From a bacterium (GTDB taxonomy: Bacteria > Zixibacteria > MSB-5A5 > GN15 > FEB-12), in assembly GCA_029211095.1 (NCBI GenBank), contig JARGFS010000012.1:1-38457 (forward strand): DNA of 38,457 nucleotides, given 5' to 3'. The notes under the pieces were generated by a model. The model worked only from the letters and a program-made list of their open reading frames with translations, ran no database searches and was not told the DNA's origin. The position numbers and the translations under genes were made by a program. Shown here piece by piece: positions 1-38,457 of the stretch; the first letter of the stretch is position 1, and the number at the start of each line of letters is the position of its first letter.

Positions 1-3000
1 GGTATTTCCCCTCGGTAATGTCAATGTTGCGAAGCTCAGAGCCGGCACGAAGAGCCGAGTCCTTGAGAGCGGTCAGGTCATTGAAGTCTATCTCGACAAA
101 CTGACTCTCGTCCCACGAGGCTGTACTGTGCACCTGGACCCTGTGCTCATAGTAATTTTTTTGATCTCTTCCAATACGCATGAAGAACAGCACGGAATCG
201 GCGTTGTTCAACTCTTCCACCGAGACATACATGCGCATCTTCCGGTACCCGGAGTATTGGTCGACCGTAATCAGTTCTTTGGTCGCCATGGCCGTATCCT
301 GGAACTGAAGAGACTCAAAGTCCAGGAGCAGGCCACGCTGGGGCTCCTCTACGTTATAAGTCGGGTCCTTGTACGCCTCAACTCCGGGGGGGGGCGTGAA
401 AGTGTTATCTTCGGTAGAGACCGAAGCCACCGTCAGCTTGGAACCGTTCTCAGGGAACTGGGCCGAGAGCGGGTCCAGAATGATTGTATCTTCCCAGTTC
501 GACTGGACAAAATACCAATCTGCGATTTCAACCGTATCGGTAGTCGTAGCTGCCGAGTCAGAGAACCAGACACGGATATGCGTTACCTGGCTCCAACTGG
601 CTTCAATATCATCTTCAGAGAGGATTTCAAAGAGAGCTGAATCACGAACAGGTATGCGATAGGTCTTCCAGCCATTCAGCTCTGACTCTTCGACAACGAA
701 ATTATTACCCGAAAGAGGGACTTCAAAAGAGTAATAAGCATTGATCTCTTTGAACCCGTTGTCAGAGAGTCTTTCCTGATCCGGTACGGCGTTATCCCTG
801 AGGTTCCCTTCGGTTCCGTTCAACCAGAGGTAGCGGGTCCGGGGGTCTCGCCAGATTTCATGGTCAGGATTCTTGTTAATTTGGGCACAGAGAGAATCCG
901 GAAGCGGACATAAGCCCTCTCCTTCAAAATACCAGTTGTCCCGACTGGGATCGGGCAACGTGTCCTTGTCGTATCCTTCCTCCAGATTGTTGGGAATCCC
1001 ATCGAGCCCAACATCTTCGGAGTTGTCAACCACACCGTTGGGCTGGTTGGTGGCATATCCATCTTCGGAAAACGGAGATTCTCTTTTGTTTGCGTTGGCC
1101 AGTGTCTGGTTGTCGTAATGCAAGTCTTCCGATATCTGACCAAAGTCAAAATGAAGAGTAGCGCTGGCTCCTTCATTGACCCTTGCCCTGAACTCAAACA
1201 GACGCACTTTTTCTCCATCCACCCTCGAATGAAAATAGCGCGTGATCCCTCCGTATGACGGCAGGTACGAAGTATCAACCACAAGGCTGTCCTGCCCCAG
1301 AGAATCAAAAACTGTGGTTGTGCTTATCCCCCGAACAGGAGTGAAGATCATCCTGAAGGTCCTGAGTATCCCTTCCCCCTGGCGGGCTTCGCGGTCGTAA
1401 ACGTCCTCGACCTTACGAATCTCACCCGACAAATCCGGATTGTGCCAGAGCAATGAGCCGCGATAATACACATTTGTGTCAATACTCAAAAGCGGCGGCG
1501 AAGCGAGATTCCAATTGGAACGCAAGGTCCCCAGACTCAGTTGATTCAACGCGGACTCAAAGTCGTCGACATAAGCAACATCATCCACGTTCGGATTGGG
1601 GCGGGACTGAGCAACTTCACCGGTGATCATCAGGTTCGAGGGAACATCGGTGGTAACGAGCGGCAGGGCATTGGCGGCATCAGTCAGAAATGAAGGTTTC
1701 AGCCTGACACTGGCATCAAAGTCCATAACCAGCATGGTGGCCGTCTCTTGCCCTACTCTGGGCTTCCTGTCTTCCGCCTTATCTGACTTGTACAGGAAGG
1801 TTGTGCCGAATTTTATGTTTTCGCTCCAGTCATATTGCAGGCGTGTCCCCAGGAGCGTTTTTTTCTGGAGCGACAAGAACGGGGCGTATTCAAAATCAAT
1901 CGACAATTCAGCGTTCGGGTCCAGCGCGTCCTGTGAAAGAAGTGTTATCTGCCCGAAATCATACATAATGTTGTAGTCGATTCCGCGTGACAACTGCCGA
2001 CCGTTTAGCATGACGCGCTCTGAGCCCTCGATAATATTGGCCCGATTGAGCCGAATAATCGAACTGCGCGTTCGAGATGAGATTTGGATGTAGTATTGGC
2101 TGGCGCTGGCAATAGCGGTCTGCTGTCGATTGTTATATATCTGGGGCACGCGGACCCCAAGAGCGCTGGCTCCGCCGAAAGTGGAGTCATTGTCAAACGG
2201 CTGCCTATGGGGGAAAATGAGAAGTCCCCAGTCAGAACGAAACACCTCCGAGCGGTGATCATCAAGACGACCATCGGCGCCGACGGTATTGGTTGTGCTG
2301 GTCTGATCCAGACCCAATATCTGGATGAAATTCTCGTTGCCCCCTTCTCCATCCTGATATTCCAGATTGTCCTGCGTTGTGGACTGCTCGGTACCGGAAA
2401 GACCCTTGAAAATCTTCAGGTCCAGGTCCTTGCCGGAAACGCCGCGCGGCATAGTGTAGCAGTTGCGCCACATCAGGTCCCATGATTTCTTGCTGGGATC
2501 GGCACTTCCGGAGTTCGGACTCAACACCTTCAGGTAAAGGGTATCACTTTCCGCCTGCGCGATGTCACCGACCTTCACGACACTATCCGTAAACGCACCC
2601 TTGCCGATTTCCATGTAAAAGGCAATACTCCGGCTGGGTGACCGCGAAGACTTAAACACTAACCGGGGCAGTCCCGTAACCGGGTCGTCTTCATACTCAT
2701 ACTGGTCCGCTTCAATCTGTCGAACGGTTACCTGCTCTGATTCCCCGGCATGCTCCCCTCTTCTATCTTCGTCGGGAAAAACATAATACCGGGCCGGATG
2801 CCCCTGGGCGATTTCATCAGTCTCAGTGTCTCGAATCTGTTCATAAAGATAGAGTACTTTGATTGAGTCACCGGCGGAAACATCATACGCCTCCGGAAGT
2901 TCATCACGATAAAACAGGTCAAACACCCGGTTCCGCACATACTCATAGTCACGAATCTGTTCTGCGCTTTCGCCTGAAGCTGTAAAGGAGGCGCTCTCCG

Positions 3001-3895
3001 CCGATCCTTTTTCCTGGGACATGATCCCGGTAACGGTCAGGTTACCCACTTGCGCCACCGCCTTCAATCCAAACAGCCCCTGAATTCTCTGGGAATAACC
3101 CACAAACTGTGTATTGGGAAGATTCAGATTTGTATTTCCCGCTTCAATGGCCTGCAGGATATCATCATCATCCCCCTTGTACCGGATTTGAATTCGATTC
3201 TCAAGCGGTATATCGGTCTGGCTGTCCTGCGCGACCCGGACGGTGATTTTTGATCCAATCGTACCGGTGATTTCAAATTTAGAAATCTGCTCCATATTCA
3301 GCGAAGGGAACTTGCTCTGCCTGAAAGTGTCGGTGTTAGCCTGATCATTCCACTGCGAGCGCCCGGAGAACGTAATCCTCCGGTATCCGGTCACCTGGAG
3401 ACCCGCCCCACCTTCACCAAAAATCTTGTCCAGACGCTTGGGCAAGGCTACCGAGATTCCCAACCCACGCGTTCTTGTCTGCTTGTCCGGATTAGTGATC
3501 GCATTGGTGGCCAGCTCGGAGAACTTACTCCGCTCTGACTTGTCAATACGATAGCGCATGTACTGGTCGGCATCAACCGAGACCGGAACCAGGGATTGGC
3601 GGTAACTGCCCAACTGATAGTAGTCCGTTGCGAAAGAGATCGAATTTGTTGTAAAGGAAGCCGAAGTTGCCCGGGGGACTCGCTTCATCTTGGGCGAAAG
3701 AACCGGATATGTTTTCGGTGAAAGAGCGGCTGAATAGGTATCTGAGATTTCATCGTAACCGGAAATGAAGAAAGGATAAGATCGGAGACCGGCCTGGAAC
3801 CCGACCTGGGCTGCCAACGGACACACAAAAAAGACCGATACCATGATTGGTATCAGCAAGAGATGAACTATATTTTTCTGTTTTTTAATTCTCAC
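1..3895 (-). CDS. sprA: SprA/Sov-type T9SS outer-membrane translocon, C-terminus cut by window edge
   Basis: SprA is the giant outer-membrane beta-barrel that forms the type IX secretion conduit and in characterised systems binds PorV. I read the N-terminal ~320 codons, a stretch near 2000-2100 and the last ~40 codons at the left edge; all are in one frame, and the text between is consistent with it. A signal peptide ends near residue 29 (CPLAAQ). SprA hallmarks are the YKGDDDD stretch near residue 240 followed by LQAIEAGN and QGLFGLKA, the EGSERVMLNG segment near residue 625, an AYVDDFE motif, and an acidic EDVGLDGIPNN-type segment. About 1,298 codons are present, against roughly 2,300-2,500 in known SprA, so the C-terminal barrel lies outside. 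The start is GTG at 3895, chosen because it gives the complete signal peptide; no strong ribosome-binding site precedes it. It lies 63 nt downstream of murB. Confidence 0.93.
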   Translation of the reverse strand, partial: MRIKKQKNIVHLLLIPIMVSVFFVCPLAAQVGFQAGLRSYPFFISGYDEISDTYSAALSPKTYPVLSPKMKRVPRATSASFTTNSISFATDYYQLGSYRQSLVPVSVDADQYMRYRIDKSERSKFSELATNAITNPDKQTRTRGLGISVALPKRLDKIFGEGGAGLQVTGYRRITFSGRSQWNDQANTDTFRQSKFPSLNMEQISKFEITGTIGSKITVRVAQDSQTDIPLENRIQIRYKGDDDDILQAIEAGNTNLNLPNTQFVGYSQRIQGLFGLKAVAQVGNLTVTGIMSQEKGSAESASFTASGESAEQIRDYEYVRNRVFDLFYRDELPEAYDVSAGDSIKVLYLYEQIRDTETDEIAQGHPARYYVFPDEDRRGEHAGESEQVTVRQIEADQYEYEDDPVTGLPRLVFKSSRSPSRSIAFYMEIGKGAFTDSVVKVGDIAQAESDTLYLKVLSPNSGSADPSKKSWDLMWRNCYTMPRGVSGKDLDLKIFKGLSGTEQSTTQDNLEYQDGEGGNENFIQILGLDQTSTTNTVGADGRLDDHRSEVFRSDWGLLIFPHRQPFDNDSTFGGASALGVRVPQIYNNRQQTAIASASQYYIQISSRTRSSIIRLNRANIIEGSERVMLNGRQLSRGIDYNIMYDFGQITLLSQDALDPNAELSIDFEYAPFLSLQKKTLLGTRLQYDWSENIKFGTTFLYKSDKAEDRKPRVGQETATMLVMDFDASVRLKPSFLTDAANALPLVTTDVPSNLMITGEVAQSRPNPNVDDVAYVDDFESALNQLSLGTLRSNWNLASPPLLSIDTNVYYRGSLLWHNPDLSGEIRKVEDVYDREARQGEGILRTFRMIFTPVRGISTTTVFDSLGQDSLVVDTSYLPSYGGITRYFHSRVDGEKVRLFEFRARVNEGASATLHFDFGQISEDLHYDNQTLANANKRESPFSEDGYATNQPNGVVDNSEDVGLDGIPNNLEEGYDKDTLPDPSRDNWYFEGEGLCPLPDSLCAQINKNPDHEIWRDPRTRYLWLNGTEGNLRDNAVPDQERLSDNGFKEINAYYSFEVPLSGNNFVVEESELNGWKTYRIPVRDSALFEILSEDDIEASWSQVTHIRVWFSDSAATTTDTVEIADWYFVQSNWEDTIILDPLSAQFPENGSKLTVASVSTEDNTFTPPPGVEAYKDPTYNVEEPQRGLLLDFESLQFQDTAMATKELITVDQYSGYRKMRMYVSVEELNNADSVLFFMRIGRDQKNYYEHRVQVHSTASWDESQFVEIDFNDLTALKDSALRAGSELRNIDITEGKY

Positions 3896-3958
3896 TAATT
3901 GTCTGATCTAAAAAGCAAATTCGGTTTTTATCAACAGTCTATAATAATCCTCCATCAG

Positions 3959-4909
3959 TTAGATTTCGCCTACTTGGATAACCTCTTCCTCCAACATTAT
4001 ACCAAATTTGTCGTAAACTTTCACCTTTAATTTATCGGCTAATTCCCGAATATCCTTTGAGGTCGCCCCTCCCGTGTTGACAATAATATTCGCATGTCTA
4101 TCAGAAACGGTTGCGCCGCCAACGGTCATCCCCTTGGCTCCAATCTCTTCCAGCAGTTTTCCGGCCGCCAGCTTTCCATGCGGCTGGCTATCATCCGGGA
4201 TATTTTTGAAAAAACAGCCTGCCGAGGGATGCTCATACGGGAGCTTTTCCTCGCGTGTCTCGATAATCTCATCAACCCGCTTCCGGATCAACTCCGGGTC
4301 CCCCGGCTCAAGCTGGAAGTCTGCCCGGATCAGGACGGCATCGTTCCGTTTAAAAGCTGAATCACGGTATGCAAACTGCCCGAATTCAGCTCCAACAAAG
4401 CCGATAACTCCATCACTCTTAACAACTTCCATCTGCGACACGATCCTCCCCACTTCTCCTCCATAAGCCCCGGCGTTTCCATAAACTGCCCCACCGACAC
4501 TGCCGACAATTCCGGCCGCGAATTCAATCCCTGTCAAGCCATTGGCAGTCGCGAAATCAACCAGGTCCTCCAATTGCTCTCCCGCTCCACAGCGGACCTG
4601 GTTCGATTCGATTCTCTCAATACCCTTGACCGTTACTCGTACCACCAGGCCGTCAAAACCTTTATCGGAGACAAGAATATTGGTTCCCCCCCCCAGAAGA
4701 AACAGCGGTATTTCATATCTCCGGGCCGCATTAATCGCCTGCCCCACCTCTTTGGCTTCGGACGCCGGATAGAAAAAAGCGGCTTTTCCACCGGTCTGAT
4801 AAGAGGTGAACTCAGCCATCGCCAGGTCCCGCACCAGTTTTGGCCCCAGACTTTCAGCCAATAACCGAGCTTTTTCCTTGGCACTCAGCTTGCTATTCAC
4901 CGGGCACAC
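3959..4909 (-). CDS. murB: UDP-N-acetylenolpyruvoylglucosamine reductase MurB
   Basis: MurB uses NADPH and FAD to reduce UDP-GlcNAc-enolpyruvate to UDP-MurNAc in the cytoplasm, an early peptidoglycan step. The 316-residue protein has the FAD-binding domain (FTSYQTGG at 34-41, GGGTNILV at 73-80, SVGGAVYGNAGAYGG at 137-151), the YRDS arginine motif at 181-184 and the C-terminal MurB domain ending in MLEEEV. The proton-donor position, normally Ser in a motif like SAGSFFKN, is Cys232 here (SAGCFFKN). The start is GTG at 4909 with no clear Shine-Dalgarno sequence; 31 nt separate it from the DUF1844 gene upstream. It sits in a recG - DUF1844 - murB - sprA series on one strand. Confidence 0.96.
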   Translation of the reverse strand: MCPVNSKLSAKEKARLLAESLGPKLVRDLAMAEFTSYQTGGKAAFFYPASEAKEVGQAINAARRYEIPLFLLGGGTNILVSDKGFDGLVVRVTVKGIERIESNQVRCGAGEQLEDLVDFATANGLTGIEFAAGIVGSVGGAVYGNAGAYGGEVGRIVSQMEVVKSDGVIGFVGAEFGQFAYRDSAFKRNDAVLIRADFQLEPGDPELIRKRVDEIIETREEKLPYEHPSAGCFFKNIPDDSQPHGKLAAGKLLEEIGAKGMTVGGATVSDRHANIIVNTGGATSKDIRELADKLKVKVYDKFGIMLEEEVIQVGEI

Positions 4910-4940
4910 TGCGGGCTATTGAACAATCTGCTGCTCGTTC

Positions 4941-5303
4941 TCAATCGCTCTTCTCAGTCTCTTCGGACGGCTTGGCCGTCTCATCTTGTGACTTGGCTTC
5001 AGTTTCAGGCTTGGTTTCGCTCTCCTCGGGCGGGTCCTGCTTCTTGGATTCATCGACATAATTAAGTCTCAGTTCATACAGGGCATGCTCCAGAAACTTG
5101 GACTCATCCTCGGTCAGATTCCCCTTCATCTTGGTTTCCAACATAGACAGCATATCAATACTGAATTTTGCCGCCGTCAAATCTCGTTCAATTTTGCCCG
5201 TCATCGGTGAGGCTATTTTCCCCATCTGCTGCATTGCTCCCGCCTGAAGGGATAACACCATCTGGAAAAAGAGCTGATCCATATTCTCAAACGCATCACT
5301 CAT
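4941..5303 (-). CDS. DUF1844 domain protein
   Basis: A 120-residue soluble protein of unknown function matching the DUF1844 family. Residues 8-85 carry the family pattern: a hydrophobic helix (LFFQMVLSLQAGAM), a KIASPMTGKIERDL segment, then DMLSMLETKMKGNLTEDE and a final LRLNYV helix. The last ~35 residues are a low-complexity tail rich in Glu, Lys, Ser and Pro, probably disordered. The ATG at 5303 is preceded by GAGGTGA at good spacing. The family is often found near envelope or housekeeping genes; here it lies between recG and murB, 30 nt after the recG stop. No enzymatic residues are evident. Confidence 0.88.
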   Translation of the reverse strand: MSDAFENMDQLFFQMVLSLQAGAMQQMGKIASPMTGKIERDLTAAKFSIDMLSMLETKMKGNLTEDESKFLEHALYELRLNYVDESKKQDPPEESETKPETEAKSQDETAKPSEETEKSD

Positions 5304-5333
5304 CAGTTCACCTCGCTCATGTACAGGATTGGG

Positions 5334-7436
5334 TCAGCCTCCGCCGACCATCACCGCGCTTTTCTCTGATTTCCGCTTCAAGTAGTTATACAATTCAAGT
5401 CGCTCAGAGTCAAGGTTTTCAGTCTTTTCAAACAGCCGGGCCAGAAGTTCCCGGGATGATTCCAGCAGGTCTCTATCCGATGACAACCGGGCCGCCCGGA
5501 GGGTTGGCAAACCGGACTGTCTGACGCCAAAGACTTCCCCCGGTCCGCGAAGTTCCAGGTCGGCCTCGGCGATCTTGAACCCATCAGAATTTTCGACAAA
5601 ATACTCCAGCCGTTTGGAAGCAATGTCAGAAATCGGCTCATGGGCAATCGCTATCAGGGTTGATTTCTTGCTCCCCCGACCAATCCTCCCCCGCAACTGG
5701 TGCAGCTGAGCCAGACCAAATCTCTCCGCATGCTCAATCAGCATCACAGTCGCGTTGGGGTTGTCTATCCCTACCTCAATCACGGTCGTGGACATCAGAA
5801 CATCAAGATTCCCCTCCCTGAATTCGCGCAGCGTTTTATCCCGCTCCCTTGTTTTTGTCCGACCGTGCACCATCCCCACCCGGAGGTTCTTAAATTCGGC
5901 CTGCGACAATCGTTCAAAGGCATCTTCCACATTTTCAAGGTCCAATTGCTCAGACTTTTCGATTAGCGGATAGATGATATAAACCTGCCCCCCACCGGCT
6001 ACCTGTTCGATCACAAACTTGTATATCTTATCAACCGTATTCTGGGAACGCCAGGCCGTTCTGATTGGCAGCCTGCCGGGTGGTAATGAATCGATCGACG
6101 AAATATCAAGGTCACCATACAGAGTCAGTGCCAGGGTGCGCGGAATGGGGGTCGCTGTCATCACCAGCAAATCCGGGTTCTCCCCCTTGGCATGAAGTTT
6201 ACTCCGCTGCTCCACTCCAAACCGATGTTGCTCATCAATAATCACCAGCCCCAGCCGTTCAAACTGCACATAGTCATAAATCAGGGCATGAGTGCCAAAC
6301 AGAACAGCTATTTCTCCGGCCGCGCAGGCTTCGGCAATCTCTTTCTTAACTGCCGGTTTCAGACTCGAAGTAAGCAGGGCTGACTTCAAACCGATGGCGC
6401 TGAGTTCTCTTTCCCACCCCCGATGATGCTGCTCCGCCAGAATCTCGGTGGGAGCCATAAACGCCACCTGCAGCTCATTCTCCACGGCGTATACGGCGGC
6501 CCCCACCGCGACCACCGTCTTGCCACACCCGACATCCCCCTGCAGCATCCGATTCATCGGTCGCTTCCCGCGTAAATCACGGAATATCTCAGTGGTGACT
6601 TTCTTCTGGGCCTCCGTCAACGCAAACGGAAGCGCGGCTATAAACTTCTTGACCGTCCCCCCGGCCTTCCCAAAAGCATGCTCCTTCTCAACTGTCTCAC
6701 GGCGGCGGCGACGGGCAAAAACCAAAAACTGGAAGGCCAGTAATTCGTCAAAGGCAACTCGACGACGACTGATCTCAATCTCTTCCGCTGTCTCAGGGTA
6801 ATGTATCTTCCGAATGGCATTGTTCAAAACTGGCAGACGGAGTTTCTTGAGTTCAGTGGCCGGGAGATAATCCGGAACTTCTTCTTTGAGATGCTCGAAC
6901 ACAAACGAAGTTACTCTTCGGATACCGCGGCTATTGAGCCCGACTTTGTTCAATTCTGCCGTCTGCGGATAAACCGGGATAATCCGCCCGGCGTGAATCA
7001 TCTTGTCCGATTCCTCTTCCAGTCGTTCCAACTCCGGGTGGACCATCTGGTAGCCGTTGTACCAGCGCACGCGCCCGGTAGCGGCGTAGATATTCCCCTT
7101 CTTGAATGACTTGGCGAAATAGTGAACGCCGCCAAAAAACATGAGAGCAATGGCCCCCGAGTCATCTTCGAGAATCGCCTCGTACCGCCGCCCCTTCCCC
7201 CCGTATAACATACCGTGCGCCTTGACCACCCCGATAATCGTGGCCGATTGATCAATCTTGAGCTTGTTAATTGGAGTCACCGATGAACGGTCGAGATAGA
7301 AGCGTGGAAAATAGAGCAGAAGATCACGGACGGTCTCCATGCCGTACGAAGCCAACAGTTCTGCTTTTTTGGGACCGACTCCTTTGATGAACTGCAGCGG
7401 TGAATCGAGTTTGATATCCGGGCTTTTCACACACAA
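5334..7436 (-). CDS. recG: ATP-dependent DNA helicase RecG
   Basis: RecG remodels stalled replication forks and branch-migrates Holliday junctions. The 700-residue length is usual. It has an N-terminal helix-hairpin-helix-like segment (FIKGVGPKKAELL at ~16-28) and a wedge/OB domain at ~50-160. The superfamily 2 motor carries Walker A GCGKT at 303-307, the DEQH box at 401-404, the TATPIPRTL motif and a C-terminal LRGRIGRG motif. The longest frame starts with TTG at 7436; GTG at 7430 is an equally good start and neither has a strong ribosome-binding site. It is the first gene of the minus-strand group recG - DUF1844 - murB - sprA and is divergent from the tRNA-Sec gene. Confidence 0.97.
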   Translation of the reverse strand: MCVKSPDIKLDSPLQFIKGVGPKKAELLASYGMETVRDLLLYFPRFYLDRSSVTPINKLKIDQSATIIGVVKAHGMLYGGKGRRYEAILEDDSGAIALMFFGGVHYFAKSFKKGNIYAATGRVRWYNGYQMVHPELERLEEESDKMIHAGRIIPVYPQTAELNKVGLNSRGIRRVTSFVFEHLKEEVPDYLPATELKKLRLPVLNNAIRKIHYPETAEEIEISRRRVAFDELLAFQFLVFARRRRRETVEKEHAFGKAGGTVKKFIAALPFALTEAQKKVTTEIFRDLRGKRPMNRMLQGDVGCGKTVVAVGAAVYAVENELQVAFMAPTEILAEQHHRGWERELSAIGLKSALLTSSLKPAVKKEIAEACAAGEIAVLFGTHALIYDYVQFERLGLVIIDEQHRFGVEQRSKLHAKGENPDLLVMTATPIPRTLALTLYGDLDISSIDSLPPGRLPIRTAWRSQNTVDKIYKFVIEQVAGGGQVYIIYPLIEKSEQLDLENVEDAFERLSQAEFKNLRVGMVHGRTKTRERDKTLREFREGNLDVLMSTTVIEVGIDNPNATVMLIEHAERFGLAQLHQLRGRIGRGSKKSTLIAIAHEPISDIASKRLEYFVENSDGFKIAEADLELRGPGEVFGVRQSGLPTLRAARLSSDRDLLESSRELLARLFEKTENLDSERLELYNYLKRKSEKSAVMVGGG

Positions 7437-7508
7437 AGGGTGACTTATTCAGGGCGGCATGTCAATCATAATCCTGAATGCCGAATGGGGACTGTTGGTA
7501 CAAAGTCA

Positions 7509-7542
7509 TGTTCCGTGGGCGGCAGACGCTTTCGCCTGCCCC
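7509..7542 (+). repeat. Imperfect hairpin repeat, upstream copy beside tRNA-Sec
   Basis: A 34-nt element whose left part (TGTTCCGTGGGCGG) and right part (CTGCCCC) recur at 7746-7779. GGCAGACG and CGCCTGCC can pair around a four-base loop with one mismatch. By my count 24 of 34 positions match the second copy, and the differences concentrate in the loop, as expected for a folding intergenic element. Confidence 0.5.
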
Positions 7543-7589
7543 TCCATTTCCCGGTTTACAACTCGATCTCCCTGTCATATAATAACCCC

Positions 7590-7683
7590 GGAAGCGGATG
7601 TCGTCTGGTGGCGGTCCCGGCCTTCAAAGCCGTGTGGGGGGCTTAACGGTCCCCGGTGGGTTCGATTCCCACCCCTTCCGCCA
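7590..7683 (+). tRNA. selC: tRNA-Sec (anticodon TCA), CCA encoded
   Basis: This 94-nt gene folds as a bacterial selenocysteine tRNA. The 5' acceptor strand GGAAGCGG is at 7590-7597. A 6-bp D stem (7600-7605 with 7610-7615) encloses a TGGT loop. The anticodon loop CTTCAAA at 7622-7628 places TCA at 7624-7626. A long variable arm pairs 7637-7643 with 7648-7654 around TAAC. The T arm is GTGGG-TTCGATT-CCCAC at 7656-7672, the discriminator is G7680 and CCA is at 7681-7683. Only seven nucleotides (7673-7679) are left for the 3' acceptor strand, so C7595 is unpaired and a 7-bp stem with a bulge replaces the usual 8 bp. The gene implies that UGA is decoded as selenocysteine. No selA, selB or selD and no in-frame-UGA gene was seen in this window. 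Confidence 0.93.
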
Positions 7684-7745
7684 TTGAACGACATCGTCGA
7701 ACTTAGTCTGGCGGACAATGGCGGAAAATCTACTAGACATCCTCC

Positions 7746-7779
7746 TGTTTCGTGGGCGGTGGACGTCCCGATCTGCCCC
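7746..7779 (+). repeat. Imperfect hairpin repeat, downstream copy beside tRNA-Sec
   Basis: Second copy of the element at 7509-7542, starting 237 nt after the first and in the same orientation. It keeps the TCGTGGGCGG left arm and CTGCCCC right arm while the centre differs. It ends 18 nt before the carbonic-anhydrase-like start codon, so it would lie in that gene's leader. Confidence 0.5.
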
Positions 7780-7797
7780 ATAAAGGGAGAACCAAAC

Positions 7798-8178
7798 ATG
7801 CCAAAATTCGCAACGGCCATAAACTGTATCGACGGACGCGCTCAGTTGCCGATCATCGAGTACATCAAGCGCAACCATGCCGTTGATTTTGTCGATATGA
7901 TCAATGCTCCCGGGGCCGATGGCCTCCTGGCCGCCAACAAAGATGCCGCCCGACTCAAGAATATCCGTGACGCTGTCGCTGTTTCAGTGGATCGAGAGGG
8001 TTCGGCAAAGGTTGTAGCCGTCTGCGGTCATCATGACTGCCTCGGGAATCCGGTCGATGAAGCTCAGCACAAAACCGAAATCAAAAGAGGCGTGGATCAA
8101 CTGAAGTGGTGGAATTCCAACCTGGAGATTATCGGCCTCTGGGTCAACGCCAACTGGACCGTTGAACGGGTGGTTTGA
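7798..8178 (+). CDS. Minimal beta-carbonic-anhydrase-like protein
   Basis: A 126-residue cytoplasmic protein with the zinc-site signature of beta-carbonic anhydrases: CxDxR as C10-D12-R14 (NCIDGR) and HxxC as H78-C81 (CGHHDC). These would supply the Cys-His-Cys zinc ligands and the Asp-Arg dyad. It is much shorter than classical beta enzymes (~190-220 residues) and resembles the small putative carbonic anhydrase family (Pro_CA_2 type). Carbonic anhydrase activity is therefore inferred, not certain. The ATG at 7798 was chosen over the longer open frame, which would run back through the tRNA gene; AGGGAGA at 7784-7790 is a well-spaced ribosome-binding site. Confidence 0.82.
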   Translation: MPKFATAINCIDGRAQLPIIEYIKRNHAVDFVDMINAPGADGLLAANKDAARLKNIRDAVAVSVDREGSAKVVAVCGHHDCLGNPVDEAQHKTEIKRGVDQLKWWNSNLEIIGLWVNANWTVERVV

Positions 8179-8230
8179 GGCCAATTAAAATCTCCTAATT
8201 ATCTCCACATCTGTTTCCGATAATAGCCCT

Positions 8231-8836
8231 ATGAAAAAGAACTTTGCAATTCTCACCCTCCTCTGGATTCTCCTGCTATCTTTTGCTGGCATCAGTTTCA
8301 CCAAAGATCAGGACCAGGAATTTACCGATGACAATGTCGCCTTCTATGAAGGGAAATCGCTGGATTACGTGGTCTATCCCCCGCGCGGGTTCAAACTGAT
8401 CATTGATGAAGCTATGGGGGATGGATACTCAATGGCCTTCATCCCTGATTCACAGGATTACAAAAATACCAGCGCCCTGATTTCGGTGAATATCTTCAGC
8501 AATGCCGGAACCCGTCGCTCCGATCTGCTCGATCAGTTCATTGTCGAAGACACCGCTGAAATGCGCGATTTTTACGGAGACGAAATTCTAATTAGACCGG
8601 TTGATTCGGTCCTTAATTTCCACAACGAGATTCTCCCCACCTTCTTCCTGGACGACAAGGAGGATTTCCTGCCGCATGTCATGTCATCTTACTATGGAAG
8701 CGCCGACAGCGAAGAGATTCTCACTTTTGAACTGCATATTGGAGAGAGCTATCCCCGCTTTGAGGCCGAGAAGATATTCATTGATTTCCTCCGCCAATTC
8801 AAAGCCCTCAAGCACGGCACCCTCGGTGACAGGTAG
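8231..8836 (+). CDS. Exported protein of unknown function
   Basis: I do not recognise this 201-residue protein. It begins with a signal peptide (MKKNFAILTLLWILLL, likely cleaved around residues 20-26), then an acidic, aromatic-rich mature region with no Cys and no further membrane segment. The pattern of short beta-like segments (YVVYPPRGFKLII, SALISVNIF) resembles small periplasmic proteins, but no motif supports a function. It follows the carbonic-anhydrase-like gene by 52 nt on the same strand and may be co-transcribed. The ATG at 8231 has only a weak ribosome-binding site. Confidence 0.75.
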   Translation: MKKNFAILTLLWILLLSFAGISFTKDQDQEFTDDNVAFYEGKSLDYVVYPPRGFKLIIDEAMGDGYSMAFIPDSQDYKNTSALISVNIFSNAGTRRSDLLDQFIVEDTAEMRDFYGDEILIRPVDSVLNFHNEILPTFFLDDKEDFLPHVMSSYYGSADSEEILTFELHIGESYPRFEAEKIFIDFLRQFKALKHGTLGDR

Positions 8837-8900
8837 AACCTGTATAAATCAACTCCAGTATTTTCGATCCGAACCAATAAAACAAAACTGACAATGTCAG

Positions 8901-8927
8901 TCACCGTGAGCGGAGTCGAACGGGTGA
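8901..8927 (+). repeat. Dispersed hairpin repeat (TGAGC..AGTCGAA type), copy 1
   Basis: TCACC at 8901-8905 pairs with GGTGA at 8923-8927 around a core containing TGAGCGGAGTCGAAC. The same core recurs at 9045-9068. Elements of the form CCCTGAGCnnAGTCGAAGGG are widespread intergenic palindromes in many bacterial phyla. Confidence 0.65.
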
Positions 8928-9044
8928 TTATTCAGGGATTCAACTCTTGTACCTCCCCCCAACGGGTGGGTTCACTTATCGCTGACGTAATCCCTAAACA
9001 GAAACCCATCATAAATCGTGGGCCACCCCTGCCATAGTCTCGTC

Positions 9045-9068
9045 CACCCTGAGCTCAGTCGAAGGGTG
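9045..9068 (+). repeat. Dispersed hairpin repeat (TGAGC..AGTCGAA type), copy 2
   Basis: CACCCT at 9045-9050 pairs perfectly with AGGGTG at 9063-9068 around GAGCTCAGTCGA. It lies 20 nt beyond the stop of the J-protein gene on the minus strand. It could act as a transcript-end hairpin but has no T tract. A CGTGGGC block at 9018-9024 recalls the left arm of the repeats beside the tRNA-Sec gene. Confidence 0.65.
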
Positions 9069-9087
9069 AATTCCCACCGATCGGCAG

Positions 9088-10014
9088 CTACTCCCCCCAC
9101 CCCTCCAGAATCTTCTTCTGCTCTTCGGTAATCGTACTCGGAATCGACACATTGATCGTCACAAACATATCCCCCTGCTTTTTCCCGACCGCCAGCCCCT
9201 GTCCCTTAAGGCGCATCTTCGTCCCCGGTTGTGTGCCGGGCGGAAGAGTCAGCGATATTTTTTGGGTCAGCGTCTCCACCTGGACTTTGGTCCCGAGAAT
9301 CGCATCCCTGAACGAGACCTCCACACTGGAATAAATATCGTTCCCTTTCCGCTCAAACTTCTTATCCGGCATAACTGTTACCTTTATAATTAGATCACCG
9401 CTCGGGCCGCCCATAGGCGACGGCTGCCCCTGTCCTTTGAGGCGAATCTTACCACCGTTGTTAATCCCCCGGGGAATTTTAATCTTGAGTCTTTTACCGC
9501 CCACATCCACCAGTCTCTCCGTCCCGTTCACGGAATCCATGAAAGAGACCGAAAGATCCGCCGTGACATTTCCCCCTCGTTGCGGCTGCTGCCTCCGCCC
9601 CCGTCCGGATCGGCCACCTGAGAAAATATCGCCCCCTTGTCCGCCGAACAGCTGCGAGAGAATATCTTCCATCCCCCCCAAACCGCCGGAACCGAAAGTC
9701 TGAAAACCGCCCCCGCCTCGTCCGCTTCCCTGCCGGAAAAACTGCGAGAAATCCTGACCATTCATCCCGGCCTGACCTCCGCCCGCCCCGGCAAACGCGC
9801 CGTACTTGAGCATCTGGTCATACTGCGCCTTTTTCTTGTCATTGGAGAGCGTTTCGTAGGCCTCGGAAATCTCCTTGAATTTCTCTTCGGCCTTTTTGTC
9901 TCCATGATGCCGGTCCGGGTGGTATTCCTTGGCCAGTTTCCGGAAAGATTTCTTGATCTCCGCCTCGGAAGCTGACTCGGAAACGCCTAATATGTCATAG
10001 AAATTCTTGCTCAA
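9088..10014 (-). CDS. CbpA-type (class B) DnaJ chaperone
   Basis: A 308-residue J-domain co-chaperone that would stimulate the ATPase of the DnaK encoded just upstream. The J domain (residues 1-70) carries HPD at 32-34. It is followed by a Gly/Phe-rich linker (~73-145, with GGGFQTFGSGGLGG) and two C-terminal substrate-binding domains (~150-300, KIPRGINNGGKIRLKGQG and TLPPGTQPGTKMRLKGQG). The four CxxCxGxG zinc repeats of classical DnaJ are absent, so this is the CbpA / class B type. The start is TTG at 10014, the only plausible codon immediately before the conserved J domain. It is separated from dnaK by 186 nt that contain a strong hairpin. Confidence 0.95.
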   Translation of the reverse strand: MSKNFYDILGVSESASEAEIKKSFRKLAKEYHPDRHHGDKKAEEKFKEISEAYETLSNDKKKAQYDQMLKYGAFAGAGGGQAGMNGQDFSQFFRQGSGRGGGGFQTFGSGGLGGMEDILSQLFGGQGGDIFSGGRSGRGRRQQPQRGGNVTADLSVSFMDSVNGTERLVDVGGKRLKIKIPRGINNGGKIRLKGQGQPSPMGGPSGDLIIKVTVMPDKKFERKGNDIYSSVEVSFRDAILGTKVQVETLTQKISLTLPPGTQPGTKMRLKGQGLAVGKKQGDMFVTINVSIPSTITEEQKKILEGWGE

Positions 10015-10116
10015 TTTTTCACTTCTTTCTTATTGCCTAAGTATACGACAGAATCCAGTCAATAGCATCATTTTCCGCCATCTCTCAACATAGTCTGCGA
10101 TGACCTGATTCAGAGA

Positions 10117-10145
10117 AAGGGCAGGACCTCTCTGATCCTGCCCTT
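10117..10145 (-). terminator. Hairpin between dnaK and the J-protein gene
   Basis: AAGGGCAGGA (10117-10126) and TCCTGCCCTT (10136-10145) form a perfect 10-bp stem with a 9-nt loop. Read on the minus strand it lies 55 nt after the dnaK stop and is followed by TCTCTG rather than a run of T. It is therefore at best a weak or partial terminator; alternatively it is an mRNA processing or stability hairpin that lowers J-protein expression relative to DnaK. Confidence 0.5.
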
Positions 10146-10200
10146 CTCATGGTCCAACAGTCTTGCCGATGCGTGCGAAGCATAAACCTGGCTTTGCCAG

Positions 10201-12078
10201 TTATTTCACTTCTTCAAAGTCCGCGTCAACTGTCTCGTTGTTGTCAGAACCGGCGCTCTGCGGCGGCTCCGTCCTCGATGAGGCCTGCTGATACATTTCT
10301 GTCGAAGCGCTTTGCCAGACCTGGTTGAGAGCTTCGGTGGCCGACTCCATCTCTGCCACTGAGTCCCCTTTGACCGCCTCTTTCAGTCTTTCGACTGCTG
10401 TCTGGATACTGGTCTTGGAGTCTGCTGACAGTTTGTCGCTGAATTCCGTCAGCTGCTTTTCGGTCTGGAAGATCGTCTGATCGGCACGGTTGCGTATCTC
10501 AACGTTGCGTTTTTTCTCTTTATCTTCCGACTCATGCAGCTTGGCATCGGTTACCATCTTCTCAACCTCGGCATCGCTGAGGCCGCTTGAGGCTTCGATC
10601 CGGATATTCTGAGACTTTCCGGTCCCCATATCCTTGGCCGAGACGTTCATGATACCGTTGGCATCAAGGTCGAACGTTACCTCAATCTGCGGCAGACCGC
10701 GCGGAGCGGGTGGGATGCCGTCAAGCGCAAAGCGTCCGATAGTCTTATTGTCAATCGCCATCTCCCGTTCCCCCTGCAGGACATGAATGTCCACCTGGGG
10801 CTGGTTGTCGGCGGCGGTCGAGAATATCTCGCTCTTTCTGGTCGGGATGGTTGTGTTCCGCTCAATCAGACGGGTCGTCACGCCACCAAGCGTTTCAATC
10901 CCGAGCGACAGCGGAGTGATGTCCAGCAGGAGGACATCTTTTACATCACCAACCAGCACGCCTCCCTGGATTGCCGCGCCCAGCGCGACAACTTCGTCCG
11001 GGTTGACAGAACGGTTGGGTTCCCGTCCAAAGTACTTCTTCACCTCTTCATAAATCTTGGGCATCCGGGTCATACCACCAACCATGATGACATCATCAAC
11101 CTGGTTGATTTTCAGACCGGCGTCATCCAGCGCTTTCTGCACCGGAGTCATGCCACGCTTGATCAGATCGTCGGTCAGCTGCTCAAATTTCGCCCTGGTC
11201 AGGGAAACATTGAGATGCCGGGGTCCGGACTGATCGGCCGTTACAAACGGAAGGTTGATATTGGTCTGCATGGTCGAAGAAAGCTCGATCTTTGCTTTTT
11301 CAGCCGCTTCTTTCAGCCGCTGCAGCGCCATTGGATCGCCGGACAGATCAACTCCGTCTGACTTCTTGAATTCCTCTACCAGCCAATCGATAATCCGTTT
11401 GTCAAAGTCATCACCACCCAGGTGGGTATCACCATTCGTGGAGAGGACTTCAAAGACACCTTCCTGCAATTCCAGGATGGAGATATCAAACGTACCGCCA
11501 CCAAAATCGTACACGGCCACTTTGCCGGTCTTCTTTTTGTCAAGTCCGTAAGACAGGGCCGCCGCGGTCGGTTCGTTGATAATACGCTTAACTTCCAGAC
11601 CGGCGATCTTTCCGGCATCCTTGGTTGCCTGTCGCTGCCTGTCATTGAAGTAGGCGGGCACGGTAATGACCGCTTCCCGAATCTTGTGCCCCAGGTAGTC
11701 CTCGGCGGTCTGTTTCATCTTGCCCAGAACCATCGCCGAAATCTGTTCGGGAGCAAAGGTATCCCCGTTCATATGAATGACCGGTTCCCCACTGCTGCTT
11801 TCCGTCACTTTGTAAGGGAAGTTTTTGATTTCCTCTTTGACTTCGCTGAACTTCCGCCCGATCAAACGCTTGGCCGAAAAGACCGTGCTCATCGGGTTTG
11901 AGACCGCCTGTCGACGGGCCACCGACCCAACCAGCCGCTCTCCGGCTTTGTCGACCGCCACCACCGAGGGGGTCGTCCGGGACCCTTCCGAGTTAGTGAT
12001 AACAGTCGGCTCTTTTCCTTCGATCACGGCGACCACACTGTTGCTGGTTCCGAGATCTATTCCAATTATCTTGCTCAT
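10201..12078 (-). CDS. dnaK: Chaperone protein DnaK (Hsp70)
   Basis: DnaK is the ATP-driven cytoplasmic Hsp70 that binds unfolded polypeptides in cycles with a J protein and GrpE. The 625-residue protein has the N-terminal ATPase domain ([10 protein letters not shown] at 5-14, [35 protein letters not shown]). The substrate-binding domain includes [14 protein letters not shown] and NTTIPT, and the tail ends in the typical acidic DADFEEVK. The ATG at 12078 has a strong AAGGAGA site. It lies downstream of hsp20 with a 78-nt gap; no grpE or hrcA is present here. The GC-rich leader (12090-12140) can fold but carries no recognised CIRCE operator. Confidence 0.98.
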
Positions 12079-12156
12079 ATTCTTTCTCCTTTTTGTAATC
12101 CCCTCAGAGAGGGCCGTTCATTCCTGAGCGACCCTCCATTGCTTTTGTCTTGCCGC

Positions 12157-12588
12157 TTAACTGATCTTAACTTCGATCTCTTTCGGCTTCTTTTCTTCGG
12201 CTTTGGCGATCGAGACCTCCAGCAGACCGTTGTTGTAGTCCGCCTTCACCTTCTCGGCATCAATATTGTCCGGAAGATTAAAAGAGCGGCTGAACGAGCC
12301 GGTTCTAATCTCGGACCGAATGAATCCATCGCCGCTTTCCTCGCGCTCGAACTTCCTTTCGCCGGAGACGGTCAGATTATCATCCTGCACAACCACTTTG
12401 ATATTCCCCTTATCCATTCCGGGGAGTTCAAAGGTGAGGAAGAAATTGTCCGTATCTTCGGTGATATTTACCCGAGGGGCAAATCTCGGTTCGTCGGTTT
12501 CCAGGTCATGAGAATGAACCATGCAGCCGTTGAGCAAGCTGTCCATTTCCCGCCCGATTCTGTTAGTTCTGAATACTAAGTTTCTCAT
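12157..12588 (-). CDS. Small heat shock protein, Hsp20/alpha-crystallin family
   Basis: A 143-residue holdase chaperone that would bind aggregating proteins and pass them to DnaK. The alpha-crystallin domain covers ~36-125: PRVNITEDTDNFFLTFELPGM, then DNLTVSGERKFE, and the GSFSRSFNLPDNID strand with the conserved Leu-Pro. The A-x-x-x-N-G-L-L-E-V motif appears as ADYNNGLLEVSIAK, and the C-terminus KPKEIEVKIS contains an I-x-V anchor. The ATG at 12588 is preceded by AAAAGGAG. It is the first gene of the hsp20 - dnaK - J-protein cluster, and the 12589-12700 upstream region holds promoter-like and palindromic sequences. Confidence 0.95.
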   Translation of the reverse strand: MRNLVFRTNRIGREMDSLLNGCMVHSHDLETDEPRFAPRVNITEDTDNFFLTFELPGMDKGNIKVVVQDDNLTVSGERKFEREESGDGFIRSEIRTGSFSRSFNLPDNIDAEKVKADYNNGLLEVSIAKAEEKKPKEIEVKIS

Positions 12589-12604
12589 TTTAAAACTCCT
12601 TTTC

Positions 12605-12620
12605 TGTGATTTCTATCACT
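12605..12620 (-). promoter_or_regulatory. Short palindrome upstream of hsp20
   Basis: GTGAT and ATCAC flank a four-base centre (minus strand AGTGATAGAAATCACA), 17 nt upstream of the hsp20 ATG. It could be an operator or a small 5'-UTR hairpin. It matches neither CIRCE nor the HspR HAIR consensus, so its regulator is unknown. Confidence 0.35.
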
Positions 12621-12621
12621 G

Positions 12622-12651
12622 TTATTGTCACGCATCTGTTCAACTTATAAT
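12622..12651 (+). promoter_or_regulatory. Sigma-70-like promoter for possible small plus-strand gene
   Basis: A perfect TATAAT at 12646-12651 with TTATTG (12622-12627, spacer 18) or TTGTCA (12625-12630, spacer 15) as -35. It would start transcription near 12658, about 43 nt before the ATG of the 31-codon reading frame at 12701. The -10 box overlaps the sigma-54-like site on the other strand. Confidence 0.4.
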
Positions 12652-12665
12652 CAAACAGCGTGCCA
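12650..12665 (-). promoter_or_regulatory. Sigma-54-like -24/-12 element upstream of hsp20
   Basis: On the minus strand the sequence reads TGGCACG, four bases, then TTGAT, against the consensus TGGCACG-N4-TTGCW. The -24 part is perfect; the -12 GC dinucleotide is GA, a serious deviation. It sits ~62 nt upstream of the hsp20 start. A sigma-54 activator is encoded at 26013-27443. Confidence 0.3.
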
Positions 12666-12700
12666 AAACAGCTAACCACAATTGTATTAAGGAGTTAGAA

Positions 12701-12796
12701 ATGTACGGCAGATTAGGAATATATTTACAGCGTCAGAGTGGCAGTCGGCACAGTCAGACTGGCAGTATATGTCCGCCATCTTGTCGCGTACCGTGA
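12701..12796 (+). CDS. Possible 31-residue small protein
   Basis: A short reading frame in the gap between hsp20 and the HEAT-repeat gene, both on the other strand. ATG at 12701 follows a textbook AAGGAG at 12689-12694 with 6-nt spacing, and a TATAAT-containing promoter lies ~50 nt upstream. The peptide is basic, with MYGRLGIYLQRQ at the N-terminus, a Gly/Ser-rich middle and two Cys near the end. The 3' end overlaps the long hairpin at 12775-12805. I recognise no family. The signals favour a real small transcript, but length alone cannot prove translation; a small RNA is the alternative. Confidence 0.3.
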   Translation: MYGRLGIYLQRQSGSRHSQTGSICPPSCRVP

Positions 12797-12805
12797 CAAG
12801 ATGGC
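12775..12805. terminator. Strong hairpin downstream of the HEAT-repeat gene
   Basis: GCCATCTTGTC (12775-12785) pairs perfectly with GACAAGATGGC (12795-12805), and the loop can pair further (GCG with CGT) to leave TAC. It is 11 nt beyond the HEAT-gene stop on the minus strand and also ends the small plus-strand frame. Neither side has a T tract, so it may be a Rho-independent-like end for either strand or an mRNA 3' stabiliser. Confidence 0.5.
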
Positions 12806-12816
12806 ACCCCCATTAA

Positions 12817-15015
12817 TTAGTGACGAGCCAGTATCTCGGAGATCGTCTTGTTTACCTGAGAATTCTTGAAAAACAGCCGCTGAGCGGCAGGAATACTCTC
12901 TCGATATCTTTTGAGTCGAGTGATAGACTGGGCATTTCCAATGGTCCCCAATGCTTTTACCACCGCCAGACGGAGGTCTTCGCGATGGACCTGACCACCG
13001 GCCAGCGAAGAAAGCTTGCCTTCATCTTCCAACAGGGAACCCAGGAAACTCAAAGCTTCCTCCCCGCCCAACTTGCCGACCGCAGTGACCGCATGGATAG
13101 CCAGCGAGGGAGTGCTACAGGCGACATCGGCCAGCAGCGGCACTGATTCTTCAGTACCGATCAGCCCAACGGTAATGACGGAACGCTCCCGAATCTCCTT
13201 AACCGGATCAGCCGCCATCAGAACGAGCAGATCGCAGGCATCTTCCCCGCCAATTTTCTCCAGCGCGGTAACGATCTCTCGCCGAACCCGAATGTCGGTA
13301 TCGTTGAAACGTAACCTAAGCGCCCAGATTGCAGCCTGATCTTTAATCAGGCCAAGCACAAAAATAGCATTCCGAATTACATACCATTTTGAATCGTGCA
13401 GTTCCAGGCGGTTGTTATCCCGCTCAAAAACGGTATCATCATTAAGAATCTGTGAACAAATCTTGAGGGCCGGATTTCCCATTTCGGACAAAGTCTTAAG
13501 GGCGTGCTGGCGGACCGTCCGCTCCGGATGCGTAATGATCTCAGTCAGGGCCAGGGCAACTTCTTCAGAACCAATATTCACAAAGATCTCTTTCAACAGG
13601 CTGGCCACGCCATAGTCCGCTCTTACCAGTTCATCAACCAGGCGTCCCAGGACTTCGCGCCGATTCAAATTGGCAAAGACCTGTTTGATAGCCATCGAGT
13701 CATAGACCGTGACCTCTTCTTCAACCTTGCGCCGCTGGGCCATAGCCGAAGTCAACGCGACCATCAGATCAAACCGGCGATGCACCAGATTGTTTTCCAG
13801 TAACCGCCAGATGAAGTCCGAGTACTCGTAAGTCTCTTTCCGATTGCTAATTTTGCGCACTACATAGTCACTGACTTTCTCAAGGACAATAATATCTGTC
13901 TCAGAATGAAGTTCGGCGATACTGCAGGTAAGCAGGGCGAGAGCCTTCTGGCGAAAGCCGGGATCGGGCGCCGAGAGCATATCGGTCAGCTGGTTCATCT
14001 TGTAAACAGCCTTCTCGCGCTGGCCGGTTTTCAACAGCCGCGTGAAGCAGTCCGCGAAATTGTTTGACTCCTCCGAAGAAACCGAGAGGTTCTCCGTATC
14101 AGAGAAGATGTCTTCAGTCAGAGCGTCCAGTTTCCGACTGGACTCTATCTGGATCATGCCGGTTGGGCGAATTAACTCTTCCACTACCTGATGGCCGAGC
14201 TCGCAATTGGCCGCACTGCTTTCAAGTTCATTGGCAATCTGCTCCCGGTCAGGATGGTATTCAATCAGCTTGCAAATCGCCTGATACACATCTATCGCAT
14301 CTTCCTTGCCTGACAATTCTGTCAGCGTACGGCAAACCAGATGAGAGCTAAAGAGCGCCACCTTTTCCGGAATTACATAGTTTACAATATCAATATGGAA
14401 ATCTATCTGGAATTCCGGCAGTGCTTCTTCGCCCCGGAGACTGATAACGGCCAGCCTCTTGAGATCATCCCCTAATTGCTGCATAGCCATCCCTCGGACG
14501 GAGAAATCTGTGACCACATCCCCCCGGTAGACCCTGTTGTTTTCAAAAAACTCGATCCCCAGCTCGCTGTTGACTTCGACCGTACTGATATTGTTCTCCG
14601 TAAGCCAGGCGGCCACCTGACTGCCGCTATCGGAGGCATTCGCTCGTTTTACGATACGGTTAACAAACTTAGAGAACTCGGTAAAAGTAACCGCATCATG
14701 CAGCAGGATGGAGTTCAGGTCCAGAATCTGCATGAACCGGATGATATCAGCCGTGAAGACAGACTCTTTCAGGATTATATTGAGAACCGACAGATCCCCT
14801 TTGTGCAGATTCAGATTGATATATTTCTTGAAGGCAAAAATCTGGCCGCAGATCAGAAAGGGTCGTTCCAGTGCCCGCTCGGCAACCTGGTGATTGCCGC
14901 CGTAGATGGACACTTTGCGGGCGGCCATGGCCAGCTCGCGAATGAAAGCATGGGCAAGTTCATTGAGGTTCGTGTTCAGTGTTGAGTTCTTGAGTGTGCC
15001 GGCCGTATGTCTCAT
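12817..15015 (-). CDS. HEAT-repeat protein
   Basis: A 732-residue, probably cytoplasmic protein with no signal peptide or membrane segment. The C-terminal ~230 residues are clear HEAT / PBS-lyase-type helical repeats (HALKTLSEMGNPAL, IWALRLRFNDTDIRVRREIVTALEKIGG, EIRERSVITVGLIGTEESVPLLADVA, LAIHAVTAVGKLGGEEALSFL, RLAVVKALGTIGNA). The N-terminal ~450 residues are alpha-helical without a recognised domain. Such repeats act as protein-binding scaffolds; no partner can be named. The ATG at 15015 has GGGGA upstream at good spacing and overlaps the PQQ-lipoprotein gene by 56 nt, so translation is probably coupled. Confidence 0.85.
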   Translation of the reverse strand: MRHTAGTLKNSTLNTNLNELAHAFIRELAMAARKVSIYGGNHQVAERALERPFLICGQIFAFKKYINLNLHKGDLSVLNIILKESVFTADIIRFMQILDLNSILLHDAVTFTEFSKFVNRIVKRANASDSGSQVAAWLTENNISTVEVNSELGIEFFENNRVYRGDVVTDFSVRGMAMQQLGDDLKRLAVISLRGEEALPEFQIDFHIDIVNYVIPEKVALFSSHLVCRTLTELSGKEDAIDVYQAICKLIEYHPDREQIANELESSAANCELGHQVVEELIRPTGMIQIESSRKLDALTEDIFSDTENLSVSSEESNNFADCFTRLLKTGQREKAVYKMNQLTDMLSAPDPGFRQKALALLTCSIAELHSETDIIVLEKVSDYVVRKISNRKETYEYSDFIWRLLENNLVHRRFDLMVALTSAMAQRRKVEEEVTVYDSMAIKQVFANLNRREVLGRLVDELVRADYGVASLLKEIFVNIGSEEVALALTEIITHPERTVRQHALKTLSEMGNPALKICSQILNDDTVFERDNNRLELHDSKWYVIRNAIFVLGLIKDQAAIWALRLRFNDTDIRVRREIVTALEKIGGEDACDLLVLMAADPVKEIRERSVITVGLIGTEESVPLLADVACSTPSLAIHAVTAVGKLGGEEALSFLGSLLEDEGKLSSLAGGQVHREDLRLAVVKALGTIGNAQSITRLKRYRESIPAAQRLFFKNSQVNKTISEILARH

Positions 15016-16144
15016 TTTGTTCCCCGAAACAGATTATCAGTCCTTTGTCTGTAGCCAGGTATACTCTGCTTCCGTCACTAACCGGCGCAAAGGAGATAGA
15101 ACCTTCGAGCTCTCGTGACTCAATGAGAATGCCGTCAGCGGCGCGCAGCGTGTACAACCGGCCCAGTTGGGTACCGACCACCACAACATCACCAACCACG
15201 ATTGGCGATACGACAATAATCTCCCCGGAATCAAATGTCCACAACGGGCTGCCATCAGAAACATCCAGAGCGGTCAACCCTCGTCCACCGTTGGACACAA
15301 ACAGCCGACCATCGGCCAGAGCCGGTGGCGACCAGATTGGTCCGCCGACAAGGGCGCTCCAGATTTTTTCGCCCGTCTGCAGAGACACAGCGTGAACGCT
15401 GCCGGACAAATCTGCCAGATAAATTTCTTCCGCCGCTACTGCCGACGAAACCAAAGGTGCTCCGAGTTCTACGGCAAAAATGTCCGCTCCGTCTGCAATC
15501 GAAATCGCATACAGAGTTCCGTCATCCGCCGGTTGAATGATCTTCTCACCATCAGAAACCGGTGGCGCGGTAAGACGCCCGGGGAATTCATGACTCCACA
15601 GAGTTTTTCCGTCGGCCGTATCAACAGCCGACAATAATCCACTGGTAGAGCCAATAATCAGGCGGTCGTCTATAATTATCGACCCGCCCAGGGCATCTCT
15701 TAACGGCTGCTTCCAGCGTCGACCTCCCGAAGTCAACCCAAAACAATTCAGACGGTTACGAGGTGGCCCCGTGGCCACAAAACCGGCTCCGCCGACCACC
15801 AAAAAACCGGTCTGAGGAACTCCCTTAATCTTGATCCGTCCTTCGTAGGAGCCGGTCTCGGCATCATAGAACCGAATTTTTCGCTTGGTTCCGGGATAGA
15901 CCAGGTAGCCGTTCTGAAGCGTCAGCGGTCCGCCCGGCTTGTCATTTGATTTATTCTCCCAGATAATATCCAACTTGCCCGAGTAGTTTGACTGCACCGC
16001 TCCGCTGCCCTGCAGGTCCTGCCGGGCAAATGGCCAGCCAGACTCCACTTTCAGGGAGCGCTCCGGCATCTTGAAATTCGGACTGCAACCGGACAGAACG
16101 ACCACCAGAAGAATTGGCGACAAAAATCTAGCCATGCTAGTCAT
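14960..16144 (-). CDS. BamB-like PQQ-propeller lipoprotein
   Basis: A lipoprotein with a signal peptide ending in a lipobox (VVLSGC, Cys20 from the chosen start). A seven- or eight-bladed quinoprotein-type beta-propeller follows, shown by repeated blade signatures such as LLSAVDTADGKTLWSHEF, VHAVSLQTGEKIWSALVG, LTALDVSDGSPLWTFDSG and LYTLRAADGILIESREL. BamB, the lipoprotein scaffold of the outer-membrane assembly machine, has this fold and location; whether this protein works in the BAM complex is inference. The start ATG at 16144 overlaps the stop of the upstream gene as TGATG, with GGTGG as ribosome-binding site. A longer GTG start at 16156 is possible. It lies between the protease-barrel gene and the HEAT gene. 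Confidence 0.88.
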   Translation of the reverse strand: MTSMARFLSPILLVVVLSGCSPNFKMPERSLKVESGWPFARQDLQGSGAVQSNYSGKLDIIWENKSNDKPGGPLTLQNGYLVYPGTKRKIRFYDAETGSYEGRIKIKGVPQTGFLVVGGAGFVATGPPRNRLNCFGLTSGGRRWKQPLRDALGGSIIIDDRLIIGSTSGLLSAVDTADGKTLWSHEFPGRLTAPPVSDGEKIIQPADDGTLYAISIADGADIFAVELGAPLVSSAVAAEEIYLADLSGSVHAVSLQTGEKIWSALVGGPIWSPPALADGRLFVSNGGRGLTALDVSDGSPLWTFDSGEIIVVSPIVVGDVVVVGTQLGRLYTLRAADGILIESRELEGSISFAPVSDGSRVYLATDKGLIICFGEQNETYGRHTQELNTEHEPQ

Positions 16145-18975
16145 CAGAAATTCCACCCAAAGAAAAAGTCAAAGTCGGTTCGGGGGCTGATCGTCTCAAA
16201 ATCTGTCGTTCGGCTGAAATCGAAGCGGAAAACAACCACCTGGGCCAGGCCAACCCTGATACCGGTCCCGAATGAGCCCAGCAGCTCGTCAAACTCATCA
16301 TCCCAGGCCGAGCCAACATCAAAAAAGAAAGCTCCCCGGATTCCTCGGAAGCCAAGACCGCCTATTGGGAAACCGACAAACAGGTTATCGATCAGCGGAA
16401 AGCGAAGTTCATGCGAAGCAAACAGGATGTTCCGATTGTAAAATGCCCGTCGGTCATATCCCCGGAATGACCAGCTGCCGCCAAAGTATATCCGTTGTGG
16501 TTCCACCCCGCTGGAGGAATAGGCAAACAGCCGACTGGCAAAGGCAGAATACATTCCCAGTCGGTAATAATGTCGGACATCGGCTACCGCCACCCGGTTG
16601 AATGAGTTGGCCACATTGTCAGCGTCACCGGCAACAGTATATCCGACCGAGAAATTGTACCTTCTCCCCTCAATCGGCCCGCTATAGTCCCAGAGGCTGT
16701 TATCATACACCAAGCTCACAAGATTGGTCAGGAGGAACTTCTCTCGCTTGGTCCGCAGCAGGACTCTGTCCTTTTTGGAGTAACGCCCTACCACGGTCAA
16801 GTCTATTCGGTGGAATTTTGAAAAGGGGTAGCTCAGCAAACCGATTCCCCCGGCCTGACGCTCCGAATAGAAACCATCGAAATCATTGTGATACTCATCG
16901 ACCAGATGAAAAGCGCCAATCCCCCAGTTGATTCTATTCTCCCGGTTTATGAACGTGACGCCAAAATTAAATGACTCCAAAAAGTCATCCCGCGTCTGGG
17001 CCGTATTGGTCACCAAAAAATAGAAGGTGCGATTCCCCAGCACGTCGGAGACCGCCGCCTGCACTCCGCCGAGCGATCCGTACACCGGATCATATCCAAC
17101 TGCCGACTGGGCAATATCAAGAGAGTAGTCAGAGTTATATTTGATTGAAGCGGAACTGAATTTTTCATCGATCTGTTTCGGCAGCCAGTGCGATCCATCC
17201 GCTACCTCCGGCTGTTCAAATGGCTCCGCCTCTTCCGGCACGTCCATCTCATATATCTGGTAGCGCATCCCTTCATAACCGGTATACAACAGACGCGATC
17301 CATCACTGGAAAGACGCGGATTGAGAGCGGCGGTAGCGAAAGTTGACTGGCGGCTCAGTTCACCATTCTTGTTGAGCAAAAAGAGATTGTAACTTCCCCC
17401 CCGGTCTGAACTGAAATAGATCCCGTCCGGTCCCACTTCGGGAGAATGATCATCATAATCACCAAAAGTCAGCTGTGTCAGAAGCCCGGACGCCAGGTGA
17501 AGCCGATAGATATTGCTGGCCCCCTTCTTACCAAAAGCACAGCGATCGGACACAAACAGCAAATCCTTTCCATCTTCGGAGAAGACCGGATCGACATCAT
17601 AATAAATATCATTCGTGACCGTCTGATAAGTTCCATCCACAATATTTAGAATGTAGAGATCGGTGAAACCGCTTTTCTTAACGCCTGAGAAAACAACCTG
17701 TCGGCCATCGGGCGAAAAGCGCGGGGACCGCGCAGCTACCAGATTTTTGAATTCAAATCGCTCCGTCACCTTTTCCCGGTTCAAATTGTAGATATAAATT
17801 ACATCTGACTCTTTGGACTTGGACGAAAAGACTATCATCCCGCTGTCATTGGCATCAATCCCCGAACGAAGCAGATACAGCGATTCAAAGTCACTCGACC
17901 GCTCCCCTTTCAACAGGATACGCGGCTTCTCACTCTCGTCGACCGGGACGATATATATCCCGGAGTAGCCCAGAACATTCGCCTTGTAGACAATCCAGTC
18001 CTGCACCCCATCGCCGTCATCCCAATGGATTGGCACACCCCGGACAGCATAACCATCCGAAGTTATCCTCTCCGATCCCATCCGCGGCAGATCCGAGTCA
18101 GCCAGCGTAGGGTAATATTTTTTCTTGAGATAATATTCCCACTTCCGTGATAACTCTTTGACCGAATCCCCAAGCGTAATCTTGATGAGTGATTCAAACC
18201 GCTTCCCTTTCGGCCAGTTCTCAAGCAGACGGATAATTTTATCCGGGCCATAAGTAGAGTCAATAAAGTGGCACAATGATTCGCCCAGTTTATACATGAA
18301 ATAGGTGCCCCGAATCCGGAACATGTTTTCGATATTGAAAAACCGATTGGTCAGAATCATGTCCTTGACCACCATGTCCGCTTCTACATCCCAATCCTTG
18401 GACCAGTACTCAGCCAATCCTTCGGTAAACCAAAGCGGCGGAAGATAATTGCGGGAACGGCGGTGTCGATCTGAGACTACCCGAAGTTTAGAGAGGGTGA
18501 AGACATGTACAATCTCGTGCCATATCACATGATTGAAATCATGGTATGAGCCATGAAAAGGAACCACAACGCGCCCCTTGAGGAACTCTGTAAATCCGGC
18601 CACTGACTCCGGAAGCATACCGGCGATAATGTTGGTCTGGGAGAAATAGCCGGGCGAAGAATAGAAAACAAGCGGGACCTTTTTGCTCAGTTCATGTTTG
18701 AATTTGACGGCTAAGTCTTCGTATGCGGCTTCCGCCGCCTCAGCCCCAATCCGAGCTATTTCGGCCTCTTCCTGATAAAAATAAATCCGGAAATGCTCCG
18801 TCTCCATCACCTGCCAGTCAAAGTCCGTATATTGGACTTTGTTTTTGCCAAAGTAAAACTGGGCAGAGGTGGGGGTTGCGATCAGCAGAAACAGACCAAA
18901 AAAGAGCAACCAGCCAGATATCGTTTTAGTTTTATTATCGAAGTGTTGCTTCTCTTTGGCTCGCTGCTTAGTCAT
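16144..18975 (-). CDS. HExxH protease / TolB-type propeller / Omp85-like barrel fusion protein
   Basis: A 943-residue outer-membrane protein with three parts. After a signal peptide (cleavage near TSAQ, residue 39), residues ~50-300 form a peptidase_MA-like domain with HEIVH at 153-157 and WFTEGLAEY at 182-190, the HExxH...E arrangement of gluzincin zinc proteases. Residues ~310-640 are PD40/TolB-like propeller blades (RSPRFSPDGRQVVFSG, DVDPVFSEDGKDLLFVSDR, HSPEVGPDGIYFSSDRGG). Residues ~660-943 resemble the C-terminal barrel of the Omp85/D15 family (YFGGSWSFRGYD, LFASHELRFPL, GAFFFDVGSAWDD), ending in FGWNF with a terminal Phe typical of barrels. The protease and propeller would face the periplasm. 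It is first in an overlapping operon with the PQQ lipoprotein and HEAT protein. Substrates are unknown. Confidence 0.88.
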   Translation of the reverse strand: MTKQRAKEKQHFDNKTKTISGWLLFFGLFLLIATPTSAQFYFGKNKVQYTDFDWQVMETEHFRIYFYQEEAEIARIGAEAAEAAYEDLAVKFKHELSKKVPLVFYSSPGYFSQTNIIAGMLPESVAGFTEFLKGRVVVPFHGSYHDFNHVIWHEIVHVFTLSKLRVVSDRHRRSRNYLPPLWFTEGLAEYWSKDWDVEADMVVKDMILTNRFFNIENMFRIRGTYFMYKLGESLCHFIDSTYGPDKIIRLLENWPKGKRFESLIKITLGDSVKELSRKWEYYLKKKYYPTLADSDLPRMGSERITSDGYAVRGVPIHWDDGDGVQDWIVYKANVLGYSGIYIVPVDESEKPRILLKGERSSDFESLYLLRSGIDANDSGMIVFSSKSKESDVIYIYNLNREKVTERFEFKNLVAARSPRFSPDGRQVVFSGVKKSGFTDLYILNIVDGTYQTVTNDIYYDVDPVFSEDGKDLLFVSDRCAFGKKGASNIYRLHLASGLLTQLTFGDYDDHSPEVGPDGIYFSSDRGGSYNLFLLNKNGELSRQSTFATAALNPRLSSDGSRLLYTGYEGMRYQIYEMDVPEEAEPFEQPEVADGSHWLPKQIDEKFSSASIKYNSDYSLDIAQSAVGYDPVYGSLGGVQAAVSDVLGNRTFYFLVTNTAQTRDDFLESFNFGVTFINRENRINWGIGAFHLVDEYHNDFDGFYSERQAGGIGLLSYPFSKFHRIDLTVVGRYSKKDRVLLRTKREKFLLTNLVSLVYDNSLWDYSGPIEGRRYNFSVGYTVAGDADNVANSFNRVAVADVRHYYRLGMYSAFASRLFAYSSSGVEPQRIYFGGSWSFRGYDRRAFYNRNILFASHELRFPLIDNLFVGFPIGGLGFRGIRGAFFFDVGSAWDDEFDELLGSFGTGIRVGLAQVVVFRFDFSRTTDFETISPRTDFDFFFGWNF

Positions 18976-19089
18976 AGGTACTTATCTCAACCATATAATA
19001 GACGATTCAAGTTCCCAATCATCAATTCTAACGGACATCCCGGTTTAGAATCACATCCCTAATATCGGTTCTGCCCATTGAAACAGAAA

Positions 19090-20088
19090 CTAAAGAATTA
19101 TTTTTGTGTTCCAGCCGCATGTCCTGCACTTTTGCCCGTCCAAACCGACCAGACTGGCTTGATAATTCTCTCTTCTGATCACTATTGACTGGCATTGAGG
19201 ACAAATTGTATCTGCGGCACCGGCAATACGGCTGTTCCCAATGTAAACATAGGAGAGTCTCTCCCTCGCTATCTTCCGAACTCGCGTCAGGGTTTCATCC
19301 GGGGTGATCTCAGCCGATAATTTGTAGTCCGGATGAAAAGCGGAGAAATGAACCGGTATCTCCGGTGACAGGTCTGATACGAATTGCACCAGGTGGCCGA
19401 TCTCTTCATCACTGTCATTTTGCCCCGGGATGACAAGATTGGTTATCTCCATGTGCACCTCCGATCCGGATAACAGCTCAATATTTTCAAGCACCGGCTC
19501 CAGTTTCCCTTTGCAAATCTTCTTATAGAATTCCGGACGAACGCTCTTCAGATCGATATTGACGGCATCAATCAGTTCAATCAATTCCAACAGCGGCTCC
19601 CGGTTGACATAACCATTGGAGACGAGAACTGTTTTAAGCCCCCTCTGCTTTAGCAAGGGAGCCACATCGCGGACATATTCAAACCAGATCATCGGCTCCG
19701 TATAAGTAAAAGCGACCCCAATTGATCCCTGCTCCCCGGCCATTTCCACCAACTGTTCAGGAGAGACGAACGTAGTTGGTTGTTTTCTCTGTGATATTTG
19801 CCAGTTCTGGCAATTGAGGCATCCAAAATTACAGCCGGTGGTTCCGGTGGAGAGAATCTTTGCCCCCGGATAGAAATGAAAAAGCGGTTTTTTCTCAATC
19901 GGATCGATCCCACAGCTGACCAACTCGCCATAGTTTTCGGTCACCAGCTCTCCGCTATGATTAAGACGGGAATCACAAATCCCGCGCTGTCCTTCGCTCA
20001 AGCGACAATTGGCCGGGCAAAGGAGACAGACGACCTCGCTCTCCTTACCATCGGATACTTTCTCAAAATATGCGGCTCGCCTTCGCAA
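19090..20088 (-). CDS. amrS: AmmeMemoRadiSam-system radical SAM enzyme AmrS
   Basis: A 332-residue radical SAM protein of the AmrS family, relatives of pyruvate formate-lyase activating enzyme. The [4Fe-4S]/SAM motif CxxxCxxC is C86-C90-C93 (CNFGCLNC). The N-terminal CLLCPANC...GICDSR and C-terminal CPQC...CRTCGW cysteines are typical extra metal sites of the family. In many genomes AmrS occurs with AMMECR1 and MEMO-like partners; neither is in this window, and the substrate of the family remains undefined. The start is TTG at 20088 with AGGA upstream, matching where the family's (K/R)xAxYFEK N-terminus begins. It follows the GT9-GmhB gene by 26 nt. Confidence 0.93.
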   Translation of the reverse strand: MRRRAAYFEKVSDGKESEVVCLLCPANCRLSEGQRGICDSRLNHSGELVTENYGELVSCGIDPIEKKPLFHFYPGAKILSTGTTGCNFGCLNCQNWQISQRKQPTTFVSPEQLVEMAGEQGSIGVAFTYTEPMIWFEYVRDVAPLLKQRGLKTVLVSNGYVNREPLLELIELIDAVNIDLKSVRPEFYKKICKGKLEPVLENIELLSGSEVHMEITNLVIPGQNDSDEEIGHLVQFVSDLSPEIPVHFSAFHPDYKLSAEITPDETLTRVRKIARERLSYVYIGNSRIAGAADTICPQCQSIVIRRENYQASLVGLDGQKCRTCGWNTKIIL

Positions 20089-20114
20089 GTGAGGTTCCTA
20101 TTCTCAAGGAGAAG

Positions 20115-21686
20115 TTAGTTTTCCGGTCGGACAATCCGTTCGGCTGCGGCGGCCAGATCATCCACCACCAACCGGTCAATTAGCTCTGGTGGCAGCCGTT
20201 TCATCTGGTCCAGTCCATGTCCGGTCCGAACCAACAGCGGTCTTCCGCCCATGGCCAGGGCCAGATTGCAATCATCCATCTTGTCGCCAATCACATATGA
20301 GCTTCTCAAGTCCAGCCGAAGTTGTCGGGCAGCCGTCTCCACCATCCCGACCGAAGGCTTCCGGCAGTCACAGCGCCTGGCATACTCAGGCTGATTGCCA
20401 TCCGGATAGTGCGGGCAAAAGTATAAACCATCAACACTCACTCCCGCCTGCTGCAGGATTTCAAGCAGCCTCGCATTGACTCTTTCGGCCTGACTGACAT
20501 CAAAATATCCTCGGGCCACGCCGGACTGATTGGAGACAATGACTATTTTGCAGCCTGCGGCACTCAGCTTCTTTAGTCCTTCAACCGAGCCCGGCAAAAC
20601 TTCCACCTGCTCCGGATCAGACAGGAAATGCTTCTCGGCGATAATAGTCCCGTCCCGGTCGACAAATACAGCCGGTCGCAAATCGCCAGCCGTTTCCAGG
20701 GTCTGATCAATGGCGGCCAGAACATCAGGCGGCAGAATCCGGGTAAAACAGAACTGTTCCTCACGATAGCAGCCGGAAGAACCGTGGAGCGAACAGGGAC
20801 GGCACTCCTCATCGGTCTCCACCATCCGATCAAACAGTCCTCGCGGAGCAAAGCCGAGTGATGAGTGGGTCGGACCAAACAGAACCACCGCCGGCGTTCC
20901 CAGCCCGGAGGAGAGATGAGCAACCCCGGAATCATTTGATATTGTAATGCTGGCTTGGGAAATCATGGTGGCCAACTCCGCCAGCGGCCGTCCGATCATC
21001 TGTTTTCCCGGCAGGCTGGACTTCACCGGGGCGAGAATATGCTCTTCGTCATCGGCCAGCACCCAGACGATCTCAACATTTCCTGTCTGATCAAGCAGAT
21101 GAGCGAGTTCGGCGAACTTTGCTATCGGCCAACGTTTTGGGCCGTGGGCTGCGCCCGGGGCAACCAGAACCCGCACCGTATCCGAATCCTCTTCTGTCCA
21201 AACGGTCTCAATCTTCGCTCTCGAGGGGGATAACTGCGGACGAATGCACGGAGTTATCATCCCGGCTTCAGATAACGCCGAATTGTAAGCATCAATCGTA
21301 TGCGCTACCGCGAGAGCGCTCCCGCCCTCTCTTACAACCGCCTCCCGCTCCCGCCTTCGCTTGGGATACAGGAGCTTCTGCGAAGCTGTGATCAGTTTGC
21401 CCACTAAGCGGCTCCTGAAATTACCGTGCAGATCGATCAGAAGATCAATCCGCTTCCTTTCCAGTGCGGCAACTATTCCGGCAAGCTCTCTTATCGAAGC
21501 AACATCAGGGATAGTGATGACTTCATCCACGCCGTGCATCATTTCCACCACGGGCGCAAACCGCTCTTTGGTAAGAAACAGTATTCGGCTTCCGGGGTAG
21601 TTGATCCGCAGGTTGACGACGGCAGCCGAAGTCAGCGCAACATCGCCCAGTGAGCTAAACCTGATGAGTAAAATATTCTGGCGCAT
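20115..21686 (-). CDS. Fusion: GT9 heptosyltransferase + D-glycero-D-manno-heptose-1,7-bisphosphate phosphatase
   Basis: A 523-residue fusion of two LPS-heptose enzymes. Residues 1-~330 are a glycosyltransferase family 9 domain (LIRFSSLGDVALTSAAV at 7-23, APGAAHGPKRWP near 176, SNDSGVAHLSSGLGTP at 250-265), which transfers heptose from ADP-heptose to LPS core. Residues ~337-520 are a HAD phosphatase of the GmhB type: FVDRDGT with D343 and D345, SNQSGVARGYF at 385-395, the zinc loop C424-H426-C439-C441, and IGDKMDDC at 466-473. GmhB removes the C7 phosphate on the path to ADP-heptose. The ATG follows the uppP stop with no gap. No frameshift was seen at the junction, so the fusion appears genuine. 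Confidence 0.93.
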   Translation of the reverse strand: MRQNILLIRFSSLGDVALTSAAVVNLRINYPGSRILFLTKERFAPVVEMMHGVDEVITIPDVASIRELAGIVAALERKRIDLLIDLHGNFRSRLVGKLITASQKLLYPKRRREREAVVREGGSALAVAHTIDAYNSALSEAGMITPCIRPQLSPSRAKIETVWTEEDSDTVRVLVAPGAAHGPKRWPIAKFAELAHLLDQTGNVEIVWVLADDEEHILAPVKSSLPGKQMIGRPLAELATMISQASITISNDSGVAHLSSGLGTPAVVLFGPTHSSLGFAPRGLFDRMVETDEECRPCSLHGSSGCYREEQFCFTRILPPDVLAAIDQTLETAGDLRPAVFVDRDGTIIAEKHFLSDPEQVEVLPGSVEGLKKLSAAGCKIVIVSNQSGVARGYFDVSQAERVNARLLEILQQAGVSVDGLYFCPHYPDGNQPEYARRCDCRKPSVGMVETAARQLRLDLRSSYVIGDKMDDCNLALAMGGRPLLVRTGHGLDQMKRLPPELIDRLVVDDLAAAAERIVRPEN

Positions 21687-22460
21687 CTATCGAAAAAGAT
21701 ATAGCCCCAGCAGCCCGATAGCAAAGCAGTAATATGCAAAATACTGAATTTTACCCCGTCGTATCGTCGCCAGGACCAGGTAAACCGCCGCCAGTGACGC
21801 CATAAACGAAAAAACGGCGCCGCACAGATATTGCCCTATAAAACCGGACTCTATCTTCAGCAATTCCGTAAACTCCAGTAGGACCGCCCCTCCCACCGCC
21901 GGAATGGCCAGCAAAAACGAGAACTCGGCTGCTTCGGTCGGCTTCACGCCCAGAAGCATACCGGCCGCGATAGTCGAACCGGACCTCGATATTCCGGGAA
22001 GAATGGCAACCGCCTGCCCTATCCCGATCAAAAATGATCGACCCGCGGTCAGGGGGCGCTTAACCTTTGGAGCAAACCGGGTGGACAATAGAATCAGCCC
22101 GGTGACCAGAAGCATTACAGCAGCTATTTTTGGCGAAGAAAAAATCGACTCAAAAAAATCTTTCAAGAAAACACCGGCCAGTCCGGCCGGAATAGTACCC
22201 AGAACCAGAAAGCCCAACATGGGGCGATACTGCACGAAGTCAGGATCATAGATAGAGCGCAATAACTGGAATATCCGCACGCGAAAGTACACGAGAACGG
22301 CCAGCAGTGAGCCAAGATGAACAATGACTTCGAAAGTCACGCCCTGCTGCTTGACTCCCATCAGCCACTGAGCCAAAACCAGGTGCCCGGACGAAGAGAC
22401 CGGTAGAAATTCAGTCAGCCCCTGAAGAAGACCGAGTACTATAGAATCCAGATATGACAT
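21687..22460 (-). CDS. uppP: Undecaprenyl-diphosphatase UppP (BacA)
   Basis: An integral inner-membrane enzyme that dephosphorylates undecaprenyl pyrophosphate to recycle the lipid carrier for peptidoglycan and O-antigen, and gives bacitracin tolerance. The 257-residue protein has the two signature regions: EFLPVSSSGHLVLAQ near residues 17-31 and ILPGISRSGSTIAAG near 153-167. About eight hydrophobic helices are present. I chose ATG at 22460, with AAGGA upstream, rather than the preceding in-frame TTG. It is directly followed by the GT9-GmhB gene, so lipid-carrier recycling and heptose assembly share an operon. Confidence 0.97.
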   Translation of the reverse strand: MSYLDSIVLGLLQGLTEFLPVSSSGHLVLAQWLMGVKQQGVTFEVIVHLGSLLAVLVYFRVRIFQLLRSIYDPDFVQYRPMLGFLVLGTIPAGLAGVFLKDFFESIFSSPKIAAVMLLVTGLILLSTRFAPKVKRPLTAGRSFLIGIGQAVAILPGISRSGSTIAAGMLLGVKPTEAAEFSFLLAIPAVGGAVLLEFTELLKIESGFIGQYLCGAVFSFMASLAAVYLVLATIRRGKIQYFAYYCFAIGLLGLYLFR

Positions 22461-22514
22461 CAACTTCCTTCTGTTATATCCGGACCGTAATGGAAGAGAG
22501 GGACACGGTCATTC

Positions 22515-23171
22515 TTAGAATATATCAAATTCCGCGCCCAGGAAAATAGCATCATTGCCGTCAAACTGAAATTCACCATACAGATTGACTGTCTTGGTCA
22601 CTTCCCAGGCGACACCGAGATTCAAGCCAAATTCAAGATTGGTATCCGATGTTGAACCCAACGGTGCGGGCAAATCAAAACTGACACGCTCTATCCTCGC
22701 CCCAAACCGACCATACGGAGTGAGCAATTTCCCATTGTCCAAAACAAACGGGTAAGAGCCCAGCAGATTGGCGCCAATCAGAAGCGCTGACCCATGCTCA
22801 AGATCATAGTATTCAAACATGCCGCCGGCCCCCATTTCAAATGAAGAACGGGTGACTTCGTCCATGACCATGAACTGATACATGAAATCTGCGCCTACAG
22901 CGATTCTTGTGCTGGAGCCCTGACCATCCGGATCAACCAGGGCCAGTTTTATACTCCCATCGGTGAATCGGGACAAACCATAATTTATCCGCCCCAGCAA
23001 AACGTTCCGATCATCGCCAATACCAACCCCAACCAGAGCGTTCCCGTTACCCATTCCCAGGGAGTGAGCCGTTCCAAACGTTCCAAACGCGCTGCCGACT
23101 GCCCCATCAGCAAAGACAGAGGAACAGCACAGTATGATGGCCAGTGCGGCTGCCAATACTAACTTTTTCAT
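22515..23171 (-). CDS. Small outer-membrane beta-barrel protein, unknown function
   Basis: A 218-residue protein with a signal peptide (MKKLVLAAALAIILCCSSVFA, cleavage near residue 21). Alternating beta strands suit an 8- to 10-stranded outer-membrane barrel (RNVLLGRINYGLSRF, TRIAVGADFMYQFMV, NLEFGLNLGVAWEV, VNLYGEFQF). It ends in AEFDIF, with the C-terminal Phe recognised by the BAM machine. A Gly-rich N-terminal stretch follows the signal peptide. No enzymatic motif is seen and I do not recognise a specific family. It precedes uppP by 54 nt. The ATG has AAAGG upstream. Confidence 0.8.
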   Translation of the reverse strand: MKKLVLAAALAIILCCSSVFADGAVGSAFGTFGTAHSLGMGNGNALVGVGIGDDRNVLLGRINYGLSRFTDGSIKLALVDPDGQGSSTRIAVGADFMYQFMVMDEVTRSSFEMGAGGMFEYYDLEHGSALLIGANLLGSYPFVLDNGKLLTPYGRFGARIERVSFDLPAPLGSTSDTNLEFGLNLGVAWEVTKTVNLYGEFQFDGNDAIFLGAEFDIF

Positions 23172-23400
23172 TTTATCAGACCTTTCAAGTTATGACCTAT
23201 AAACTATTCTCTTTTAACAGTAGAACCGATTAAACGTCAACCAAAAACGGCTCGCGCCCGGATTAAAAAGTTGACACGCTATCTCCGTCCGGTTTCCTTA
23301 TTTTCAAAGTCGGCACTCTTGCCGGGGCAATCCTGCTTCGTGTAAACCGACCGGTCGAACAGACAATATGTCTTATACATAACTTGCCAACGAGGAGTCT

Positions 23401-24741
23401 ATGGAAAAACTGAGAGAAACCTGGGGATCAAATATAGGGTTCATTCTGGCCGCGACCGGATCGGCCATCGGCCTGGGGAATATCTGGAAGTTCCCATACA
23501 TAACCGGTGACTATGGTGGCGGCGCATTTGTGCTTGTCTACCTGGCCTGCGTGCTGATGATCGGACTCCCTCTTATGGTCGCCGAGTTAATCATTGGACG
23601 CCGAGCCCAGAAAAACCCGGTCAAGGCTTTTGAAAAAAACCATCGGGCCAAATCCCCCTGGCAGCTCACTGGCTGGCTCGGAATGGCCAGCGGCTTTATT
23701 ATCCTCTCATTCTACTCGGTCATCGCTGGCTGGGCTATGGCCTATATATTCAAATCCATCCGAGGATTCGCGGGCACATCGGAGCAAATCCAACAACAGT
23801 TTGTCGACCTGGTTCTCAGTCCTTCCGGCTCCATTATGTGGCACACTATCTTTATGGTCCTCGTGATCGGTATTGTAGCTGGCGGGATCAAGGGCGGGAT
23901 AGAACGCTGGTCCAAAATACTCATGCCGGCCCTGTTCATGCTCCTGCTGGGGCTGATGTTGCATGGGCTCTTTAATACCACCGGCGGTATCGCCGCTCTG
24001 AATTTCCTCTTTGCACCCGACTTCTCCCGCCTGACTGCCGAAGCTGTCCTGTCTGCTCTCGGACACGCCTTCTTCACCCTCTCACTCGGGATGGGGGCCA
24101 TGATTACTTACGGCAGCTATATGAAAAAGGGGAGCGGTATTGTCAAAGATGCTATTATAATCTCTTTCCTGGATACTTTCATTGCCCTCATGGCTGGGGT
24201 GGCTATTTTCTCCCTGGTCTTCCACTATGGCATGGAGCCGGGTCAATCCGTCGGGCTGATCTTTAAGACTCTCCCGGTACTTTTTGCCGACACCGGTCCC
24301 TGGGTTTCGGTACCGTTCTTTATTCTGCTCACTTTTGCCGCCCTCACTTCCGGGATCAGCCTCCTCGAAGTTGTCGTGGTCTATTTCATTGATGAAAAAG
24401 GCTGGTCGAGAGTCAAAATCACCCTGCTCGCCGGCGGGCTTGTCTATATTTTTGGCCTGCTCTCGGCGATAGCCACCCTGACCATTCCTTTCCGCGGATC
24501 GGATCAGACCTTCCTCGATGTTTTCGACTTCATGACAACCAACTATATGCTTCCGCTGGGCGGTCTTTTCACCTGCCTGTTTATCGGATGGGTCATGAAA
24601 GAGGATGATATGGCCGAAGAATTCGGAAGTCGCGGCATGCTGCTGAAACTACTGCGGCTGGCCCTGCGCTACCTGACCCCAATTGGTATCGCAATGGTTC
24701 TGCTTCACGGGCTGGAATTGCTGCCGTTTATGGATTACTGA
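23401..24741 (+). CDS. Neurotransmitter:sodium symporter family transporter
   Basis: A 446-residue LeuT-fold transporter that would import an amino acid or similar solute with Na+ across the inner membrane. The signature GSAIGLGNIWKFPY at ~20-33 forms the unwound TM1 sodium/substrate site, followed by GGGAFVLVYLACVLMIGLPLM. About 11-12 hydrophobic helices are visible, which fits the bacterial members that lack the twelfth helix. The substrate cannot be told from sequence. The ATG at 23401 has GAGGAG upstream. It is a single gene closed by the terminator at 24763-24798; its leader contains TTGACA at 23271-23276 without a convincing -10. Confidence 0.95.
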   Translation: MEKLRETWGSNIGFILAATGSAIGLGNIWKFPYITGDYGGGAFVLVYLACVLMIGLPLMVAELIIGRRAQKNPVKAFEKNHRAKSPWQLTGWLGMASGFIILSFYSVIAGWAMAYIFKSIRGFAGTSEQIQQQFVDLVLSPSGSIMWHTIFMVLVIGIVAGGIKGGIERWSKILMPALFMLLLGLMLHGLFNTTGGIAALNFLFAPDFSRLTAEAVLSALGHAFFTLSLGMGAMITYGSYMKKGSGIVKDAIIISFLDTFIALMAGVAIFSLVFHYGMEPGQSVGLIFKTLPVLFADTGPWVSVPFFILLTFAALTSGISLLEVVVVYFIDEKGWSRVKITLLAGGLVYIFGLLSAIATLTIPFRGSDQTFLDVFDFMTTNYMLPLGGLFTCLFIGWVMKEDDMAEEFGSRGMLLKLLRLALRYLTPIGIAMVLLHGLELLPFMDY

Positions 24742-24762
24742 TACAGGATTCATGAAGTCAAG

Positions 24763-24798
24763 AAAGCCGACGATCTCATCGGAGTCATCGGCTTTTTT
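24763..24798 (+). terminator. Rho-independent terminator after the symporter
   Basis: AAAGCCGA (24763-24770) pairs with TCGGCTTT (24788-24795), followed by further T residues (TCGGCTTTTTT). It starts 21 nt after the symporter stop and slightly overlaps the end of the convergent SbcD-like gene. Confidence 0.85.
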
Positions 24799-25918
24799 AG
24801 TGTTCGTCCGTACTGAGGTATTTCCTGGCCTCTTTTTTCATCCGCTCCAGTTTGAACCCGGTAAGATCTGCCCGTTCAAGAAATTCCATAAACCCGCGTT
24901 CAAGACCGGAGCCAGCCTCTTTGCCCAGCAGGGGGAGCTCGGATTTTTCGCTTTTCTTTTTCTCAAACCTCACGTTGAGCGAAAATGAACTCCGCTTCAG
25001 ATCGTTCAGCACCGAAGTCGGCATTGTCTTCAGCGTTTCTTCAGAGACATTTTTGACACTTACCCGCACAATCTTATCCTTGCTGTCCAACTGGCCGAGT
25101 TTTTCTTCTATCTCTCGGACAATCTCATCCCCTCTCTTTCCTGAACCGTTGATGGTCTGAATATCAACCATCTCCCTGGTCGTCACCGGATGAAACTTAA
25201 CGTTGTATGGATCAAGGTCAATCTCAAGAAACCCTTTGGCAACTTCTCGCTCCGACTGTGACAGCCGCTCGGTCGAACCTGAGTACCACGCCCTCTCCCC
25301 CACCTGGCAATAGTTGTGAAAGTGCCCCAAAGCGGTATAGTCAAAACCGCTCAGTCTGTCCAGGGGCAGTTCCTGTTCCCCCAGATCGGCCATCGAGAAT
25401 TCCGGCATACCAGCGGCCACCCCGTGCAGAATCAGAACATTGTGGGCCGCCTCCCTGGTCGGAACGCACTTGGCCAGCTCCTCGTGCAAAACCGTGGTGG
25501 TCAAACAATGGGGCAGCGCAAAAAACTCAGTCTCTCCAAATCGAAACCGCTCCAGCGCTCCGCTGGCCGCAATACGCAAATTCTTGATGTTCTGGTACAC
25601 TTCCAGGGCCGCCCCTTCAAAGAGACGGCGGGGAGCGTCGTGATTACCGGCTATTATAATGGTCGGGATGGAATTCAACTGCGCCAATCGGTGAAGCTGT
25701 TCACCGGCGATAGCCAGAATCCGATTACTTGGACGAACCTTGTCAAAGATATCTCCGGCATGAATACAGACATCCGGCTTGATCTGGATGATCCGATCAA
25801 TAGCTTCCACAAAACCGTTGACGATATCTTCCTGACGCAGAGTGAGCCCGCTCTCTCCCCGCCTGGGGTGATTCTCTCCCGATCCAAGATGGGTATCGGC
25901 CAAATGACAGATTTTCAT
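24797..25918 (-). CDS. sbcD: SbcD/Mre11-family DNA repair exonuclease
   Basis: A 373-residue metallophosphoesterase nuclease, the partner of the SbcC/Rad50 ATPase in double-strand-break and hairpin processing. Metal-binding motifs are in order: DTHLG at 8-12, GDIFD at 55-59, GNHD at 91-94, then LHG and GHFHNY further on. The C-terminal ~110 residues match the capping/DNA-binding region and end in a Lys/Glu-rich helix. No sbcC lies next to it: downstream is the convergent symporter, upstream an NtrC-type regulator. SbcC is either elsewhere or this is a stand-alone nuclease. The ATG at 25918 lacks a strong ribosome-binding site. Confidence 0.9.
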   Translation of the reverse strand: MKICHLADTHLGSGENHPRRGESGLTLRQEDIVNGFVEAIDRIIQIKPDVCIHAGDIFDKVRPSNRILAIAGEQLHRLAQLNSIPTIIIAGNHDAPRRLFEGAALEVYQNIKNLRIAASGALERFRFGETEFFALPHCLTTTVLHEELAKCVPTREAAHNVLILHGVAAGMPEFSMADLGEQELPLDRLSGFDYTALGHFHNYCQVGERAWYSGSTERLSQSEREVAKGFLEIDLDPYNVKFHPVTTREMVDIQTINGSGKRGDEIVREIEEKLGQLDSKDKIVRVSVKNVSEETLKTMPTSVLNDLKRSSFSLNVRFEKKKSEKSELPLLGKEAGSGLERGFMEFLERADLTGFKLERMKKEARKYLSTDEH

Positions 25919-26012
25919 GTAGGGGAATATACACTGTCCGGGAGCAAAAAGGAATCAGCAATCAATCACAAATTGACCCTAACTCATAGGGAAGTGATGC
26001 AATGAAGGCGGC

Positions 26013-27443
26013 TTAGTAAATTTCGTAGCGGGAAATTCTATCCCGCAGCGTATTCCGTGAAATGCCCAGCGTCTCGGAAGTCTTCACTTGATTGCCATTG
26101 AAATGCTTCAGGCAGGAAGAGATTATCGCCCGCTCAAACGAGGATTCCAGCATGTGGAAAATCTGCCCGGAATAGGCGCTAATCAGCTGCGGCATGATTG
26201 GCTCAATCAGTTTTGAAAATGTCTCAGTATAGTTTTCTTCGAGATCGTTGACCTCAGTTTCCGGCTCCCCTTTGTCATCGGAGAAGGCCGGGAAATCATC
26301 CAGTTCCAGTTTTTCACTCTTGGACATGACCATCGCCGTCTGAATATTGTTTTCCAACTCACGAACATTCCCCGGCCAGTTAAACCGGGTGAGTGCCTGC
26401 ATGGCGCTCTTGGAGACCTGACGGGCAGGCTGCCCTAACTCCACCGACAGCTTCTTCAGAAAATGATCCACCAGCAGCGGTATATCGGTTCGCCTGTCTC
26501 TCAGCGGCGGGATATAGATTGAGAAGACTTTGAGGCGATAGAAGAGGTCGACTCGGAACGCCCCCTCTTTCATAAGCTGAACCAGCGACTTGTTGGTCGC
26601 GGCTATGATTCTTACATCAGTCTCAATTGTTTCGTTGCCACCGACCCGTTCAAATTTTTTCTCCTGAAGTACGCGCAAAAGTTTTGACTGGGTGAGCATT
26701 GACATATCGCCAATCTCATCGAGAAACAGCGTCCCGCCATTCGTCTGCTCAAACTTCCCTAATCGCTTGTAATAAGCGCCGGTGAAAGCCCCTTTTTCGT
26801 GCCCGAACAATTCCGACTCCAACAGCGTTTCATGGAGCGCGGCGCAATTGACCGACAGGAATGAGTTTGAATGTCTTTTTGAATTCCGATGGATAGCTCT
26901 GGCTACCAGCTCTTTTCCCGTACCGGACTCACCAAAGATCAGAACCGCGGCATCAGTCTTGGCTACCTGCCCGATCAGCTTGGCAATCTCGACGATCTCG
27001 GGCGACTTCCCCACAATTTCATCAACACTGTTTTCAATGGTTATCGCCTTGGGGGCCACAAACGGATTTGCGCTTCCGGCCGACTGATCGCAGGCCTTGT
27101 TGACCGAGTCGATCAACTTCTCAATATCAAACGGCTTGGTCAGATACTCGAAAGCGCCCTCGCGCATTGCTTCCATCGCATTCTCGGTGGAGACAAATCC
27201 GGAAATGACAATAACCGGCAGAGTTTTCTTTTTCTCTTTGAGTCCCCGGAGAACATCCAGTCCGGACATGGTCGGGAGATTTACATCAAGCAAAACCAAA
27301 TCGATGTCATTATGGGAATCTACGAACTCTGTCACCTCTGATCCATCTTCGAGAAATCTAAAACGGAAACGATCAGTGTCGAACAGATTTGCCAGCGATT
27401 GTGAGAGTTCTTTGTCGTCGTCTACAAGAAGTATGTTTTTCAT
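26013..27443 (-). CDS. Sigma-54-dependent two-component response regulator (NtrC family)
   Basis: A 476-residue transcription activator. The receiver domain (1-115) has the acidic pocket D8-D10, phospho-acceptor D53, Ser81 and Lys104. The AAA+ domain (~140-375) has Walker A GESGTGKE at 171-178, the sigma-54-contacting GAFTGA loop at 218-223 and Walker B LFLDEIGD at 239-246. The Fis-type helix-turn-helix is at ~435-476 (NGNQVKTSETLGISRNTLRDRI). A spacer of ~50 acidic residues precedes the HTH. No histidine kinase is adjacent, so the signal is unknown. The ATG at 27443 has AGGGA upstream. Confidence 0.96.
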   Translation of the reverse strand: MKNILLVDDDKELSQSLANLFDTDRFRFRFLEDGSEVTEFVDSHNDIDLVLLDVNLPTMSGLDVLRGLKEKKKTLPVIVISGFVSTENAMEAMREGAFEYLTKPFDIEKLIDSVNKACDQSAGSANPFVAPKAITIENSVDEIVGKSPEIVEIAKLIGQVAKTDAAVLIFGESGTGKELVARAIHRNSKRHSNSFLSVNCAALHETLLESELFGHEKGAFTGAYYKRLGKFEQTNGGTLFLDEIGDMSMLTQSKLLRVLQEKKFERVGGNETIETDVRIIAATNKSLVQLMKEGAFRVDLFYRLKVFSIYIPPLRDRRTDIPLLVDHFLKKLSVELGQPARQVSKSAMQALTRFNWPGNVRELENNIQTAMVMSKSEKLELDDFPAFSDDKGEPETEVNDLEENYTETFSKLIEPIMPQLISAYSGQIFHMLESSFERAIISSCLKHFNGNQVKTSETLGISRNTLRDRISRYEIY

Positions 27444-27763
27444 CGTCCCTTTTTACCTTCCGGATATATCAATCTTATCGGAAGATGCTCCCTTTTGTAT
27501 AGCCATTTTCTGCTGATATAAGCGGAAAGAGAACAAAAAGTGAAAACCGGTAAAGAGCGTCCGGACCGCCTGGCCGGACCATCAAGTCAAACCGTACTTG
27601 ATGGATGCATCCGTCAAAAGCTGTCGTAGCAAAAGCTTTCAATTCAGATGGGAAATAAACGGGAGCCTATTTCAAAGTGAAACAGATAGATTCGAAAAAG
27701 AGATTGGATATGCAGGTGGATTCGTAAATCTTGCCGAAAGTCTACAGCGACAATTGTTCGATC
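27444..27763. other. 320-nt intergenic region with two tandem hairpins
   Basis: No gene is supported here. GTCCGG/CCGGAC (27559-27564 with 27574-27579) and CCATCAAG/CTTGATGG (27579-27586 with 27597-27604) form two adjacent perfect stems sharing one base. They lie downstream of the membrane-protein gene and upstream of the regulator, both minus strand. Neither has a T run. 27605-27763 shows nothing recognisable. The promoter of the regulator is presumably within 27444-27540, but no box stands out. Confidence 0.5.
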
Positions 27764-28609
27764 TTAGATTTCTTCATCGGAGAGAAATTTGACCGTACTC
27801 CCCATCCAGAGGAAATTGGCTACCATCTCCATCGCCAACCCGGCCAAAAGCACCCAGAAGACCATCTCCGGTCGGAATCTCTCTACTATAACCGAAGGTC
27901 GACTGGTGACAAAACTGACCAGGATAGGGCCGGACAGGATCAATCCCGACATAAAGAGAGTATTGATTGGATTCTCCAGAAATAGTCTGAATGATCTGGA
28001 AACAGCCCGAAGAAAACCAATTCCCTGGACTATCTGAATCGGTATTACAAACAGAAACAGGGCGGTAATAACAACAAACAGACTTGGAAGCAGCAGAAAT
28101 TCAAATAGAAGTTCCCGGCGCGGATGACCCATAATCTGGTTTTGAAGCAGATCCGGAAGCAGGGTAGCTGCGATCACAATCAGTCCGTTTATGACCAGCC
28201 AGCCAAGACTTAGATTAAGCCACAGTTTGGCCGAGACTTTAGGCCTATTCTCAGGAAGCCTCTCCTCTCCCACAAAATAGAGGGCGAACTGTCGGGCCAC
28301 CAGCCCCAGAACCAGCCCCTCCAACAGCAGGCCAACATAGAACTTCGCCCAACCGGAAAAATAAGGGAGCAACCTGAATTGGCCGGGATAATGGGTGAAG
28401 CCGATAGCCGCCTGATCCCCGAAAAGCGAAATCCACCACCGGACGGGCGCATAGAATAGCGGCGAAGTAAAATCATAGAAGGCATAGAGCAGAAATGCCT
28501 GGACAACAAAATAGCCAGCCAGCAGTGCCCAGATTCGTCCCGAGAAGAGCCGGGCAAGACTGTCGACAAACAGACCGATAAACCGATTTACTGAGGCAAG
28601 AGCACTCAT
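27764..28609 (-). CDS. Multi-pass inner-membrane protein, unknown function
   Basis: A 281-residue hydrophobic protein with about six predicted membrane segments (roughly 25-47, 85-105, 133-155, 170-192, 215-236 and 247-270). There is an amphipathic linker with RAVSRSFRLFLENP at ~203-216, reminiscent of the DUF975/YIP-like membrane proteins that share a RSFRL-type motif. I do not assign a function. It starts 11 nt after the FN3-lipoprotein gene, so it is the third gene of a PEGA - FN3 lipoprotein - membrane protein operon. The start codon is ATG at 28609. Confidence 0.78.
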   Translation of the reverse strand: MSALASVNRFIGLFVDSLARLFSGRIWALLAGYFVVQAFLLYAFYDFTSPLFYAPVRWWISLFGDQAAIGFTHYPGQFRLLPYFSGWAKFYVGLLLEGLVLGLVARQFALYFVGEERLPENRPKVSAKLWLNLSLGWLVINGLIVIAATLLPDLLQNQIMGHPRRELLFEFLLLPSLFVVITALFLFVIPIQIVQGIGFLRAVSRSFRLFLENPINTLFMSGLILSGPILVSFVTSRPSVIVERFRPEMVFWVLLAGLAMEMVANFLWMGSTVKFLSDEEI

Positions 28610-28620
28610 AGTCTGGCTGC

Positions 28621-29913
28621 CTATGGTGCCTGTGGCGAGGGAGTCGCCAACGTCTGCACCATCACCACCTGTGAACCGACTTTGAATCCAAACTGGTCAT
28701 AAACATAGATAACATAATAGTACTCTGTAGCCGCAGCCAATCCCTCTTCAGTATACGAGACTGTCTGCCGGTCCAACTCGGCCGCAACAAAGGTCGAATT
28801 TTCATCCGCGTTAGCTGTTGCCGATCTGTAGATGCGGTACGCAATAAAGTCAGAGCTGGTTGACTCTGTCCAGTGCAGATAAACCGAACTGTCCGAGATC
28901 GCAACCGCGGCCAGAGTAACCGGATCGGGGACAGCATAAACAGTCAACCTTTCATCGGCTGCCTTGGTCAACCTATTCCCTGCCTGATCGGTAAAAGTTC
29001 CGCGGACAACCTCATTGTTCAGCGAAAATCCGGGAGGAACAACAAAGAAAGCGGTATAGATGCCGTTAAGCGGGGCGGCATCCCCATGAGTCCCGTCATC
29101 AAACAACTCCATATTGGTAATCGACCCAAAGGAGACACTCGCAAACCCACCCGGGTCCATTGAGAAAAGCGAAAACAGAACCGTATCGCCAGTCTGGATA
29201 CTGGCCACACCGGAGGAAAAAACCACCTGGTCAATACTAATATCAGTATCAACGCTGATACTATCGGAAGCAATCTGGTCGGAAACAGAGCCGTCGGTAA
29301 ACTGCAGGTCGAGATAGAGATGTTTGACCCCGTCTCCCGGAGAAAACTCAAATCTGGTATCCTCCTCAAAAGACTCGTATTGCACACCGTCAAAAAGGCT
29401 GTCCTCGGACAACCGCATATGCGTTGCCGACAAGGGGGTGCTTATGTGGACATCTACAATACTGTCGTTAACATATTCCGCCCCATTTTCAATTGAGAGA
29501 GAGAAGTAGGTCGGGCGGGCCGAGATCGCCGAGGAACGCAAGCCTTCCAATCCGCTTTCAAAAAGTGCCGCTACCTGAATGAAATAAAGCTTGTTAGCAA
29601 TCAGATCAGGTATCCTGATCTCTCTGGCCGAAGTCTCAAATGTCTCCAGAGGAATCGCCGTTCCCGTTTCGCCGACCAGGCTGGAATCAAACAGAAAGAG
29701 CCGGAATCCACTCACATTCGCGGCCTCAGAAATATCCCAACTGATTTTCAGCGAATTATTCCCCAAAGCTACCCGCACATTGGAGGGGACAACAGTTGAT
29801 TCTGGCAACGTACGGACCGGATCGCTGGATTCCAAATGACGGCTGCATCCTGTCACCACCGCAACCATAACCAGGAGCGCTAAAAAGCACTTTAGTTTTG
29901 AGATGTAACACAT
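28621..29913 (-). CDS. Fibronectin type III domain lipoprotein
   Basis: A 430-residue secreted lipoprotein. The signal peptide ends in a lipobox (VVTGC, Cys23). A first FN3 domain at ~42-130 begins VPSNVRVALGNNSLKISWDIS. A middle region contains a bacterial Ig-like / choice-of-anchor segment with FDDGTHGDAAPLNGIYTAFF near 272-291. A C-terminal FN3 domain at ~330-420 has SVYLHWTESTSSDFIAYRIYR and ATEYYYVIYVYD. It is probably a surface or periplasmic binding protein anchored by lipid. Its ATG follows the stop of the PEGA gene after a single base, so translation is likely coupled. Confidence 0.88.
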   Translation of the reverse strand: MCYISKLKCFLALLVMVAVVTGCSRHLESSDPVRTLPESTVVPSNVRVALGNNSLKISWDISEAANVSGFRLFLFDSSLVGETGTAIPLETFETSAREIRIPDLIANKLYFIQVAALFESGLEGLRSSAISARPTYFSLSIENGAEYVNDSIVDVHISTPLSATHMRLSEDSLFDGVQYESFEEDTRFEFSPGDGVKHLYLDLQFTDGSVSDQIASDSISVDTDISIDQVVFSSGVASIQTGDTVLFSLFSMDPGGFASVSFGSITNMELFDDGTHGDAAPLNGIYTAFFVVPPGFSLNNEVVRGTFTDQAGNRLTKAADERLTVYAVPDPVTLAAVAISDSSVYLHWTESTSSDFIAYRIYRSATANADENSTFVAAELDRQTVSYTEEGLAAATEYYYVIYVYDQFGFKVGSQVVMVQTLATPSPQAP

Positions 29914-29914
29914 A

Positions 29915-30652
29915 TTAAAAATTCCTGCTTAGTCTTATTGCCGGAGAGCCATCAATCGTACCCGGATTCAACGCTAACCCTTTAACCGAGAAAGTTGTCC
30001 GGTCCGGTACGGAGAAAAAGAGTGCATCCAACAGGTTGATCGACCATACCGCAATCACCGAGCCGATTGCCACCCGTCGAACGTTTTCCGCATCGTAGGC
30101 ATCATTCTGAGCCTCGTCCAGTTTCGGCTTTAGAGCCCTGAGTTCACTCAGGGTGCCGTTGCTGGCCAAGGAATCATATTCAGCCAGTTTCAACTCATAA
30201 TCTTCAAACTTATCATCAAAATCGGCATCCGACAGAAAATAACCGGCCACAGAGACTACCGCAAGAGTGGTGTACAGAGCTCCTCGTTTCTTCTTCTCAA
30301 AGTACCGTTGTCCCCAGCCGGGAATCAGAATAGACCTGACCGCCGCTTTGAACCTCGTCTTGGGCGCCAGGCTGATATCAACCTTCAGCGGCTGCGAAGG
30401 ATTCACCAGCAGTCGGCTCGAGTAACTTTCATAGCCGTATTTTTTTACTTCGAGCCGGTAATCCCCTATCAGCAGATGTTCAAAATGGACTGGCGTAACT
30501 CCGGCCACCTTGACATCTCCGGTAATATGAACTGAGGCCCCGTCCGGGGTGGAAGTAACCTGTACATCCCCTCTCATGGAACTCTGGGCCGAAAGCGAGG
30601 AACAGGCAAATATCAGAATTGAAACAACAGTATTCCTGAATACAACAGTCAT
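29915..30652 (-). CDS. PEGA-domain envelope protein
   Basis: A 245-residue exported protein. After a signal peptide (cleavage near SAQ, residue 23) comes a PEGA domain at ~28-92 (VQVTSTPDGASVHITG, GVTPVHFEHLLIGDYRLEVKKYGYE). It continues with LIPGWGQRYFEKKKRGALY, a motif shared with DUF5683-type membrane proteins. There are two hydrophobic segments (~125-142 and ~195-212), so it is probably membrane-anchored with the PEGA domain in the periplasm. PEGA domains are often found in surface or carbohydrate-linked proteins; the role here is unknown. It is first in the operon with the FN3 lipoprotein and the membrane protein. Confidence 0.85.
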   Translation of the reverse strand: MTVVFRNTVVSILIFACSSLSAQSSMRGDVQVTSTPDGASVHITGDVKVAGVTPVHFEHLLIGDYRLEVKKYGYESYSSRLLVNPSQPLKVDISLAPKTRFKAAVRSILIPGWGQRYFEKKKRGALYTTLAVVSVAGYFLSDADFDDKFEDYELKLAEYDSLASNGTLSELRALKPKLDEAQNDAYDAENVRRVAIGSVIAVWSINLLDALFFSVPDRTTFSVKGLALNPGTIDGSPAIRLSRNF

Positions 30653-30731
30653 AAACTACACTTTTCCCTGTGCGTACTATTTGTCTGATTTATCGGAATA
30701 ATAAAGGCAAATTAAACGCAAGACAAGACAT

Positions 30732-30759
30732 AAAAAAAGGCCACTCTTAAGCGGCCTTT
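30732..30759 (-). terminator. Rho-independent terminator of the sugar transferase gene
   Basis: AAAGGCC (30736-30742) and GGCCTTT (30753-30759) form a stem. On the minus strand it is followed by a run of seven T residues (complement of 30732-30738), 31 nt after the sugar-transferase stop. Confidence 0.88.
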
Positions 30760-30790
30760 CACTTTTCATCAAGGTACAGACACTCAGTTC

Positions 30791-31741
30791 TTAGCAGGCT
30801 CCCCTGCCGGTAATTACAACCACTACCGTACGGAGAAGAATTTTTATGTCCTGCCAGAGCGACCAATTGTCGATATATTCCACGTCGTAACCGACCTTGA
30901 CGGCTACCGAGGAGATCGAAGAATCATAGCCGCTGGAAACCTGGGCCAACCCGGTCAGACCGGGCTTTACCTCTAAGCGGCGTTCGTAATTATCAACTTT
31001 TTCAACCAAATCGGCCACAAAAGCCGGGCGCTCCGGGCGAGGTCCCACCAGTGACATATCCCCTTTCAGGATATTGATAAACTGAGGTATTTCGTCCAGG
31101 CGAGTCTTGCGCATAAACCGACCCAGCTTGGTTATTCTCGGGTCATTCTTGGTCGCCCAAACCGGTCCCGAAGCTTTCTCCGCCCCGTCAACCATCGTCC
31201 GAAATTTGATCAGATTAAACGGCTTCCCGAGACAATCGGTCCGACGGCGATCCCGGCTGCGGCGATCCGTAACATCAGTCTTCTGGTAGAAACGACGGTC
31301 GCTCTTGCGACTGTTCCGGCCAACTCTTGTCTGGGAGTAAAAGACCGGACCACGGGAGTCCAATTTGATGATTATGGGCAGGACCAGCCAAATAGGAAGG
31401 GTTAGCAGAAGGCCTGTCACAGCTCCCAAAATGTCAACACTCCGTTTGATTCCCCGGTTTACCATGACGGCTAATCCACCTGACTTAGTCAAAAATGCGG
31501 GTACTGCAAATGCGAATACCAATGACAGCGCCAAAAATAGGAGCCCCTTGGCATATTCGCAATAGAAATAATTCAGATACTCACGGTAATCCATTGAAAC
31601 CGAAGCGCCACCGGTAGAAACCGGGCTGGCAACTTCAGAAGCAATTCCGTACTGAAAAGGAGTTCGAGCCGTGGTGGCTACAGCGTCATTCGCAATATCT
31701 ACATTCGGATTGTTTAAACTACTATTTTCCATCTCAACCAT
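30791..31741 (-). CDS. Undecaprenyl-phosphate sugar phosphotransferase (exopolysaccharide initiation)
   Basis: A bacterial sugar transferase of the WcaJ/WbaP type that would load the first sugar phosphate onto undecaprenyl phosphate at the inner membrane. It has a membrane segment (GLLFLALSLVFAFAVPAF), then KRSVDILGAVTGLLLTLPIWLVLP. The catalytic block carries KFRTMVDGAE, TRLDEIPQFINILKGDMSLVGPRPERP and KPGLTGLAQVSSG. Between VGRN and KPFNLIKFRTM lies a basic ~28-residue insertion (31229-31312) rich in Arg, Asp and Lys that most relatives lack. ATG at 31741 (or 31732) is chosen; an in-frame GTG at 31825 would add 28 residues but lacks a ribosome-binding site. It is a single gene with its own terminator. 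Confidence 0.92.
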   Translation of the reverse strand: MVEMENSSLNNPNVDIANDAVATTARTPFQYGIASEVASPVSTGGASVSMDYREYLNYFYCEYAKGLLFLALSLVFAFAVPAFLTKSGGLAVMVNRGIKRSVDILGAVTGLLLTLPIWLVLPIIIKLDSRGPVFYSQTRVGRNSRKSDRRFYQKTDVTDRRSRDRRRTDCLGKPFNLIKFRTMVDGAEKASGPVWATKNDPRITKLGRFMRKTRLDEIPQFINILKGDMSLVGPRPERPAFVADLVEKVDNYERRLEVKPGLTGLAQVSSGYDSSISSVAVKVGYDVEYIDNWSLWQDIKILLRTVVVVITGRGAC

Positions 31742-31872
31742 ATTTAAAAGTAAACCTACTACGTTCAGGCTACCCTTGAGCAAAAGCCCTGCCAATTCAG
31801 AAATATGGAGCGAATCCAATAACACAATTTTGCGATAAATGAAGATGTTGTCTTACAACAACTTAATGGCAC

Positions 31873-31906
31873 TAAAAAAGGCGCTTCCCGGTTTTGGGAG
31901 CGCCTT
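31873..31906 (-). terminator. Rho-independent terminator of the porV-like gene
   Basis: AAGGCGCT (31878-31885) pairs with AGCGCCTT (31899-31906), extended by CCC/GGG around a GGTTTT loop. On the minus strand it is followed by TTTTTTAG. It is a strong terminator ~125 nt past the stop of the 32032-32985 gene. Confidence 0.9.
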
Positions 31907-32031
31907 CTAATTGGCCATCAAAAGATGGTCCAGAAGTTGTTATCGCCAAATCATATAGTCTGCAAATAGTTGCGCACTTGAGGATATAACGAGCACAATA
32001 AAGGTCTTAGTTTGTCTCGAATATCTCGGCA

Positions 32032-32985
32032 TTAATCAAGTGTACCGAAGGCAAATGCAAGCGAGAACCGGTGCAATTCATCAGCCGCGTACCGTTCTTT
32101 CAGCGTGAACGCGTAATCGAACTCTATCTGGTTCAGGCGCATCCCCGCTCCAAAAGTCAGACCGGTACTAAACGGACGGTCCCCATCCTCCGGGTAGAAA
32201 TTGTACCCGGCTCTAACAAAATACTGCTGATTGCGATTGTACTCAACTCCCTGCCGTACCACCGTGCCTCCGTTGAAAACTTTCTCGAAGTCCATCGAAG
32301 ATCGCACGCTGTTTGATAGCAGAAACATAGAACCGCCCAGGCGCATCGTCATGGGCAAATCCTCTTCAATCGGGTCGAAGTTCATCTTGCCGCCAATATT
32401 GGCCAGTACTCCCGCCAGAGAATACCGTCCGGCGTCATAATGAATCCCCATATCAAAAGCTATGGTGGAAGCGCTGATATCATCCAGCTTCTGATTGACC
32501 AGCTTCCCGGTGAATCCAAGCGAGATCTCATCATTCGCCTCATATCCTACCGAGACGGAAGCAGCCAGATCATAGGCGGTCAGGTCACCGGTAGAGTTAC
32601 CCAGAGCGTCAAAACCCTCAATCCGACCGTAGTCAAGAAAGGTAACAGAAACCGCCGAAGTCAGTTCTTCGTTGAGTCGATAGGCCACCGCTCCGTGGTC
32701 CACTGTAACATCCTGGTACCAGGCATAATGCCCAAGCAGAACCTCTCCGGCTTCCACTGAGCCCAAGCGAGCTGGATTCCAAAATGCTGCCGAAGCCCCC
32801 TCGGCCACTGCTGTAAAAGCTCCCCCCATCCCGGCTGACCGGGCGCCAAGACCAATCTGTAGAAAATCAGCCGCTGTTTGCCCACCGGCAGAGGCCGCCA
32901 GGATATCGCCGGTCCCGGAGAGAATCAACACAAATAGCGCCAGAACCAGTGTCAAGACCCGGCCCATAGATGTAATACGTATCAT
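32032..32985 (-). CDS. PorV/PorQ-family outer-membrane protein
   Basis: A 317-residue outer-membrane barrel of the PorV/PorQ (UPF0164) family. After a signal peptide (cleavage near ILAAS, residue ~31), the family signature follows: FLQIGLGARSAGMGGAFTAVAEGASAAFWNPA at ~41-72. A FadL-like barrel comes next (VAYRLNEELTSAVSVTFLDYG, GFTGKLVNQKL, YFVRAGYNFYPEDGDRPFSTGLTFGAG). In characterised T9SS, PorV docks onto SprA and shuttles cargo to the surface attachment machinery. An sprA gene lies at the left end of the window, which makes a T9SS role plausible, but PorV-like proteins also occur without T9SS. The ATG has AGGAGAG upstream. Confidence 0.9.
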   Translation of the reverse strand: MIRITSMGRVLTLVLALFVLILSGTGDILAASAGGQTAADFLQIGLGARSAGMGGAFTAVAEGASAAFWNPARLGSVEAGEVLLGHYAWYQDVTVDHGAVAYRLNEELTSAVSVTFLDYGRIEGFDALGNSTGDLTAYDLAASVSVGYEANDEISLGFTGKLVNQKLDDISASTIAFDMGIHYDAGRYSLAGVLANIGGKMNFDPIEEDLPMTMRLGGSMFLLSNSVRSSMDFEKVFNGGTVVRQGVEYNRNQQYFVRAGYNFYPEDGDRPFSTGLTFGAGMRLNQIEFDYAFTLKERYAADELHRFSLAFAFGTLD

Positions 32986-33549
32986 TCGTTACTCTCCTGT
33001 AATCTGTTCCAGTTTGGAATACTATAATTGCAAGGAGAGTGCCGTAAGGAGGCGGCAGTTGAGAAAACGAGGCAACCATGCAACATGGTCTCGGCAGAAG
33101 CACATAAGTCACAGCAAGGCAACGGCTTCATTAAGCGCAATGGAACCTCACCGGACCTGATTGGCGATCAATTTCAAGGGGGAAGACTCTAACAATCCAG
33201 AGGAAAAACACCATTTGTTGAACAATCCCTGTTCTTTCTTAAGTACCTTTTTCTCTTAACGGTATGTATATCAGGTGATTATGATGACGGTTAAAATAAG
33301 TACAACAACTGACCTGATTTCAATCGACCTCGTCTCAAAAACAGAGTGCGCTGGTCGAATTGTGACCGATTTATTATTGCCCATATTTAACTTTTGCCTA
33401 AAGCGTTGTCAACAAAAAGCGTATAAAACAAGGAAAGTTTTTCTTAAGAGGAACAATTTACTCAACTCTCATGAATACTATTGGATTATTATGACCTCCA
33501 ATCGCAAAAATAGTGGCGCTCCCCCATCGTTTCTGGTTACTGTCCTATT
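32986..33549. other. 564-nt divergent intergenic region
   Basis: It lies between the minus-strand porV-like gene and the plus-strand acyltransferase gene, so it should hold both promoters. 33170-33490 is more AT-rich than its surroundings. A 96-codon plus-strand frame at 33275-33565 has no ribosome-binding site, an unnatural-looking composition and overlaps the next gene, so I do not call it. For porV, TATAGT lies ~40 nt upstream of the ATG on the minus strand. No repeat or RNA structure was recognised. Confidence 0.5.
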
Positions 33550-34578
33550 ATGCAGAATTCACTGAGACGACAAGATCGCGCCATGGAGGAGTCCGCTCCT
33601 CCTCCCGCCCTACTGCAAAGCGGCAATTCACCCATCTCGTTTTTGACCTACAAAGGCGGGCTGGAGAGATTTGGGTCTTTGGAATCCGGCTATCTCTTAT
33701 TTGCTAATATCGCGGGCAGCCTCTTTGTTCTCGGTGACCCAACCGCCGAACCGGCCAGATCAAAATCTCTCCTGCAGGAGTTCTGCCAGCTGCATCCAAG
33801 AGCTGTCTTTGTTCAGATCAGTGCCGCTTCTGCTTCGACCCTGAAACAGATCGGGTGGCATGTCTCTCCATTCGGCCTTGAAACCTCTCTCTCCCTCCCT
33901 TACAAAATCTTCGGCAGAAGAGGAAAGGATATTCGGCATCTCTGTAACCGGGCCACCGCCGCCGGTGTAAGAGTCAAAGAAATCCTGCCGAACAACTACC
34001 GGGAGTCAATAGAAAAACTGCTGCCACAATCTCAAAAGGGGCGGCCTTCCGGAAGGCACGGCTTTTCCTTTCTGACGCACTCGGAGTTCGACTTCAACGA
34101 CCGCAGAATCAAATGGTTCGCGGGATTCATCGGGAGAGAGCTGCTCGGACTGTCAATCTTCTACCCGATCTACAACCAGTCAGAGATTGTCGGTTATGCC
34201 GAAATCCTCCCGGTCAGATCGAGTCACGCTCCCAAGGGATGTCGAGTTAAAATCCTGGTCCAGTCGATGACCTGTTTGGCTGGCGAAGGAGCAAGGGAGT
34301 TGAATCTTGGCCTCTCCCCGTTTGCCACACCAGTTGACAAACAGGCGCGCACAAACGGAAGTGCAAACGGTACCGAGAAGATGTTCCGGATGATCTTCCG
34401 ATACGGAAATTCCTTTTTCAACTTCAAGGGGTTGGCCTTCCACAAGTCGAGATTTAGAGGAAGGGAGAGAACCGTATATTACGCCACCAAAAGTCGCCTG
34501 CCGGTGATTGAGCTGGCTAGATTGTATGTCGCCACGACCGGCTCCATCTTACCGCTTTCTCTCAGACAAAAGAGGTGA
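33550..34578 (+). CDS. Stand-alone MprF-like (DUF2156) aminoacyl/acyltransferase domain protein
   Basis: A 342-residue protein matching the soluble C-terminal GNAT-type domain of phosphatidylglycerol lysyltransferase (DUF2156 / LPG_synthase_C). Family features are the paired GNAT lobes, an RRGKDIRHLCNRATAAGVRVKEI segment at ~124-146, WFAGFIGRELLGLSIFYPI near 197-215, and ARELNLGLSPFA near 247-258. The N-terminal transmembrane flippase of MprF is missing. It could transfer an amino acid or other acyl group to a lipid or peptide; the donor and acceptor are unknown. The start is uncertain: ATG 33550 or ATG 33583, neither with a good ribosome-binding site. It is convergent with the M48 gene. Confidence 0.78.
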   Translation: MQNSLRRQDRAMEESAPPPALLQSGNSPISFLTYKGGLERFGSLESGYLLFANIAGSLFVLGDPTAEPARSKSLLQEFCQLHPRAVFVQISAASASTLKQIGWHVSPFGLETSLSLPYKIFGRRGKDIRHLCNRATAAGVRVKEILPNNYRESIEKLLPQSQKGRPSGRHGFSFLTHSEFDFNDRRIKWFAGFIGRELLGLSIFYPIYNQSEIVGYAEILPVRSSHAPKGCRVKILVQSMTCLAGEGARELNLGLSPFATPVDKQARTNGSANGTEKMFRMIFRYGNSFFNFKGLAFHKSRFRGRERTVYYATKSRLPVIELARLYVATTGSILPLSLRQKR

Positions 34579-34597
34579 GCAAAGAGCCTGTCTAAAA

Positions 34598-35416
34598 TCA
34601 GGGAAGCCGTTGCTTCATCTGTCCGAAACGGCTTTCACCGAGAGTAAGTCCCGAGGGCAACGGTGAAACAGCCTGAATCCCCTTCTGCGCGTTGGAAATC
34701 CGTTCCTGAGTATCGGGATGACTGGAAGCGAGTTTCTCAAATACATTTGAGGCAGACCCGCCCTTCTCAGCCAGAATGTCAAACATAGTTACCATCGCGT
34801 TCGGATCATATCCCGCTTTTATCATATAGTGCATACCGAATTCATCCGCCTCCCGTTCGTTGTTGCGGGAGTAATTCGGGAAGAGAAGCAGCCCCATCCC
34901 GACGTTGACGGCGGTCGCCAGCACCGCACCGGACTCAGAATCGCCGGCAATCAGTTCGAGTGCTGCCGCCACGCCGAGCGCTGTTTGAAGTCGCCGGATT
35001 CCATGCCGTCCCACAACGTGGGATATCTCATGAGCCACCACCGCAGCCAGTTCAGCTTCATTATGCATCTCTTTAATCAGCCCGGTATAAAAATAGATAT
35101 AACCGCCCGGGGCGGCAAAAGCGTTAAGCTGGTCAGACTCGATAACGGTAAAATGATACTCTATATCCTGCCGATCACAGACCGCTACAATCTTCTGTCC
35201 GATTTCGTTCAGGTACATTTGCCATTCCGAATCGGCAAGTTCCTTTTCGGTCTGCGCTACCTGCTCAGCCATCCCGGCCCCAATGGCTACTTCCTGGCTG
35301 GTTGGGATTATTATTAAAGACTGTTTCCCACCCGGTCCGGTGGTGGCACAGGAGAACAGGCCCAGACAGAGTAGAAAGACTATTCCCGTGTTTAGAGCGC
35401 GCTTAAGGTGTGACAT
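34598..35416 (-). CDS. M48-family zinc metalloprotease lipoprotein
   Basis: A 272-residue periplasmic peptidase of the BepA/LoiP/Oma1-like M48 group, which degrades misfolded outer-membrane proteins in characterised species. The signal peptide ends in a lipobox (LFSC, Cys23). The zinc motif HEISH is at 129-133, and the third-ligand motif ExxxD is E187-D191 (EREAD). FPNYSRNNEREADEFG matches the family exactly. A QSLIIIPTSQEVAIG stretch follows the Cys, as usual in these lipoproteins. The ATG at 35416 has GAGGAA upstream and lies 11 nt after the DUF4870-like gene. It is last in the TPR - GH57 - DUF4870 - M48 operon. Confidence 0.94.
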   Translation of the reverse strand: MSHLKRALNTGIVFLLCLGLFSCATTGPGGKQSLIIIPTSQEVAIGAGMAEQVAQTEKELADSEWQMYLNEIGQKIVAVCDRQDIEYHFTVIESDQLNAFAAPGGYIYFYTGLIKEMHNEAELAAVVAHEISHVVGRHGIRRLQTALGVAAALELIAGDSESGAVLATAVNVGMGLLLFPNYSRNNEREADEFGMHYMIKAGYDPNAMVTMFDILAEKGGSASNVFEKLASSHPDTQERISNAQKGIQAVSPLPSGLTLGESRFGQMKQRLP

Positions 35417-35427
35417 CCTATTCCTCT

Positions 35428-35925
35428 TTACTCGGACGTTTTCTGGTCATCCGGGGGATTGACCGGTTCTGTGTAGCGTTTGGACTTTTCGGCCAGATCG
35501 CTCACCACCGGCAGGCGGTAGTTACGCCCCTGTAGCGCAAAGTAGATTCCGGCGCATGACAATCCGAGAGCAATCAGCAACAGCCCCTTGAAGACCAGAC
35601 CACTGACCCCATCGATCAGAAAAATCACCGCGATCAACTCAATCAGAAACAGGATCATCCCCTGGCGGGCATGAAAGTGAGCTTCCTTATTGTCGCGCAT
35701 ATTCAGCAACGGGATAAAACAGAGAACCGGAATGTATGACATGATAGCGGCCATCCGTCCCTCTTCGGTTGTGAAACCACCCTCGCTGGAGAACTCCCGG
35801 TCAGAAGAAAACCCGCTTTCCGTTCCCCTCTTCGATGAATTCAGATCGCCGCTACCCGGATTGAGTTCAGGCACCGACCTGACTTCCCTGTCCTTTGGTT
35901 CGTCTCTAAAGAAAGAATCCGTCAT
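35428..35925 (-). CDS. DUF4870-like membrane protein
   Basis: A 165-residue protein with a hydrophilic, Ser/Glu-rich N-terminal ~58 residues, probably cytoplasmic and disordered. DUF4870-type membrane segments follow: IMSYIPVLCFIPLL, NKEAHFHARQGMILFLIELIAVIFLI, then GLLLIALGLSCAGIYFAL. The HARQG sequence between the helices is characteristic of this family of unknown function. I chose ATG at 35925 because GGAGGTAAT directly precedes it; a longer frame to 36006 has an unnatural Arg-rich start and overlaps the GH57 gene. The C-terminal tail is short and charged. Confidence 0.85.
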   Translation of the reverse strand: MTDSFFRDEPKDREVRSVPELNPGSGDLNSSKRGTESGFSSDREFSSEGGFTTEEGRMAAIMSYIPVLCFIPLLNMRDNKEAHFHARQGMILFLIELIAVIFLIDGVSGLVFKGLLLIALGLSCAGIYFALQGRNYRLPVVSDLAEKSKRYTEPVNPPDDQKTSE

Positions 35926-35962
35926 ATTACCTCCAAAGCTGCCCGCCCGGGCTCTTGCCAAA

Positions 35963-38086
35963 TTATACCGGCCAGAACATCTCCTTGTCTTTTTGCGGAA
36001 TCTCAAACCGGATAGTACTGTTCAACGGGGCAGATTCTAACTTACTCTCACCATCATACAGCACCACACCAAATTCCAACTGTCCTGATCCTTCCGGAAG
36101 GATCAGGGCCCGCTCAATCGATAACTCCAGCACATCCTGATAGGCGTACCGTACGCCGTTGTCACTTTTCGGACTCCCCTTCACCAGGACGAGGTCCAAC
36201 TGGTGTTCAACCGGTTTGAAGAAACTTATCATTACTTTTGGCTTCTCAATTAAGTCTATCTGTTTTCTATCAAGGAAGTCAAGGCGAATATACAGTCTTT
36301 CCTGGTCATAGGCATAGTAGAGGCGAGAAATGTATCGCTCAACCCGGTGCATGGCATCGCCCGCCTTGGAACAATCAAACAGACCGGCTCCGGCCCACTC
36401 ATAATAGTGAGTGACACGACCGTCAAGTTGGGGTGTAATCAGCGCGTCCGGAGTCAGGGACTCATAGACCAAGCCGCTCTGGTAGATTGGGTTCAACAAT
36501 TCAAACGGGATCTCAAGTCCCAGAAATTCATAGACCGCAATCAAATGCCGTCTGAAAGCGGTATCAAATTGTTCGTTGTTCATCCCCCGGTGTTCGTCCC
36601 CATACCACCAGCACCAGTCAGAGCCCTCGGCGATATAAATCTGGTTCCAGGCGCTCTTCAGCTTGTCCGCGTCATAAGCAGGATTCTCCGTCTCAAATTT
36701 CACCAGTTCCTCTCTCGCCTCTCCCAGCATATCCCAGGCAGCGTTGTCTTCGGAGTGGCCAATCCAAATGCGGAAATTATGGTTGATCCATGACCCGGCG
36801 AACAGCCGTGGCAGCGGCCGGGCCGGGAGCGATCCGGCAGCCTCTGAAAGTGAGATCATCTCAATCGAGTCATCGGTCACCAACCGGCGGTATAACTCGG
36901 AAAGGAAATCCCGGCCATCATTGGCGAAATACTCCCAGGCGTTCTCGCCATCGAGAATAATCGGCACCACCACCTCATCCAGGCGAGAAGACAATGCCTC
37001 CCGAATTCGATAGGCGTGCTGCAGGAAATCCTCGACCGCCTTGTCGGCATCCCACCCGGAATAGACAAAGCCAATCCGGTCGGAAAGCGAGTGGTCACGG
37101 AAAAAAACTTTGACTTTATCCTGAAAATTATACAAGGCAGGCAGCATCTGATCTTCGGGGGAAACGCCTGACTTCTTGAGCGAATAATAAAGCACTTCCT
37201 CGTCGGTGGCAATCCACTCAATCCCGGCATCGGCGATTATCCCAACCGCTTCTTCTGAAACAGACCCTTCCGAAGGCCACATGCCGCGAAGTTTCCGCCC
37301 GAACAACTCCTCATATTTATTAACCGATGACTCAACCTGGAACCGGGCATCTTCGGGGTGCCGGAACCTTTTCGAGGGAAGGTCCGCTCCCGGCATAGCC
37401 TCCAGGGCAATGTCGGTATCGCATAGCAACGGCAGAATCGGGTGGTAATATGGCGTAAAGGAGATATCAATTCTCTCCTGCTCCAGCAGATCACGATAAG
37501 TCGGGATTATCCGGCCCATCAGGTTTCGCTGCCACTGTATCAGAGAGACTTTGTCTTCTTCGGAGAAGTGCCTCCCTTTTTCCAGCAGCCCTTTGATCGG
37601 GGTCTCGGAGTGAAATGAAGGGTCCACCCAGCAGAGATTCGACCAGACCTGTAAGTCTCTAATCTCTTCCGAAGAAAACAGGGCGGGCACAATGCTCTCC
37701 CCCTGACCAGCTTTCACCTTATGAAACAGTTGATTGAACCGCTCATACGGATTGATCATAGTAGCGACGTTCGCCTCAAAGAAACTCTCAAGGATTTTGG
37801 TCTTCTGCTGATCATCCAACTGGTCAGCCGGAATCAGGGACAGTTCCATGTGCGGATCGGTCCCGCCTTCAATGTACAACTCGATCTGATCGAGAAGAGA
37901 TGGGACGAGATTGAAAGTTGCCTTGACACCGGCCTGTTCGGCGGCCAGCAGGGGCATATCCAGATAGTCTTTAATGGCGTGGAGGCGTACCCAGGGCATA
38001 ACCAGACGATCGGAATGAGGCTCCCGATAGTTCGGTTGATGCATATGCCAGAGGATGGCGAGCTTTAGACGATTCTGATTCTGCAC
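35963..38086 (-). CDS. Glycoside hydrolase family 57 alpha-amylase / amylopullulanase type
   Basis: A 707-residue GH57 enzyme acting on alpha-glucans such as glycogen or starch, without a signal peptide and so cytoplasmic. GH57 regions in order: HMHQP at 14-18, FNLVPSLLDQIELY at 58-71, FTPYYHPILPLL at 210-221, GMWPSEGSVSEEA at 268-280 with E273 as the likely nucleophile, WIATDEEVLYY at 291-301, and ILDGENAWEYF at ~385-395. The last ~200 residues (from ~QLDGRVTHYYEW) look like a carbohydrate-binding-type beta domain. The start is GTG at 38086 with a G-rich region upstream, 30 nt after the TPR gene. Confidence 0.94.
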   Translation of the reverse strand: MQNQNRLKLAILWHMHQPNYREPHSDRLVMPWVRLHAIKDYLDMPLLAAEQAGVKATFNLVPSLLDQIELYIEGGTDPHMELSLIPADQLDDQQKTKILESFFEANVATMINPYERFNQLFHKVKAGQGESIVPALFSSEEIRDLQVWSNLCWVDPSFHSETPIKGLLEKGRHFSEEDKVSLIQWQRNLMGRIIPTYRDLLEQERIDISFTPYYHPILPLLCDTDIALEAMPGADLPSKRFRHPEDARFQVESSVNKYEELFGRKLRGMWPSEGSVSEEAVGIIADAGIEWIATDEEVLYYSLKKSGVSPEDQMLPALYNFQDKVKVFFRDHSLSDRIGFVYSGWDADKAVEDFLQHAYRIREALSSRLDEVVVPIILDGENAWEYFANDGRDFLSELYRRLVTDDSIEMISLSEAAGSLPARPLPRLFAGSWINHNFRIWIGHSEDNAAWDMLGEAREELVKFETENPAYDADKLKSAWNQIYIAEGSDWCWWYGDEHRGMNNEQFDTAFRRHLIAVYEFLGLEIPFELLNPIYQSGLVYESLTPDALITPQLDGRVTHYYEWAGAGLFDCSKAGDAMHRVERYISRLYYAYDQERLYIRLDFLDRKQIDLIEKPKVMISFFKPVEHQLDLVLVKGSPKSDNGVRYAYQDVLELSIERALILPEGSGQLEFGVVLYDGESKLESAPLNSTIRFEIPQKDKEMFWPV

Positions 38087-38116
38087 ACTACCTACCCCCG
38101 CCCCCGAAGTTGGGAG

Positions 38117-38457
38117 TTATTGAACTGTCTTTTCCGCAAAAAGACGAGCGGCCCTGTTATAAAGAGTTGTACCGTCGAATTCCTCACTCAACAGCGCAAG
38201 ATACTCTTCGGCTTTCTCTTTATTTCCGGCCGCCAGGTCATTCCTCATCGCGCTGACGAGATAATCACCGGCCAATGGCCCTTTTTCAAATTCACGGTAG
38301 GCCATATCAAAATTGGAAGCAGCCTCGGCATACTGCCCCTGGTTTTCATAGCAGGCAGCAATTCCGGCTCTGGCCGCGGAGCGGAAGGTTAAGTCGTTTG
38401 GATACTTGCTAAGATAGAGTTCATAGTAACGCTGTGACTCGGCATAATTGCGGATAT
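38117..38457 (-). CDS. TPR-repeat protein, N-terminus outside window
   Basis: The C-terminal ~112 residues of a tetratricopeptide-repeat protein whose start lies beyond the right edge. Visible repeats are SQRYYELYLSKYPND followed by RSAARAGIAACYENQGQYAEAASNFDMAYREF, then KEKAEEYLALLSEEF. This pattern resembles periplasmic TPR proteins of the YbgF/BamD type, but the missing N-terminus would be needed to say whether it is exported. It precedes the GH57 gene by 30 nt on the same strand and is the first visible gene of that operon. Confidence 0.82.
   Translation of the reverse strand, partial: IRNYAESQRYYELYLSKYPNDLTFRSAARAGIAACYENQGQYAEAASNFDMAYREFEKGPLAGDYLVSAMRNDLAAGNKEKAEEYLALLSEEFDGTTLYNRAARLFAEKTVQ

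Follow-up and report, generated by a model that had tools for sequence, protein, structure and literature searches.

A conserved gene pair of Zixiibacteriota and Bacteroidota encodes a predicted protease-propeller-Omp85 barrel protein and a BamB-like lipoprotein

Analysis of a 38,457-nucleotide stretch of DNA (hereafter, the window) from a genome of Candidatus Zixiibacteriota assembled in 241 contigs identified two tightly linked genes, one for a 943-amino acid protein in which a zinc protease-like domain and a TolB-type propeller are joined to an Omp85-type barrel, and the other for a BamB-like lipoprotein with PQQ repeats. This pair, and not the three-gene operon with a HEAT-repeat protein that was proposed in the initial annotation of this DNA, is the conserved unit, and given that the two genes are kept together across two phyla, they probably represent a device for outer-membrane quality control or assembly that has not been described before. 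The domain order, the invariant zinc motif, the Omp85 motifs, the 16 predicted strands and the conserved coupling of the pair are directly supported by the data. As for the function, the interpretation that we favor, with a probability of roughly 0.5, is an outer-membrane-anchored periplasmic protease module that acts, with its lipoprotein partner, on outer-membrane clients.

The 943-residue protein is encoded on the minus strand (16144..18975), and the domain composition originally read from its sequence, namely, a HExxH...E protease, a TolB-type propeller and an Omp85-like barrel, is borne out by profile searches, AlphaFold2 modeling and Foldseek comparison. The signal peptide (residues 1-38) ends just before the nearly invariant Q39, the first residue of the mature protein. 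A helical, gluzincin-type domain (residues about 53-291) contains the motifs HEIVH and WFTEGLAEY, with H153-E154-x-x-H157 and E185 as the zinc site; it is followed by the TolB-type propeller (residues about 300-590), a short linker (~25 residues in the AlphaFold2 model) and the 16-strand Omp85 barrel (residues 613-943). The protease-like domain is thus physically fused to the barrel, in line with the earlier suggestion that the protease is tethered to a barrel of its own. The propeller is readily recognized by PD40 (PF07676; E 8e-18), which is present in all 39 aligned relatives (Pfam, hmmscan); it also matches TolB (TIGR02800) with an E-value of 3e-34, but at 118.6 bits this score is far below the curated cut-off of 343, and TolB proper was rejected. 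Peptidase_MA_2 (PF13485) scores 28 bits, slightly under its cut-off of 32, and is found at E<=0.01 in 37 of the 39 relatives. For the barrel, Omp85 (PF01103) reaches 29.1 bits against a cut-off of 24 in the six-frame search, and hmmscan detects it in only one of the 39 members, so that the Pfam evidence for the barrel, taken alone, is weak.

Stronger evidence is provided by the structural model and by profile and fold comparisons. The model (mean pLDDT 80, pTM 0.73) predicts exactly 16 barrel strands (residues 617-941), of which strands 11 and 12 are connected by the loop that contains FRGY, the Omp85 RGY/F motif; confidence is low at residues 111-126 and 620-636, the latter near the first barrel strand. 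The barrel that had been placed at residues 660-943 is accordingly present in the model, although its predicted start is at about 613-617. In profile comparisons, the protein matches BamA and TamA from the same genome (E 1.4e-6 in each case), the TamA match extending across GGSxSxRG, and Foldseek retrieves TolB along with the barrels of BamA and TamA, including the BamA barrel of D. radiodurans (TMt 0.64). Proteins of the Omp85 superfamily typically, albeit not universally, possess at least one POTRA domain; no POTRA family was matched by hmmscan in any of the 39 members.

The second gene of the pair (14960..16144, minus strand) encodes a 394-residue PQQ-repeat protein (PQQ_2/BamB match, 5e-37) with the lipobox LSGC, the cysteine of which (C20) is invariant in the lipoprotein alignment. 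BamB proper was rejected, the score against TIGR03300 (134 bits) being far under the curated cut-off (285). No other stand-alone PQQ_2 protein was found in the source genome. The two genes overlap in a TGATG, a signature of translational coupling (16142..16146, minus strand), where the sequence reads TTC TGA TGA and the TGA stop of the first gene (16146-16144) shares the A at position 16144 with the ATG of the second one (16144-16142), as initially annotated. The PQQ lipoprotein gene is located downstream in 97 of the 98 loci of the short (S) type, to which this protein belongs, and the barrel and lipoprotein genes overlap by 1 or 4 nucleotides in 77 of the 98. The reading frames, motifs and overlaps are not fortuitous, as they are found again in about 100 related loci. 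A single S-type locus with downstream sequence (L107) lacks the lipoprotein gene; there, from translation only, a reading frame for a Crp/Fnr-like regulator takes its place.

A profile search detected the protein family in 130 of the 132 genomes of Ca. Zixiibacteriota, including all 78 of good quality, and in 88 of the 148 sampled genomes of Bacteroidota, the phylum that includes the Rhodothermales record L046; the 130/132 and 88/148 counts include a longer, L-type paralog. This paralog (about 1,030-1,190 amino acids) is found in the same genomes and shows the same domain order and zinc motif as the S type; it differs in the longer linker that precedes the barrel and forms its own clade that spans both phyla. 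In the phylogenetic tree, which took in only two Bacteroidota S sequences, the two types separate with full support, and the S and L sides each include both phyla, with two very divergent L sequences standing apart. This topology suggests that the duplication probably predates the split between Zixiibacteriota and Bacteroidota; an old transfer could also account for the distribution. None of the 21 L-type loci with flanks of about 1 kb or more contains a PQQ gene next to the paralog, which indicates that the pairing is specific to the S type. The source genome itself encodes a 1131-residue L-type paralog (L170:1192-4587), without a PQQ partner.

Immediately downstream of the pair in the window is the gene for a 732-residue HEAT-repeat protein (12817..15015, minus strand; HEAT_2 match, 5e-30). 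The 56-nucleotide overlap with the lipoprotein gene (14960..15015, minus strand), which ends at 14960, and the lack of an export signal in the HEAT protein were both correctly noted at the outset. The AlphaFold model consists of a confident alpha-solenoid and an unclassified N-terminal alpha/beta domain, and a Foldseek search with it retrieved only generic repeat proteins and nothing functional; the first 230 residues (14326-15015) contain an invariant KxxxYxxxH motif and match no Pfam family. In most of the order, the HEAT gene comes after the lipoprotein gene and overlaps it, with overlaps of 26-56 nucleotides, or direct abutment, recurring, and this arrangement is what speaks for a self-contained three-gene outer-membrane module with HEAT as the obligatory scaffold. 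That model, however, is largely refuted by the locus survey: the HEAT gene is downstream of the pair in 39 of the 59 Zixiibacteriota loci, is missing from this position in the other 20, about one-third (sometimes being located upstream instead), and is found there in none of the 20 Bacteroidota loci. Furthermore, the HEAT protein has no export signal, and its gene is a member of a longer block. We therefore rejected an essential role of HEAT in such a module as highly improbable; of the three-gene linkage, the part that holds in relatives is the tight association of the first two genes across two phyla, whereas HEAT, partly unlinked, is a Zixiibacteriota-only accessory. Among class-level relatives, three loci (L131, L133 and L146) contain HEAT-family genes on both sides of the protease-barrel gene.

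The block that is kept within the order consists of genes for omp, bacA, heptosyltransferase-GmhB, radical SAM, protease-barrel, PQQ lipoprotein, HEAT, hsp20, dnaK and dnaJ. In the window, all on the minus strand, the AmmeMemoRadiSam radical SAM gene (TIGR04337; 19090..20088) is directly upstream of the pair, as in 24 of 49 Zixiibacteriota loci, and the heptosyltransferase (GT9)-GmhB-like phosphatase fusion (20115..21686) is an upstream neighbor in 38 of 49 loci; the downstream neighbors are the small heat-shock gene hsp20 (12157..12588; 38 of 46 Zixiibacteriota loci) and dnaK (10201..12078; 25 of 46). The fused gene, kept across the order, belongs to ADP-heptose/LPS-core synthesis, its GmhB-like part being a heptose-bisphosphate phosphatase. 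Scans for consensus promoters and terminators yielded about twice the shuffled expectation and no informative sites. The HEAT protein fits a cytoplasmic neighbor under shared expression: it would be a lineage-specific protein expressed jointly with genes for the envelope and for proteostasis (hsp20, dnaK, dnaJ) and not a structural part of the envelope device.

We aligned 100 unique homologs of the barrel protein from Zixiibacteriota and Bacteroidota. The zinc-site residues H153, E154, H157 and E185, together with W182, G186 and Y228 of the protease-like domain, are identical in all 100 sequences, and the same holds for R838, G839, R917, D919 and F943 of the Omp85 motifs; within the barrel, conservation is high in L6 and the last strands. 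The propeller and the linker are much less conserved than the zinc site and the Omp85 signature, the propeller, with a mean column conservation of 0.51, being the least conserved domain. The complete identity of the zinc site against this background implies that it is under selection, and the alignment thus points to strong selection on both the protease site and the Omp85 signature of the barrel. This pattern of conservation suggests that the gluzincin domain is an active enzyme. The barrel could be an anchor only; however, with five invariant motif residues, it looks like more than a generic one.

The main rival to the protease-module reading is an insertase or translocon, that is, a WD40-Omp85 assembly factor in which an active Omp85 barrel inserts or exports particular proteins, the propeller and the lipoprotein receive the client, and the protease processes it in passing. 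The invariance of the Omp85 motifs, the conservation of L6 and the last strands, and the BamB-like partner all argue in this direction. BamA-BamB, similarly, combines an Omp85 barrel with a PQQ-propeller lipoprotein; BamA has POTRA domains and no protease. In addition to the lack of POTRA in all 39 members, this scenario is weakened by the presence of other machinery in the source genome, where BamA with POTRA domains, TamA-TamB and other Omp85 proteins are encoded, so that the 943-residue protein is an extra Omp85 and not the essential BamA. Nor was a dedicated client gene seen to adjoin the pair in both phyla, and altogether we consider an insertase or translocon to be rather unlikely. Among the Omp85 proteins in which the source genome is rich is a patatin-POTRA-Omp85, PlpD-like protein (L068:2366-5185).

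The closest published counterpart is the WD40-Omp85 subfamily of Heinz and Lithgow (2014, PMC4104836), in which a TolB-like propeller precedes the Omp85 barrel, without POTRA, as in the 943-residue protein; the authors liken it to a BamA-BamB fusion, which also favors an insertase, and report no function for it in the main text. Unlike the protein described here, neither an HExxH domain nor a coupled lipoprotein gene is mentioned in that main text. The 943-residue protein may well belong to the same lineage, and the published set may already include proteins of this family with the protease unannotated. The 'Metallo' subfamily of the same study was rejected as a counterpart because it carries PF00149, a domain different from gluzincin. 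Searches of the open-license literature that paired Omp85 with peptidase-MA, PD40 or Zixibacteria returned no description of this architecture or of the lipoprotein partner.

The fusion of an enzyme domain with an Omp85 barrel, along with the large N-terminal region, is also compatible with a secreted surface protease, in which the barrel would carry its own protease-propeller portion to the outside of the cell by type Vd secretion, a route formerly suggested for PlpD. However, TolB-like propellers are periplasmic, the lipoprotein partner is strictly conserved, and the occurrence of the family in every good-quality genome of the phylum points to a housekeeping function. Moreover, PlpD (patatin-Omp85), which shares the enzyme-barrel fusion with the 943-residue protein and is the nearest precedent for its topology, keeps the N-terminal enzyme domain in the periplasm (PMC11116518). 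Secretion to the surface therefore seems improbable, and the periplasmic protease reading is favored. PlpD, unlike the 943-residue protein, is a phospholipase with one POTRA domain and without a propeller. Because TolB is the best match of the propeller in both fold and sequence, and no TolB above the curated cut-off was found in the source genome, we also considered a Tol-Pal-like envelope tether, whereby the propeller would bind Pal or peptidoglycan-linked lipoproteins, the barrel would anchor the link, and the protease would trim it. The propeller, however, is the least conserved domain, and the genome contains other TolB-like propeller ORFs, which makes this option doubtful as well.

Under the favored periplasmic protease reading, the signal peptide would export the 943-residue protein, and the C-terminal, 16-strand barrel would be inserted into the outer membrane, with the gluzincin domain and the propeller, which take the place of POTRA domains, reaching into the periplasm. 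The co-translated lipoprotein, lipid-tethered to the outer membrane, would bind the periplasmic part of the barrel protein, and the pair would receive its clients, outer-membrane proteins or lipoproteins that are either stalled or just arriving, for cleavage, maturation or clearance; we infer the catalysis, the periplasmic side, the complex formation and the type of client. Such a mode of action would resemble that of BepA, a periplasmic, BAM-associated M48 metalloprotease with which the 943-residue protein would share a role in outer-membrane protein quality control, except that here the protease would be built into an Omp85 barrel that might, in addition, be capable of client insertion or release. 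BepA belongs to a peptidase family other than that of the gluzincin domain, has TPR instead of a propeller, and lacks a barrel. Several observations weigh against the favored reading. BamB binds BamA via POTRA domains, and with none found here the lipoprotein would need a new mode of binding; the gluzincin match is under the Pfam cut-off in this member, and the structural model is of low confidence close to the first barrel strand. The source genome also yields three strong M48 matches, so that the function of BepA may be performed by other proteins. One of the three is an M48-family metalloprotease within the window (34598-35416).

More tentatively, the pair might be a second, POTRA-less Omp85 machine that predates the divergence of Zixiibacteriota and Bacteroidota and, with its built-in zinc protease and dedicated BamB-like lipoprotein, combines, within a single polypeptide, the insertion or release of barrels and quality control by proteolysis. 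WD40-Omp85 proteins have been known since 2014, and neither a function nor a partner was found for them in the searchable literature; the present survey shows that a WD40-Omp85-like protein has a zinc site that is invariant and amenable to testing, and a partner lipoprotein to which it is strictly linked. Because some members of the phyla that carry the pair can be cultured, its role is open to direct testing, with implications for outer-membrane quality control outside Proteobacteria.
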